Of a stretch of 57,638 nt of DNA, positions 1-57,638 are shown piece by piece; positions within the stretch are counted from its first letter, which is position 1, and the number at the start of each line of letters is the position of its first letter. Under the pieces are notes generated by a model. It did no database searches, was not told where the DNA came from, and saw only the letters and a program-made list of their open reading frames with translations. The stretch lies in NCBI GenBank assembly GCA_030535425.1, contig JAUNHQ010000011.1, positions 1 to 57,638 on the forward strand, given 5' to 3'. The DNA comes from Pseudomonadota bacterium. GTDB taxonomy: Bacteria; Pseudomonadota; Gammaproteobacteria; Burkholderiales; Burkholderiaceae_C. The translations under genes and the position numbers were made by a program.

Positions 1-405
1 GGCAAAGCGCACGTGCGACGCGCTCAGCGCCTCGTGCGTGTGCCCGCCATGCGCAACCGCCACGGCCGTGAGCACGCGGTGCGCGCGGCCCGACAGTGCG
101 CGCAGCATGTGCGCCGCCTCTGCCGCATCGGCCGGCTTGCCCAGAATGCGACGGCCCAGCGCCACCGTGGTGTCGGCGCACAGCACCGGTGCCGCAGGCA
201 AGCCGCGCGCCTGCATGGCCTGCACCGCATGCGCCAGCTTCAGCCGCGTGACACGGCGCACATAAACCGCAGGCGCCTCGCCGCCGCGCACCACCTCCAG
301 CGCCTCGGCCGCCTGCGCATCATCGGGCAGCAGCCGCTCGTGCTGAACACCCAATTGCGCCAGCAACTGCTGGCGGCGCGGGCTCTGGGAGGCGAGATAA
401 ATCAT
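1..405 (-). CDS. maf: Maf-family nucleoside triphosphate pyrophosphatase (partial, N-terminal 135 aa)
   Basis: The reading frame runs from an ATG at 405 to the window edge without a stop, so the 3' end is missing. It opens with [11 protein letters not shown], the phosphate-binding S-x-S-P-R-R signature of Maf proteins, and has [10 protein letters not shown] near residues 76-85, containing the catalytic Asp region. Maf proteins hydrolyse modified or canonical NTPs to NMPs and have been linked to septum inhibition. The YhdE and YceF subfamilies cannot be separated from this fragment. It follows the Bug receptor on the same strand after 80 bp. Confidence 0.9.
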
Positions 406-485
406 CAAAAAAACCCATGACATGAAAACCGATGGCACGCAGGCCCAAGGTGCCGGCCTGGGCCTGGCCGCCCGTGCCAGCGAAC

Positions 486-1493
486 CTAGGCATCCAGCCG
501 AATTTTGGCGCGCCGGGCCACGGCCTTGTACTGGGCCGTTTCGCTGCGCATGCGCGATTGCAGCGCCTGCGCGTCTGTCTGGGGCGGCGGCGCCATCAGC
601 AGCGCGGCCAGGGCGTCGCGCACCTGGGGCGAAGCCAGCAGCTCGCCCATGGCGCTGCCCAGTGACTTGAGCACGGCGGCCGGGGTGCCCGCCGGCGCCA
701 GCAGGCCGTAAAAGGCTTCGTAGGACGCGGCGGCCAGGCCCAGCTCGCCCATGCCTGGCACGTCGGGCAGAAAAGGGCTGCGCTTTTCGCTGCCGCAGGC
801 CAGGATGCGCAGCTTGCCTGCCTTGGCCTGCGGGCTGGCGGCCGACAGCGTTTCAAAGCCCAGGTCTACCTCGCCACGCAGCAGCCCCAGCAGCGCGTCG
901 GAGGCGCCTTTGTAGGGCACCGGCTCCAGCACCGTGCCGGTAGCGTCGGCCAGCATGGCGCCGGCCAGGTGGGGGGCGCTGCCAGGGCCGTAGGTGAAAT
1001 AGCGCAGCGCACCCGGCTGCGCCTTGGCAGCGGCGATGAAGTCTTGCAGGCTCTGGTACGGCCGCCCGGCCGGGGTGACCAGCACCACGGGCGCGGTCGC
1101 CACCAGCGCAATGGGCGCAAAGTCGCGCGCCACGTCAAACGGCAGCTGGCTGCGCAGGGCGGGCAGCACCGTCAGGCTGCCGCCGCCGGCCAGCAGCAGC
1201 GTGTAGCCATCGGCAGGGGCCTTGGCCACGGCGTCCAGGCCGATCACCGTGGCTGCGCCGGGCTTGTTGTCCACGATCACGGGCTGGCCCAGGCGTTGGG
1301 ACAGGTGCTCGGCCACCAGGCGTGCCGCGTTGTCGGTGCCGCCGCCGGCGGGAAACGGCACCACCAGCCGGATGTTTTTGGCCGGCCATGGCCGGGGCTG
1401 GGCTTGCGCACCCGCAGCGGCGGCCAACGCCAGGGCGGCCACGGCGGTGCGGCGCGAAACGGCAGGAAGGGGTGTGTAACGGTTGACGGGCAT
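486..1493 (-). CDS. Bug/TctC-family tripartite tricarboxylate transporter substrate-binding receptor
   Basis: A 335-residue exported protein with a basic N-region containing SRR, a hydrophobic Ala-rich stretch and a likely signal-peptidase site after AGAQA. The mature part has family hallmarks: [18 protein letters not shown] near residue 42, VDNKPGA near 75, ADGYTLLL near 95 and [10 protein letters not shown] near 190. Bug receptors capture small carboxylates or other organic acids in the periplasm. No TctA/TctB membrane genes lie nearby, as is usual for the expanded Bug families of Burkholderiales. It lies 78 bp downstream of the M20 peptidase on the same strand, so they may share a transcript and a substrate theme. 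The ligand cannot be predicted. Confidence 0.9.
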
Positions 1494-1571
1494 GGTGGTC
1501 AGAGACAGTGATGGGGTACGGAAAAGAGGTCGCAGGAGTATTGACCGGAGTGGTCGGCGGCGCGATGCACG

Positions 1572-2972
1572 CTATGCCTTCGGCCAGGGGGCCGACTGCG
1601 GCTCGCCCAGGTCCCAGTACAGCCCGGCCATGATTTGCAGCCCCTCGCGGGCCACGCTGGCCAGCAGGTGCTCGTTGGGGGCGTGCTGCGCGCAGGCCGG
1701 GTACGAGTGCGGCACCCACAAGGTGGGCAGCCCCAGCAGGTCGGCAAAAATGTCGTTGGGCAGGCTGCCGGCCAGATTAGGCAGCACGTGCGGGGCCTGG
1801 CCGCTGCTGCGCTCGATCGAGGCGCTGGCCCAGCGCACCCAGGGGTGGTCGGGCTCCAGCCGGCTGGCGGCGCCTTGCATGCCCAGTTCAATCTGCACGT
1901 CTGAAAAGCCGTGCTGGTCCAGGTGCGCGCGCAGCATGCTTTGCAGCTGCTGCCAGGGCGTGCCCACCACAAAACGCAGCTGGCAGTGCGCCAGCGCCTC
2001 GGGCGCAATGGCGTTGACCGGCCGCTGGGCCGAGCCACAGCCCAGCGCCAGCACTTCCAGCGTGTTCCAGCCCATCAGCCGCTCGGCCGGGCTCAGGCCC
2101 GGCTCGCCCCAGTCGGCGTCCAGCGCCGGGTCATCCGGCCCGCCGCCAATGGGCAGATCGGCCAGCGCGCGCTTGACCGCCGCCGACATGGGCGGGGGGC
2201 GCAGCCCTGGCACCAGCAGTTGCCCCCGCGCACTGACCAGGGTGCCCAGGGCATGCGCCAGGCGCGTGGCCGGGTTGCTGAGCACCCCGCCCCAGTTGCC
2301 CGAGTGGTAGGCGCGCTGGCGGCTTTGCACGCGCAGCGTGAAGTTGACCGCCCCGCGCGAGCCCAGAAACAGCGTGGGCCGCTGCGCCTGCAGACGCGGG
2401 CCGTCACAGGCCAGCAGCACATCGGCCTTGAGCAGCTGCGCATGCTGGGCACAAAACGCCTTCAGCCCGGGCGAGCCCGCTTCTTCGCCCGTTTCCATCA
2501 GCACCGTGACGTTGTAGCCCAGGCGCCCCTGCCGTGCGCGAATGGCGGCGGCCAAGCCCATCAGGTTGATGGTGTGCTGGCCCTTGTTGTCGGCCGTGCC
2601 GCGGCCATACCACTTCTGGCCTTCCACCGTCACGGCCCAGGGCTGCAAGCCCTGGCGCCACTGGCTGTCCTGCCCGCTGACCACGTCGCCATGCCCATAG
2701 GTCAGCACGGTGGGCAGGTCCGGGGCCTGCACGCGGCGCGCCACCAGCAGCGGGCCTGCGCCTGGCTGGGGATTGGGCAGCACCTGGCAGTCAAAGCCCA
2801 GCGGCGCCAGGCTTTGGCGCATTTCTTCTTGCAAATACTGCGTCAGCGCGGGCGGCGCGGTGCCCTGGTCGCTTTCCGTGCGCAGCGCCACGCGGCGCTG
2901 CAAATCGGCCAGAAACTGGCCCTCATCAAACTGTGCGGCGGCATCGGCCAGGCAATCGGCGCGGGTGGTCAT
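1572..2972 (-). CDS. M20-family metallopeptidase (dipeptidase/carboxypeptidase G2-like)
   Basis: A 466-residue cytoplasmic-looking protein without a signal peptide. Metal-binding landmarks are in order: YGHGDVV, where other members have HxD; GRGTADNKGQ, giving the bridging Asp; and METGEEAGSPG, giving the catalytic Glu and a metal-binding Glu. A dimerisation segment follows. M20 enzymes hydrolyse dipeptides, N-acyl amino acids or amino-acid conjugates using two zinc ions. The ATG at 2972 fits the family's usual N-terminus (about 460 residues). The Bug receptor lies downstream on the same strand. Which amide bond is cut cannot be read from sequence. Confidence 0.88.
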   Translation of the reverse strand: MTTRADCLADAAAQFDEGQFLADLQRRVALRTESDQGTAPPALTQYLQEEMRQSLAPLGFDCQVLPNPQPGAGPLLVARRVQAPDLPTVLTYGHGDVVSGQDSQWRQGLQPWAVTVEGQKWYGRGTADNKGQHTINLMGLAAAIRARQGRLGYNVTVLMETGEEAGSPGLKAFCAQHAQLLKADVLLACDGPRLQAQRPTLFLGSRGAVNFTLRVQSRQRAYHSGNWGGVLSNPATRLAHALGTLVSARGQLLVPGLRPPPMSAAVKRALADLPIGGGPDDPALDADWGEPGLSPAERLMGWNTLEVLALGCGSAQRPVNAIAPEALAHCQLRFVVGTPWQQLQSMLRAHLDQHGFSDVQIELGMQGAASRLEPDHPWVRWASASIERSSGQAPHVLPNLAGSLPNDIFADLLGLPTLWVPHSYPACAQHAPNEHLLASVAREGLQIMAGLYWDLGEPQSAPWPKA

Positions 2973-3053
2973 GGGTCAAGTGGTTTCAAGGCTGGAGAAA
3001 AAGCCATCAACGTCCATCATCAAGCTTGGGCATTGTCCACTGCCGCTGTGCCT

Positions 3054-3082
3054 CTTGAAGCCGCGCGTTTCACCCTTATCAT
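3054..3082 (+). promoter_or_regulatory. groES promoter: overlapping sigma32-like and sigma70-like elements
   Basis: CTTGAA at 3054-3059 is followed after 13 nt by CCCTTAT at 3073-3079, resembling the heat-shock sigma32 pattern CTTGAA / CCCCATnT. The same bases also read as TTGAAG (3055-3060), a 16-nt spacer and TATCAT (3077-3082), a sigma70-like promoter. Both end at the CIRCE operator, so HrcA bound there would cover the start site. The elements are seen; the assignment to sigma factors is inferred. Confidence 0.6.
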
Positions 3083-3108
3083 TAGCACTCGTTGCCGGTG
3101 AGTGCTAA
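3082..3108. promoter_or_regulatory. CIRCE operator (HrcA-binding site)
   Basis: A perfect inverted repeat, TTAGCACTC, 9 nt, GAGTGCTAA, which is exactly the CIRCE consensus. HrcA binds CIRCE and represses chaperone genes until heat stress titrates it away with GroEL. The site lies 115 bp before the groES start, directly after the promoter elements, so it would sit at the start of the mRNA. No hrcA gene is present in the window. Confidence 0.96.
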
Positions 3109-3223
3109 CAAAAGCAGCCCTTGTCGGCATCGCCCCTCTTGGGCGGGCTTGCGCCGGCCTTTATCTGGCGCCGCATGCCTGCCGTGCCTGTTTTTTTGAT
3201 CCATCCTTAAAGGAAGAGCTTTC

Positions 3224-3514
3224 ATGAAACTGCGTCCTCTCGCCGATCGCGTGATCGTCAAGCGTCTGGAAAACGAAACCAAGACCGCCTCGGGCATCGT
3301 CATCCCCGACAACGCCGCTGAAAAGCCCGACCAGGGCGAGATCCTGGCCGTGGGCCCGGGCAAGCTGGACGACGACGGCGACCGCCTGCCCATGAACGTG
3401 AAAGTGGGCGACCGCGTGCTGTTTGGCAAGTACAGCGGCCAGACCGTCAAGGTGGACGGCGAAGAGCTGCTGGTGATGAAGGAAGACGACCTGTTTGCCG
3501 TGGTCGAGAAGTAA
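3224..3514 (+). CDS. groES: Co-chaperonin GroES (Hsp10)
   Basis: A 96-residue protein beginning [16 protein letters not shown], with the mobile loop around residues 17-35 ([20 protein letters not shown]) and the dome segment near [16 protein letters not shown]. It caps GroEL in the ATP-driven folding cycle in the cytoplasm. The length is the usual 95-97 residues. An AAGGAAGAG ribosome-binding site lies about 8 nt before the ATG. It is first in the groESL operon behind CIRCE. Confidence 0.98.
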
Positions 3515-3531
3515 GCCCTTCGCCCCAAAAC

Positions 3532-5259
<1,728 letters not shown>

Positions 5260-5315
5260 ATCACGCCCCGCTGGCGCAGCGCCCCGCGCTGCGCCAGGCG
5301 TCCATCAAGCCAATG

Positions 5316-5353
5316 AAAAAGCCGTTGGCCCGCAAGGGGTCGGCGGCTTTTTT
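5316..5353 (+). terminator. Rho-independent terminator of groESL
   Basis: AAAAAGCCG at 5316-5324 pairs with CGGCTTTTT at 5344-5352, and the right arm continues into a run of six T. It lies 56 bp after the groEL stop. The symmetric A and T runs would let it work in both directions. Confidence 0.8.
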
Positions 5354-5428
5354 CATGGCTCGCGCTCACCAGCACACATCTTCCACTCGCACCCAGCCGC
5401 AAGTCACCCACAACTCAATGGTCTTTCC

Positions 5429-5513
5429 CCGTCATTCCCGCGCTGGCGGACATCCAGAGCCCCCAGTACCTGAACAAAGCCACTGGATTCCCGCCTGCGC
5501 GGGAATGACGGTG
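5429..5513. repeat. Pair of inverted dRS3/REP-like palindromes
   Basis: The right unit reads ATTCCC, 8 nt, GGGAAT (about 5488-5507), the pattern of Neisseria dRS3. It is flanked by CTGG on the left and GACGG on the right. The left unit starts CCGTCATTCCCGCG at 5429, is degenerate in its second half (GGACAT instead of GGGAAT) and ends with CCAG. The two units face each other and could form one long hairpin. Similar GTCATTCCCGCG elements are widespread in beta- and gammaproteobacteria. Confidence 0.75.
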
Positions 5514-5605
5514 AGGAATAGCAGGACACTCTGCCCCCGCAGGCAGAGCAAAGCCCAGCGCCCCTGCACAACCGACCTATCGCCATTTGCCGAGCCTGCC
5601 TGTTT

Positions 5606-5660
5606 ACTATGCTTTCAATAGCTTAAAACCCTTTAAAGACGAGCGGTAATACCTTTTCTC
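5606..5660 (+). repeat. Dispersed AT-rich repeat, copy after groEL
   Basis: CTATGCTTTCAATAGCTT followed by AAAACCCTTT and, after a GC-richer spacer, CCTTTTCTC. This is the AGCTTAAAACCCTT subtype. It lies between convergent genes in the same orientation as groEL. Confidence 0.65.
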
Positions 5661-5856
5661 GCTGAGACATAAGGCAAAGCATATTCCTTGTCTTGCATGC
5701 GCAGACAGGGGCTGCGCGCTGAAAGGCACAGCCCCTGTTGACGTGGATGTGGGCGTTTCTCTTTACGGGGCTGTTTTGGCCAGTGCCCAGGAAAAAACTT
5801 CAGGAGGCTTTTCGCCCCCTAAAGCCGCGTTCTTCAGCCGCATGCGTGCATGCTGC

Positions 5857-7308
5857 TTACTCGAAGCTGGCACGCGTGATCTGGCCAGCAGCAGCCAGCT
5901 GCATCTTCATGGTGGCAGCCTGCTGGGCAAAGGCGGCCTTGCCACCGGGCGAGACAGGCACGTTCTCGCGCTGATCGGCCAGGGCCAGGGTGGGGCTGAC
6001 GGGCTCGTCGTTGACGCGGAACTCAAAGTGCAGGTGCGGGCCTGTGGCAGTGCCTGTCATGCCAACGGCGCCAATGGTTTCGCCCTGCATCAGGTTGTCG
6101 CCTGTTTTCACGTCGATGCGGGAAAGATGGGCGTACACCGTGGAGTCGCGGTTGTTGCGGTGGCGGATGTAGATGACGTTGCCATAGCCGCGCTGCACCC
6201 CCGCGAACGTGACCACGCCATCGCCAATGGTGCGCACAGGCGTGCCAGTGGGCGCCGCGTAGTCCACGCCTGTGTGCTCGTGCGTGTAGCCCTTGATGGG
6301 GTGGCGGCGCGTGCCGAAGTCGCTGGTGACACGCATGATAGGCAGAGGCGCCAGCAGGTAAGCGCGGCGCAGGCTCTGACCGTCGAAACCGTAGTAGCCG
6401 CCCTTGCTGGCACCCGGCTCCTGGAACCACAGCGCCTGGTGGGTCTTACCACGGTTGACGAATTCGGCACTGAGAATGCGACCCGTGCGCACGGGCTCGC
6501 CATCGGCCTCCAGCGTTTCATAAACGACGGAAAAGCGGTCGCCACGGTACAACGCCTTGTGAAAGTCGATCTCCGAATCGAAGATTTCCGTCATCTGGCG
6601 CGTGATGCTGTCGGGCAGCTCGGCTTCATCGGTGGCGGCAAACAGCGAAGTGCGGATCACGCCGCTGGCCAGGCGCTGGCTGGCCACCAGCGGAGCGGTT
6701 TCCACGCGCGCGGAAAAGCCCTCCTCGGTTTTCTCCACCACCAGGCGCTTGAAGCTGTCGTCCAGCGCGTTTTCCAGCCAGTGCGTGCGCAGGCTTTGCA
6801 GCGCGTGGCGCTCCGTGGCTTCGACGGTGACGGTGCGGCCAGCGGCACCTTGGCCAAACAGCGCCTGCCGCGCCAGCGGATCGCTGCGCAGAAAGGCGGC
6901 AGCGGCCGGATCGGCCAGGCCCAGGCGGTGCAGCAGCGCCTGCGGCGTGTCGGCAACTCGGGTGTGTTCGCTGCGGTAGAGGGTGAAGGAATGGGTGTCG
7001 AGCACCAGAGCCTGCGCATCCAGCGGCGGGGCTTGCACCGGCTCGGACACCAGGCGCAGCGGCTCGGTAGGCGCTGTGGGCGCCAGCGATGCCACGGCAA
7101 AGGCGCCGCCGCCCGCGCCCATGAGCATGGCAGCGATGGCAGCGGTGATGCGGTGCGGGTGGCGATGAATGAAATCGGCGAGGGCGAGGCCCGAAGAAAT
7201 CAGTGCTTGCTTCACGTGCGGAGATTCCGGGTGGTTTTCACGACACGGCTGTCGCACCGCATGCAAGCGGCGCGCAATGCCTGATGGGTCGCTCTGGCTG
7301 GGCTGCAT
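5857..7308 (-). CDS. M23-family peptidoglycan DD-metallopeptidase, membrane-anchored
   Basis: A 483-residue protein with an N-terminal hydrophobic anchor near residues 48-70 and a C-terminal LytM/M23 domain. Zinc ligands are visible as HTGVD (about 347-351) and HLHFE near residue 423. An OapA/Csd3-like middle region precedes the domain. These enzymes cut peptide cross-links in the periplasm during growth and division (MepM-like). The ATG at 7308 has no clear ribosome-binding site. A GTG at 7215, giving an N-terminus MKQALISSGLALAD, is a credible alternative start 31 codons in. It diverges from tyrS. Confidence 0.88.
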   Translation of the reverse strand: MQPSQSDPSGIARRLHAVRQPCRENHPESPHVKQALISSGLALADFIHRHPHRITAAIAAMLMGAGGGAFAVASLAPTAPTEPLRLVSEPVQAPPLDAQALVLDTHSFTLYRSEHTRVADTPQALLHRLGLADPAAAAFLRSDPLARQALFGQGAAGRTVTVEATERHALQSLRTHWLENALDDSFKRLVVEKTEEGFSARVETAPLVASQRLASGVIRTSLFAATDEAELPDSITRQMTEIFDSEIDFHKALYRGDRFSVVYETLEADGEPVRTGRILSAEFVNRGKTHQALWFQEPGASKGGYYGFDGQSLRRAYLLAPLPIMRVTSDFGTRRHPIKGYTHEHTGVDYAAPTGTPVRTIGDGVVTFAGVQRGYGNVIYIRHRNNRDSTVYAHLSRIDVKTGDNLMQGETIGAVGMTGTATGPHLHFEFRVNDEPVSPTLALADQRENVPVSPGGKAAFAQQAATMKMQLAAAGQITRASFE

Positions 7309-7381
7309 GAGCCCATTAAAATCCGAGGCTAAGTGATTGAGTATAACGGCGTAGGCACCCTCTTACAACCAAACGACCCGC

Positions 7382-8620
7382 ATGTCTGACACGCATTTGA
7401 CGACTTTTCCCGTGACGGATCGCACCCGCGAGGCCATGGCCGTTTCACTGCGCGGCTGCGACGAGCTGCTGCCGCAGGAAGACTGGCTGCACAAGCTGGC
7501 CCGCGCCGAGGCCACGGGCCAGCCCCTGCGCATCAAGCTGGGGCTGGACCCCACGGCGCCTGACATTCACCTGGGCCACACCGTGGTGCTGAACAAGATG
7601 CGCCAATTGCAAGACCTGGGCCACCAGGTCATTTTCTTGATTGGCGACTTCACCACCCTCATTGGCGACCCCTCGGGCCGCAACAGCACGCGCCCGCCGC
7701 TGACGGCCGAGCAAATCCGCGCCAACGCCGAAACCTACCGCGCACAGGCCTACAAGGTGCTGGATCCAGCCAGGACCGAGCTGCGCTACAACAGCGAATG
7801 GTCCGACAAGCTGGGCGCACGCGGCATGATCGAGCTGGCGGCCAAGTACACCGTGGCGCGCATGATGGAGCGCAACGACTTTCACAACCGCTTTCACGCG
7901 GGTAACTCCATCAGCCTGCACGAGTTTCTCTACCCCCTGCTGCAAGGCTATGACTCGGTGGCGCTGAAAAGCGATATCGAGCTGGGCGGCACCGACCAGA
8001 AGTTCAACCTGCTCATGGGGCGCCATTTGCAGCAGGAATACGGCCAGGAGCCGCAGTGTGTGCTCACCATGCCGCTGCTGGAAGGGCTGGACGGCGTGGA
8101 GAAGATGTCCAAGTCCAAGGGCAACTACGTGGGCATCACCGAAGACGCCAACACCATGTTCGCCAAGGTGCTGTCCATCAGCGACGAGCTGATGTGGCGC
8201 TGGTACACGCTGCTGTCGTTCAAGAGCCTGGCCGAGATCGAGGCGCTGCAAAAGGAAGTGGCCGCTGGCCGCAACCCCAAGGACGCCAAGGTCATGCTGG
8301 CCAAGGAGATCACCGCCCGCTTTCACTCGGCCGCCGCAGCCGATGCGGCCGAGCAGGACTTCATCCACCGCAGCAAAGGCGGCGTGCCCGACGACATTCC
8401 CGAGGTGTCGCTGAGCGCCGCCGACGGCAGCCTGGGCATTGGCCTGGTGCTCAAGCAATCGGGCTTGGCCCCTTCCACCAGCGAGGCCAACCGCCTCATT
8501 GACGGCGGCGGCGTGCGCGTGGACGGCAGCGTGCTCAGCGACAAGGGGCTGAAGCTGCAAGCGGGCACTTACGTCGTGCAGGTGGGCAAGCGCAAGTTTG
8601 CGCGTGTGACGCTGCAATAA
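7382..8620 (+). CDS. tyrS: Tyrosine--tRNA ligase
   Basis: A 412-residue class I synthetase. The ATP-binding HIGH motif is HLGH at residues 63-66 in [14 protein letters not shown], and KMSKS is at 241-245. An S4 RNA-binding domain occupies roughly the last 65 residues. It charges tRNA-Tyr in the cytoplasm. The M23 peptidase gene diverges from it 73 bp away. A TATAAC hexamer at 7342-7347 could be a -10 element, but I see no well-spaced -35. Confidence 0.97.
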
Positions 8621-8636
8621 GCCCCTGTTTTGATCT

Positions 8637-8885
8637 ATGTCCGCACTGGCCTCGCGCCTGGACTCAGACGGTTATGCCCTGCTCCCTGGCGCGTGGCCGC
8701 AAGCCGCGTGTGTGAGCGCGTGCTTGGCGCTGGACGCAGCACCCCTATGTCCCTTGCTGCTGCACGCTTTGTCCAAAGCGCGGGGCCACAGCCGGCGGCA
8801 CGTGCTGCATTGTCTGTTTGGCCCGCCCAGCCTGCCGGGCGGCTTGTGCTGGCCTGACTGGGCTGCTGCCGCCCAACCGGCATGA
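8637..8885 (+). CDS. Small hypothetical protein upstream of ccmA
   Basis: An 82-residue ORF starting 16 nt after tyrS. Its stop overlaps the ccmA start as ATGA, which argues for translation coupled to ccmA. The N-terminus (LDSDGYALLPGAW) resembles the first strand of phytanoyl-CoA-dioxygenase-like proteins, but no iron-binding HxD motif follows, so it may be a remnant. Cysteines and histidines are frequent (HSRRHVLHC). I do not recognise a family, and there is no signal peptide or clear membrane segment. Confidence 0.5.
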   Translation: MSALASRLDSDGYALLPGAWPQAACVSACLALDAAPLCPLLLHALSKARGHSRRHVLHCLFGPPSLPGGLCWPDWAAAAQPA

Positions 8886-9538
8886 CCGGCATCGCGGCAC
8901 CGCTGCTGCAAGCGCGCGCCTGGGTGGGCGAGCGCGATGGCCGGCTGCTGTGGGGGCCGCTGGATGTGTGCCTGCACCCGGGCGATGCGCTGCATGTGCA
9001 AGGGCCCAATGGCTGCGGCAAGACCACACTGCTGCGCACGCTGGCGGGGCTGCGCCCACCGGCGGCGGCGGCGCACACCCAGCTGTGCGCCGATACGTGG
9101 TGGGTGGGTCATGCCAGCGCCCTGGCCGACGAGCTGGACGCCGCGCGCAACCTGGCGCTGCTGCTGGCCGTGGCGGGCGCGCCGCCGCTGCCTGCCGCCC
9201 GCGTGCAGGCGCACCTGGCGGCGCAAGGGGTGCCGCTGGGGCAGCCCGTGCGCCTGCTGTCGGCCGGGCAGCGGCGCAAGCTGGCACTGGCGCCGCTGGG
9301 GCTGGTGGCGCGCGCGCTGTGGCTGCTGGATGAGCCGTTTGACGCGCTGGACGCCGCCGCCTGCGCCGCCCTGGCCGATCTGGCCGCGCAGCACGTGGCG
9401 CGCGGCGGAGCCATTGTGCTGACCAGCCACCAGCCGTTGCCGGCGCTGTTTCCTGCACATCAAATACTGCATTTGAGCTTGCCAGACGCGCGCAAGCAGC
9501 TATTAAATCAAGAGCAATCGAAAGGACTGTCCGCATGA
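8882..9538 (+). CDS. ccmA: CcmA-like heme exporter ABC ATPase
   Basis: A 218-residue ABC ATPase: Walker A GPNGCGKTT near residue 42, signature LSAGQRRKLALA near 125, Walker B LWLLDEPFDALD near 148 and an H-loop LTSHQ near 182. CcmA with CcmB drives release of holo-CcmE in System I cytochrome c maturation. It overlaps the preceding small ORF and ccmB by 4 nt each. The last 20 or so codons coincide with a copy of the dispersed repeat, so the C-terminus may be repeat-derived. No ccmC-ccmI genes follow. Confidence 0.85.
   Translation: MTGIAAPLLQARAWVGERDGRLLWGPLDVCLHPGDALHVQGPNGCGKTTLLRTLAGLRPPAAAAHTQLCADTWWVGHASALADELDAARNLALLLAVAGAPPLPAARVQAHLAAQGVPLGQPVRLLSAGQRRKLALAPLGLVARALWLLDEPFDALDAAACAALADLAAQHVARGGAIVLTSHQPLPALFPAHQILHLSLPDARKQLLNQEQSKGLSA
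9461..9520 (-). repeat. Dispersed repeat copy inside the 3' end of ccmA
   Basis: Read on the minus strand this contains ATTTAATAGCTGCTTGCGC, which matches the groES-groEL copy over 19 consecutive bases. It is antisense to ccmA and encodes residues close to the CcmA C-terminus (LPDARKQLLNQEQS). Confidence 0.8.
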
Positions 9539-10221
9539 CCGCCCCGGTGCTGCGCGCCATCTTCATGCGCGAGTGGGCGCAGGCCGCGCGCCAGCCGGCC
9601 GATCTGGCCTGGCACGCGCTGTTTTTCGTGGTGGTCAGCAGCCTGTTTCCGCTCTCGCTCAAACCTGACCCTGACACCCTGCGCCTGCTGGCCCCGGGCG
9701 TGCTGTGGGTGGGCGCGCTGCTGGCGGTGCTGCTGGCGTGCGCGCGCATGTTTCAGGACGATTTGCGCGCGGGCTGGATCGACCAATGGCTGCTCACGGC
9801 CGCCGCCACCGGCTTGCCGCTGGCGCTGATGGTGGGCGCGCGGCTGGCGGCGCAGTGGGTGCTGGCCGCGCTGCCGGTGCTGGCCGTGGCGCCGCTGCTC
9901 GCGGTGCAGTTTGGCCTGGGCGCGTGGCCGCTGGCGGTGTTGATGGCCTCGCTGGCGCTGGGCACGGCGGTGCTTGTGCTCATCACCGGCGTGGCGGCGG
10001 CGCTGGCGGGCGGCTTGCGTGCGGCGGCGCTGCTGGTCATCCTGATCGTGCTGCCACTGGCCGCGCCTGCCCTCATCTTTGGCGCCATGGCCGTGCACCA
10101 GGCGGTGCAGGGGCGGCCCGTGGGCGCTGAGCTGTCGCTGCTGGGCGCCATGCTGGCCGCTGGCGCGCTGGTCTGCCCGCTGCTGGCGGCGGCGGGTCTG
10201 CGGGCGGCGGCAGAAAGCTGA
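9535..10221 (+). CDS. ccmB: CcmB-like heme exporter membrane subunit
   Basis: A 228-residue membrane protein with about six hydrophobic segments and the CcmB-type N-terminus (RAIFMREWAQAARQPADLAWHALFFVVVSSLFPL). It partners CcmA in the inner membrane. Its start overlaps the ccmA stop as ATGA. The gene is followed 61 bp later by ftsK, not by ccmC, so the usual System I cluster is absent here. Confidence 0.85.
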   Translation: MTAPVLRAIFMREWAQAARQPADLAWHALFFVVVSSLFPLSLKPDPDTLRLLAPGVLWVGALLAVLLACARMFQDDLRAGWIDQWLLTAAATGLPLALMVGARLAAQWVLAALPVLAVAPLLAVQFGLGAWPLAVLMASLALGTAVLVLITGVAAALAGGLRAAALLVILIVLPLAAPALIFGAMAVHQAVQGRPVGAELSLLGAMLAAGALVCPLLAAAGLRAAAES

Positions 10222-10282
10222 AACCAAGAAAAGCGCCTGCGCGCACCGCTTGCGTTAAGCTTGCCCAACTGTTTTTTTATCC

Positions 10283-12631
10283 ATGGCTTACCCTCTCAAT
10301 ACCTTCAATGCCGACCAGGGCGTGGCGCCGCCGCGTTCCTGGCTGGGCCGTTTCACGCAGGAAGCCGCACTGCTGTCAGGCATGGTGCTGCTGATTTTTT
10401 TCGTGGTGGCGCTGCTGAGCTATTCACCGCAGGACGCGGCGTGGTCCACCTCGGGCGATGGCTCACCGCCGCACAACTGGGCCGGCACGCTGGGCGCCTG
10501 GCTGGCCGATCTGGCCTATGTGCTGCTGGGTTTTTCCGTGTGGTGGTGCGTGGCCGCGGCCTTGCGCGCCTGGCTGGCAGGCGTGGCGAGCTACTGGCTG
10601 GGCGAGCAGCCACGCGCAGCCGCAGATACCGCGCAGGGCAGCGCCTGGGCGCGCTTTGCGGCCAGCCGCTGGGCCTTCTGGGCAGGGCTGCTGCTGCTGC
10701 TGGCGGCCAGCACGGGGCTGGAGTTCACGCGGCTGTACCGCTGGGATGCGGCGCTGCCTGGCTCTGCCGGCGGGGTGCTGGGCGCGCTGGGCGGGCCGCT
10801 GGCGGTCAAGTGGCTGGGCTTTACCGGCTCGGCGCTGCTGGGGCTGGCGGCGGCCATGCTGGGAGCGTCGCTGGCGTTTCGCTTTTCCTGGAGCCAGCTG
10901 GCCGAGCGCATTGGCGCGGCGCTGTACAAGCTGGTGGAGCTGGGGCGCGCGCGCCGCGAGATCGCGCAGGACGTGGCGCTGGGCAAGCAGGCCGCGCGCG
11001 AGCGCGAGGAAGTGGTGCACCACGAGCGCGAGGTGATTGAAGAGCAGCACCCGCAGCCGGTGATGATCGAGCCCAGCCTGGCGCCGGTGGCCAAGAGCGA
11101 GCGCGTGGTCAAGGAAAAGCAAAAGCCCTTGTTCAACGAGCTGCCTGACAGCCCGCTGCCGCAGGTGGATTTGCTGGATGCCGCGCCCGCGCGGCAAGAC
11201 ACGGTGGCGGCCGATACGCTGGAGATGACCAGCCGCCTGATCGAGAAAAAGCTCAAGGACTTTGGCGTGCAGGTGCATGTGGTGGCGGCCGCGCCCGGCC
11301 CCGTCATCACCCGCTACGAGATCGAGCCGGCCACCGGCGTCAAGGGCGCGCAGGTGGTCAACCTGGCCAAAGACCTGGCGCGCTCGCTCAGCCTGGTGTC
11401 CATCCGCGTGATTGAAACCATTCCGGGCAAGAACTACATGGCGCTGGAGCTGCCCAACGCCAAGCGCCAGACCATCCGCCTGTCGGAGATTCTGGGCTCG
11501 CAGGTCTACAACGACGCCAAGAGCCTGCTGACCGTGGGGCTGGGCAAAGACATCGTGGGCAAGCCCGTGGTGGCCGATCTGGCCAAGATGCCGCACGTGA
11601 TGGTGGCCGGCACCACCGGCTCGGGCAAGTCGGTGGGCATCAACGCCATGATCCTGAGCCTGCTGTACAAGGCCGAGCCCAAGGACGTGCGCCTGCTCAT
11701 GATCGACCCGAAGATGCTGGAAATGAGCGTCTACGAGGGCATTCCGCACCTGCTGGCCCCGGTGGTGACGGACATGAAGCAGGCCGCCAACGGCCTGAAC
11801 TGGTGCGTGGCCGAGATGGAGCGCCGCTACAAGCTCATGAGCAAGGCCGGCGTGCGCAACCTGGCGGGCTTCAACCAGAAGATCGACGAAGCCAAGGCGC
11901 GCGGCGAGTTCATCTACAACCCCTTCAGCCTCACGCCCGAAGACCCCGAGCCGCTCGATCGCCTGCCCTACATCGTCGTCGTCATCGACGAGCTGGCCGA
12001 CTTGATGATGGTGGTGGGCAAGAAGATTGAAGAGCTGATCGCCCGCCTGGCGCAAAAGGCGCGCGCCGCCGGCATTCACCTGATCCTGGCCACCCAGCGC
12101 CCCAGCGTGGACGTGATCACGGGCCTGATCAAGGCCAACATTCCCACGCGCATCGCCTTTCAGGTCAGCAGCAAGATCGACAGCCGCACCATCCTGGACC
12201 AGATGGGCGCCGAGGCGCTGCTGGGCATGGGCGACATGCTCTACATGCCCAGCGGCACCGGCTTTCCGCAGCGCGTGCACGGCGCCTTCGTCAGCGACGA
12301 CGAAGTGCACCGCGTGGTCGAATACCTCAAGACCCAGGGCGAGCCCAACTACATCGACGGCGTGCTCGAAGGCGGCACGGTCGATGGCGACGACGGCGCT
12401 TTTGAAGGCGGCGGCGGCGGCGAAGGCGGCGAATCCGACCCGCTGTACGACAAGGCCGTGGAAGTCGTGCTGAAACACCGCAAAGCCAGCATCTCCCTGG
12501 TGCAGCGCCACCTGTCCATCGGCTACAACAAAGCCGCCAACTTGCTGGAGGCGATGGAAAAAGCCGGCCTGGTCAGCGCCATGAACGGGCGCAACCAGCG
12601 CGAGATTCTGGCCCCCCCGCGCGAAGACTGA
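10283..12631 (+). CDS. ftsK: DNA translocase FtsK
   Basis: A 782-residue protein with an N-terminal membrane domain of about four helices (residues 30-210), a short charged linker, and a RecA-like motor with Walker A GTTGSGKS near 443-450 and Walker [13 protein letters not shown] near 563. It ends with a gamma winged-helix domain (about 715-780) that recognises KOPS. It pumps chromosomal DNA at the septum and activates XerCD at dif. The linker is short relative to E. coli FtsK, as is common outside enterics. Confidence 0.97.
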
Positions 12632-12640
12632 GCCGCCGCC

Positions 12641-12666
12641 CAGGCCGCCATGCACCGCGCGGCCTG
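12641..12666 (+). terminator. GC-rich hairpin after ftsK, possible terminator
   Basis: CAGGCCGC (12641-12648) and GCGGCCTG (12659-12666) form a perfect 8-bp stem 10 nt after the ftsK stop. No T run follows directly, so termination here is a guess. Confidence 0.4.
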
Positions 12667-12678
12667 GTCAGGCCAATC

Positions 12679-12735
12679 GCTATTACTTAAATAGCTTAAA
12701 ACCCTTATACAACCAGCGGGAATGCCGTTTTTCGC
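12679..12735 (+). repeat. Dispersed AT-rich repeat, copy between ftsK and lolA
   Basis: GCTATTACTTAAATAGCTT, then AAAACCCTTAT, then GGAATGCCGTTTTTCGC. This is the AGCTTAAAACCCTT subtype, in the same direction as both flanking genes. Confidence 0.75.
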
Positions 12736-12878
12736 TCATATCCCCAAACCCACGCCATGGCGCTGCGCCATGGCCGCCCGGCGTGCGCTTTGCTTTTCTT
12801 GACGATTGCGTCTGAACCTGGCGCGCGCTGGCCGTGTCCTAGCCTGTCATGAACACGTTCATCCCCTCTTTCCCCCGC

Positions 12879-13565
12879 ATGTCCACCCGCATTTGCACCC
12901 GCCTTGCCGGGCGCACCCGCCGGCTGGCTGGCGTCTTGGCCAGCGCCCTGGCCCTGCTGGCAGCGCCCGCCTGGGCGGGCGGGCTGGACAGCCTGGCGCA
13001 GTTTGTGCAGCACACCCGCACGGGCCAGGCCGATTTCACCCAGGCCGTCACCGCCCCCGCCAAGCAGGGGCAGACCGCCCGCACGCGCACGCAAAAAGGC
13101 CGCTTTGCGTTTCAGCGGCCAGGCAAATTCCGCTTTGACTACGCCCAGCCGTTCGAGCAAACCATCGTCGCCGACGGCCAGACGCTGTGGCTGCATGACG
13201 TGGACCTGAACCAGGTCACGGCCCGCCCGCAAGCGCAGGTGCTGGGCCAAACCCCGGCCGCCATCGTGGCCGCCGCCAACGACCTGAAGGCGCTGGAGCG
13301 CGACTTCACCCTGACCGAAGAACCCGATCGCGACGGCCAGCAGTGGGTCAAGGCCGTGCCCAAAACACGCGACAGCCAGCTGCAAAGCATTCACGTGGGC
13401 CTGCGCCAAGGCCCCAAGGGGCCGGAGCTGGCCACGCTGGACATCCTGGACAGCTTTGGCCAGCGCTCGGTGCTCAGCTTCACCGGCTTCGAGGTCAACG
13501 CCAACGTGCCCGCCAGCCAGTTCGAGTTCACCCCGCCCAAGGGGGCCGACGTGCTGCGCCAGTAA
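12879..13565 (+). CDS. lolA: Outer-membrane lipoprotein carrier protein LolA
   Basis: An exported protein of about 228 residues. A signal peptide ends after APAWA, and the mature part has LolA hallmarks: DSLAQFVQHTRTGQADFTQ, KGRFAFQRPGKFRFDY and YAQPFEQTIVADGQTLWLHD. It carries lipoproteins across the periplasm from LolCDE to LolB. An upstream in-frame ATG at 12849 would add 10 residues; 12879 gives a more usual signal length, but neither start has a good ribosome-binding site. In many relatives rarA follows lolA, but here a tannase-like gene does. Confidence 0.93.
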   Translation: MSTRICTRLAGRTRRLAGVLASALALLAAPAWAGGLDSLAQFVQHTRTGQADFTQAVTAPAKQGQTARTRTQKGRFAFQRPGKFRFDYAQPFEQTIVADGQTLWLHDVDLNQVTARPQAQVLGQTPAAIVAAANDLKALERDFTLTEEPDRDGQQWVKAVPKTRDSQLQSIHVGLRQGPKGPELATLDILDSFGQRSVLSFTGFEVNANVPASQFEFTPPKGADVLRQ

Positions 13566-13586
13566 GCGCGGGGCTGCGAACAGGCC

Positions 13587-13636
13587 GCTATCAAACAGAT
13601 AGTTGATAGCGCTTGATGGGAAAGCCCTGCGGGCCG
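13587..13636 (+). repeat. Degenerate dispersed repeat copy after lolA
   Basis: GCTATCAAACAGATAG then TTGATAGCGCTTGA and a weaker right half. It shares the GCTAT/ATAGC core but lacks the terminal T run, so the assignment is tentative. Confidence 0.4.
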
Positions 13637-13684
13637 ATTGGCCATGCGTTTCGGCATCAGCCCTGGCGGTATTACCATGGGGCC

Positions 13685-15247
13685 ATGACACGCCCCACAC
13701 ACCCCTGGCGCTCCGCGCCCTCGCTTGGCGCCGCCCCTGTCGCTCTGGCCCTGGCGGCCGGTCTGGTGGCTTGCAGCCACGGCCCTGGCCCCGCACCGCA
13801 GCCGAACGACCCCCTGGCCTTTGACCCGGCCCGCTACCAGACGCAGCAAGTCACCGTGAGCGGCCAGACCATTGCCGTGCGCGCCTGGGAAAACGTGGTC
13901 TATGTGCGCCAGCCGGTGGACGCCCGCTACCAGGCCATGAACATCTACGTGCCCGAGGCGTACTTTCAAAAAGGCGGCAGCGTCGGCGGCTACACCGCTG
14001 CCACCGCCCCCATCTTCCTGCCCAACCAGGTGGGCGGCTACATGCCCGCGCTGCCCGGCACCGCGCAGCCGCCCACGCAAGGGCCGGGCGCGGGCAAAAC
14101 CAGCACCATCGCGCAGGCGCTGGCGCGCGGCTACGTGGTGGCATCGCCCGGCGCGCGCGGGCGCACGCTGCAAGGCAGCGACGGGCGCTACACCGGCAAG
14201 GCCCCCGCCGCCATCGTGGACCTGAAAGCCGCCGTGCGCTGGCTGCACCACAACGACACGCGCATGCCGGGCGACGCGCGCAAGATCATCTCCAACGGCA
14301 CCAGCGCGGGCGGCGCGCTCTCGGCCCTGCTGGGCGCCAGCGGCAACCACCCCGACTACGCCGCCGCCCTGCGCGCGCTGGGCGCAGCCGAAGGGCGGGA
14401 TGACATCTTCGCCGTTTCGGCCTATTGCCCCATCACCAACCTGGAACACGCCGACGCCGCGTATGAATGGCAGTTCCAGGGCGTGAACGCCTACACCAAG
14501 ATCGACATCCGCATGCTCGACTACCACGTCGAGCGCAAGGAAATCCCCGGCACACTGAACGCCGCGCAGCAAGCCACCTCTGCCGCGCTGGCGCCGCAGT
14601 TCGTGTCCTACATCAACGCGCTGGGCCTGCGCTCGCCCCAGGGCCAGGCGCTCACGCTCAATGCGCAGGGCGACGGCCCGTTCAAGGAGTACGTGCAGTC
14701 TTGGGTCATCGCCTCGGCCCAGCAGCAGCTCGACGCCGGGCAGCGCCTGGCCGACTTTCCCTGGCTGCGCATCCAGGGCGGCAAGGTGCAAGGCATGGAC
14801 TTTGCCGCCTATGCGCGCGCCATTGGCCGCGCCAAAACCCCGCCCGCGTTCGACGCGCTGGACCTGGGCAGCGGCGAAAACCAGCTCTTTGGCTCTGCAC
14901 TGCTCGACAAGCGCCACTTCACCGCCTATGCCACCCGGCACAGCACCGCAGACAAGCCCGCCGAGGCCCCAACCGCCGATGCCACCACCGTGCGCATGAT
15001 GAACGCCATGGCCTACCTGGGCGACGGCCAAGCCACCGCCGCGCGCCACTGGCGCGTGCGCCACGGCACGCACGACCGCGACACCTCGCTGGCCATCCCC
15101 GTGCTGCTGGCCACCGCCGCGCAGGCCCAGGGCCTGTCCGTGGACTTTGCCCTGCCCTGGAACCGCCCGCACAGCGGCGACTACGACCTAGACGAGCTGT
15201 TCGCCTGGATGGCCCAGGTGGCCGCCACCCCCGTCGCGCCGCGCTGA
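13685..15247 (+). CDS. Lipoprotein alpha/beta hydrolase, subtype B tannase-like
   Basis: A protein of about 520 residues starting MTRPTHPWRSAPSLG, with a lipobox LVAC near residue 30, so probably an envelope lipoprotein. The nucleophile elbow GTSAGG lies near residue 205, and a His region, ARHWRVRHGTHDRDTS, near 460 matches the C-terminal catalytic region of subtype B tannases. Those enzymes hydrolyse gallate or similar phenolic esters. The frame extends 24 codons upstream, but the ATG at 13685 starts the signal sequence cleanly. The substrate is uncertain; a feruloyl-type esterase is possible. Confidence 0.75.
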   Translation: MTRPTHPWRSAPSLGAAPVALALAAGLVACSHGPGPAPQPNDPLAFDPARYQTQQVTVSGQTIAVRAWENVVYVRQPVDARYQAMNIYVPEAYFQKGGSVGGYTAATAPIFLPNQVGGYMPALPGTAQPPTQGPGAGKTSTIAQALARGYVVASPGARGRTLQGSDGRYTGKAPAAIVDLKAAVRWLHHNDTRMPGDARKIISNGTSAGGALSALLGASGNHPDYAAALRALGAAEGRDDIFAVSAYCPITNLEHADAAYEWQFQGVNAYTKIDIRMLDYHVERKEIPGTLNAAQQATSAALAPQFVSYINALGLRSPQGQALTLNAQGDGPFKEYVQSWVIASAQQQLDAGQRLADFPWLRIQGGKVQGMDFAAYARAIGRAKTPPAFDALDLGSGENQLFGSALLDKRHFTAYATRHSTADKPAEAPTADATTVRMMNAMAYLGDGQATAARHWRVRHGTHDRDTSLAIPVLLATAAQAQGLSVDFALPWNRPHSGDYDLDELFAWMAQVAATPVAPR

Positions 15248-15354
15248 CGCGGCCCTCGCGCTTTCCCATAGGGAAGCAATGGCCGTTTTGCACCCATCCG
15301 CTTCTTGACCCCGTTCATCGCGCCGCGCAGCGCCGGCAGGTACAAACATGGCCT

Positions 15355-16695
15355 ATGACCGGCACACCGCACCCACCCCGCCCCCGCATTGACATCGCCT
15401 CCGCACCGGCCAGCCTCGCCACGCCAGCCGTGCCCGCATCGTCGCCTGCCCCCGCCCCCTGGCGGCTGGGCATGTTGCTGGCCGCGCCGCACCGGCTGGG
15501 CTTTGCGCTGGCGATGGGGGTGCTGGCGCTGGGCAGCCTGTGGTGGCTGGCCGAGCTGCTGAACCGCCACACCGGCGCGCTGGGGCTACCCGCGCCCGCC
15601 GTGCCGCCCATGCTGGTGCATGCGGCGCTCATGGTCATGGGCTTCATGCCCTTGTTTTTTGCCGGCTTTTTGTTTACCGCCGGCCCCAAGTGGCTGCATG
15701 TGCCGCCTTACACCGCCCGGCAGGTGCTGCCCGCCTTGCTGTGCCAGGCAGCGGGCTGGGTGCTGTGGCTGGCGGGGGCGTACCTGCACGTGGCCGTAGC
15801 CGCAGGCGCTTTGGCGCTGGTCACGGCGGGGCTGGGGTGGATGTACGCCCTGTTCGCCCGCCTGGTGGCCGCCAGCGGCGTGGCCGACCGGGTGCATGCC
15901 AAGGTAGTGCTGGCCGCGGGCGTGCTCAGCACGCTGTGCCTGGGCGCGGCTGCGCTGGCGCTGCTGGCGTCGCGGCTGGACGTGGCGCTGGCGCTGCTGC
16001 GCACGGCGCTGTGGGGCGGCATGGCCGTGACCTATGTGGCCGTGGCGCACCGCATGATTCCGTTTTTCACCTCCAACGCGCTGCCCTTGGTGCAGGCCTG
16101 GCGGCCCTGGTGGGTGCTGTGGTTCATGCTGGCGGCGCTGATCTGGCAAGTGCTGGCGGTGTGGGTGCCGGAGGATTGGGCCTCGGGCGCGGCGCCGGGC
16201 TGGGCATGGCTACACACCGCGGTGCAGGCCGTGCAAGGCGCGGTGCTGCTGTGGCTGGCGCTGGTGTGGGGGCTGGCGCAAAGCCTGCGTATCCGTTTGC
16301 TGGCTATGCTGCATGTGGGCTTTGTGTGGCTGGGGCTGACGCTGCTGTACGGCGCGGCCTCGCAGGCGCTTTGGCTGCTGACGGGCCAGCCGGTTCTGGG
16401 CCTGGGCGCCCTGCATGCGCTGGGAATGGGGTTTTTAGGCTCACTCATGGTGGCCATGGTCACGCGCGTGTCGTGCGGGCACAGCGGGCGTTCGCTGGTG
16501 GCCGATGACTGGGTGTGGGCGCTGTTCTGGGGGCTGCAACTGGCGGTCGTGCTGCGCCTGGCCGCTGCTGTGCAGGGCGCGCCTGCCGGGCTAACGCTGC
16601 TGGCGGCGCTGGCCTGGGCCGCGGTGATGGGGGCGTGGGCGCTGCGCTATCTGCCCTGGTACGGCACGCCGCGCGTGGATGGGAAGCCGGGCTAG
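15355..16695 (+). CDS. NnrS-family multi-pass membrane protein
   Basis: A 446-residue protein with about 12 hydrophobic segments and NnrS landmarks: [53 protein letters not shown] and [21 protein letters not shown]. NnrS proteins are heme- and copper-containing membrane proteins linked to nitric-oxide stress. The true start is the ATG at 15355, since upstream sequence in this frame overlaps the tannase gene in another frame. Its stop overlaps the convergent gluQ stop by 4 nt. Confidence 0.88.
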
Positions 16696-17645
16696 CCGTT
16701 TGGCGCGCCTTCTTGCCCTTCTTGGCCTGCTTCGCGCTGCACGGCGTCGCGCCATTGAGCCACCCAGGCAGCCAGCAGGGCGGGAATGTCACAGCCAGGC
16801 GCTGGGCCGGTCGCGCCCGGCGGCACGGCCAGCCCCAGCGCCTGGGCGGCCTGCGCCAGCGCCTGGGCGGGCTCGCGCGTGTTCAGCGGCTGCGCGCCGT
16901 TTTGCTTGCTGAGCTTGTCGCCATCCGCAGCCAGCACCAGCGGCGTGTGCAGGTAAACGGGTGTGGGCAGGCCCAGCGCGCGTTGCAGCAGGATCTGGCG
17001 CGGCGTGTGCTCGGCCAGGTCTTGCCCGCGCACGACGTGGGTGATGCCCTGGGCCGCATCGTCCACCACCACCGCCAGTTGATAGGCCCACAGCCCATCG
17101 GCGCGGCGCAGCACGAAGTCGCCCGCCTGCGTGGGTACGTGCTGCGCCTGCGCGCCCAGGCGGCGGTCTTGCCACTGAATGCGCGGCTGCCCCGCCGCCG
17201 CGCGCACCGTGTGCAGGCGCCAGGCGCGCGCGGGGCGGCCTTGCAGACCGCCGCGTTCAGGCCGGCAGGTGCCGGGGTAAGGCAGCTCGGCGCCGCGCTG
17301 GCGCACCATGCCGCGCGCGGCCTGCGCCTGCTCAATGTCCTTGCGCGAGCAGGCACAGGGGTAGGCCAGGCCACGGGCGATGAGCGCATCCAGCGCCTGC
17401 TGGTACAGCGCGCCGCGCTGCGACTGCCACACGGGCGCGGCGTCGGGCCGCAGGCCGCAGGCGGCCAGCTGCGCCAGGATGTGCTGGTCGGCACCGGGCA
17501 CGCAGCGGGGGGCGTCCACGTCTTCAATGCGCACCAGCCACTGCCCGCCGTGGGCGCGCGCATCCAGCCAGCTGGCCAGCGCCGCCACCAGCGAGCCGGC
17601 GTGCAGCAGCCCGGTGGGCGATGGGGCAAAGCGGCCAAGGTACAT
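16692..17645 (-). CDS. gluQ: Glutamyl-Q tRNA(Asp) synthetase
   Basis: A 317-residue truncated GluRS paralogue starting [17 protein letters not shown], which contains the HIGH-like motif. Cysteines CACSRKD near residue 97 and PYPGTCR near 126 suit the zinc site. The KMSKS equivalent is KLSKQ near 250. No anticodon-binding domain follows, as expected. The enzyme glutamylates queuosine in tRNA-Asp. The frame extends 15 codons upstream, but [12 protein letters not shown] is the conserved family start. Confidence 0.93.
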
Positions 17646-17690
17646 GGGGTGTGCCGCGTCAGGCGGTGTCAGCCTGCACGGGCCTATCAA

Positions 17691-17750
17691 TCAAAAAGGC
17701 CAATCGCGCACATTTGGCAAGGATTTTAAGCTATTTTATTTATAGCTTTT
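17691..17750 (-). repeat. Dispersed AT-rich repeat, copy upstream of gluQ
   Basis: On the minus strand: AGCTATAAATAAAATAGCTT, AAAATCCTT, a spacer with GCGCGA, then TTGGCCTTTTTGA. AGCTTAAAACCCTT subtype, in the same direction as the flanking genes. Confidence 0.75.
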
Positions 17751-17783
17751 CGCTGCATGCCTTGTGGTGCGCGGCCTGGCGGC

Positions 17784-18305
17784 TCATCCCAGCATGCGCG
17801 GCAGCACGTCTTCGGTGGGCTTGCGCCGGTGCCAGAAAGCCATGAACACGTGGCCGATGACCAGCGCCAGCAGCGCCCAGCCCAGCTCGCCATGTAGCGC
17901 GCCGCCCAGCTCCACCATCCACTGCACCTTGTCCTCGTGGGCCTGAAAAAGGGGCAGCCCCAGGGGCGAGAAGGCGCGGCCTGAGCCGTGCTGGCGCAGC
18001 AGGCCAATCAGCGGAATGGCCAGCATCAGCGCATACAGCGCCCCGTGCCCCAGCCGGGCCAGCGCGTTGGGGGCGCTGGGGCGGCGGCGGGCCTGCATCA
18101 GCGCCCAGGCCATGCGCACCAGCGCCAGCACGAACAGCACGCTGCCCACGTGCTTGTGCGTGGGCCACATGAAGGCGTCCAGCGTCGAGTCCTCGGCCAG
18201 CGCGTGCACGGTGGCCGACAGCAGCACCCAGATGATGCCCGCGGCCATGAGCCAGTGCAGAAAACGGCTGACGCTGCCGTAGCGGGTGGAGGTGTCGGGG
18301 TGCAT
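17784..18305 (-). CDS. Cytochrome b561/b6-domain membrane protein
   Basis: A 173-residue protein with four predicted membrane helices. Histidines are placed as in bacterial b561 proteins: SRFLHWLMAAG near residue 15, PTHKHVGSVLF near 50 and LVIGHVFMAFWHRRKP near 155. It should transfer electrons through the inner membrane using two b hemes. AAGGA lies 9 nt before the ATG at 18305; a TTG two codons earlier is unlikely. It lies between yqiA and gluQ on the same strand. Confidence 0.88.
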   Translation of the reverse strand: MHPDTSTRYGSVSRFLHWLMAAGIIWVLLSATVHALAEDSTLDAFMWPTHKHVGSVLFVLALVRMAWALMQARRRPSAPNALARLGHGALYALMLAIPLIGLLRQHGSGRAFSPLGLPLFQAHEDKVQWMVELGGALHGELGWALLALVIGHVFMAFWHRRKPTEDVLPRMLG

Positions 18306-18434
18306 GGGCAAAAATCCTTGGGGACAAGTGGTGCGTGAAAAACGCGAAAGGCATGCGGGCGGGCGCGCAGGTCACATGCAGGTGCCTGCCGCATGCAGCC
18401 GCGCCGCAGCGCGGCAAAGCGGTTTCAGAGCAAT

Positions 18435-19034
18435 CTAGGCGCGGGCAAGTTCCAAAAAATCCAGCACGGCATCGACATGCTGTGCAAAGTCGCTCAGGGC
18501 ATGGTCGCCGCCGGGCAGCACGTGCAGCCGCGTGCCGGCGTAGCGCGCGGCCATCTCGCGCCAGTCCAGTAGCTCGTCACCCTGGGCAATCAGGGCCATG
18601 TAGCGCTCAGGCCGCGTCAGCGGGCCAGCGTGCAAGGCGCGCAATTCATCGATATAGGCCGGCTGAAAGAAAAACCGCTCTTCGGGCTTGTGCCAGGCCG
18701 TTTGCTCGCCAATGTGGGCGGCCAGATCGCGGGCAGGATCAACGGCGGGGTTGATGACCACGGCGCGGCAGCCCATGCGTTCGGCCACCCAGGTGGCGTA
18801 GTAACCGCCCAGCGAAGAGCCGCACACGGCCATCTCGCCCATGCCTTCGCGCGGCCATTGGGCGATGCCGCGCTCGATCAGCGCCGCTGCTTCGGCGGGC
18901 GAGGGCGGCAGCTGCGGGCACCACCACTGCACGGCCGGAAAATCTGCGGCCACACGCTGGGCCATCAGGCGCGCCTTGGCCGATTGGGGCGATGAGCGAA
19001 AGCCGTGCAGGTACAGCAGGTGGGTCGTGGGCAT
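18435..19034 (-). CDS. yqiA: YqiA/YcfP-family alpha/beta-fold esterase
   Basis: A 199-residue single-domain hydrolase. LLYLHGFRSSPQS is at the N-terminus, the nucleophile elbow is CGSSLGGYYA near residue 83, and a C-terminal GGDHALSDF supplies the catalytic His. This matches E. coli YqiA (193 residues), an esterase of unknown physiological substrate. The ATG at 19034 has GAGG at a good distance; a GTG at 19049 overlaps the purT stop as GTGA and is a second candidate. It is likely translated from the purT transcript. Confidence 0.88.
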   Translation of the reverse strand: MPTTHLLYLHGFRSSPQSAKARLMAQRVAADFPAVQWWCPQLPPSPAEAAALIERGIAQWPREGMGEMAVCGSSLGGYYATWVAERMGCRAVVINPAVDPARDLAAHIGEQTAWHKPEERFFFQPAYIDELRALHAGPLTRPERYMALIAQGDELLDWREMAARYAGTRLHVLPGGDHALSDFAQHVDAVLDFLELARA

Positions 19035-19045
19035 GGCCGGGCGCC

Positions 19046-20263
19046 TCACACCGCGCGGGGTTTGACCTGGGCGGCGGCGCGCGTGGCCTTGTCGCGGGCG
19101 CGGGCCAGGTCTGCGTCATGCGCCAAGGCCACGCCCATGCGGCGCTTGGCAAAGCTTTCGGGCTTGCCGAACAGGCGCAGGTCGGTGCCAGGCTCGCGCA
19201 GGGCGTCGGCCACGCCGTCAAAGGCAATGCCTGCCGCGTCCACGCCGCCGTAGATGACGGCGCTGGCGCCGGGGGTTTTCAAGGCCGTGTCCACGGGCAG
19301 GCCGAGGATGGCGCGCGCGTGCAGCTCAAATTCGCTTTGCCATTGCGTGACCAGCGTGACCAGGCCGGTGTCGTGCGGGCGGGGGCTGACTTCGCTGAAC
19401 CACACCTGGTCGCCCTTGACGAACAGTTCCACGCCAAACAGGCCCAGGCCGCCCAGGTTGTCGGTAACGGCGCGGGCAATGCGCTGGGCTTCGGCCAGGG
19501 CCGCCTCGCTCATGGGCTGGGGCTGCCAGCTTTGCACGTAGTCGCCGCTGACTTGCAGGTGGCCGATGGGGGCGCAGAAGTGGGTTTCGGTCTGCCCGCT
19601 GGCGCCCAGCGCGCGCACCGTGAGCAGGGTGATTTCGTAGTCAAAGTCGATGAAGCCTTCGACGATGACGCGGCCCTTGTCCACGCGCCCGCCTTGCAGG
19701 GCGGCCTGCCAGGCGGGGGCCACGTCTTGCGGGCCGCTCAACTTGCTTTGGCCCTTGCCGCTGCTGCTCATGACGGGTTTGACGATGCAGGGGTAGCCAA
19801 TGCCTGGGGCGCTGCCGTCGCCGTCAATGGCCGCTTGCAGGGCGGCTTGCGAGTCGCAAAAGGCGTAGGCGCTGGTGGGCAGGCCCAGGGTTTCGGCGGC
19901 CAGGCGGCGGATGCCTTCGCGGTCCATGGTCAGGCGGGCGGCGCGGGCGGTGGGGATGACGCGCACCAGCCCTTGCGCTTCCAGCTTTTCCAGCACGTCG
20001 GTGGCAATGGCCTCGATCTCGGGCACGACCAGGTGCGGGCGCTCTTGGCGGATGAGGGCTTCAAGCTGGGCCGCATCGCTCATGGCAATGGTGCGGGCGT
20101 GGTGGGCCACTTGTTGGCCGGGGGCGTTGCCGTAGCGGTCAACGGCGATGGTTTCCACGCCCAGGCGTTGCAGGGCGATGAGCACTTCCTTGCCCAGCTC
20201 GCCGCTGCCCAGCAGCATGACGCGGGTGGCCGATGGAGACAAAGGGGTGCCGAGTGTGGTCAT
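19046..20263 (-). CDS. purT: Formate-dependent phosphoribosylglycinamide formyltransferase
   Basis: A 405-residue ATP-grasp enzyme: N-terminal [21 protein letters not shown], a central ATP-grasp region with [12 protein letters not shown], and metal-binding [10 protein letters not shown] and [10 protein letters not shown]. PurT makes formyl-GAR from GAR, formate and ATP in purine synthesis, independent of folate. The frame is open to 20284, but AGGAAAG precedes the ATG at 20263 by 9 nt. yqiA follows directly. Confidence 0.95.
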
Positions 20264-20291
20264 GGTGCTGCGCTTTCCTGCCATGTGTCAA

Positions 20292-20346
20292 CTATTGTTT
20301 TGATAGCTGCTTGCGCTTGTCTATTAAGCGCAAACGGCCTTTTTGT
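20292..20346 (+). repeat. Dispersed repeat, copy between psd and purT
   Basis: CTATTGTTTTGATAGCTGCTTGCGCTT, then a loop and AAGCGCAAACGGCCTTTTTG. The 8-bp stem TTGCGCTT/AAGCGCAA is perfect, as in the groES-groEL copy. It is antisense to both flanking genes, so its T tract is not positioned to end their transcription. Confidence 0.85.
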
Positions 20347-20357
20347 TCTAGATTTTT

Positions 20358-21218
20358 TTAACCCAGTGCCCGGCCCATCATCTGCCCCATGCGCACGGGG
20401 CCGCCGGGCGCCCAGGCGGGGTTGAACCTCAGCGTGCCGTGCGGCCACAGCAGCACGACGGTGGAGCCAAGCAGAAAGCGGCCCATTTCATCGCCCTGCG
20501 CCAGTTGCACGCCTGGCGTTTCATCGTTTTCGTCGTAATACCAGCTGGTCACTTCCTGGCCGCGCGGCGGGTTCACCACGCCGTGCCACACGGTGGCCAT
20601 GCTGCCGACGATGGTGGCCCCCACCAGCACCAGCACGAAGGGGCCGCGCACGGTGTCGAACACGCACACCACGCGCTCGTTGCGGGCAAACAGGCCGGGC
20701 ACGCCGCGCGCGGTGGCGGGGTTGACGCTGAACAGCTCGCCCGGCACGTAGCTCATGCGCAGCAGCCGCCCGGCGCAGGGCATGTGGATGCGGTGGTAGT
20801 CGCGCGGGCTGAGGTACAGGGTGGCGAACTGGCCGTCGTCAAACTGCGCGGCCAGTTCCGCATCACCTGCGAGCAAGGCAGTGGCGCTGTAGTGGTGGCC
20901 CTTGGCCTGGAAGATCTGCCCGCGCTCAATGGGGCCGAACTGGCTGATGGCCCCATCCACCGGGCACACGTAGTCGGCCTGCGCCAGCGGGCGCGCGCCT
21001 TCGCGCAAGGGGCGGGTGAAGAAGTCGTTGAAGCTGGCGTAGCTGGTGATGTCGGGGTTGGCGGCTTCGCTCATGTCCACGCCGTAGCGGGCCACGAAGC
21101 GGCGGATGGCCGCGTGCGTGAGATCCCCCAGGCGGGCGCTGGCCGCACGCCCGGCCAGTTCGGTCAAAAGCCGCTTGGGCAGCAGGTATTGGGGCAGGAC
21201 GGCAAGGCGGTCAGACAT
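20358..21218 (-). CDS. psd: Phosphatidylserine decarboxylase proenzyme
   Basis: A 286-residue protein with the autocleavage motif LGST at about 250-253 (GRFLLGSTVVLLWP). Serinolysis before the Ser forms the pyruvoyl group of the alpha chain. Other conserved segments are ASFNDFFTRPLREGARP, CPVDGAI and YLSPRDYHRIHMP. It makes phosphatidylethanolamine at the inner membrane. The start and length match E. coli Psd (322 residues, longer at the C-terminus) and beta homologues. Confidence 0.96.
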   Translation of the reverse strand: MSDRLAVLPQYLLPKRLLTELAGRAASARLGDLTHAAIRRFVARYGVDMSEAANPDITSYASFNDFFTRPLREGARPLAQADYVCPVDGAISQFGPIERGQIFQAKGHHYSATALLAGDAELAAQFDDGQFATLYLSPRDYHRIHMPCAGRLLRMSYVPGELFSVNPATARGVPGLFARNERVVCVFDTVRGPFVLVLVGATIVGSMATVWHGVVNPPRGQEVTSWYYDENDETPGVQLAQGDEMGRFLLGSTVVLLWPHGTLRFNPAWAPGGPVRMGQMMGRALG

Positions 21219-21303
21219 GGGGTGAAAGCGGTCAAGAAGGCGTATGACGTGAAAAGCGTTGAGAGCGAAAGGGCGCGCCCAGGCGCCTGGCGCGCCATGC
21301 CCG

Positions 21304-22005
21304 TCATGCCGGCTGGCCGATGGTCAAGGCGATCTCGCCCACGCCGTCGATGCCCCCGGTGATCTGGTCGCCCGGCTGCACCGCGCCCACGCCTTCGGGC
21401 GTGCCGGTGTAGATCAGATCGCCTGGCTGCAGGTGGTAGTACTGCGACAGGTTGGCCACGACTTCGGGCACGCGCCAGATCATGTCTTGCAGCAGGCCGT
21501 CCTGGCGCGTCTGTCCGTTGACGGCCAGGTGAATGCGGCCGGCCTGAGGATGGCCAATCTGGCTGGCCGGGCGCAGCGGGCTGATGACGGCAGCGTTCTC
21601 AAAGTCCTTGCCAAACGCCCAGGGACGGCCCATTTGCTTGGCGGCGTTTTGCAAATCGCGCCGCGTCATGTCCAGCCCGCAGGCATAGCCCCACACGCAG
21701 GCCAGCGCCTGCTGCGGCGACACCCGAAAAGCCGGCTGGCCGATGGCGATGACCAGCTCCATCTCGTAATGCAGGTTTTGCGTGCCGGGCGGATAGGGCA
21801 CCGTGGCACCGCTGGGCACCAGCGCGGCGGGGGTTTTGTTGAAATAAAACGGCGGCTCGCGGTCAGGGTCGGCCCCCATTTCGCGCGCGTGCGCCGCGTA
21901 GTTGCGGCCCACGCAGAAGATGCGCGCCACGGCGTAGTGCTGGCCGCTGCCATGCACGGGCACGGCAGCCTGTGGGGCGGGGGGGAAAACGTAGTCGGGG
22001 TTCAT
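21304..22005 (-). CDS. Fumarylacetoacetate-hydrolase-family protein
   Basis: A 233-residue single FAH domain beginning MNPDYVFPPAP. It has IFCVGRNYAAHAREMG near residue 30, the metal-binding LHYEMELVIAIG around residue 75, GYACGLDMTRRDLQ and IYTGTPEGVGAVQPGD. Members are hydrolases or isomerases of acylpyruvates (for example oxaloacetate decarboxylase or fumarylpyruvate hydrolase); the substrate cannot be chosen here. The open frame continues 37 codons upstream without family similarity. It diverges from the 3-hydroxybutyryl-CoA dehydrogenase gene. Confidence 0.9.
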   Translation of the reverse strand: MNPDYVFPPAPQAAVPVHGSGQHYAVARIFCVGRNYAAHAREMGADPDREPPFYFNKTPAALVPSGATVPYPPGTQNLHYEMELVIAIGQPAFRVSPQQALACVWGYACGLDMTRRDLQNAAKQMGRPWAFGKDFENAAVISPLRPASQIGHPQAGRIHLAVNGQTRQDGLLQDMIWRVPEVVANLSQYYHLQPGDLIYTGTPEGVGAVQPGDQITGGIDGVGEIALTIGQPA

Positions 22006-22137
22006 AGGCGTGCATTGTCCACTCGTTACCATCAGATGCTGGCACGGCGGGCGCCTGGGCTGTGTCCTCATCCCGCGCATGCCCGCCGCGCCGGTTTCAC
22101 AACGACAACTCTGCACAAGCTAAACGGAGATTTGCAA

Positions 22138-22992
22138 ATGAACATCAGCACCGTCGGCATCGTGGGCGCGGGCACCATGGGCAACGGCATTGCACAGGCG
22201 TGCGCTGTCAAGGGTATTCAAGTGGTCATGGTGGACATTGCCCAGGCCGCCGTGGACAAGGGCCTGGCCACCATCGGCAAAAGCCTGGACCGCCTGATCG
22301 CCAAGGACAAGATGACCGAGGCCGACAAGACTGCCGCACTGGGCCGCATCAAGGGCAGCACCAGCTATGACGATCTGAAAAGCGCGCAGCTGGTGATCGA
22401 GGCGGCCACCGAAAACCACGAGCTGAAGAACAAGATCCTCAAGCAGCTCGACGGCCTGCTGGCGCCTGAGGTCATCATCGCCACCAACACCTCTTCCATC
22501 TCCATCACCCAGCTGGCCGCCGTAACCAGCCGCCCCGACAAGTTCGTGGGCATGCATTTTTTCAACCCCGTGCCCATGATGGCGCTGGTGGAAATCATCC
22601 GCGGCCTGCAAACCAGCGATGCCACGCACGACGCGGTGAAAGCCCTGGCTGAGGCGCTGGGCAAGTCGCCCATCACGGTGAAGAACGCACCGGGCTTTGT
22701 GGTCAACCGCATTCTGGTGCCCATGATCAACGAAGCCTTTTTCGTGCTGGCCGAAGGGCTGGCCACGCCAGAGGACATTGACGCCGGCATGAAGCTGGGC
22801 TGCAACCACCCGATTGGCCCGCTGGCGCTGGCCGACATGATTGGGCTGGACGTGTGCCTGGCCGTGATGGAGGTGTACCTGAACGAGTTTGGCGACAGCA
22901 AATACCGCCCCTGCCCGTTGCTGCGCGAATACGTGGCCGCCGGCCATCTGGGCCGCAAAACCGGGCGCGGCGTGTACGACTACGCCAAGTAA
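22138..22992 (+). CDS. 3-hydroxybutyryl-CoA dehydrogenase
   Basis: A 284-residue enzyme with an N-terminal Rossmann motif VGIVGAGTMGNGIAQACA. The catalytic His and Asn region is VGMHFFNPVPMMALVEII near 137-153, and the C-terminal domain has GFVVNRILVPMINEAF and IGPLALADMIGLD. It interconverts acetoacetyl-CoA and 3-hydroxybutyryl-CoA with NAD(P)H, in fatty-acid or polyhydroxybutyrate metabolism. GGAGA lies 7 nt before the ATG at 22138; the longer open frame upstream overlaps the divergent FAH gene and is not coding. Confidence 0.95.
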   Translation: MNISTVGIVGAGTMGNGIAQACAVKGIQVVMVDIAQAAVDKGLATIGKSLDRLIAKDKMTEADKTAALGRIKGSTSYDDLKSAQLVIEAATENHELKNKILKQLDGLLAPEVIIATNTSSISITQLAAVTSRPDKFVGMHFFNPVPMMALVEIIRGLQTSDATHDAVKALAEALGKSPITVKNAPGFVVNRILVPMINEAFFVLAEGLATPEDIDAGMKLGCNHPIGPLALADMIGLDVCLAVMEVYLNEFGDSKYRPCPLLREYVAAGHLGRKTGRGVYDYAK

Positions 22993-23071
22993 GCCCCGCC
23001 ACCGCGCGGCCTGCCCGCAGACGCCGCGCAGGCGGCCCGCCCCTGCCAGCATGCAGAGCGGGTCGCCAAAT

Positions 23072-23128
23072 GCTATTTATTCAATAGCGCAAATCCCTTT
23101 AAATAAGCGCGCAAAAGGCCTTTTTCAC
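23072..23128 (+). repeat. Dispersed AT-rich repeat, copy between convergent genes
   Basis: GCTATTTATTCAATAGCGC, then AAATCCCTTTAAATAAGCGCGC and AAAAGGCCTTTTTCAC. It lies between the ends of the dehydrogenase and the Lrp gene. AAAAGGCCTTTT is itself palindromic and could help end transcription. Confidence 0.8.
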
Positions 23129-23155
23129 TATGCGCCCAAAAGGCTCCATCTGCGC

Positions 23156-23650
23156 TCACGCACCATCCGCCCGCAGCGGCACCGCCGTATCGAACTTGGC
23201 GCGGCGCGTCGCAAAGAAAACGCGCACGTTGCGCACATTGGCATCCTGGGTAAACAGGCGCTCAGACAGCGCCTGCCAAGCCGGCATGTCGGGCACGCGC
23301 ACCACCAGCACGAAATCCGGCCCCGACGAAACGCGGTAGCACTGGCGCACGGCACGCTCGCGCACGGCGCGCTGCTCAAACGCCTGCATGTGCTCCGCCC
23401 CCTGCCGGTCGAGCGACACCTCGGCAATAGCCGTCAAACCGTGACCCTGCACCTCGGCCACCCGGTTCTCATCCAGCAAAGCCACCTGCGCGGCAATCAA
23501 GCCCGCTTCGCGCAGCCGCCGCACCCGCCGCAGCGCCGTAGGCGGCGAGACATGCACCCGCTCAGCCAGCACCTGGTTGGCCAAGGCGGCATCACGTTGC
23601 AACTCGGCCAAGATGGCCCAGTCTGCGCTGTCAAATTCCAAATTACCCAT
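23156..23650 (-). CDS. Lrp/AsnC-family transcriptional regulator
   Basis: A 164-residue protein with an N-terminal helix-turn-helix (LANQVLAERVHVSPPTALRRVRRLREAGLI, about residues 23-52) and a C-terminal RAM/AsnC ligand-binding domain with VSSGPDFVLVVRVPDM. Such regulators sense amino acids as octamers. It diverges from glmS across an AT-rich 132-bp region, so autoregulation and a role at glmS are possible. The nearby target is inferred only from position. Confidence 0.9.
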   Translation of the reverse strand: MGNLEFDSADWAILAELQRDAALANQVLAERVHVSPPTALRRVRRLREAGLIAAQVALLDENRVAEVQGHGLTAIAEVSLDRQGAEHMQAFEQRAVRERAVRQCYRVSSGPDFVLVVRVPDMPAWQALSERLFTQDANVRNVRVFFATRRAKFDTAVPLRADGA

Positions 23651-23782
23651 ATATAAGAAATTTTATTTCAATCCAATTGATTACAGACTGCACATTTCAT
23701 TTTTATATCTATTTTGATCTTTTATTTCCTTCTCTCTGCGTAGCATCACGGCCAAACCCAAGAGAAAGGCAGAAGATTCCTT
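23651..23782. promoter_or_regulatory. AT-rich divergent promoter region of the Lrp regulator and glmS
   Basis: This 132-bp interval is far richer in A and T than its surroundings. It contains an inverted repeat GAAAT, TTT, ATTTC at 23657-23669, next to the Lrp start, and several TATA-like hexamers (such as TATATC at 23704-23709). Lrp proteins prefer AT-rich imperfect palindromes. No promoter can be fixed with confidence. Confidence 0.45.
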
Positions 23783-25681
23783 ATGTGTGGCATTGTGGGC
23801 GCCGTGGCGGCGCATGACATCGTTCCCGTGCTGGTGCAAGGCTTGCAGCGGCTGGAATACCGGGGCTATGACTCCTGCGGCGTGGCCGTGCACACCGCCG
23901 GGCTCAACCCGGCCCAGCCCGCTGGCAGCCTGCAGCGCGCGCGCGGCATTGCCCGCGTGGCCGATTTGGCGGCGCAATGCACGCGCGAGGGCGTGCAGGG
24001 CCTGACCGGCATTGCCCACACCCGCTGGGCCACGCACGGCGCCCCGGCGGTGGACAACGCGCACCCGCACTTCAGCATGGGCTCGCACGGCGGACAGACC
24101 CGCGACGACGCGCAGGCCCGCGTGACGCTGGTGCACAACGGCATCATCGAAAACCACGAAGAGCTGCGCGCCGAGCTGCAAGCACGCGGCTACCACTTTG
24201 CCAGCCAGACGGACACCGAAGTCATCGTCCACCTGATCGACAGCCTGTACGAAGGCGACTTGCTGCACGCCGTGCGCGCGGCCGTGCAGCGCCTGCGCGG
24301 CAGCTACGCCATTGCCGTGCTGCACCGCGACGAGCCGCAGCGCCTGGTGGGCGCGCGCGAAGGCTCGCCCCTGGTGCTGGGCCTGGGGGCCGACGGCAGC
24401 AACTACCTGGCCAGCGACGCCATGGCCCTGGCCGGAGTGACGGACCAGATCCTGTACCTGGAAGACGGCGACGTGGCCGACGTGCAGCGCAGCAAATACT
24501 GGGTAGAAGACCGCGCCGGCCAGCGCGCCCAGCGCGCGGTGAAAACCGTGCTGGCCATTGGCGGCGCGGCCGAGCTCGGGCCCTACCAGCACTACATGCA
24601 AAAAGAAATCTTCGAGCAGCCCCGCGCCATTGGCGACACGCTGGAAGGCGTGCAGGCCGTCACCCCCGCGCTGTTTGAAGCCGGCGGGCGCGAAGGCGCC
24701 GATGCCGCCGACACCTTTGCCGCCGTGGACCGCGTGCTCATCCTGGCCTGCGGCACCAGCTATTACGCCGGCTGCGTGGCACGCGACTGGATCGAAGCCG
24801 TGGCGGGCCTGCCCTGTCAGGTGGAAATCGCCAGCGAATACCGCTACCGCACCAGCGTGCCGCACCCTGCCACGCTGGTGGTCACCATCAGCCAAAGCGG
24901 CGAAACCGCCGACACCCTGGCCGCGCTGCGCCATGCGCAAAGCCTGGGCATGCGCCACACCCTCACCGTGTGCAACGTGGCCACCAGCGCCATGGTGCGC
25001 GAATGCCAGCTGGCCTACCTCACCCGCGCGGGGGTGGAAATCGGCGTGGCCAGCACCAAGGCCTTCACCACGCAGCTGGCCGGGCTGTTCTTGCTGACCC
25101 TGGCGCTGGCCAAGGCGCGCCAGCGCCTGAGCGCCGAGCAAGAAGCCCAGCACCTCAAAGCCATGCGCCACCTGCCCGTGGCCCTGCAAGCCGTGCTGGC
25201 GCTGGAGCCGCAGCTGATGCACTGGGCCGAGCAATTCGCCAGCAAGGAAAACGCCTTGTTCCTGGGCCGCGGCCTGCACTACCCCATTGCGCAAGAAGGC
25301 GCGCTCAAGCTCAAGGAAATCAGCTACATCCACGCCGAGGCGTACGCGGCAGGCGAGCTCAAGCACGGCCCGCTGGCGCTGGTGACCAGCGCCATGCCCG
25401 TGGTCACCGTCGCCCCCAACGACGCGCTGCTGGAAAAGCTCAAAAGCAATCTGCAGGAAGTGCGCGCGCGCGGCGGCGTGCTGTACGTGCTGGCCGACGC
25501 GGGCACGCACATCGACACCAGCGAAGGCCTGCACGTGATCCGCATGCCCGAGCACTACGGCCTGCTCTCGCCCATCCTGCACGCCGTGCCGCTGCAACTG
25601 CTGGCCTACCACACCGCCTTGGCGCGCGGCACCGACGTGGACAAGCCCCGCAACCTGGCCAAGAGTGTGACGGTGGAGTAA
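23783..25681 (+). CDS. glmS: Glutamine--fructose-6-phosphate aminotransferase (isomerising)
   Basis: A 632-residue enzyme with Cys2 as the N-terminal nucleophile (MCGIVGAVA). It has a GATase-II domain (residues 1-235, with HTRWATHG and [10 protein letters not shown]), two SIS domains (about 300-440 and 480-620; [22 protein letters not shown]) and the C-terminal [13 protein letters not shown]. It makes glucosamine-6-phosphate for peptidoglycan and LPS. Slightly longer than E. coli GlmS (609) because of extra residues in the first domain. No glmS ribozyme is expected or seen. Confidence 0.97.
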
Positions 25682-25712
25682 GCCTGCGAAAACAGGCCAT
25701 CGCCTGCCGCGT

Positions 25713-26861
25713 TTACACCGCCTTCCGCGCCTTGGACACCGACAGCAGCATCCCCAGCGCCAGCCCCAGCGTGACCATGGCTGTGCCGCCATAGCTGATG
25801 AAAGGCAGCGGCACCCCCACCACGGGCAGGATGCCGCTGACCATGCCCATGTTCACGAAGGCGTAAGTGAAAAAGATGGTGGACAGCGCCGCAGCCAGCA
25901 GGCGCGCAAACAGCGTGGTGCCCTCGGCGGCAATGAACAGCCCGCGCAGAATGAGAAAGATGAAGCCAGCCATCAGCACCAGGTTGCCCACCAGGCCGAA
26001 TTCCTCGGAATAGGCGGCGAAGATGAAATCGGTGGTGCGCTCGGGGATGAATTCCAGATGCGTTTGCGTGCCCTGCATGAAGCCTTTGCCGTGCAGGCCG
26101 CCGGAGCCAATGGCGATCATGCCTTGCAGTATGTGAAAGCCCTTGCCCAGTGGGTCGCGAGCGGGGTCCAGCAATGTGCATACGCGCTGGCGCTGGTATT
26201 CGTGCAGCACGTACCAGTCCACGCCATCCACGCACAGCTCGTCGCCAAATACCACGATCAGCACCAGCCCCAGCGCCGCCAGAATGACCGGCGGCAGCAC
26301 CAGCTTCCAAGGCAGCCCGGCAAAAAAAATGACTGCCAGCCCAGACGCCAGCACCAGCAGCGAGGTGCCCAGGTCTGGCTGCTTCAGGATCAGCCCCACG
26401 GGCAGCGCCAGCAGTGCGAAAGCCACGGCAAAGTCCAGCGCGCGCGTTTGCCCCTCGCGCCGATGGAACCACCAGGCCAACATCAGCGGCGTGGCAATCT
26501 TCAGCAGTTCGCTGGGCTGGATGACCACCCCCACATTGACCCAGCGCTGCGCGCCCTTTTTGGTAATGCCAAACAGCGCCACCGCCACCAGCAGCGCCAC
26601 ACCCAGCGCGTACAGCGGCACGGCCATGCTCATCAGCCGCTGCGGCGGCACCTGCGCCACCACGAACATGATGCCCCCGGCAATCAGCATGTTGCGCCCG
26701 TGGTCGGCAAAGCGCGTGCCGTGATCGAAGCCCGACGAGTACATGGCCATCAGCCCCATGCCGCACAGCAGCAGCACAGCCAGCAGCAGCCAATAATCAA
26801 ACCCGCGCAAAAAAGGCAGCACGCGCTGCCACAACGGGGGTTTATCAAACACAACAGCCAT
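25713..26861 (-). CDS. rodA: Rod-shape-determining protein RodA (SEDS glycosyltransferase)
   Basis: A 382-residue polytopic protein with about 10 helices and SEDS motifs: GRGTRF-equivalent segments are replaced here by HGTRFADHGRNML, then VNVGVVIQPSELLKIATPLMLAWW, LQGMIAIGSGGLHGKGF, FIPERTTDFIFA and PLPFISYGGTAM near the C-terminus. RodA polymerises lipid II with PBP2 during elongation. mreBCD and mrdA, its usual neighbours, are absent here: a LysE-family gene lies upstream in the opposite direction and glmS converges. Confidence 0.95.
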   Translation of the reverse strand: MAVVFDKPPLWQRVLPFLRGFDYWLLLAVLLLCGMGLMAMYSSGFDHGTRFADHGRNMLIAGGIMFVVAQVPPQRLMSMAVPLYALGVALLVAVALFGITKKGAQRWVNVGVVIQPSELLKIATPLMLAWWFHRREGQTRALDFAVAFALLALPVGLILKQPDLGTSLLVLASGLAVIFFAGLPWKLVLPPVILAALGLVLIVVFGDELCVDGVDWYVLHEYQRQRVCTLLDPARDPLGKGFHILQGMIAIGSGGLHGKGFMQGTQTHLEFIPERTTDFIFAAYSEEFGLVGNLVLMAGFIFLILRGLFIAAEGTTLFARLLAAALSTIFFTYAFVNMGMVSGILPVVGVPLPFISYGGTAMVTLGLALGMLLSVSKARKAV

Positions 26862-27006
26862 GCGCGATTATCGCCAGCCCCTGCCACCGCATCACCTGGC
26901 TGACCGCTGGCCGCCGCCCAGCGGCTGCGCCCATACCGGGCGACAATCCCAGGCGCGGCGCGACGGGCGCCGCTGTCATTGCCAGGCCTGACCATCGCCG
27001 CTGCCC

Positions 27007-27657
27007 ATGCCCTCACTGGATACCTCACTCGCCTTTTTCGCCACCGCTTTCATGCTCGCGCTCGCGCCTGGGCCTGACAACCTGTTCGTGCTCATGCAGT
27101 CGGCCACGGGCGGTCGGCGCGTGGGTTTTGCCGTGGTGTGCGGCCTGATGATCGGCGTGCTGGTGCACACCCTGGCCGTTGCCCTGGGTCTGGCGGCGGT
27201 ATTTGCCGCCTCGGCCACGGCCTTTACGGCTCTCAAGCTGGCTGGCGCGGCCTATCTGCTGTATCTGGCCTGGGGCGCCTGGCACGCGCCCGCCATGCAG
27301 GCAGAGCAGCTGCCAGACGCCAGCCACGCTGGCGCGCAGGCGGCTCACACGCCCTGGCATCGGCTCGTGCTGCGCGGGGTGTTCATGAACCTGACCAACC
27401 CCAAGGTGGTGCTGTTCTTCCTGGCCCTGCTGCCGCAGTTCGTGCAGCCTGGGCGCGGGCCGGTGGGCACGCAAATCCTGTGGCTGGGCCTGATCTTCAT
27501 CGCCGCAGCCTCGCTGGTGTTTAGCGCCGTGGTGCTGGCCGCCAGCGCGCTGCGCACGCGGCTGCTGGGCTCGGCCAAAGCGCAGCGCCTGCTCAACCGT
27601 GTCACCGCCCTCGTCTTCGTGGGCCTGGCCGCACGCCTGGCACTGGCCACGCGCTAA
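27007..27657 (+). CDS. LysE/RhtB-family amino-acid exporter
   Basis: A 216-residue inner-membrane protein with about six hydrophobic segments and family motifs [25 protein letters not shown] near residue 18 and [23 protein letters not shown] near 125. Members export amino acids or related metabolites by proton antiport; the substrate is unknown. It diverges from rodA and ends 10 bp before cca, so they are probably cotranscribed. Confidence 0.9.
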
Positions 27658-27667
27658 GGAGCGCACC

Positions 27668-28945
27668 ATGCAAATCTACATGGTCGGCGGCGCCGTGCGC
27701 GACAAGCTGCTGGGCCTGCCCGTGCAAGACCGCGACTGGGTGGTGGTCGGCGCCACCCCCGAAGACATGACCGCCCAAGGCTTCGTGCCCGTGGGCAAAG
27801 ACTTTCCCGTCTTCTTGCACCCGCACACACACGAGGAATACGCCCTGGCCCGCACCGAACGCAAAAGCGGCCAGGGCTACCGGGGCTTCACCGTCTTTGC
27901 CAGCCCCGAGGTGACGCTGGAGCAAGACCTGGCCCGGCGTGATCTCACTATCAATTCCATAGCTGCTTGCGCGGACTGGGAGGGCGCCAGCGCCCCAAAA
28001 GGCCTTGAAAGCCGCCTGATCGACCCCTACGGCGGCCTGCGTGACTTGCGCGCCAAAGTGCTGCGCCACGTCACCGACGCCTTTCGCGAAGACCCCGTGC
28101 GCATCCTGCGCCTGGCGCGCTTTGCCGCGCGCTTTCACGACTTTGCCATTGCCCCCGAAACCCTGGCCCTCATGCGCCAGATGGTCGCCGCAGGCGAGGC
28201 CGACCACCTGGTGCCCGAGCGCGTGTGGCAAGAACTGGCGCGCGGGCTGATGCAGCCCCAACCCGCGCGCATGTTCACCGTGCTGCGCGACTGCGGCGCC
28301 CTGGCCGTGCTGCTGCCTGAGCTGGACCGCCTGTGGGGCGTGCCCCAGCGCGCCGAATACCACCCTGAAATAGACACCGGCACCCACGTGATGATGGTGC
28401 TGAACATGGCCGCGCGGCTGCACGCCCCGCTGCCCGTGCGCTGGGCCTGCCTGATGCACGATCTGGGCAAAGGCACCACCGCCGCCAACGTGCTGCCGCG
28501 CCACCTGGGGCACGAACAGCGCAGTGCAGACCTGGCCCGCGCCGTGGCCCAGCGCCTGCGCGTGCCCGCCGACTGCGCCGAACTGGCCGACGTGGTGGCG
28601 CGCGAGCACGGCCACATCCACCGCAGCGGCCAGCTGCATGCCGCCGCCCTGGTGCGCCTGCTGGAGCGCTGCGACGCCTTCCGCAAACCCGAACGCTTTG
28701 CCCAAGTGCTGCTGGCCTGCGAATGCGACGCGCGCGGCCGCCAGGGCTTTGAAGACAGCACCTACCCCCAGCACCCGCGCCTGCTGGCCGCCCTGGCCGC
28801 CGCGCAGGCCGTGGCCACCGCCCCCGTGGCCCGCGCCGCCCAGGCCCGCGGCGCGCGCGGCGAAGCCATTGGCGCGGCCATTGCCCAGGCGCGCGCGCAA
28901 GCCGTGAACCAGTGGCTGCACGAGCCGCCAGCCACCAGCGGCTAG
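27668..28945 (+). CDS. cca: Multifunctional CCA protein (tRNA nucleotidyltransferase)
   Basis: A 425-residue protein beginning [18 protein letters not shown], with the nucleotidyltransferase acids in [10 protein letters not shown] near residue 21 and [10 protein letters not shown] near 90-99. Between that motif and [10 protein letters not shown] lies an insertion of about 17 residues that coincides with a dispersed repeat copy. A C-terminal HD phosphohydrolase domain has [10 protein letters not shown] near 262. It adds and repairs the 3' CCA of tRNAs. AAGGAG lies 6 nt before the ATG. Length exceeds E. coli Cca (412) by about the size of the insertion. Confidence 0.96.
27948..28006 (+). repeat. 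Dispersed repeat copy inside cca (in frame)
   Basis: CTATCAATTCCATAGCTGCTTGCGC, a GC-rich spacer with GGCGCCAGCGCC, then AAAAGGCCTTG. All three blocks of the family consensus appear in order with normal spacing. The copy is translated into the segment around [16 protein letters not shown], between the conserved [10 protein letters not shown] and IDPYGG motifs. Confidence 0.7.
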
Positions 28946-29027
28946 GGCACATGGCGCGCCCACAAGCACCCAGCCACAGCCCCCAGCGCAGCCCCAGTCA
29001 CAGCCCTGGGTGCCCGCTACCTGGGCC

Positions 29028-30014
29028 TCACTGTGGCTTAAAGCCGCTGTCGCGAATGATGCCCGCCCACACCTTGGTGTAGGCACGCTCGCGCGCATCG
29101 AGCTGGGCCGGGGTCATGTAACCCACGCTCAGGCCCATGTCGGTCAGTTGCTTGCGCACATCGGGCAGCGCCACCGCCTTGTCCAGCGCACGCGTAAAGG
29201 CGTTGATGAAGTTGGCTGGCGTGCCCTGCGGCGCCCAGAAGCCGTAAAAGGGCATGTCCTCCAGCCCCTGAATGCCCTGCTCGGCCAGCGTGGGCACCTC
29301 GGGCATGGCGGCCTGGCGCTGCCCGCCCAGCACAGCCAGCATGCGCAGCTTGCCTGCGCGCTGGTGCTCAATAAAGTCCTGCACCGAGCCAATGCCCGCC
29401 GGAATCTGGTTGCCCAGCATGTCCCCGATCATGGGGGCACTGCCCTTATAGGGCACGGGTACCAGGTCCAGCCCATGGCGCTTGGCCAGCAGATGCACCA
29501 GAAACTCGGGCGTGGACGCCGGCGCGGGAATGCCGATGGCGCTTTTGCCCCCTTGCGCTTTCACCCAGGCCAGGTATTCACCCAGAGTTCTGGCCGGCGT
29601 GCCCGGCGAAACCGCCAGGCCGTTGACGAAGCTGGCGAAGCCACCCAGCGATGCAAAGTCGGTCTGCGGGTCATAGCCCGGCTTGGCCACCACTTGCGGC
29701 AGGATGGAGATGGTGTGGTCGTGCGAGAGAAACACCAGCGTGCCATCGGCAGGCGCGGCCTTGAGCTGCTGCGCGGCCAGCTGGCCACCGGCGCCGGGGC
29801 GGTTTTCCACCACCACGGGGCGCTGCAGCTCGTCCTGGAGCTTGCCTGCCAGCAGCCGTGCAATCACGTCCGAACCGCCGCCAGGCGCAAAGCCGACCAG
29901 GATGCGCAGTGTGCGCTCGCCCTGTCCCGCCCAGGCAGCGCCCGCGCTGGCAGGCAAGGCCGCAGCGGCCAGCAGGCGGGCCGTGAACTGACGGCGTGAA
30001 ACGGTGTGTGACAT
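29028..30014 (-). CDS. Bug/TctC-family substrate-binding receptor with twin-arginine-like signal
   Basis: A 328-residue protein whose N-terminus carries SRRQFTARLLAAAALPASAGAAWA, fitting a Tat signal (SRRxFxx). Mature landmarks are LRILVGFAPGGGSDVIARLLA, VVENRPGAGG, ADGTLVFLSHDH and VPYKGSAPMIGDML. It binds a small organic ligand in the periplasm. The ATG at 30014 gives a normal signal length; an earlier in-frame start adds ten residues. A creatininase-family gene lies upstream on the same strand, with a repeat between them. No TctAB genes are present. Confidence 0.9.
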   Translation of the reverse strand: MSHTVSRRQFTARLLAAAALPASAGAAWAGQGERTLRILVGFAPGGGSDVIARLLAGKLQDELQRPVVVENRPGAGGQLAAQQLKAAPADGTLVFLSHDHTISILPQVVAKPGYDPQTDFASLGGFASFVNGLAVSPGTPARTLGEYLAWVKAQGGKSAIGIPAPASTPEFLVHLLAKRHGLDLVPVPYKGSAPMIGDMLGNQIPAGIGSVQDFIEHQRAGKLRMLAVLGGQRQAAMPEVPTLAEQGIQGLEDMPFYGFWAPQGTPANFINAFTRALDKAVALPDVRKQLTDMGLSVGYMTPAQLDARERAYTKVWAGIIRDSGFKPQ

Positions 30015-30113
30015 GCAGGAATCCAGTGAATATGAAAGCGCCAAATTCTAGGCTCTGACCACGCCCGCCACCACGCAACAGCGCAGAGGGCATCAGACCA
30101 GAAAATCAAAAAC

Positions 30114-30160
30114 CATAGCTGAAAACCCTTATGGAAAAAGCGCAAATGGCTTTTTTCATT
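30114..30160 (+). repeat. Dispersed AT-rich repeat, copy between the Bug receptor and creatininase genes
   Basis: ATAGCTGAAAACCCTTATGG then AAAAAGCGCAAATGGCTTTTTTCATTCG. The left GCTAT block is missing, so the copy looks 5'-truncated. It is antisense to both neighbours. Confidence 0.65.
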
Positions 30161-30185
30161 CGGGCTCTTTGGCTTTGCCCACTCG

Positions 30186-31031
30186 TCAGCGCCCGCGCAA
30201 GGTGTTGGCGGGCAACTGGTCGATTTCCACCAGCAGCGCGGCCAGGGCGCGGCCTGCGGCTTCCACCAGCGCCAGGCCGTCTTCCACCGTGGCGGCGGCG
30301 GCGTTTCCGGCCACGCCATCGGGGTGCAAGTCTTGCGCCGCCCAGGCCAGCTTGGCGCTTTTGCCATTGCCTAAGATGGCATGGCGCTCGGCACGCTGGC
30401 GCGAGCTGCTTTCAAAGTGCTGGGCCTTGTTCATGCGCACCAGCCGGGGCTTGAGGGCCAGCATCATGGCCGTTTCCATTTGCCCGCCATGCACGCCAAA
30501 GCGGTGTTCCTCGGCTGAAAAGCGCGTCATCACGTCGCGGCCTTCGGCATCGCGCAGGGGCAGGTTGAACCAGCTGACGCTGTAGACCAGCAGCCCCAGG
30601 CGCGTGCGCCAGTCGCGCGCCACCACATCCATCAGGCTGACCTGGCCGCCGTGGGTATTGAACAGCACCAGCTTCTTTACCCCGCTGGCGGCCACACTTT
30701 CGGCAATGTCGGTCCACAGGCGCATCACAGTGTCGGCCTTGAGCGTGAGGGTGCCGGCAAACGCGGCGTGCTCTGGGCTGTAGCCAATGCGCTGCACGGG
30801 CAGAAACAAGGCGGGTAAATCCGCTGGCAGATGCATGGCCGCCACCTGCGCCATGCTGTGTGCCAGGTTGGCATCCACCGACAAGGGCAGGTGCGGGCCG
30901 TGCTGCTCGGTCGCGCCCAGGGGCAGCACGGCAATGGCGCGCGACATGTCAAGCGAGGCGAAGTCCGTCGTCACCAGGTCAGACCATTGGCGCGTGCGCG
31001 GCGGGCGTGGAGGCAAGGCGGGGCTGGACAT
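30186..31031 (-). CDS. Creatininase-family amidohydrolase
   Basis: A 281-residue protein with the family metal-site motifs LPLGATEQHGPHLPLSVDA near residue 35, giving Glu and His ligands, plus FNTHGGQVSLMD near 125 and EEHRFGVHGGQMETAMML near 175. Members include creatininase, the riboflavin-pathway ArfB, and MftE of mycofactocin maturation; no mycofactocin genes lie nearby. The frame is open much further upstream, but the ATG at 31031 gives the normal length and N-terminus. The substrate is unknown. Confidence 0.88.
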   Translation of the reverse strand: MSSPALPPRPPRTRQWSDLVTTDFASLDMSRAIAVLPLGATEQHGPHLPLSVDANLAHSMAQVAAMHLPADLPALFLPVQRIGYSPEHAAFAGTLTLKADTVMRLWTDIAESVAASGVKKLVLFNTHGGQVSLMDVVARDWRTRLGLLVYSVSWFNLPLRDAEGRDVMTRFSAEEHRFGVHGGQMETAMMLALKPRLVRMNKAQHFESSSRQRAERHAILGNGKSAKLAWAAQDLHPDGVAGNAAAATVEDGLALVEAAGRALAALLVEIDQLPANTLRGR

Positions 31032-31116
31032 GGGCGTGATGTTATCGCTCACTGCCTTCAAATGGTTGCATTTGTGGCGATCCTGACACATCACACCGCC
31101 AGGCTTTGCGCCTGGG

Positions 31117-31704
31117 CTATCCCCGCCTGGCCCAGCCGGCCAGCAGCCCCAGCGCCAGCCAGCCGGCCAGCACCAGGCCCAGCAGCACCGCACCCAGCGT
31201 GGTGAAAAAGGCGTGCTGGCGTTGCACATCCACCGCCATGGCCACCACCAGTGGCGCGGCGCCGTCCAGCGGCACGCGCATGATGAGTGCGCTGCCGCGC
31301 CAGGCACGGCCTTGCTCGCGCCAGCTCACCAGGGGAACGGGCGCTGCCGCGTGCGGCCTGGCCAACAGGGCCGCAGGCATGGCGGCATGGGCAGCCTGCT
31401 CGTACAGCGGCTGGCCGTGGGCGCCTTGCACGCGCACGGCCAGGCCCGGCTCGTCACCAAAGCGCTGGTGCAGCCAGCCGGGCAGCGCCGCCAGTGCCGC
31501 GGTGTCGTCCACGCGCGCCAGCAAGGCACTGGTTTCCTGCAGGTGCGCGTGCAGCCGGTCGCGGTCGCCCGATTCGAAAAACAGATGCAGCGCCAGCAGG
31601 CACACACCGGCCACTACGCCCAGCGCCAGCGCAGCCACGGCAGCCAGCACACGCACCCTGGGCCAGGCAAGCGGAGTGGCGGGGGAACTGGCGGTCAGGG
31701 TCAT
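31117..31704 (-). pseudogene. Truncated heavy-metal-type sensor kinase (sensor region only)
   Basis: About 195 residues: a first membrane helix (LAAVAALALGVVAGVCLLAL), a periplasmic region of about 120 residues (ARVDDTAALAALPGWLHQRF) and a second helix (LGAVLLGLVLAGWLALGLLAGWA). The protein then stops at WARRG, where CusS/CopS-type kinases continue into HAMP, HisKA and ATPase domains. None of those domains is found downstream; a hairpin CCAGGC/GCCTGG follows the stop. It diverges from a CopG-like gene, matching the usual copper context. It is either a decayed kinase or a stand-alone sensor. The start is uncertain (31704 or 31740). Confidence 0.6.
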
Positions 31705-31830
31705 GGCAAGCAGTACGGAGAAGATGACAATGGCGGGCATGCACAAAGGCAAGGGCGCCAGTGTGCCCGCTGCCCGCCGGGCCGCGCACATGGGCTGGCC
31801 ACTTTGTGCCGAAACCAGGAGAACCAAGCC

Positions 31831-32325
31831 ATGCATTCTTCACACTGGCGTCGCCGCCAGGCACTGCGCCTGCTGGCGCTGGGTGCAGCCACGCCCTGGG
31901 CCTGGGCCAGCCAGGCCGCCCAGCCGCTTGATAAGGGGCGCCCCGTGGCCATGACCTTGTGGAAAGGCCCGCAGTGCGGCTGCTGCGATGACTGGATGGC
32001 CCACATGAAGCAAAACGGCTTTGCCATGGCCGCCGTGCATGCCACGGGCAATAACGCCGCGCGTGCCCGCCTGGGGCTGCCAGCCCGGTATGGCTCGTGC
32101 CACACGGCGCTGATCGGCGGCTATGTGATTGAGGGCCATGTGCCCGCTGCCGATGTGCAGCGCCTGCTGCGCGAAAAGCCGCAGGCGCTGGGCCTGGCCG
32201 TGCCCGGCATGCCCGTGGGCTCGCCCGGCATGGACGGCCCGGCCTACGGCGGTCGCGTGGATGCCTATGACACCTTGCTGGTGCTGCACGACGGCAGCAG
32301 CCGGGTATTTCAGGCGCATCGCTGA
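31831..32325 (+). CDS. DUF411 (CopG-like) copper-binding periplasmic protein
   Basis: A 164-residue exported protein: an N-terminal RRRQALRLLALGAATPWAWA signal, then LWKGPQCGCCDDWMAHMKQNGF with the C-x-CC site, YGSCHTALIGGYVIEGHVPAADVQRLL, and C-terminal GMPVGSPGMDGPAYG with Met residues. DUF411 proteins such as P. aeruginosa CopG have a thioredoxin-like fold that binds copper clusters and act in copper tolerance. AGGAG precedes the ATG at 31831; the frame is open far upstream but overlaps the divergent sensor gene. Confidence 0.9.
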   Translation: MHSSHWRRRQALRLLALGAATPWAWASQAAQPLDKGRPVAMTLWKGPQCGCCDDWMAHMKQNGFAMAAVHATGNNAARARLGLPARYGSCHTALIGGYVIEGHVPAADVQRLLREKPQALGLAVPGMPVGSPGMDGPAYGGRVDAYDTLLVLHDGSSRVFQAHR

Positions 32326-32349
32326 TGTTTCGTTTTGCGGGCAGTGAAA

Positions 32350-32410
32350 TGCTGCATTTAAAGTAGCAACAATTCCTTCCCAATCAAGCGCGAAATGCTT
32401 TTTTCATTCG
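32350..32410 (+). repeat. Dispersed AT-rich repeat, copy between convergent genes
   Basis: TGCTGCATTTAAAGTAGCAAC, AATTCCTT, CAATCAAGCGCGAAATGCTTTTTTCATTCG. The left half has diverged, but the AAGCGCGAAATGC-T6-CATTCG end matches the copy at 30114-30160 closely. Confidence 0.65.
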
Positions 32411-32422
32411 TGAAAAAACCAC

Positions 32423-33025
32423 TCACCCCGCTGGCCCGGGCGTGCGGGCCACGTTCATCAGCCAGCACACTTGGGTGAAGTAGCCGATCAGGGCAATCAG
32501 CTCCACCACATCGGCCTGCCCCCACTGCACCAGCGCCTGGGCGTAGGTGGCCTCGTCCACGCGGTGCCAGGCGATGAGCTGCCGTGCCAGCGCGTGTGCC
32601 AGGGTCAAATCGCCCGCCAGGTCGTCTGGCAGCGGCTGGCCCGCATCCAGCGCGGCCAGCGCCGGGGCGGGCACGCCCGCAGCCTGCGCCAAGGGCAGGT
32701 GCATGTCCCACTCAAACACGTTCGACAGCTCGCGCGCCACCACGCAAATCGTCCATTCACGCAGTGCAGCAGGCAGGCTGCCCTGGTAGCGCAGCACCTC
32801 ACCCACACCGGCCACGGCAGCCAGCAGCGCCGGTTTGTGCAGCAAGGGGCGAAACGGGCCATACACCCCGCCGCGCGGGCCTTGGGTCAGCGCATCGGCA
32901 GCCGCTTGCTGGTGCGCGTCCAAACAGGCCGGCGGGGCCAGCCGCTCGGGCAGGCCAGACTCTGGAAAAACGCGTGGCGAACGCGCCGAAGGCGCTGCCG
33001 CAGCGCGGGAAGAAAAAGCATTCAT
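32423..33025 (-). CDS. Carboxymuconolactone-decarboxylase-family protein
   Basis: A 200-residue alpha-helical protein. The CMD/AhpD-like core is visible as GPFRPLLHKPALLAAVAGVGEVLRY, LREWTICVVARELSNVFEWDMHLPLA and VVELIALIGYFTQVCWLMNVA. The typical AhpD CxxC pair is absent, so gamma-carboxymuconolactone decarboxylase-type or unknown chemistry is more likely than peroxidase support. Its ATG overlaps the MFS stop as ATGA, so the two are translationally coupled. Confidence 0.87.
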   Translation of the reverse strand: MNAFSSRAAAAPSARSPRVFPESGLPERLAPPACLDAHQQAAADALTQGPRGGVYGPFRPLLHKPALLAAVAGVGEVLRYQGSLPAALREWTICVVARELSNVFEWDMHLPLAQAAGVPAPALAALDAGQPLPDDLAGDLTLAHALARQLIAWHRVDEATYAQALVQWGQADVVELIALIGYFTQVCWLMNVARTPGPAG

Positions 33026-34293
33026 GTCTCTGTGTCCTTGTCCATATGCCCAGCCGGCGCCTCGCGCGCCAGCCAGGCCGCGGTGGCCGCCAGCATCGCC
33101 GTGGCCAGCGCGTGGCTCCACCACAGCGCCTGCGGCCCGCTCAGCCCCGCACTGCCCAGCGCGCGCACCAGCAGCGGCCCGGCAATCTGCCCAGCGGCAA
33201 AAGCCACCGTCATGCGCGCCAGCAGCCGCGTGGCGTGCTCGGGCGCCAGCTCGCGCGCCAGTTGCAGCCCTGCCATGGTGGCCACCATGAAAGTGCCGCC
33301 CACCAGCACCGCCGACAGCGCCAGCGCCCACAGCGCCTGCGACAGCAGCAGCACCGCCGTGCCCAGCGCCATCACGCCTTGCGCCAGCGCCCACACGCGG
33401 CGCCGAGGCCAGCCACCCAAAGCCCGTGCGGCCAGCGCCACTGACAGCGCCGCCGCCGCGCCAAACAGCGGCCAGGTCAGGCCAAACACCAGCGGGTGGG
33501 CCACCTGCTCGCGCGCCATGGCGGGCAAAAAAGTGGCCGGCACGATGTAGCCAAAGCCAAACGCGCCGTAGCACAGCACCAGCGCCCCGTGTGGGCTGCC
33601 CAGCCGGGCCTGCTGGCCCACGCCTTTGGGCTCAGCGGGCGCAGCCGGGGCGGGTGGAGCGGGGGGAGCCGGTGGGGCAAGCGAGGGCCTGGCCACCTGG
33701 GCAGCAGGCCGCTGCGCCAGGCTGAAGGCGGCCCCGGCGGCGGCCAGCGCGCCCAGCTCCAGCCACAGCGCGCGTGCGGGCTGCATGCCGCCCAGCCAGG
33801 CCAGCAGGCCCGTCAGCGCAATGCCGGCGCCCACCCCCGTGTACATCCACGCGGCCATGCCCACGGCTTGGCGCCGCGCCAGCTCGCCCATGCACCAGGC
33901 GCTGGCGCACACCAGCGCCCAGGCGCTGAAGACCCCGGCAGCCAGCCGCAGCGCGCTGCCGGCCAGCGTCAGGGCAGCGGCAGGCAAGCTGCCCGCCAGC
34001 ACGGTGCACGCGGCCACCCCGCCCAGCGCCCAGCGCAGCCCCTGCCAGGGTCGCTGGCCCCAGCGCGCGGCCGTCAGTGCGCCCAGCAGGTAGCCGATGT
34101 AGTTGGCCGCCGCCCACTCAGCGCCACGCGCCGCATCCAGCGTGCCATCGCGCAGCATCAGCGGCCACAGCGGCGTGAAGGCAAAGCGCCCGATGCCCAT
34201 GGCCACGGCCAGGGCCACGGCACCGGCCAGCACCATGCGCCAGGCGCTGACACCATCATCCGAGAGGTAAGAGCGAACGGGGGATGAGCACAT
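33022..34293 (-). CDS. YbfB/YjiJ-family MFS transporter
   Basis: A 423-residue transporter with about 12 helices. The N-terminal motif GIGRFAFTPLWPLMLRDGTL and the segment ANYIGYLLGALTAARWG are typical of the YbfB/YjiJ family. A proline/alanine-rich loop (PAPPAPPAPAAPAEP) separates the two six-helix halves. The substrate is unknown. It forms a two-gene operon with the CMD protein and diverges from a LysR regulator that probably controls it. Confidence 0.9.
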   Translation of the reverse strand: MCSSPVRSYLSDDGVSAWRMVLAGAVALAVAMGIGRFAFTPLWPLMLRDGTLDAARGAEWAAANYIGYLLGALTAARWGQRPWQGLRWALGGVAACTVLAGSLPAAALTLAGSALRLAAGVFSAWALVCASAWCMGELARRQAVGMAAWMYTGVGAGIALTGLLAWLGGMQPARALWLELGALAAAGAAFSLAQRPAAQVARPSLAPPAPPAPPAPAAPAEPKGVGQQARLGSPHGALVLCYGAFGFGYIVPATFLPAMAREQVAHPLVFGLTWPLFGAAAALSVALAARALGGWPRRRVWALAQGVMALGTAVLLLSQALWALALSAVLVGGTFMVATMAGLQLARELAPEHATRLLARMTVAFAAGQIAGPLLVRALGSAGLSGPQALWWSHALATAMLAATAAWLAREAPAGHMDKDTET

Positions 34294-34324
34294 GGCGCGG
34301 CATTGGATCGCAACTCACAACGAT

Positions 34325-34342
34325 TGAAAAGTGAATTTTTCA
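34325..34342. promoter_or_regulatory. Candidate LysR-type operator between the MFS and LysR genes
   Basis: A perfect inverted repeat TGAAAA, 6 nt, TTTTCA. It sits in the 66-bp divergent intergenic region, 18 bp before the LysR start and 32 bp before the MFS start. LysR regulators usually bind a T-N11-A dyad in exactly such intervals. The dyad is seen; its use by this regulator is inferred. Confidence 0.55.
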
Positions 34343-34359
34343 GACAGAATATTCTTGAT

Positions 34360-35247
34360 ATGAGAACAATCAATTTGGATGAGCTGGAAATCTTCCGCTG
34401 TGTCGCGCGCGAAGGCGGTGTACTGCGCGCCGCCAGCCAGCTGCATCGCGTGCCTTCCAACGTCACCACCCGCATCAAGCAGCTGGAGCAGCGCCTGGGC
34501 GTGGCGCTGTTTCACCGCCAGGGGCGTGCGCTGGTGCTGACCGAGCCAGGCCAGACCTTGCTGACCCACGCAGAGCGGCTGCTGCACCTGGCCGCCGAGG
34601 CAGAGCAGGACGTGCGCGATGGCGCCATGCGCGGCACTTTGCGCCTGGGCGCGCTGGAATCAGCCGCCGCCGCGCGGCTGCCGCCCGTGCTCGCGGCCTT
34701 TCATGCACGGCACCCTGATGTGCGCGTAGAGCTATGCACTGGCGCCACCGATGTGCTGCTGGGGCAATTGCGGCGCTTCGCCGTGGATGCGGTCTTCGTC
34801 TCCGAGCCATTTGAGCCGGGCGCACTGGCCACCCGGCCCGTGTTCCGCGAAGAGCTGGTGCTCATCACCCCTGCGAATATGCATGCACCGCGTGGCGCCG
34901 CTGCGCTCAACGGCTGCACCCTGGTGGCCTTTGGCCACGGCTGCGCCTACCGCCGACGCGCGCTGCAATGGCTGTCCAGCGAAGGCGCAGCGCCCGCGCG
35001 CATGCTGGAGCTGGCCTCCTACCACGCCATCGTGGCCTGCGTGGCGGCAGGCACGGGTGTGGCCGTCGTCCCCGCCCAGGTGCTGGCACATGCCACATGG
35101 GGCAGCAGTGTGCGACGGCATCGACTGCCGCCGCGAATGCGTGTCAGCCTCACCCACCTGGCCTGGCACGGGCAGCCCGGCACAGCCTTACAAGCACTGA
35201 TGGCGATGCTGCCTGCGCCCCCCCCCAGTCCTCATGCCAGTCCATGA
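34360..35247 (+). CDS. LysR-family transcriptional regulator
   Basis: A 295-residue regulator starting MRTINLDELEIFRCVAREGG. The winged helix-turn-helix covers about residues 1-60 (RAASQLHRVPSNVTTRIKQLE), and a two-lobed effector domain follows. The ATG at 34360 fits the family; a TTG at 34303 would extend into the operator region. It diverges from the MFS/CMD operon and is probably its regulator. The effector is unknown. Confidence 0.92.
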   Translation: MRTINLDELEIFRCVAREGGVLRAASQLHRVPSNVTTRIKQLEQRLGVALFHRQGRALVLTEPGQTLLTHAERLLHLAAEAEQDVRDGAMRGTLRLGALESAAAARLPPVLAAFHARHPDVRVELCTGATDVLLGQLRRFAVDAVFVSEPFEPGALATRPVFREELVLITPANMHAPRGAAALNGCTLVAFGHGCAYRRRALQWLSSEGAAPARMLELASYHAIVACVAAGTGVAVVPAQVLAHATWGSSVRRHRLPPRMRVSLTHLAWHGQPGTALQALMAMLPAPPPSPHASP

Positions 35248-35366
35248 CAGTCCACACACCCAGTGCGCTACCCTCGCCTGCCAGGCGCTGCGGCCGGAAC
35301 CAATCGCCCAGCCCGCGCTCCCAAGCAGCTCTTTTTTTCGCTACTCCTTCGACCCTCGTGCCTCCC

Positions 35367-37637
35367 ATGCCCGCCCTCTCCTTCCTGGCCGCCCGTTCTC
35401 TGCTATGGCATGTATTGGCTTTGTGGGTCATGGCGCTGGGCCTGCTGCCGGCCAGCGCCTGGGCGCAGCTGGCGCCGCCGTCTGAGCTGCGCACCGAGCA
35501 GGTGCAGGCGCAGCTTTTGGCCCATGCGCCGCAAGGCGTGCCGCTGGGGCTGGCGCCCGAGCAGGCGGCTCAGCAGCCGGTGTGGGTGGGCCTGCACATC
35601 ACCCATGCGCCCGATTGGCACACCTATTGGAAAAACCCCGGCGATTCGGGCCTGCCCACCGAGCTGCACTGGACGCTGCCGCCCGGCGTGATGGCGGGCG
35701 ACATTGCCTGGCCGCTGCCCAAGAAGATTCCCATCGGCCACCTGGCCAATTACGGCTACGAGGGCACGGTGCTGCTGCCTGTGCCGCTGATCGTCACGCC
35801 CGACTACCAGCCCGGCCCGCTGGCCGATGCCATGGATATCAAGCTCAAGGCCACCTGGCTAGTGTGCCGGCAAGAGTGCATTCCGCAAGAAGGCGAGTTT
35901 TCGCTCAAGCTGCCGCTGCGCGGCTCCACCGCGCTGCATGGCGCGGTGTTTGATGCCGCGCTCAAGGCCCAGCCCGCGGCGCTGCCCGGCGCGCACAGCG
36001 TCAGCCTGCAAAACAGCGGTCAGCGCCTGGCCGTGCGCGTGCAGGGCCTGCCCGAGTCCTTGCGTGGGCAGACGCTGCACGTCTTTCCTGAAACGCCCCA
36101 CGTCATCACCACCGCCGCCACCTTGGCTGCCCCCGGCGCGCCGCTGGATGCGCGCAGCTGGTCGCAGGCATGGGATGGCGGTGTGTGGACGGCGGATTTG
36201 CCCGTGTCGCCCGAGCGCGCCGACAGCCCCGCCGCCATGCCCCTGGTGCTGGTGGCTGAAAACGGCCAGGGCTGGCGCGCCGAAGCGCCCGTGCAAGGCA
36301 CGTGGCCCGCCCTGGCCGCGCCCGCCGTCATCTCCCCCGCGCTGGAGGCCGCGCTGCAAGCCAATGCGGCCAGCGCCTCGCCGGTCAACACCAGCAGCGC
36401 CGCAGCCACCACCGTGCCGGCCGCCACTTTTGTCTGGGCGCTGCTGGGCGCGTTCGTCGGTGGGCTGGTGCTCAACCTCATGCCTTGCGTGTTTCCGGTG
36501 CTGGCGATCAAGGTGATGGGCTTTGCCCGCCACGCGCAAGACGTGCGCGCGCACCGCCTGAGCGGGCTGGCCTACACCGCCGGGGTGCTGCTGTCGTTCA
36601 TGGCGCTGGGCGCGCTGATGCTGGCGCTGCGCGCGGCGGGGCAGCAGCTGGGCTGGGGCTTTCAGCTGCAATCGCCCGCCGTGGTGGCGGCGCTGGCGGC
36701 GCTGTTCACGGTGATTGGGCTGAACCTGGCCGGTGTGTTCGAGTTTGGCCACTTTCTGCCCAGCCGCGTGGCCGCCTTGCAGGCGCGCCACCCGGTGCTG
36801 GACGCGGGCTTGTCCGGCGTGCTGGCCGTGGCCGTGGCCAGCCCGTGCACCGCGCCGTTCATGGGCGCTTCGCTGGGCCTGGCCATGGGCCTGCCTGCCT
36901 GGCAGGCGCTGGCGGTGTTTGCCGCCATTGGCCTGGGCATGGCCTGGCCGTACCTGGCCGCCAGCTTCTGGCCCGCCGTGGCGCGCTGGCTGCCCCGGCC
37001 CGGCGCGTGGATGGACACCTTCCGCAAGTTCCTGGCCTTTCCCATGTTCGGCACCGTGGCCTGGCTGCTGTGGGTGCTGGGCCAGCAAAGCGGCATCGAC
37101 GGCGCGGGCGCGCTGCTGGCGCTGCTGGTGGCGCTGGCGCTGCTTCTGTGGACGCTGGGCCTGGCCGGGCGCGCGCGGCAGGTGCTGGCCCCACTGGCGC
37201 TGGCGCTGGGCGGCTTCTTGCTGTGGAGCTTAGGCCCGCACGTCACGCGCCTGGCCCCGGCCGAGGCTGCCAGTGCCCCGGCGGCCGGGCAGGCTGCTGG
37301 CCACTGGCAGCCCTGGTCGTCCCAGGCTGTGCAGACGGTGCTGGCCGAAGGCCGGCCGGTGTTTGTCGATTTCACCGCCGCCTGGTGCGTGACCTGCCAG
37401 TACAACAAGAAAACCACCTTGGCCAATACCCAGGTGCTGGCCGCGCTGGATGCGGCGCGGGTGCAAACCTTTCGCGCCGACTGGACGCGGCGCGACGCGG
37501 CCATCACGGCAGAGCTGCAAAAGCTGGGCCGCGCGGGTGTGCCGGTGTATGTGCTGCAAGCGCCGGGGCAGCCGCCCGTGGTGTTGAGCGAGGTGCTCAG
37601 CGTGGCCGATGTGATGCAGGCGCTGGCCCGTCTGTAG
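35367..37637 (+). CDS. Thiol:disulfide interchange protein, DsbD/ScsB-like
   Basis: A 756-residue inner-membrane protein. A signal peptide ends after SAWA. The long periplasmic N-domain (about 30-330) has HAPDWHTYWKNPGDSGLPT and a Cys pair near CRQEC. The membrane domain carries the CcdA-type cysteines in LMPCVFPVLAIK (near 373) and ASPCTAPFMG (near 492). The C-terminal thioredoxin domain has AAWCVTCQYNKKTT near 673. The extended N-domain is ScsB-like. It moves electrons from cytoplasmic thioredoxin to periplasmic thiol proteins. The start is the ATG at 35367; earlier in-frame sequence overlaps the LysR gene. Confidence 0.92.
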   Translation: MPALSFLAARSLLWHVLALWVMALGLLPASAWAQLAPPSELRTEQVQAQLLAHAPQGVPLGLAPEQAAQQPVWVGLHITHAPDWHTYWKNPGDSGLPTELHWTLPPGVMAGDIAWPLPKKIPIGHLANYGYEGTVLLPVPLIVTPDYQPGPLADAMDIKLKATWLVCRQECIPQEGEFSLKLPLRGSTALHGAVFDAALKAQPAALPGAHSVSLQNSGQRLAVRVQGLPESLRGQTLHVFPETPHVITTAATLAAPGAPLDARSWSQAWDGGVWTADLPVSPERADSPAAMPLVLVAENGQGWRAEAPVQGTWPALAAPAVISPALEAALQANAASASPVNTSSAAATTVPAATFVWALLGAFVGGLVLNLMPCVFPVLAIKVMGFARHAQDVRAHRLSGLAYTAGVLLSFMALGALMLALRAAGQQLGWGFQLQSPAVVAALAALFTVIGLNLAGVFEFGHFLPSRVAALQARHPVLDAGLSGVLAVAVASPCTAPFMGASLGLAMGLPAWQALAVFAAIGLGMAWPYLAASFWPAVARWLPRPGAWMDTFRKFLAFPMFGTVAWLLWVLGQQSGIDGAGALLALLVALALLLWTLGLAGRARQVLAPLALALGGFLLWSLGPHVTRLAPAEAASAPAAGQAAGHWQPWSSQAVQTVLAEGRPVFVDFTAAWCVTCQYNKKTTLANTQVLAALDAARVQTFRADWTRRDAAITAELQKLGRAGVPVYVLQAPGQPPVVLSEVLSVADVMQALARL

Positions 37638-37665
37638 CGCGCCTGGTAAACGCCATTACAGCCAT

Positions 37666-37728
37666 TCATTAAAAAACAGCTTTTGCGCGCAACCAGCAAT
37701 GATTTTTAGCTATAAAAATAATAGAAAA
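37666..37728 (-). repeat. Dispersed AT-rich repeat, copy between convergent genes
   Basis: On the minus strand: CTATTATTTTTATAGCTA, AAAATCATT, GGTTGCGCGCAAAAGCTGTTTTTTAATG. Its AT-rich left part directly follows the hairpin that ends the protease operon and supplies the T-rich tail. Confidence 0.75.
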
Positions 37729-37775
37729 CCTTTGAACAGGGCGCCGCCGCAAGAGGCTTTGCCTGTTCAAAGGTT
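37715..37775 (-). terminator. Terminator of the protease operon
   Basis: Perfect 14-bp arms AACCTTTGAACAGG (37727-37740) and CCTGTTCAAAGGTT (37762-37775) with a 21-nt loop. On the minus strand the stem is followed by a T-rich stretch, TTCTATTATTTTT, contributed by the adjoining repeat. Placed 67 bp after the protease stop. Confidence 0.75.
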
Positions 37776-37842
37776 CAAGGGGCGCCGCCAGCCTGGCGGG
37801 TTAGCGCCAGCAGGCGGGCAGACAGCCGCCCGGCTCTTGGGC

Positions 37843-39327
37843 TCAGGGGTTCAGCCAGCGCTGGATGCCCATCGCATAAGCCCGCTCGAAACGGCCATAC
37901 AGGTCAATGCCGTTGGGGTTGGAGCAGCTGGCCGAGCCGCCGTTGAGCGCCCCGATGACATAGCGCGTGTTGCCTGACTGGGCGAACAGGGCCGAGCCGC
38001 TGCTGCCGCCTTCCGTGGTGCCGTTGCTCCAGCTAATGACGAACATGTCGCTGCTGCTGCGCTCGCTTTCGGTGCAGTTGCCGCTGCTGCTGCAACTGAC
38101 AAAGCCGGCAATGCCGCCGAGGCTGTACTTCTGCAAATCGCCCGCGGGGTGATGCACGCCCAGCACAGCCGTGTTGGCCACCGCACCCGGGCCAAAGTAC
38201 GAGCCCGCGTACACCACGTTGGCAGGCGGCTGCGCGTTCAGCCGCAGCAGCGCGGTGTCCACCGTGCTGTTGGCAAACAGCAAGGTCGCGCCACCGGTCA
38301 TGCGCGTGGCCCGGCTGTCGAACTGCGGCGTGCTGTTGCACGAGGCTGCGCGGAAGAACCAGTACGTCTCCAGCGTAGAAGCCACGGCCTGCTCGCTGAC
38401 ACAGTGCGCCGCCGTCAGGAAGTAGGGCGTCTGGCTGTTTTTCGCATCGTTGAGCAGCGTACCCGTGCACAGGTAGGTGCTGCCGCTTCTGGTGTACATC
38501 ATCTTGGCCACGGCGCGGCTTTCCGTATCCAGATTGCTGTTGCAGGTCACATCCAGGTTGCAGCTGCCGGCACGGCCAATGTGGTTCGTGTTCTTGGGCG
38601 GTGCGTCCATGGCCTGCTGCGCCGTCAGCAACAAGTGCGACAGCTCGGGCACGGCCAGCGCCAGGGCATCGGGGGTCACGCCCGCAGGCAGCTGCACCTC
38701 CAGCGTGGCCTGCGCACCGTCGATGCTGGGGCTCCAGACCATGCGGGCCTGTTCGCTGGCCACGCCAGCCTGCTCGTTCGCCTGGCGCAGCGCAGCCAGC
38801 TCGGCCGCACCCATTTCCACCACGGGCGAAGCTCTGTCGCCATAAAAGCGCAGCACGGCACCTTCGGGCACACGGTCGGCACGCACCCCCAGGCGCAGGC
38901 CATTGGCCCCTTCGGCGGCAAAGCGGACGGCAGCCACCTGCGTGCCATCGGCCAGCGCGCTCCAGCGCAGCAAACTGGCCAGCTGAGCCGCATCTGCCGT
39001 GGCAGGCACGGCGCGGCCTTCGCCCACTTGCATGGGCGCGCCCTTGCTTTCGGGCGTGGCGGCCTTGACCACAGGCAGTGGCCCCAGCGCCACCTGCGCG
39101 GGCACAGCCCCCGCAGGCAGGCGGCTGGCAGCCTCAGGCTGGGCCTTGTCCGCAGCGGCCTGGCGCAGCGTAGCCGTATCCAGCGGCTCAATGCGGTCGG
39201 ACGAGGCCGCAGGGGGGGCGGGTGTGGGCGCGGGCGTATCACCGCTGTCGTCATCAGAACCGCCGCAGGCACTCAGGGCCAGCGTGGCGGCAAAAGCCGT
39301 CCACAGCACATGTCGTTTGAAATGCAT
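37843..39327 (-). CDS. Trypsin-like serine protease lipoprotein (lysyl-endopeptidase-like)
   Basis: A 494-residue protein with a lipobox LSAC near residue 21, followed by CGGSDDDSG and a Pro/Ala-rich linker, so an envelope lipoprotein. A pro-region of about 200 residues precedes the protease domain. The catalytic triad is FLTAAHC (His near 306), NSTVDTALLRL (Asp near 355) and GTTEGGSSGSALF (Ser near 441). The GGSSGS and GALNGGSASCS segments resemble Achromobacter lysyl endopeptidase. GGAAAG precedes the ATG at 39327. It lies 47 bp downstream of an I78 inhibitor gene on the same strand. Confidence 0.9.
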   Translation of the reverse strand: MHFKRHVLWTAFAATLALSACGGSDDDSGDTPAPTPAPPAASSDRIEPLDTATLRQAAADKAQPEAASRLPAGAVPAQVALGPLPVVKAATPESKGAPMQVGEGRAVPATADAAQLASLLRWSALADGTQVAAVRFAAEGANGLRLGVRADRVPEGAVLRFYGDRASPVVEMGAAELAALRQANEQAGVASEQARMVWSPSIDGAQATLEVQLPAGVTPDALALAVPELSHLLLTAQQAMDAPPKNTNHIGRAGSCNLDVTCNSNLDTESRAVAKMMYTRSGSTYLCTGTLLNDAKNSQTPYFLTAAHCVSEQAVASTLETYWFFRAASCNSTPQFDSRATRMTGGATLLFANSTVDTALLRLNAQPPANVVYAGSYFGPGAVANTAVLGVHHPAGDLQKYSLGGIAGFVSCSSSGNCTESERSSSDMFVISWSNGTTEGGSSGSALFAQSGNTRYVIGALNGGSASCSNPNGIDLYGRFERAYAMGIQRWLNP

Positions 39328-39374
39328 GAAATGTCTTTCCATGAAGGTTCTAGAAAAAAATCGGCCAGGGCGCT

Positions 39375-39743
39375 TTAACCGCAGCTCACGCTCTGCACCC
39401 GGTTGTCGGGGCCAAGAACAACGTTTACACGCCCCATCTTGTATTCCTTGGTCACGATGCTGTTCGGGCGCAACATGCGGGCCTCATCGGCACCTGCGGC
39501 AGCCAGCACGCGCGCCAGCGTCTGGCTATCCCAGGGCTGCCCCACCAGCGCCTGCACCTGCGGCGCATTGGCATTGCACTGGTTGCGCGGCGGTTGCCCG
39601 CTGCCCAACACGGGCGGCGGCTCTGCCCCGGCACGAGCGCCCGTCGCTGGCGCCGGCGTGCCCGAGCTGCTGCACGCGCCCAGCCCTAAGACCGCGCCCA
39701 AAGCCAGCGGCAGGGAAAACAAAAACTTGCATGGCATCACCAT
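39375..39743 (-). CDS. I78-family peptidase inhibitor lipoprotein
   Basis: A 122-residue protein with a signal peptide and lipobox LGAC near residue 24. The mature domain fits MEROPS I78: a Cys in NQCNANAPQVQALVGQPW, then LAAAGADEARMLRPNSIVT, YKMGRVNVVLGPDN and the C-terminal VQSVSCG with the second Cys. I78 members such as the Aspergillus elastase inhibitor block S1 serine proteases. GGAGG lies 6-7 nt before the ATG at 39743. The S1 protease gene follows directly, so this is probably its dedicated inhibitor. Confidence 0.88.
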   Translation of the reverse strand: MVMPCKFLFSLPLALGAVLGLGACSSSGTPAPATGARAGAEPPPVLGSGQPPRNQCNANAPQVQALVGQPWDSQTLARVLAAAGADEARMLRPNSIVTKEYKMGRVNVVLGPDNRVQSVSCG

Positions 39744-39870
39744 CAAACCCCTCCAAAAAATGTCAATACAAAAACCGTGCCGCCTGCTAGCGGCAGGCCG
39801 ATTCTGTGCGCCCTGACCTGTACGCTTGTGACGGTTTGTGTCCACACGGTGCTTGAGTGACAATGCCTGC

Positions 39871-40818
39871 GTGATCCTCCGGCATACCTTCACCTCCTCT
39901 GGCAACACCCGCCTGCAACATCTGTGCGGCCCGATGGACGAGCACCTGCGCACCATTGAGGCTGGCCTGCAAGTGGCCATCGCACACCGGCACGGGCAGT
40001 TCAAGATCGACGGCCCCAAAAAACAAGCCGAGCGCGCCCTGACCGTGCTGCAAGCGCTGTACGAGCTGGCCGACCGCCCCATTGCCACCGACACCGTGCA
40101 GCTGATGCTGGCCGGCGACGGCGAGCCACTGCCCGAAGGGCCAGACGGCGCCAAGCTGCTGTCCACCCGCCGCGTCGATTTAAAGGCGCGCACGCCCAAC
40201 CAGAGCGTGTACCTGGACAACATCGCCACGCACGACATCACCTTTGGCATTGGCCCGGCGGGCACGGGCAAGACCTTTTTGGCCGTGGCCTGCGCCGTGG
40301 ATGCCTTGCAGCGCCAGGCCGTGCAGCGCATTGTGCTGACGCGCCCGGCGGTGGAAGCGGGCGAGCGCCTGGGCTTTTTGCCGGGCGATCTGACGCAGAA
40401 AGTGGACCCCTACCTGCGCCCGCTGTACGACGCGCTGTACGACCTGATGGGCTTTGACCGCGTGCAAAAAGCCTTTGAGCGCAACCAGCTTGAAATCGCC
40501 CCCCTGGCCTTCATGCGCGGGCGCACGCTCAACCACGCCTTCGTCATCCTGGACGAAGCGCAGAACACCACCCCGGAGCAGATGAAGATGTTCCTCACCC
40601 GCATCGGCTTTGGCAGCCGCTGCGTGGTCACGGGCGATGTGAGCCAGATTGACCTGCCCAAGGGCCAGAGCAGCGGCCTGATCGACGCCGAGCGCGTGCT
40701 GCGCCGCGTCAAGGGCCTGGCCTTTTGTCGCTTTACCTCTGCCGACGTGGTGCGTCACCCGCTGGTCGCGCGCATTGTGGATGCGTATGACGCTCAGCGC
40801 ACCCGCACGGGCGAATAA
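39871..40818 (+). CDS. phoH: PhoH-like ATPase
   Basis: About 315 residues with an N-terminal RNA-binding-like region (NTRLQHLCGPMDEHLRTIEAGL), Walker A GIGPAGTGKT near 127 and Walker B VILDEAQNTTPEQMKMFLTRIG near 226. PhoH proteins are ATPases linked to RNA metabolism and phosphate stress. The likely start is the GTG at 39871 (VILRHTFTSS); a GTG at 39838 is also in frame. ybeY, which usually follows phoH, is not next here. Confidence 0.92.
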   Translation: MILRHTFTSSGNTRLQHLCGPMDEHLRTIEAGLQVAIAHRHGQFKIDGPKKQAERALTVLQALYELADRPIATDTVQLMLAGDGEPLPEGPDGAKLLSTRRVDLKARTPNQSVYLDNIATHDITFGIGPAGTGKTFLAVACAVDALQRQAVQRIVLTRPAVEAGERLGFLPGDLTQKVDPYLRPLYDALYDLMGFDRVQKAFERNQLEIAPLAFMRGRTLNHAFVILDEAQNTTPEQMKMFLTRIGFGSRCVVTGDVSQIDLPKGQSSGLIDAERVLRRVKGLAFCRFTSADVVRHPLVARIVDAYDAQRTRTGE

Positions 40819-40996
40819 GCTGGCGCCCTGGCCCGACAGCATCGGGCTTTGCCGCACCTGGCTGGGCACAGGCAGGCGCTGAGCCGCCGGCGCGCTGATG
40901 CTGCGCACTGGCTTGCGCAGCCTGCGGTCAGACACAGACGCCTCGCTACACTGCGCGTTTTTTCCTCTCACGGGCATCCCTGCCCTGCGCCGCGCC

Positions 40997-42064
40997 ATGT
41001 CCCTCATCCCCGCCACCATCCTCACCGGCTTTTTAGGCTCAGGCAAAACCACGCTGCTCAAGCGCGTGCTGACCGAGGCGCACGGCCAGAAAATCGCCGT
41101 GATCGAAAACGAGTTTGGCGAAGAAAACATCGACAACGACATCCTGGTCAGCGACGACAAGGAGCAGATCATCCAGATGAGCAACGGCTGCATCTGCTGC
41201 TCCATCCGCGAGGACTTGCGCGCCACCTTGAGCGAGCTGGCCGCCAAAAAGCGCAAGGGTGAGCTGGACTTCGAGCGCGTCATCATCGAAACCACCGGCC
41301 TGGCCGACCCCGGCCCTGTGGCGCAGACCTTCTTCATGGACGACGAAATTGCCGAAAGCTACCTGCTGGACGCCATCGTCACCCTGGTGGACGCCAAGCA
41401 CGCCGCCCAGCAGCTCAACGAGCGCGTGGAAGCGCAGCGCCAAGTGGGCTTTGCCGACCAGATCTTCATCAGCAAAGCCGACCTGGTGGACACGGCCGAG
41501 CTGGACGCGCTGCAACACCGCCTCAAGCACATGAACCCGCGCGCGCCGCAGCAAGTGGTGCACTTTGGCCAGGTGCCGCTCAAAGACGTGCTCGACTTGC
41601 GCGGCTTCAACCTCAGCGCCAAGCTCGACATCGACCCCGACTTCCTGAAAGAAGACGAGCACGAGCACCATCACCACCACGACGGCGAGCACTGCGACCA
41701 CCCCTCGCACCAGCACGATCACGCGCACGGACACGGCCACGCCCATCATCACCATGACGATGACGACGTCAAAAGCTTTGTCTTTCGCGCTGACAAAGCC
41801 TTCGACCCCGCGCGGCTGGAGGACTTTCTGGGCGCCATCGTCAACATCTATGGCCCGCGCATGCTGCGCTACAAAGGTGTGCTGTGGATGCAGGGCACCG
41901 AGCGCAAAGTCATCTTCCAGGGCGTGCACCAGCTCATGGGCAGCGACCTGGGCCCCGCCTGGGCCGAAGGCGAGCCACGCATCAGCAAAATGGTCTTCAT
42001 TGGCATCGACCTGCCACGCGACATCTTCACCCAGGGCTTGCAGCAGTGCTTGGCGCCCGCCTGA
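40997..42064 (+). CDS. CobW/COG0523-family GTPase (zinc metallochaperone-like)
   Basis: A 355-residue GTPase: Walker A GFLGSGKTT at about 10-18, the metal-binding CICC at about 65-68 in NGCICCSIRED, and SKADLVD as the guanine-specificity motif. A His/Asp-rich insert with long HHHH runs spans about 221-255, before the C-terminal CobW domain. COG0523 proteins insert or deliver zinc to client proteins. The ATG at 40997 gives the normal start MSLIPATILTGF. dksA, a gene of the zinc-finger DksA/TraR family, follows. Confidence 0.93.
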   Translation: MSLIPATILTGFLGSGKTTLLKRVLTEAHGQKIAVIENEFGEENIDNDILVSDDKEQIIQMSNGCICCSIREDLRATLSELAAKKRKGELDFERVIIETTGLADPGPVAQTFFMDDEIAESYLLDAIVTLVDAKHAAQQLNERVEAQRQVGFADQIFISKADLVDTAELDALQHRLKHMNPRAPQQVVHFGQVPLKDVLDLRGFNLSAKLDIDPDFLKEDEHEHHHHHDGEHCDHPSHQHDHAHGHGHAHHHHDDDDVKSFVFRADKAFDPARLEDFLGAIVNIYGPRMLRYKGVLWMQGTERKVIFQGVHQLMGSDLGPAWAEGEPRISKMVFIGIDLPRDIFTQGLQQCLAPA

Positions 42065-42098
42065 AACTTTCAGGCGCAAAAACCATGCATGCGTCACG

Positions 42099-42126
42099 TT
42101 TGCCCCGCAACCAGGGCCGATACAAT
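42099..42126 (+). promoter_or_regulatory. Candidate sigma70 promoter of dksA
   Basis: TTTGCC (42099-42104), a 16-nt spacer and TACAAT (42121-42126). The -10 hexamer differs from consensus at one position. A leader of about 160 nt would follow before the dksA start. Confidence 0.5.
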
Positions 42127-42207
42127 CGCCGCCTTCGGAAAGACGGCCAGCCCTGCCCAAACAGCGCCGGCCGTGCCGCCCAAGAAGGTCAATAACAGGG
42201 CTTGAAT

Positions 42208-42238
42208 AGCAGGTGAAAAAGACACTGCTTCACCTGCT
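42208..42238 (+). promoter_or_regulatory. Leader hairpin upstream of dksA
   Basis: Perfect 10-bp arms AGCAGGTGAA (42208-42217) and TTCACCTGCT (42229-42238) with an 11-nt loop. No T run follows. It lies between the promoter and the ribosome-binding site, so it may be an mRNA structure or a protein operator. Confidence 0.45.
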
Positions 42239-42295
42239 GCACACATGGCAGCCGTCCATGCCGGTTGGCACAGACACTGCCAGGAGGCACCAGAA

Positions 42296-42997
42296 GTGAA
42301 ATCCGCGTCTTCCCCGCGCCCGGCCAAGGCTGGGGCCGCGCTGCCTTCACCTGCCACACCCGTCCGCAAGCCAGCGGCGACCCGACCACCGGCAGCGCCC
42401 AAGGCGTCTGCCAAGTCCGTGCCAGCGGCCCACCCAGCCGCCCGCACGGCATCATCCACACCACCGGCAGCGCCTGCCGCCGCCAAGCACACCACATTGC
42501 CCATGCCCATCGCTGCCTCTTCGCCCGTTGCCGTGCCAGTCAAGAAAGACCCCAAGCTGGCCAACAACTGGAAAAAAAAGCCTGTCGAAGAACTGAGCGA
42601 CGCCGAAGTCGTCTCCATGCCTGACAGCGAATACATGAACGACACGCAACTGGCGTTCTTTCGCATCAAGCTGGTGCAGCTCAAGGACGGCATCCTCACC
42701 AACGCTGGACAAACCGCCGAGAACCTGCGCGACGACACCATCGTGGTGCCCGACCCTGCCGATCGCGCCACCATTGAGGAAGAGCACGCGCTGGAGCTGC
42801 GCACACGCGACCGCGAACGCAAGCTGCTCAAGAAAATCGAGCAGTCCATTGCCCGCATCGACTCGGGTGACTACGGCTACTGCGACGAAACGGGCGAGCC
42901 CATTGGCGTGCCCCGCCTGCTGGCCCGCCCGACGGCCACGCTCTCACTTGAGGCTCAGCAGCGGCGCGAGCTCAAGCAGAAAATGTTTGGGGACTGA
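42296..42997 (+). CDS. dksA: RNA polymerase-binding transcription factor DksA
   Basis: A 233-residue protein. The first 90 or so residues are a low-complexity Ala/Pro/Lys/Ser tail; the DksA core starts around MNDTQLAFFRIKLVQLKD. The coiled coil has the tip acids in RDDTIVVPDPADRA. The zinc-finger region reads DYGYCDETGEPIGVPRLLARPTA, leaving only one of the four canonical cysteines. DksA binds the RNA polymerase secondary channel and acts with ppGpp. AGGAGG lies 8 nt before the GTG at 42296; an ATG at 42245 is possible but has no such site. Confidence 0.93.
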   Translation: MKSASSPRPAKAGAALPSPATPVRKPAATRPPAAPKASAKSVPAAHPAARTASSTPPAAPAAAKHTTLPMPIAASSPVAVPVKKDPKLANNWKKKPVEELSDAEVVSMPDSEYMNDTQLAFFRIKLVQLKDGILTNAGQTAENLRDDTIVVPDPADRATIEEEHALELRTRDRERKLLKKIEQSIARIDSGDYGYCDETGEPIGVPRLLARPTATLSLEAQQRRELKQKMFGD

Positions 42998-43085
42998 TGC
43001 CCCTTTTCTTGCGCGCCAATGAACCCCAGGCGCGCCACGCGGCCGGCCCGGCCAGCCGCGCCATGCCAATGGAGGCCAGCGAGCC

Positions 43086-44852
43086 ATGAGCAAAGACACA
43101 GGATCGGGCGGCGGCCTGCTGTCCAAAATGGTGAAATTCGTCACCAGTCCCACCACGCACTGGTCCGATCTGGACCGGCCTTCCGCCGAAGAGGGTGAGT
43201 CCGAATCGCGCCTGGCGCTCAAGGAGATGATTGAGCGCAAGCGCCGCAACGACTTCGTGCGCAACCGCGAGTTCGACATGCTGCGCAAGTTGCGCCGCCG
43301 CGAGCCGGTGTCCGGGACCGAAGCCTCACCCGCTTCGCTTTACCCCAGTGCGCCCCCCTTGCAGACGGCGGCCCGCACCCGCACGCTGGAAAAAATCGAT
43401 GCCATCGAGGCGCAAATGGCCACCTCGTGGTTCAAGCGCCATCATGACGAAGCGGCTCCGTCTGCACCGGCTTCTCCCACCGCTGCTGCGTCTTCCCCGG
43501 CACCGGCAGACGAAAGCTCTGCCTACGCGGCCACGCGTCCATCGGCCCTGGACCCGGTCACATCCGATCGCGCTCCCTTGCCTCATCCGTCTGCCCCGAC
43601 ATCCGAGCCTCAAGCCTCACCGGAGTCCGCCTCTGCGGCCTCCGCCCCTGCCCCCATGCCAGCCCCGCAGCCGCCGGCAGCGCCTGCTGCTGTCCCGGCC
43701 ATGGTGTCCTTTGGCGGTCAGGACGACTTCAACGTGGAGGTGCTGATCGAGGCTCGCCAAGACCCCGAGATAGAAGAAGCCGCTATCCGCTTTGCCAATG
43801 GCGACACCGCTGGCGCCGAAGCGGGCCTGCTGGCCCTGCTGGGTGAAGGCGCACCCCGCCAGGACGATGTGGACACCTGGCTCACGCTGTTTGACCTGTA
43901 CCGCGCCAGCAACCAGCACGCCAAGTTCGACGATGCCGCGCTGGACTTTGCCGCGCGCTTTGGCCGCTCGGCCCCGCAGTGGGCGCTGATCACCGAGCGC
44001 ACCACAGCACCCGCGCCCATGTTGCCTGCAGCCACGGCGGTCAGCGTTGGGCTGTTTCACTGGGTGTGCCCATCGACCATGGGCACGCAGACAGTGGCCG
44101 CGCTCAAAGCCACCCTGGCGCGCCACGCGCCACCCTGGCGCATCGACTGGCGCTACGTCAAGTCCATTGATCCCGCTGCCCTGCCCGCCCTGATTGAGGA
44201 GCTGCAACGCTGGGCGGACACCCCGGTGCGTATCAAGCTGCTGGGCGCCGACGTGCTGTTGCAGTTGCTGTCTGAGCACTCCCCCACCGACCAGCGCGAT
44301 GTGGACCCCAAGTGGTGGGAAGCACGCCTGGCCCTGCTGCGCGTGCTGCATGAGATGGACGAGTTCGAGCTGGTCGCGCTGAACTACTGCGTCACCTACG
44401 AAGTGTCCCCCCCTGCCTGGGAAGAACCCAAGAGCAGCTACAGCCCCATGGACGAAGAAGGCCAGACCGTGCGCGCGGGTCTGGGCGATGACAGCACCCT
44501 TTCCCCGGCGGCCAGCAGCAGCTTTGCGTTCACCCAGCCTCCGCCCGCGGCAGGGCCTGCACTGGCCAGCGACGGGGTGTACAAGGGCGAGTTGCAAGGC
44601 GAACTGCTCAGCTCGGCCGATGAAGCCCTCAAGCCGCTGGAGCAGCACCCTCACGCGGCCGCCTTTGAGCTCAACTGCCGCCGCTTGCAACGCGTGGACT
44701 TTGGCGCCGCAGGCGATTTGCTGAACTGGGCCATGGCCAACCAGGCGCAAGGCAAAGCCGTCACCTTCAAGCAAGTCAACCGCTTGGTCGCGGCCTTCTT
44801 CGGCGTGGTCGGCCTCAACAGCGCAGCGCGCATTCTCCTGCGTACGGACTGA
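43086..44852 (+). CDS. STAS-domain-containing cytoplasmic protein
   Basis: A 588-residue protein: a charged N-terminal region rich in Lys/Arg (about 40-75), a long Pro/Ala/Ser-rich disordered linker (about 85-210), then folded segments. WRIDWRYVKSIDPAALPALIEELQRW resembles a STAS/anti-sigma-antagonist-like fold, and the C-terminal FELNCRRLQRVDFGAAGDLLNW segment looks like a second STAS-like unit. No catalytic motif or signal peptide. The function is unknown; it lies between dksA and hslV. GGAGG precedes the ATG. Confidence 0.75.
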   Translation: MSKDTGSGGGLLSKMVKFVTSPTTHWSDLDRPSAEEGESESRLALKEMIERKRRNDFVRNREFDMLRKLRRREPVSGTEASPASLYPSAPPLQTAARTRTLEKIDAIEAQMATSWFKRHHDEAAPSAPASPTAAASSPAPADESSAYAATRPSALDPVTSDRAPLPHPSAPTSEPQASPESASAASAPAPMPAPQPPAAPAAVPAMVSFGGQDDFNVEVLIEARQDPEIEEAAIRFANGDTAGAEAGLLALLGEGAPRQDDVDTWLTLFDLYRASNQHAKFDDAALDFAARFGRSAPQWALITERTTAPAPMLPAATAVSVGLFHWVCPSTMGTQTVAALKATLARHAPPWRIDWRYVKSIDPAALPALIEELQRWADTPVRIKLLGADVLLQLLSEHSPTDQRDVDPKWWEARLALLRVLHEMDEFELVALNYCVTYEVSPPAWEEPKSSYSPMDEEGQTVRAGLGDDSTLSPAASSSFAFTQPPPAAGPALASDGVYKGELQGELLSSADEALKPLEQHPHAAAFELNCRRLQRVDFGAAGDLLNWAMANQAQGKAVTFKQVNRLVAAFFGVVGLNSAARILLRTD

Positions 44853-44897
44853 GCCACACTCGGCCAGCGCATGGCCAGCGCACGCGAACCCTCTTAT

Positions 44898-44952
44898 AAA
44901 AAAGGCCATTCGCGCGCGATACACAATGGTTTTTAGCTATATAAAATATAGC
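44898..44952 (-). repeat. Dispersed AT-rich repeat, copy upstream of hslV
   Basis: On the minus strand: GCTATATTTTATATAGCTA, AAAACCATTG, a spacer with CGCGCGCGAATGGCCTTTTTTATAAG. AGCTTAAAACCCTT-like subtype, antisense to both neighbouring genes and covering part of the likely hslV promoter region. Confidence 0.75.
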
Positions 44953-45040
44953 ATTTATCCAGTGATACCTCCATGCCTGCACTCAAAAAATGCTGGGCAC
45001 CGGGCTTGAGAAAACCTGCCGCCGCCCCCACCTGGGCACG

Positions 45041-45586
45041 ATGCAACCCTTTCACGGCACCACCATCGTCAGCGTGCGGCGCAAAACGCCCGAGGGCTGG
45101 CAAGTGGCCATCGGCGGCGATGGCCAAGTCACCCTGGGCAACATCGTTGTCAAAGGCTCGGCGCGCAAAGTGCGCAAGCTCTACCACGGCAAGGTGCTGG
45201 CCGGCTTTGCCGGCGCCACGGCCGACGCCTTCACCCTGTTCGAGCGCTTTGAGGCCAAGCTGGAAAAACACCAGGGCCACCTGACCCGTGCCGCCATTGA
45301 GCTGACCAAGGACTGGCGCACCGACCGCGTGCTGCGCCGGCTCGAAGCCATGCTGGCCGTGGCCGACCGTGACACCTCGCTCATCATCACCGGCAACGGC
45401 GACGTGCTGGAGCCCGAGCACGGCCTGGTCGCCATCGGCTCCGGCGGCGCCTACGCCCAGTCCGCCGCCCGCGCCCTGCTGGAACACACCGAGCTGCCCG
45501 CCGATCAGGTGGTGAAAAAGTCGCTCGAAATCGCAGGCGAGCTGTGCATCTACACCAACATGCACCACACCATCGAAACGCTGTGA
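45041..45586 (+). CDS. hslV: ATP-dependent protease peptidase subunit HslV
   Basis: A 181-residue protein starting [14 protein letters not shown]. The active-site Thr follows a six-residue propeptide (MQPFHG), as in other betaproteobacteria, unlike E. coli where only Met is removed. [22 protein letters not shown] and [14 protein letters not shown] are typical of HslV. It forms the dodecameric chamber of HslVU. A longer in-frame ORF starts at 44990, but the conserved start is 45041. hslU follows. Confidence 0.95.
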
Positions 45587-45719
45587 GCGGCGCGCCGCCC
45601 GTGCGTGGCGGTCAGCCCCACCGGCCTGCATGCCGTGCCCCCGCTTTGCGGCACCGGGCGCCCCGGACGCAGCCCTTGCCGCTTTTTCCTTCCCTCCTGT
45701 TTTGGATAGGCCCACCCGC

Positions 45720-47051
45720 ATGTCCTCCATGACCCCGCAAGAAATCGTCTCCGAACTTGACCGCCACATCGTTGGCCAGCAGGCGGCCAAGCGCGCCGTG
45801 GCCATTGCCCTGCGCAACCGCTGGCGGCGCCAGCAGGTGGATGAAAAGCTGCGGCCCGAAATCACGCCCAAGAACATCCTCATGATCGGCCCCACCGGCG
45901 TGGGCAAGACCGAAATCGCCCGCCGCCTGGCCAAGCTGGCGGGCGCGCCCTTCATCAAGGTCGAGGCCACCAAGTTCACCGAAGTCGGCTACGTAGGCAA
46001 AGACGTGGATTCCATCATCCGCGACCTGGCCGAAATGGCCGTCAAACAGCAGCGCGAGCAGGCCATGCGCGCGCACCGCACCCGCGCCGAAGACCTGGCC
46101 GAAGAACGCATCCTGGACGTGCTGCTGCCCCCCGCACGCCAGGCCGACGGCAGCAACGTCCCCGCCGCCGACAGCGCCGCCCGGCAGGGCTTTCGCAAAA
46201 AGCTGCGCGAAGGCCAGCTCAACGACAAGGAAATCGAAATCGAGCTGGCCCAGCCCGCCCCGGTGATGGAAATCATGGGCCCGCCCGGCATGGAAGGCAT
46301 GGCCGACCAGCTCAAAGACATGTTCAGCCAGCTGGGCCACGGCCGCCGCAAAACGCGCCGCGTCAAGATTGGCGAGGCCATGAAGCAGCTCATCGACGAA
46401 GAAGCGGGCAAGCTCGTCAACGAAGACGAGCTGCGCGTGCAAGCCCTGCACAACCTGGAGCAAAACGGCATCGTCTTCATCGACGAAATCGACAAAGTGG
46501 CCACCCGCAGCGAAGGCGGCGGCAGCGCCGAAGTCTCACGCCAGGGCGTGCAGCGCGACCTGCTGCCGCTGGTCGAAGGCACCACCGTCAGCACCAAGTA
46601 CGGCATGGTGCGCACCGACCACATCCTCTTCATCGCCTCTGGCGCCTTTCACCTGGCCAAGCCCAGCGACCTGATCCCCGAGCTGCAAGGCCGCCTGCCT
46701 ATCCGGGTGGAGCTGGATTCGCTGAGCGTGCAGGACTTCGAGGCCATCCTCACCCAGACCGACGCCAACCTGGTGCGCCAGTACCAGGCGCTGCTGGCCA
46801 CCGAAGGCGTGCAACTGCACTTCACGCCCGAAGGCATCTCGCGCCTGGCCGAAATTGCCTGCGCGGTCAACGAAAGCACCGAAAACATCGGCGCGCGCCG
46901 CCTATCCACCGTGATGGAACGGCTGCTGGACGAAGTGAGCTTTGGCGCCGTCAAGCTCGAAGGCCAAACCGTCACCATCGACGCGGCCTACGTGGACGAA
47001 CGCCTGGGCGGCATCAGCCGCGACGAGGACTTGTCGCGCTACATCCTCTAG
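45720..47051 (+). CDS. hslU: ATP-dependent protease ATPase subunit HslU
   Basis: A 443-residue AAA+ unfoldase starting [20 protein letters not shown]. Walker [10 protein letters not shown] is near 57-65, Walker [12 protein letters not shown] near 250, with an I-domain between them. It ends with the conserved [10 protein letters not shown] tail that docks into HslV. It unfolds substrates with ATP for degradation. The open frame begins 30 codons earlier, but [10 protein letters not shown] is the family start. Confidence 0.97.
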
Positions 47052-47233
47052 GCAGCTCAGGCCCAGGCCAGGTCGTGCAAGCAAACTGACTCCCTGGGGC
47101 CACACGCGGCTTAACGTAAATCGCACCACTGCGCCAAGCCTGCCCACGCTCGAAACCCGGCAGATAGGGGAACTCGTCAGGCGGCGTGCCATCTGCCTGA
47201 CACACCCTACCCCACCATACGGTCTGCGCCACA

Positions 47234-47749
47234 ATGCGGCCCATGCCCATGACAACGCCCCTCCCTTTCTCCCGTCTGCTGGCGGCGGCTGCACTGGCCG
47301 CCAGCGTCTTGCTGACAGGCTGCGGCAAAGAGGCCGCACCCGACGCCACCTTTGTGCTGCTGGATGGCTCGCACCAAACCACCGCCGAGATGAAAGGCAA
47401 GGTCACGCTGGTGAACTTCTGGGCCACCAGTTGCACCACCTGCGTGGCAGAGATGCCCGAGCTTGCCGCCACCTACAGCAAATACAAGGACAAGGGCTAC
47501 GACACCCTGGCCGTGGCCATGCAGTACGACACCCCCGCCTACGTGGTCAATTTCGCGCAGACACGCCAGTTGCCCTTCAAGGTGGCCATCGACAACACAG
47601 GCGCTGTTGCCAAGGCCTGGGGCGACGTCAAGCTAACCCCCACCACCTACCTGGTCAACAAGCAAGGCCAGATCGTCAAGCGCTACGTGGGCAAGCCCAA
47701 CTTTGCCGAGCTGCACCAGTTGATCGAAAAGCTGCTGGCCGAGGCGTAG
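47234..47749 (+). CDS. TlpA-like thioredoxin-fold lipoprotein
   Basis: A 171-residue protein with a signal peptide and lipobox LTGC near residue 29, so tethered in the envelope. The thioredoxin active site is NFWATSCTTCVAEMP (CTTC), with the cis-Pro in KLTPTTYLVNKQG. TlpA/ResA-type proteins reduce periplasmic disulfides, for example in apocytochrome c or CuA assembly. It could take electrons from the DsbD-like protein. Starts at 47243 or 47249 are also possible; no ribosome-binding site decides. Confidence 0.9.
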   Translation: MRPMPMTTPLPFSRLLAAAALAASVLLTGCGKEAAPDATFVLLDGSHQTTAEMKGKVTLVNFWATSCTTCVAEMPELAATYSKYKDKGYDTLAVAMQYDTPAYVVNFAQTRQLPFKVAIDNTGAVAKAWGDVKLTPTTYLVNKQGQIVKRYVGKPNFAELHQLIEKLLAEA

Positions 47750-47876
47750 CGCCTTTTCGCGTCTGCACCCTTGCCTGCATCCGCCCACCCTGCGGGTAAA
47801 CCCCGCGCGCCAGGATCCGCCCCATGCGTGAGACTCAAAAAATCTGCCCTCGCGGCGCTTGCAGCTGTCCTTTCTG

Positions 47877-49271
47877 ATGAGCACACCGCTTTACGCCCTC
47901 AGCGCCCAGCAACTGCTGGCCCACTACGCCGCGCGCACGCTCTCGCCGGTCGACGTCACTGCCGCCGTGCTGGCGCGCATCGAACAGTTCGACCCTTTGA
48001 TCCACGCCACCTGGGCAGTGGATGCCGAGGCGGCCCTGGCCCAGGCCCGCGCGTCTGAGCAGCGCTGGGCCCGGGGCACGGCGGGCGAGCTGGACGGCGT
48101 GCCCGTGACGCTGAAGGAAAACATCGCCACCCAGGGGCTGCCCGTGCCGCTGGGCAGCGCCAGCACCGCGCTGACACCCGCCCCGGCCGACGCCCCCGCC
48201 GCCGCGCGGCTGCGCCAGGCAGGCGCGGTGATGGTGTGCAAAACCACCATGCCCGACTTTGGCCTGCTGGGCGCGGCCCCGTCCAGCTTTCACCCGCTCA
48301 CGCGCAACCCCTGGGACACCCGCCGCAACACCGGCGGCTCCAGCTCTGGCGCGGGCGCGGCGGCCGCGGCGGGCTACGGCCCCTTGCACGTGGGCACCGA
48401 CATTGGCGGTTCGGTGCGCATTCCGGCGGGGTTTTGCGGCGTGTTCGGCCTCAAGCCCAGCTATGGCCGCGTGCCCTGCGTGCCCGCTGCGCCCGCGCGG
48501 GTCATTGGCCCCATCACCCGCACCGTGACCGACGCGGCCTTGCTGATGCGCGCCATCTCCCACCCCGACGCGCGCGACCCCACCAGCCTGCCGCCCCAGG
48601 CCATCGACTGGCTGATGCTGGATCGCTCTCCCCAGGGCCTGCGCATCGGCCTGTGGCTGGAGCCTGCCGCACCGTGGAAGGTGGACCCCGAGGTGCAGGC
48701 CGCCGTGCAAGCCGCCGCGCGTGCCTTCGAGCAGGCCGGCGCCATCGTCGAGCCCGTGCGGGACTGGACCACACCCGAGATGTTCCTGGGCATGCTCAAC
48801 TTCTTTTGCATGCGCTGCCGCACCGACTTGGCCGCCATGCCGCCCGAGCGGGCCGCGCGCGCGGCCGCTTATGTGCACAAGGCCGCCGCCCATGCGGGCA
48901 CGCTCAGCCCCGAAGACACGTTTGCCGCCTTCATGCAACTGCAAGCCATGCAGGCGGCCACCGTGGCGGCCACGCAGGCGTACGACTACGTGCTCTCGCC
49001 CGTTTCACCCGGGCTGCCCTTTGCGGCCGAAGCCACGTCCAGCCAGGGCGAAACCCCGTGGAAAGACGCACACTTCACCGCCGTGTTCAACCACTCCGGC
49101 CAGCCCGCCGCGTCCATCAACTGCGGCCATTCGCGCAGCGGCCTGCCCATTGGCCTGCAAATTGCCGGGCGCCGCTTTGACGATTTGGGCGTGCTGCAAA
49201 TGGCCCGCTTTTACGAAACCGTGCGCCTGCCCCAGCCCGCCTGGCCAGAGCCTGCCTCCCCCAGCGCGTGA
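47877..49271 (+). CDS. Amidase-signature-family amidase
   Basis: A 464-residue enzyme starting MSTPLYALSAQQLLAHYAAR. The Ser-cisSer-Lys triad is visible: LDGVPVTLKENIAT (Lys), RNTGGSSSGAGAA (cis-Ser) and GTDIGGSVRIPAGFCG (nucleophile Ser). It hydrolyses an amide of unknown identity in the cytoplasm. gatB and gatC are not adjacent, so a GatA role is unlikely. It converges with the cytochrome c' gene. Confidence 0.9.
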   Translation: MSTPLYALSAQQLLAHYAARTLSPVDVTAAVLARIEQFDPLIHATWAVDAEAALAQARASEQRWARGTAGELDGVPVTLKENIATQGLPVPLGSASTALTPAPADAPAAARLRQAGAVMVCKTTMPDFGLLGAAPSSFHPLTRNPWDTRRNTGGSSSGAGAAAAAGYGPLHVGTDIGGSVRIPAGFCGVFGLKPSYGRVPCVPAAPARVIGPITRTVTDAALLMRAISHPDARDPTSLPPQAIDWLMLDRSPQGLRIGLWLEPAAPWKVDPEVQAAVQAAARAFEQAGAIVEPVRDWTTPEMFLGMLNFFCMRCRTDLAAMPPERAARAAAYVHKAAAHAGTLSPEDTFAAFMQLQAMQAATVAATQAYDYVLSPVSPGLPFAAEATSSQGETPWKDAHFTAVFNHSGQPAASINCGHSRSGLPIGLQIAGRRFDDLGVLQMARFYETVRLPQPAWPEPASPSA

Positions 49272-49305
49272 CACCCATGCGCACTGGGGCCGCGCACAAG
49301 ACATT

Positions 49306-49362
49306 CATCAAAAAGGCCTTTTGCACGCATTACACAAAGGTTTTCAGCTATAAAAATAAAAG
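49306..49362 (-). repeat. Dispersed AT-rich repeat, copy between convergent genes
   Basis: On the minus strand: TTTTATTTTTATAGCTG, AAAACCTTTGTG, a spacer with GCGTGCAAAAGGCCTTTTTGATG. AGCTTAAAACCCTT subtype. Its AT-rich end follows the cytochrome c' hairpin, as at 37666-37728. Confidence 0.75.
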
Positions 49363-49397
49363 CAATCAAGCCCATCTGCCCCAACCGGCGGATGGGC
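49350..49397 (-). terminator. Terminator of the cytochrome c' gene
   Basis: GCCCATC (49370-49376) pairs with GATGGGC (49391-49397); extra pairing (GCC/GGC) continues toward the loop with one mismatch. On the minus strand TTGATTGCTTTTATTTTT follows. It starts 15 bp after the cytochrome c' stop. Confidence 0.7.
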
Positions 49398-49411
49398 AGC
49401 ACTGCTTGGCT

Positions 49412-49873
49412 TTAGCGGTTGCGGTACGCGTCGTGGCAGGCCTTGCAGCTTTGCGCCGCAGGGCCAAAGGCGGCCTTGAGCTGGTCCAGGTTGCCCGTCT
49501 TGGCGGCGGCCGAGAGCTTGGCCACTTCGGCCAGCATCTTCTCGTTCAAGTCCTTGAACTTGTCCTGCTCTTGCCAAATGCTGGGCTTGGCCTTGGTGTT
49601 CAGCCCCTTGTCGGAACCGGCGACAAAGCCTGCGGCCGGCAGCTTGGCCACTGCGGCAATCACCTCGCCATCGGCGGCAGCGGTGGCGGCATCAAAAGGT
49701 GCCCGGCCATTGGCCATGGCGCCCAGGCGGCTGAAGTGCGTGCCCAGCACGGAAAACGCGCTTTGGCGGTACTTGATGGCATCTTCCGTCTTGGCAAACT
49801 GCTGCGCAGCGGCGGGCACGGCCACGGCAGCGACGGCGGCAGCCAGCATGGCAGCTCGGATCATGTGTTTCAT
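49412..49873 (-). CDS. Cytochrome c' (high-spin class II c-type cytochrome)
   Basis: A 153-residue periplasmic protein with a signal peptide ending near VPAAAQ. Four-helix-bundle segments include EDAIKYRQSAFSVLGTHFSRLGAMANG, and a single heme motif CKACH lies at the C-terminus (AQSCKACHDAYRNR), the class II position. Cytochromes c' bind NO and CO and protect against nitrosative stress. AAGGAG precedes the ATG at 49873. The divergent neighbour is a cytochrome b561, a common pairing. Confidence 0.92.
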   Translation of the reverse strand: MKHMIRAAMLAAAVAAVAVPAAAQQFAKTEDAIKYRQSAFSVLGTHFSRLGAMANGRAPFDAATAAADGEVIAAVAKLPAAGFVAGSDKGLNTKAKPSIWQEQDKFKDLNEKMLAEVAKLSAAAKTGNLDQLKAAFGPAAQSCKACHDAYRNR

Positions 49874-50085
49874 CGTGAAAGACTCCTTGGGGTTGGTGTG
49901 AACACTCTGGCGGCAAGCCCAGCGCCTGCGCGGGCACGCACTACACTTGGCCACCCAGGGCGCAGCATAGCGCCTTTGCCGCTGCGCCCAGCCATCACCC
50001 GCATCCACCCGCTGCGGGGCCATGGCCGGCCGGGGCCAACATCCGCCACCTGCTTTTGCCTTTCCTCCCGCTGGAGTGCCGCCGC

Positions 50086-50760
50086 ATGAACCGCATCCGC
50101 ATCTGGGACTTGCCCACCCGCCTGTTTCACTGGACGCTGGCAGCCAGCGTCATTGCGCTGGTGCTCACCGCCAAAGTCGGCGGCAACGCCATGAACTGGC
50201 ACTTCCGCCTGGGCTACGTGGTTTTTGCCCTGCTGGTGTTTCGGCTGTTGTGGGGTTTTGTCGGCGGGCACTGGTCGCGCTTTGCCAGCTTCTGGCCCAC
50301 ACCGGCGCGGCTGGCGCGCTATCTGGGCGGCCGCGCCACGGCGGCGGACACGGCCGGGCACAACCCGCTGGGCGCCTTGTCGGTGCTGGCCATGCTGGCC
50401 GTGCTGGGCTTGCAAGTGGCTTCGGGCCTGATGACGGATGACGAAATCGCCTTTGCCGGCCCCTTGACCGCGCTGGTTTCGGGCGAGTGGGTGGCCCGCA
50501 TGAGCAGCTGGCACAAGTCCTGGGGGCAGTACCTGGTCATCGGGCTGGCCGCACTGCACGTGCTGGCCATTGCCGTGTATGCACTGCGGCGCCACAACCT
50601 GGTCGGCCCCATGGTACTGGGCGACAAGACCCTGCCAGCCCAGCTGCCGGCCGCGCGCGACACCGCGGGCACGCTGGCGCTGGCCGCGCTGCTGCTGGCG
50701 GTGGCCGCAGGGGTGGTCTACGCCGTGCTGCAACTGGGCCAGCGCGCCATGCTGGGCTGA
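50086..50760 (+). CDS. Cytochrome b561/b-domain membrane protein
   Basis: A 224-residue membrane protein with about five helices. Candidate heme ligands are in IWDLPTRLFHWTLAAS near residue 15, MNWHFRLGYVVFALLVFRLLWGF near 40 and SWHKSWGQYLVIGLAALHVLAIAVY near 150. It probably exchanges electrons between the quinone pool and the divergently encoded cytochrome c'. GGAG lies upstream of the ATG at 50086. A second, shorter b561 gene lies at 17784-18305. Confidence 0.9.
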   Translation: MNRIRIWDLPTRLFHWTLAASVIALVLTAKVGGNAMNWHFRLGYVVFALLVFRLLWGFVGGHWSRFASFWPTPARLARYLGGRATAADTAGHNPLGALSVLAMLAVLGLQVASGLMTDDEIAFAGPLTALVSGEWVARMSSWHKSWGQYLVIGLAALHVLAIAVYALRRHNLVGPMVLGDKTLPAQLPAARDTAGTLALAALLLAVAAGVVYAVLQLGQRAMLG

Positions 50761-50792
50761 AAGCGCCCCCTTTTCCCCTCAAGCCTTTGGCC

Positions 50793-51293
50793 ATGGATAC
50801 CCGCCCCCCTGTTGACATCAGCGTGGCCAGCCTGCCCGAGCACCTGGCTGGCGCCCGCGCCCTGTTTGAGGAATACGCCGAGCAGCTGGGACTGGATTTG
50901 CAGTTTCAGGGCTTTGCGCAAGAGCTGGCCGCGCTGCCAGGCGATTACACCGAAGCACGCGGCGGCACCTTGCTGCTGGCCTGGGTGGATGGCGAGCTGG
51001 CTGGCTGCTGCGCGCTGCGCGCCATTGAGGACGTGGATTACCCCAACGCCAGCGAGATGAAACGCCTGTTCGTGCGCAAGGCCTTTCGTGGCTTTGGCCT
51101 GGGCCGCCAGCTGGCCGAGGCCATCCTCGAGGCCGCTGTGCGCCTGGGCTATGACTGCGTGCTGCTGGACACGCTGGACGACATGGAATCGGCCCGCGCG
51201 CTGTATGAAGAGCTGGGGTTTGAAGAGATTCCGCCTTACTACCACAACCCCCTGCCGGGCGCGCACTACCTGAAGGTGGACTTGCGCGCCTGA
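50793..51293 (+). CDS. GNAT-family N-acetyltransferase
   Basis: A 166-residue single-domain enzyme. The acetyl-CoA-binding motif A is MKRLFVRKAFRGFGLGRQLAEAIL near 88-112, followed by LLDTLDDMESARALYEELGFEEI. The acceptor substrate is unknown. The start is the ATG at 50793, 32 bp after the cytochrome b gene, so it may be its downstream operon partner; the earlier open frame overlaps that gene. Confidence 0.88.
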   Translation: MDTRPPVDISVASLPEHLAGARALFEEYAEQLGLDLQFQGFAQELAALPGDYTEARGGTLLLAWVDGELAGCCALRAIEDVDYPNASEMKRLFVRKAFRGFGLGRQLAEAILEAAVRLGYDCVLLDTLDDMESARALYEELGFEEIPPYYHNPLPGAHYLKVDLRA

Positions 51294-51335
51294 CACCCGC
51301 GCTGGCTTAATACCGGCTCCGCGCGATACCCAAAG

Positions 51336-51388
51336 AAAAAAGGCTTTCGCGCGCTTTCAGCAATCGTTTTAAGCCATATAAAACACAG
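51336..51388 (-). repeat. Dispersed AT-rich repeat, copy between convergent genes
   Basis: On the minus strand: GTTTTATATGGCTTAAAACGATTG, then GCGCGCGAAAGCCTTTTTTCTTTG. The left ATAGCT has drifted to ATGGCT, but the rest of the AGCTTAAAACCCTT subtype is kept. Confidence 0.7.
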
Positions 51389-51402
51389 CGGAAAGCGGCG
51401 TG

Positions 51403-51464
51403 CCGCCCTCAAGACTCCCAAGGCCCGTCGCTGCGGGCAAGAAAGCCTGGGGGCTTGCGGGCGG
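51403..51464. terminator. Long imperfect hairpin between GNAT and peroxiredoxin genes
   Basis: Outer arms CCGCCC-CAAG (from 51403) and CTTG-GGGCGG (to 51464) pair with a few mismatches around an inner stem GCCCG/CGGGC. It starts 7 bp after the peroxiredoxin stop. No clean T run follows, so it may act as a weak terminator or RNA end-stabiliser. Confidence 0.4.
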
Positions 51465-51470
51465 ACTTGA

Positions 51471-51977
51471 TCAGCCCTTGGCTTGCGCCAGCAACGTGGC
51501 CGCGTCGCTCACTTCAAACTTGCCCGGGGCTTCCACGTTCAGCACGGCCACTTTGCCGTCTTTCACCAGCATCGAATAGCGGTTGCTGCGCAGGCCCAGG
51601 CCTTTGCCCGTCAAGTCCAGCGTCAGGCCCGTGGCCTTGGCAAAGGCGGCGTCGCCATCGGCCAGCATGCGGATCTTGCCTGCGGTTTTCTGATCGCGCG
51701 CCCAGGCGCCCATGACGAACGGGTCGTTGACCGACAGGCACCAGATCTCGTCCACACCGGCGGCTTTGAGCGCGTCGTGGCTGTGCAGGTAGCCCGGCAC
51801 GTGCTGGGCCGAGCAGGTGGGGGTGAAGGCGCCAGGCACTGCAAACAGGGCAATCGTCTTGCCTGCGGCGGCGGCACGCACGTCCACCGGGTTGGGGCCT
51901 AAGCTGCAACCGTTGCCCTCGGTTTCCATGTATTCGGACAGGGTCACGGCAGGCAGGGCATCACCGACTTGGATCAT
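51471..51977 (-). CDS. Glutaredoxin-type peroxiredoxin (Prx5 subfamily)
   Basis: A 168-residue protein with the peroxidatic Cys at residue 55 in VPGAFTPTCSAQHVPGYL, the Prx5 signature; a second Cys lies at 79 (IWCLSVND). FVMGAWARDQ and LRSNRYSMLVKDGKV are typical. It reduces H2O2 and organic peroxides using glutaredoxin or thioredoxin. AAGGAG precedes the ATG at 51977. The terminator of the ribosomal-protein operon ends only about 14 nt upstream, so its own promoter must overlap that element, or it relies on read-through. Confidence 0.93.
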   Translation of the reverse strand: MIQVGDALPAVTLSEYMETEGNGCSLGPNPVDVRAAAAGKTIALFAVPGAFTPTCSAQHVPGYLHSHDALKAAGVDEIWCLSVNDPFVMGAWARDQKTAGKIRMLADGDAAFAKATGLTLDLTGKGLGLRSNRYSMLVKDGKVAVLNVEAPGKFEVSDAATLLAQAKG

Positions 51978-51990
51978 GAAAAAACTCCTT

Positions 51991-52026
51991 GAAAAAAGAA
52001 AACGGCCCACACAAAGGTGGGCCGTT
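51991..52026 (-). terminator. Rho-independent terminator of the rplC-rpsQ operon
   Basis: Perfect 10-bp arms AACGGCCCAC and GTGGGCCGTT (52001-52010, 52017-52026) with a 6-nt loop. On the minus strand TTCTTTTTTC follows. It lies 57 bp after the rpsQ stop and directly before the peroxiredoxin gene on the same strand. Confidence 0.88.
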
Positions 52027-52083
52027 GGGCTTTACCCGCGGCAGCGCAAAAACCTGACGCGGGTGGCGGGTGAAGGCATGGCC

Positions 52084-52353
52084 TTACACCACGGCGGCTT
52101 TTTGCACCAGACGCGTGGCCACCCAGTTCTTGGTCTTGGACAGCGGGCGGCTTTCGGTGATCTCGATCACGTCACCCAGCTTGTACTCGCCGTTTTCGTC
52201 GTGCGCGTGGTACTTGCTGGACTTGATCACGATCTTGCCGTAGATCGGGTGCTTAACGCGGCGCTCGATCAGCACCGTCACGGTCTTGGCGCGCTTGTCG
52301 CTGACGACCTTGCCGACCAGGGTGCGCTTGAGGGATTTCTTTTCTTCCGTCAT
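52084..52353 (-). CDS. rpsQ: 30S ribosomal protein S17
   Basis: An 89-residue protein starting [20 protein letters not shown], with [27 protein letters not shown] and [19 protein letters not shown] typical of S17. It binds the 5' domain of 16S rRNA. Last gene of the ribosomal operon before the terminator. The in-frame ORF extends 13 codons upstream into rpmC and is not the real start. Confidence 0.97.
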
Positions 52354-52363
52354 GGTCACTTCC

Positions 52364-52561
52364 TTACTTGGCGGCGGCTTGCTTTTCAGCAATCAGCGTC
52401 TTGGCGCGGGCAATGGCGCGGCGCGTGGTCTTGAGCTGGCTGGTGTTGTTCAGCTGCTGCGTGGCTTTTTGCATGCGCAGGTTGAAGTGGGCCTTTTGCA
52501 GCTCCTTCACCTCGGCTTGCAGGCCGGCCACGTCCTTCTTGCGCAGTTCTGCGGTTTTCAT
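52364..52561 (-). CDS. rpmC: 50S ribosomal protein L29
   Basis: A 65-residue helical protein starting [20 protein letters not shown], with the conserved [30 protein letters not shown]. It sits near the exit tunnel and the SRP/trigger-factor docking site. It is in the standard place between rplP and rpsQ. Confidence 0.97.
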
Positions 52562-52579
52562 CTGGCAAATCCTTCCTGA

Positions 52580-52996
52580 TTACTGGCCGATCATGCGGGT
52601 GACGAAGGTGGTGCGCAGCGGCAGCTTGGCAGCGGCCAGGGCAAACGCCTCGCGCGCCAGCGCTTCGGGCACGCCCACGATTTCGTAGAGCACCTTGCCG
52701 GGCTGGATCTCGGCCACGTAGTACTCGGGGTTGCCCTTGCCGTTACCCATACGCACTTCAGCGGGCTTGGTAGAAATGGGCTTGTCCGGGAACACACGGA
52801 TCCAGATGCGGCCGCCACGCTTGACGTGGCGCGAAATGGCGCGGCGCGCCGATTCGATCTGGCGCGCCGTCAGGCGGCCACGATCGGTGGACTTCAGGCC
52901 GAAGTCGCCAAAGGCCACGGTGTTGCCACGGGTGGCGATACCCGTGTTGCGGCCCTTGTGCTCCTTGCGGTACTTTCTGCGTGCAGGTTGCAGCAT
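52580..52996 (-). CDS. rplP: 50S ribosomal protein L16
   Basis: A 138-residue protein starting [17 protein letters not shown], with the [15 protein letters not shown] segment and the arginine-rich [20 protein letters not shown], which holds the Arg hydroxylated in some bacteria. It contacts the A-site tRNA elbow in the 50S subunit. Its start follows the rpsC stop by 3 nt. Confidence 0.98.
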
Positions 52997-52999
52997 GGT

Positions 53000-53881
53000 T
53001 TACTCTCCTTGGGCGCCGTCCGCTGCTGCGGCGGGCGCGGCTGTGCGGACGCGCTTAACGGCGGGTTTGGTGTCGGCCCCTTGGCCTTCGGCGGGTTTGT
53101 CGCTGCCATCGGCAGGCGCCGTGTTGGTGCCTGCGCCACGGCGCGGACCGCCACGGCGCTCGCCGCCACGGCCATCGCGGCGCGGGCCGCGCGGGCCACG
53201 GCGCTCTTCACCCTCGGGGCGGGGTGTGGAGTCCAGCGAAGGCGCGTCGTTGCGGCCCAGCGTGTCGCCTTTGTAGACCCAGACCTTGACGCCGATGACG
53301 CCGTAGGTGGTCTTGGCTTCGCTGAAACCGTAGTCGATGTCCGCGCGCAGGGTGTGCAGGGGCACGCGGCCTTCGCGGTACCACTCGGTGCGGGCGATTT
53401 CGATGCCGTTCAGGCGGCCGGCAGACATGATCTTGATGCCTTGGGCGCCCAGGCGCATGGCGTTCTGCATGGCACGCTTCATGGCGCGGCGGAACATGAT
53501 GCGCTTTTCCAGCTGCTGGGTGATGCTGTCGGCAATCAGCTGGGCATCGACTTCGGGCTTGCGCACCTCTTCGATGTTGACGGCCACGGGCACGCCCAGT
53601 TGTTCGGCCAGGTCTTTCTTGAGCTTTTCGATGTCCTCGCCTTTCTTGCCGATCACCACACCCGGGCGGGCCGAGTAGATGGTGATGCGGGCGTTCTTGG
53701 CGGGGCGCTCGATCAGCACGCGCGAAACGGCGGCGTTCTTGAGCTTGGACTTGAGGTACTCGCGCACCTTGATGTCCTCGGCCAGCATGCCGGCGAAGTC
53801 ACGGTTGTTGGCGTACCAGCGGCTGGCCCAGTTGCGGCTGACGGAAAGACGAAAGCCGGTTGGATGGATTTTCTGTCCCAT
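53000..53881 (-). CDS. rpsC: 30S ribosomal protein S3 with long C-terminal tail
   Basis: A 293-residue protein starting [18 protein letters not shown]. The KH domain ([20 protein letters not shown] near 70) and the C-domain ([29 protein letters not shown]) are normal. E. coli S3 ends at residue 233; here about 60 more residues follow, first Arg/Gly-rich ([19 protein letters not shown]) and then Ala/Asp-rich. Such tails are seen in betaproteobacteria. It forms part of the mRNA entry helicase. The true start is the ATG at 53881. Confidence 0.97.
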
Positions 53882-53900
53882 GTTTCTCCAGGCCTTTTGG

Positions 53901-54236
53901 TTAGTTGCCAACGGTCACGTACACATGGCACGTGGGTTTGGACAGGCGTGCGCCACGGCCCTTGGCGCGGGCGGCCGAGCGCTTGAGCGTGGTGCCCTGC
54001 TCGACATAGATGGTTTTCACACGCAGCTCGTCGATGTCGGCGCCGTCGTTGTGCTCGGCGTTGGCGATGGCCGACTCCAGCACTTTCTTGATGATGCCGG
54101 CGGCTTTCTTCTGCGTGAAGCTGAGAATGTTGAGAGCCTGATCCACTTTCTTGCCGCGGATCAGGTCGGCCACGAGGCGCCCCTTGTCGACCGACAGGCG
54201 CACGCCTCGCAGGACTGCACGGGTTTCGGTTGCCAT
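53901..54236 (-). CDS. rplV: 50S ribosomal protein L22
   Basis: A 111-residue protein starting [16 protein letters not shown] after an initial short leader (MAT). [20 protein letters not shown] and the C-terminal hairpin tip [19 protein letters not shown]-type loop that lines the exit tunnel are intact (here [19 protein letters not shown]). Standard place between rpsS and rpsC. Confidence 0.97.
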
Positions 54237-54248
54237 GGTGCTTGTTCC

Positions 54249-54524
54249 TTATTTCTTGGCTTTCTTGTCCGCCGCGTGGCCCTTGAAGGTGCGCGTCAGA
54301 GCAAATTCGCCCAGCTTGTGGCCCACCATCTGGTCGGTCACGTACACCGGCACGTGCTGCTTGCCGTTGTGCACGGCGATCGTCAGTCCGATGAACTCGG
54401 GCAGGATCATGGAGCGGCGCGACCAGGTCTTGATGGGCTTCTTGTCCTTGCTGGCCACGGCCTTGTCGACCTTGGCGAGCAGGTGGTGGTCCACAAACGG
54501 ACCCTTTTTCAGAGAACGAGTCAT
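54249..54524 (-). CDS. rpsS: 30S ribosomal protein S19
   Basis: A 91-residue protein starting [19 protein letters not shown], with [21 protein letters not shown] and [20 protein letters not shown] typical of S19. It binds the 30S head near the A-site finger. It lies 12 bp after rplB. Confidence 0.98.
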
Positions 54525-54536
54525 TTGCGGGAGTCC

Positions 54537-55361
54537 TTATTTCTTGCGACGCGAAACGATCATGTTCTGCGTGCGCTTGTTGGAGCGCGTGCGGTAGCCC
54601 TTGGTCAGGTTGCCCCATGGGTCAACCGGGTGACGGCCCGACTTGGAGCGGCCCTCACCACCACCCATCGGGTGATCGACCGGGTTCATCACGATGCCGC
54701 GCACGGTCGGGCGGATGCCCATCCAGCGCTTCACACCGGCCTTGCCCAGCTGGCGCAGGCTGTGCTCTTCGTTGGCCACTTCGCCAATGGTGGCGCGGCA
54801 CTCGATGTGGATCTTGCGCACTTCACCCGAGCGCATGCGCACCTGGGCGTAGGTGCCTTCACGCGCCAGCAGCGTGGCAGAGGTGCCGGCCGAACGGGCA
54901 ATCTGCGCACCGGCACCGGGCTTGAGCTCGATGCAGTGGATGGTGGAGCCCACAGGGATGTTGCGGATGGGCAGGGTGTTGCCGGCGCGGATGGGCGCCT
55001 CGGAGCCGCTCATGAGCTGGCTGCCGACTTCCACGCCACGCGGGGCGATGATGTAGCGACGCTCGCCGTCGGCATAGCACACCAGGGCGATGTGGGCCGA
55101 GCGGTTGGGGTCGTACTCAATACGCTCCACCTTGGCGGCAATGCCGTCTTTGTTGCGGCGGAAATCGATCACGCGGTAGTGGTGGCGATGACCGCCGCCC
55201 TTGTGGCGCGTGGTGATGCGGCCATTGTTGTTGCGGCCTGCCTTCTGGAATTGCGGCTCCAGCAGGGGGGCAAAGCCCGCACCCTTGTGCAGGTGATCAC
55301 GGGTAACCTTGACCATGGCGCGGCGGCCGGCCGAGGTCGGTTTCATCTTGATGACAGCCAT
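54537..55361 (-). CDS. rplB: 50S ribosomal protein L2
   Basis: A 274-residue protein starting [19 protein letters not shown]. It has the OB-fold region ([12 protein letters not shown]) and the conserved C-terminal [21 protein letters not shown], which holds the His close to the peptidyl-transferase centre. Needed for subunit association. Normal length. Confidence 0.98.
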
Positions 55362-55364
55362 GGT

Positions 55365-55700
55365 TTACGCAGCCTCCCCGGACAGGTTCAGCTCTTGACC
55401 TTCCTTGAGCAGCACATAAGCCTTGCGCACGTGATCGCGCCGGCCAATGGTGCGCCCGAAGCGCTTGGTCTTGCCTTTGATGTTGGCCACCGACACGGCC
55501 TTGACCTGCACGTTGAACAGCAGCTCAACCGCCGCCTTGATTTCAGGCTTGGTGGCATCGCGCAGCACCTTGAAGGTGACGGCGTTGGACTTCTCGGCCA
55601 CCATGGTGGCTTTTTCGGAAATCACCGGAGCGACGAGCACCTGCATCAGGCGGCCCTCGTCGAACTGGCGCTCCTTGGGGGACGGGTTGATGCGGCTCAT
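55365..55700 (-). CDS. rplW: 50S ribosomal protein L23
   Basis: A 111-residue protein with [30 protein letters not shown] and the rRNA-binding [27 protein letters not shown]. It docks trigger factor and SRP at the tunnel exit. The first ten residues ([10 protein letters not shown]) form a small extension relative to E. coli. Its ATG overlaps the rplD stop as ATGA. Confidence 0.96.
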
Positions 55701-56317
55701 GCGTACATCTCCTTGAGCTTGTCGATGGCGCCCTTGGTGAGCAGCACTTTCTTGTAGTGCACCAGCGACACGGGATCGGCGTAGCGCGGCTCGACCACCA
55801 GCACGTTGCCCAGGTTGCGCGAGGCCAGGTACAGGTTCTCATCGACCTCGTCGGCGATCACCAGCACGGAATCGAGCTGCATGGACTTGAACTTGGCGGC
55901 CAGTTGCTTGGTCTTGGGCGAATCGAGCTTGATCGACTCGACCACGGCCAGGCGGCCTTCGCGCGCCAGCTGCGAGAAGATGGAGGCCATGCCGGCGCGG
56001 TACATCTTCTTGTTGATTTTTTGCGAGAAGTTCTCGTTCGGCTGGTTCGGGAACACACGGCCACCCCCGCGCCACAGGGGCGAGGACGTCATACCGGCGC
56101 GGGCATTGCCCGTGCCTTTTTGACGGAACGGCTTTTTGGTGGTGTGCTTGACCTGCGAGCGGTCTTTCTGAGCGCGCGTGCCTTGGCGGGCATTGGCCTG
56201 GTAGGCCACCACCAGCTGGTGCACCAGCGCTTCGTTGTAGTCGCGGCCGAACACGGTTTCGGGCGCATCCACCTTGGATGCCGCCTGACCCTGTTCATTG
56301 AGGAGTTCGAGTTGCAT
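55697..56317 (-). CDS. rplD: 50S ribosomal protein L4
   Basis: A 206-residue protein starting [19 protein letters not shown]. The tunnel loop is [25 protein letters not shown] near residues 60-85. In E. coli L4 represses its own S10 operon; whether that holds here is unknown. Its stop overlaps the rplW start. Confidence 0.98.
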
Positions 56318-56320
56318 GGA

Positions 56321-57001
56321 TCAAGCCCCCTCTTTCGCAGCTTTGGCCTTGACCTTGACGGCCGGGCGCACGGTCACGAAGCCACCGCGGGCACCAGGGA
56401 TGGCACCCTTGATGAGCAGCAGCTGGCGTGCTTCGTCAATGCGGACGACGTCCAGGTTCTGCGTGGTCACGGTTTCATCGCCCATGTGGCCGGTCATCTT
56501 CTTGCCCGGAAACACGCGGCCCGGATCCTGGGCCATGGAGATCGAACCCGGCACGTTGTGCGAGCGGCTGTTACCGTGCGAGGCCCGCTGCGAACCGAAG
56601 TTGTGGCGCTTGATGGTGCCGGCGTAGCCCTTACCAATGGAAGTGCCCTGCACGTCCACCTTCTGGCCCACGGCAAACACCTCGCCCACGGGCAGCGCAG
56701 CGCCTGCGGCGTACTTGCCCGCCACATCGTCGGCCACACGGAATTCCTGGGTGATTTCACCGGCTTCAACACCTGCCTTGGCAAGGTGGCCGGCTTGCGG
56801 CTTGGTCACGCGCGAGGCACGGCGCGAACCAAACGTGACCTGCAAGGCCACGTAGCCATCGTTGTCCTGGGTCTTGACCTGGGTCACGCGGTTGTTCGAC
56901 ACATCGACCACCGTGACGGGCACTGCATCGCCGTCATCGGTGAACAGACGCATCATGCCCACCTTGCGCCCCAGCAACCCCAATCGATTGCTTTGACTCA
57001 T
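56321..57001 (-). CDS. rplC: 50S ribosomal protein L3
   Basis: A 226-residue protein starting [20 protein letters not shown], with [36 protein letters not shown], the extension reaching the peptidyl-transferase centre; its Gln is the methylation site in E. coli. First gene of the block downstream of the promoter at 57112-57140. L4 follows after 3 nt. Confidence 0.98.
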
Positions 57002-57111
57002 TTATTGCTCCAGAACTTTCGCCGCGCCGAGCTTCAATTGGCCGGCAGCGTTTGGTGTGCGAAAGGGAAGTTGATGTTTTCTTGCCCCTGGCTTTCAAAG
57101 GCAAGCCCGCG

Positions 57112-57140
57112 ATGATAACGGGGTACTGGCCGTTTGGCAA
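57112..57140 (-). promoter_or_regulatory. Strong sigma70 promoter candidate for rplC-rpsQ
   Basis: On the minus strand: TTGCCA at 57140-57135, a 17-nt spacer and TATCAT at 57117-57112. Both hexamers match consensus at four of six positions with ideal spacing. It lies in the 185-bp rpsJ-rplC gap, leaving a leader of about 100 nt before rplC. A GC-rich 6-bp hairpin GCGCGG/CCGCGC (57163-57180) lies between rpsJ and this promoter. Confidence 0.7.
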
Positions 57141-57186
57141 GCACCCCGCTGGCTGCAAGCTGGCGCGGACTGGGCCGCGCAGACAT

Positions 57187-57498
57187 TTATTGCAGCTTGA
57201 TTTCCACGTCCACGCCGGCAGGCAGGTCGAGCTTCATCAGCGCGTCCACGGTCTTGTCGGTGGGGTCCACGATGTCCATCAGGCGCTGGTGCGTGCGGAT
57301 CTCGAACTGGTCGCGGCTGGTCTTGTTGACGTGCGGCGAACGCAGGATGTCAAAACGCTTCATGCGCGTGGGCAGGGGCACAGGGCCCTTGACCACGGCG
57401 CCGGTGCGCTTGGCGGTGTCCACGATTTCGGCTGCCGACTGGTCGATCAGCTTGTAATCAAACGCCTTCAGGCGGATGCGGATTTTCTGCTGTGCCAT
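57187..57498 (-). CDS. rpsJ: 30S ribosomal protein S10 (NusE)
   Basis: A 103-residue protein starting [19 protein letters not shown], with [36 protein letters not shown]. It is part of the 30S head and, as NusE, of antitermination complexes. It lies 12 bp after tuf but 185 bp before rplC, so it is probably transcribed with tuf and not only with the L3 block. Confidence 0.98.
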
Positions 57499-57510
57499 CT
57501 CATCCGCTCC

Positions 57511-57638
57511 TTACTCGATGATCTTGGCCACCACACCTGCGCCCACCGTGCGACCACCTTCGCGGATGGCAAAGCGCAGACCCTCTTCCATGGCGATGGG
57601 AGCAATCAGCTTGACGGTGATGCTCACGTTGTCGCCAG
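57511..57638 (-). CDS. tuf: Elongation factor Tu (partial, C-terminal 42 codons)
   Basis: The frame enters from the window edge and ends in a TAA at 57511-57513. It encodes [20 protein letters not shown] followed by [21 protein letters not shown], the conserved end of EF-Tu domain 3. EF-Tu delivers aminoacyl-tRNA to the ribosome. The N-terminal part lies outside the window. Confidence 0.97.

Follow-up and report, generated by a model that had tools for sequence, protein, structure and literature searches.

How did a stretch resembling a repeat that is dispersed through the genome come to be read in frame within an essential tRNA enzyme? The question is raised by cca (27668..28945, + strand) in the window, that is, the whole stretch of 57,638 nt of DNA analysed here. 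The gene encodes a multifunctional CCA addition/repair protein of 425 aa (NCBIfam NF008137, 631 bits against a cut-off of 451), and several of the nearest named relatives of this protein are from Ottowia. A sequence-only reading had proposed a clean in-frame insertion of 50-60 bp, adding about 17 residues in a tolerated loop, as with the palindromic elements of Rickettsia. Overall, this interpretation is partly supported by the present study.

The repeat family

In cca, a CTAT at 27948-27951 is followed, after 7 nt, by the 14-nt core ATAGCTGCTTGCGC (27959..27972, + strand), all in frame. The core occurs at 130 places in this genome with at most one mismatch, 51 of them exact, and the reversed control finds none. 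At three mismatches in the window alone the search is uninformative (6 found, 6.8 expected). Copies elsewhere in the window, scored with the first of two profiles, are at 3532..3589 (+, 37.7 bits), 9458..9515 (-, 28.2 bits), 20291..20348 (+, 37.7 bits), and, in divergent form, 13587..13644 (+, 33.2 bits). Non-cca copies from several genera share a common architecture of about 57 bp: GCTAT, 7 nt, ATAGCTGC-NN-GCGC, 11 nt, GCGC, 4 nt, GGCC, and a T-rich end. Aligned stretches are 57-59 nt long with a shared spacing of about 57 bp, the candidate arms are of 5 bp and 9 bp, and the consensus is approximately 43% GC by hand count. Because most copies were picked by the core, its conservation among the aligned copies is a selection effect. 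The window has no Rfam match at gathering score, and no recognised description of the family was found in the open-licence PubMed Central literature.

Variant repeats, with an ATAGC-like arm and a T-rich end around another middle (AAAACCCTT...), are apparently sub-families; these are read on the minus strand at 17693, 37672, 44899, 49310, and 51336 and on the plus strand at 5607, 12680, 23073, 30115, and 32363. In another locus (L282), a repeat copy lies inside a long ORF, where its frame-1 translation, TSKIIAAGAMLACACAAFAQ, resembles a signal peptide. No selected reading frame was detected in non-cca copies: frame 1 is free of stops in 18 of 29 copies and in 23 of 30, compared with 15.6 and 20.9 for column-shuffled sequences; this test took core-anchored copies, coding and non-coding together. 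Strand polarity of the copies along the replichore was likewise rejected, the full list from one genome being mixed.

Two non-cca copies fold better than their shuffles (z -2.56 and -2.25), each as a hairpin with a U run after it. Across 67 non-cca copies, three measures for the stems (covariation score, paired cells, and doubly changed cells) are higher than in any of 500 shuffles; two others, pairs with a double change and further pair types, are matched by 499 and 414 of the 500 shuffles, and all of these measures can be inflated by relatedness of the copies. For stem 2, some non-cca measures exceed all shuffles and there is no clear covariation signal in cca. In the cca set, made up of 60 of the 82 distinct blocks, 42 of 500 shuffles were as high for paired cells, 24 for double-change pairs, 14 for double-change cells, 404 for further pair types, and 93 for the score. 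The block in the window folds no better than its shuffles (z 0.22), and a hairpin function inside cca was therefore rejected.

The block in cca and its distribution

The block in cca (27947..28003, + strand) is 57 nt long, encodes residues 94-112, and lines up without gaps with 59 other cca copies. Its left arm, ACTATCAATTCCATAGCT (27947..27964, + strand), encodes the conserved TINSIA; the arm of the repeat coincides with the conserved TIN(A/S)IA codons and is not an addition to them. The CTAT, the 7-nt spacing, the core, and the profile scores given below all bear out an in-frame copy of the repeat. The same does not hold for AAAAGGCCTT (27997..28006, + strand), which the sequence-only reading had counted as part of it. 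The in-register position of the family GGCC is 27992-27995, where cca in the window has GCCC. Since AAAAGGCCTT is about 9 nt late and a relative (L033) has AAAAAGG at the same site, it is probably not the GGCC of the repeat itself.

Two profiles were used to score the block. The first leaves out the cca loop copies and includes some coding copies of other genes; the second is made from 67 core-anchored copies outside cca and is free of these coding copies. With the first profile the block scores 28.6 bits, a value equalled by none of 200 synonymous recodings drawn with the codon usage of cca itself (mean 4.4, maximum 18.8). With the second profile it scores 32.1 bits and the recodings reach 20.3 at most. 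Among positive blocks of repeat-rich genomes, 28 of 30 (first profile) and 27 of 30 (second profile) are above all of their own recodings. The peptide SIAACA permits such a spelling, and the resemblance could in principle be an accident of amino-acid constraint; with no recoding reaching the window score under either profile, and nearly all positive blocks beating theirs, this is almost certainly not the case. The similarity of block and repeat at the DNA level is shown to exceed what the protein requires, and 27947-28003 is confirmed as a DNA-level copy of the approximately 57 bp repeat.

Comparison was made across 250 loci (30 from the genus, 80 named, and 140 from the family), with some genomes present twice. 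At these codons 244 cca sites were parsed. Of these, 95 score at least 8 bits, 82 of the 95 being distinct, and the same site is occupied, with the same codons, in many genera of the Comamonadaceae. The family sample of 150 genomes was reduced to 143, as two have no Cca match (G054, G092) and five with a partial or broken match were left out (G044, G110, G120, G137, G139). Where the core is present in 10 or more copies, 29 of 31 genomes reach a cca score of at least 5 bits, compared with 6 of 112 where it is rarer (Fisher 4e-22, uncorrected for descent), and the tally is identical with both profiles. These classes, like those used below for the genus and for codon identity, are based on the exact core pattern and undercount variant repeats relative to a covariance model. 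When abundance is taken as at least 10 matches to that model, counted from the best 37 scored per genome, the cca copy is present in 31 of 37 genomes versus 4 of 106. Six genomes with at least 10 model matches score below 5 bits at cca (G037, G074, G157, G174, G126, G144), two of which, G126 and G144, keep ATAGC. In G037 (L272), Cca is divergent and without the block, and there is an in-frame repeat at the start of HisD. The reverse is seen in G034, G058, G081, and G090, which have the cca copy with 0-6 model matches.

In the genus of the window, 28 genomes have cca, and at least 8 bits is reached in 14 of 17 that are repeat-rich versus none of 11 that are repeat-poor. Two of the repeat-rich genomes are without the copy (G003, G019), and another (G001; L055/L059) carries the motif and is unscored, having a frameshift just after the block near AAAAA, which may be a sequencing error. 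Among the repeat-poor, partial matches are present in G015 (6.2 bits) and G028 (7.4 bits), and G020 (0.5 bits) keeps the left arm. Outside the family, none of 195 genomes from other families of the order exceeds 7 core matches, and the reversed control is similar; among the genomes sampled, the approximately 57 bp repeat is abundant only in this family. Base composition was rejected as a confounder because the GC3 of cca is equal in carriers (0.861) and non-carriers (0.871).

It may be argued that the repeat and the cca block are both features of a single clade, the association between them being due to common ancestry alone. Both traits do cluster on the tree: in a quick Cca tree from which the block was excluded, the cca trait changes 17 times, compared with 31 when shuffled. 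Supported branches give few independent contrasts, with 6 pairs, 4.6 in the same direction and 0.1 opposite (median p 0.06), or, once the genus is included and presence of the left-arm motif is the trait, 7 pairs, 4.3 the same and 0.5 opposite (median p 0.22). When all branches are used, supported or not, there are 17 disjoint pairs, of which 11 are in the same direction, 2 opposite, and 4 ties (p 0.022). As the supported pairs are too few for significance, the coupling of repeat abundance and cca spelling after phylogenetic control is suggestive, not proven. Common ancestry alone nevertheless seems quite unlikely, given the 14 of 17 versus 0 of 11 within the genus and the differences within clades. 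For example, two genomes of one genus, G042 (35 copies, ACTATCAATTCGATAGC) and G172 (0 copies, ACCATCAACGCCATCGC), have loops of 31 aa with RPDG(T/S)FD and a similar peptide spelt with different codons.

Codon spelling, loop length, and copies in other genes

The spelling of the block differs from that of the rest of the gene. In carriers, ATA is used in 34 of 35 and ACT in 34 of 35, versus 6 of 180 Ile codons and 10 of 464 Thr codons counted in the flanks. As these carriers had been chosen by similarity, the count was redone after sorting the genomes solely by how many copies they contain, giving ATA in 29 of 30 versus 10 of 110 and ACT in 29 of 30 versus 8 of 110. The fraction of identical codons at TIN_IA, counted without G037 and two unparsed genomes with fewer than 10 copies, is 0.842 in repeat-rich genomes of the family (flanks 0.62-0.65) and 0.578 in those with fewer than 10 copies (flanks 0.59-0.64). 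Within the genus, it is 0.805 in the repeat-rich genomes, two of which are without the copy (flanks 0.71-0.72), and 0.451 in the repeat-poor (flanks 0.55-0.57). The Ser/Ala codon halfway along the loop varies freely (0.336), and identity in the right part of the block, at 0.581, is below the level of the flanks. The left arm thus retains its spelling, and the sequence to its right drifts.

In some repeat-poor genomes a similar loop peptide is spelt with GC-rich codons; for example, the AASAGWTGA of G009 is the same peptide as in G004. Two variable bases of the core were also compared between cca and the rest of the genome. The pair in cca is the commonest genome pair in G000 (TT, 51 of 81) and the commonest among the matches listed in G004 (CA, 34 of 50) and G002 (CT, 18 of 50). 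In G001, however, cca has CC and TT is apparently commoner among the matches listed. Concerted evolution through these bases was not accepted, as the genomes are too few.

The addition to the protein is smaller than first proposed. Between TINSIA and DPYGG there are 19 residues in Cca of the window compared with 8 in the outgroup form, which puts the net addition at about 11 residues and not at 17. The outgroup loop was taken from the 28 best-matching loci fetched from 68 genomes in other families of the order; it is 21 aa in 27 of these, the 28th being unparsed. The sequence-only reading would have been refuted by an insertion conserved throughout Burkholderiales Cca with codon choices unlike the repeat. 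Its own criterion does not refute it, since the Burkholderiales read outside the family are without the insertion and carrier codons match the repeat. The loop of carriers is longer than the 21-aa form, and a repeat copy read in frame by this essential gene, absent from relatives, is supported. In the predicted Cca model, confidence is low in this stretch (mean pLDDT 64 for residues 101-110 and 73 for 111-120, compared with 88 overall), which is consistent with the tolerated loop of the sequence-only reading. The clean insertion of 50-60 bp is not upheld, since the net gain varies between lineages and the left arm lies on native codons. Among the site comparisons listed, lengths differ irregularly, with no clean 57-bp gap to mark an empty site and no target duplication. 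At one site (L223:5587-5644), which contains a partial match to the repeat, G091 exceeds many other genomes in length by 150 bp.

Other genes have the repeat in the same reading frame as cca: an SDR oxidoreductase gene near cca in several genera, a UgpC-like ATPase (G148), the N-terminus of HisD (G037), and the C-terminus of Cca. Scores for these from the first profile are inflated, because that profile held six SDR, UgpC-like, HisD, and Cca C-terminal copies. For SDR, 12 of 57 homologues reach at least 8 bits with the first profile; with the second, 5 of 57 reach at least 8 bits and 9 of 57 at least 5 bits. Support from the SDR scores is therefore partly lost with the second profile, and the cca tallies are unchanged. 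The best SDR copies with the second profile, L182 (G165) at 39.4 bits and L154 (G168) at 30.4 bits, are reached by none of 200 recodings. The UgpC-like copy scores 23.9 bits, that of HisD 25.4 bits, and those at the Cca C-terminus 26.2 (L176, G046), 9.0 (L164, G074), and 7.4 bits (L162, G097). SDR carriers come from genomes with fewer than 10 model matches in 4 of 12 cases (first profile) and 1 of 9 (second profile, at least 5 bits). In 52 of 57 SDR homologues the segment is 19 codons long, irrespective of the repeat, and the 18 Cca C-termini that could be parsed all have 42 residues (the search pattern missed most of the 143). As these lengths are constant, the SDR and Cca C-terminal copies replace sequence and do not lengthen it.

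These results bear on the proposal that a palindromic element jumped into the loop once or several times and was then tolerated, unmaintained. The longer loop of carriers, the low-confidence stretch of the model, and the high copy number of the repeat are all in keeping with it. Neutral decay of one old insertion, however, does not predict left-arm codons at 0.81-0.84 in repeat-rich genomes beside a right half that has drifted to 0.56-0.58, and the constant SDR segment, carriers included, is also against it. A plain mobile element is therefore an unlikely explanation.

Alternatively, by analogy with the uptake sequences of Haemophilus, substitutions might build the motif in place wherever coding sequence is compatible, favoured by biased DNA uptake, a binding protein, or a recombination signal. 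The fixed spacing of the motif, its tracking of genome repeat abundance at cca, and the repeat-like DNA without length change in SDR and the Cca C-terminus would all fit. Known DNA uptake sequences are, however, far shorter than this motif of about 57 nt, and the length of the cca loop did change; in-place drive is rather unlikely. Uptake sequences themselves have been suggested to evolve by point mutations and not by insertion (Bakkali 2007, PMC1939737), which favours this alternative. Those of the Pasteurellaceae and Neisseriaceae are described as short motifs, abundant genome-wide and also in coding sequence, with a suggested origin in place (PMC1939737), and are to this extent like the present repeat.

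Known repeats and the proposed history of the block

The Rickettsia palindromic elements (RPE) are described as 105-146 bp long with 12-bp terminal inverted repeats (Delihas 2007, PMC2229807). The likeness proposed by the sequence-only reading holds in part: in that description, RPE are present in many copies, both intergenic and in frame in conserved protein genes, where they are tolerated (PMC2229807). The differences are that the present repeat is about 57 bp with stems of 5 bp and 9 bp, that some coding copies add no length (the cca loop is longer than that of the outgroup, SDR and the Cca C-terminus are not), and that it belongs to environmental genera of the Betaproteobacteria. Since neither its length nor its arms agree with those of RPE, and several coding copies bring no extra residues, the cca repeat is not classed as RPE. 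ERIC, YPAL, and Correia elements are also small repeats reported to be fused in frame to genes (PMC2229807); those are described as approximately 100-200 bp, with terminal repeats and target duplication not shown here.

The beta-proteobacterial repeat elements (BRE) are of about 90 bp, with 69% GC in the Bordetella copies, as described by Hot 2011 (PMC3110155). They likewise occur in Comamonadaceae genomes, with some copies reported wholly inside coding sequence (PMC3110155). The present repeat, at about 57 bp and about 43% GC, is set apart from them by the length and composition so described. The window also has a GC-rich inverted repeat of a different family at 5426-5514, of GTCATTCCCGC type with 32-nt arms that are 88% complementary. 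It may be the published BRE.

MITEs have terminal repeats, a target duplication, and a transposase parent, and no clean element-length difference was found among the site comparisons listed. REP elements are associated with a RAYT-type Y1 transposase. The corresponding domain search (PF01797) gave matches in 112 of 150 genomes, repeat-rich or not, and no match in G122 (62 copies) or G168 (147 copies). A RAYT as the mobiliser was set aside, as PF01797 is not specific to repeat-rich genomes.

On balance, it is rather probable that the block is an old copy, at cca, of a hairpin repeat that is particular to this family and about 57 bp long, which was carried by recombination into a tolerant loop and whose left-arm spelling has been kept mainly where the repeat is abundant. 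Such a repeat would be mobile, now or formerly. Its entry into cca may have been a recombination event: the left arm of the repeat (CTAT-7-ATAGC) would have paired with the similar TIN(A/S)IA codons or taken their place, and the right part would have extended the loop. The left arm would then have kept its spelling only during activity of the repeat system, either through conversion from other copies or through selection by way of a factor that reads the repeat, and would have drifted to normal codons after the system was lost. The kept spelling may be due to conversion, to selection via a motif-reading factor, or to a drive resembling the one suggested for uptake sequences; no enzymatic role is proposed for the loop peptide.

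More tentatively, and with less than even expectation, some system acting in trans, be it recombination, DNA uptake, or a binding protein, could preserve the 57-bp motif in DNA form at hundreds of sites by writing over permissive coding sequence where it stands. In cca and other essential genes, synonymous sites would then be a readout of whether a genome has the system, and after its loss the codons would relax, with the peptide staying as a scar. With the in-frame repeat in cca, coding palindromes are no longer confined to obligate intracellular bacteria but reach a large free-living family, and do so inside an essential tRNA enzyme. The dozens of genomes with and without the repeat, at the same site of the same gene and with a clean codon readout, are a natural experiment in which, for a short bacterial repeat, insertion by mobility can be told apart from drive in place.
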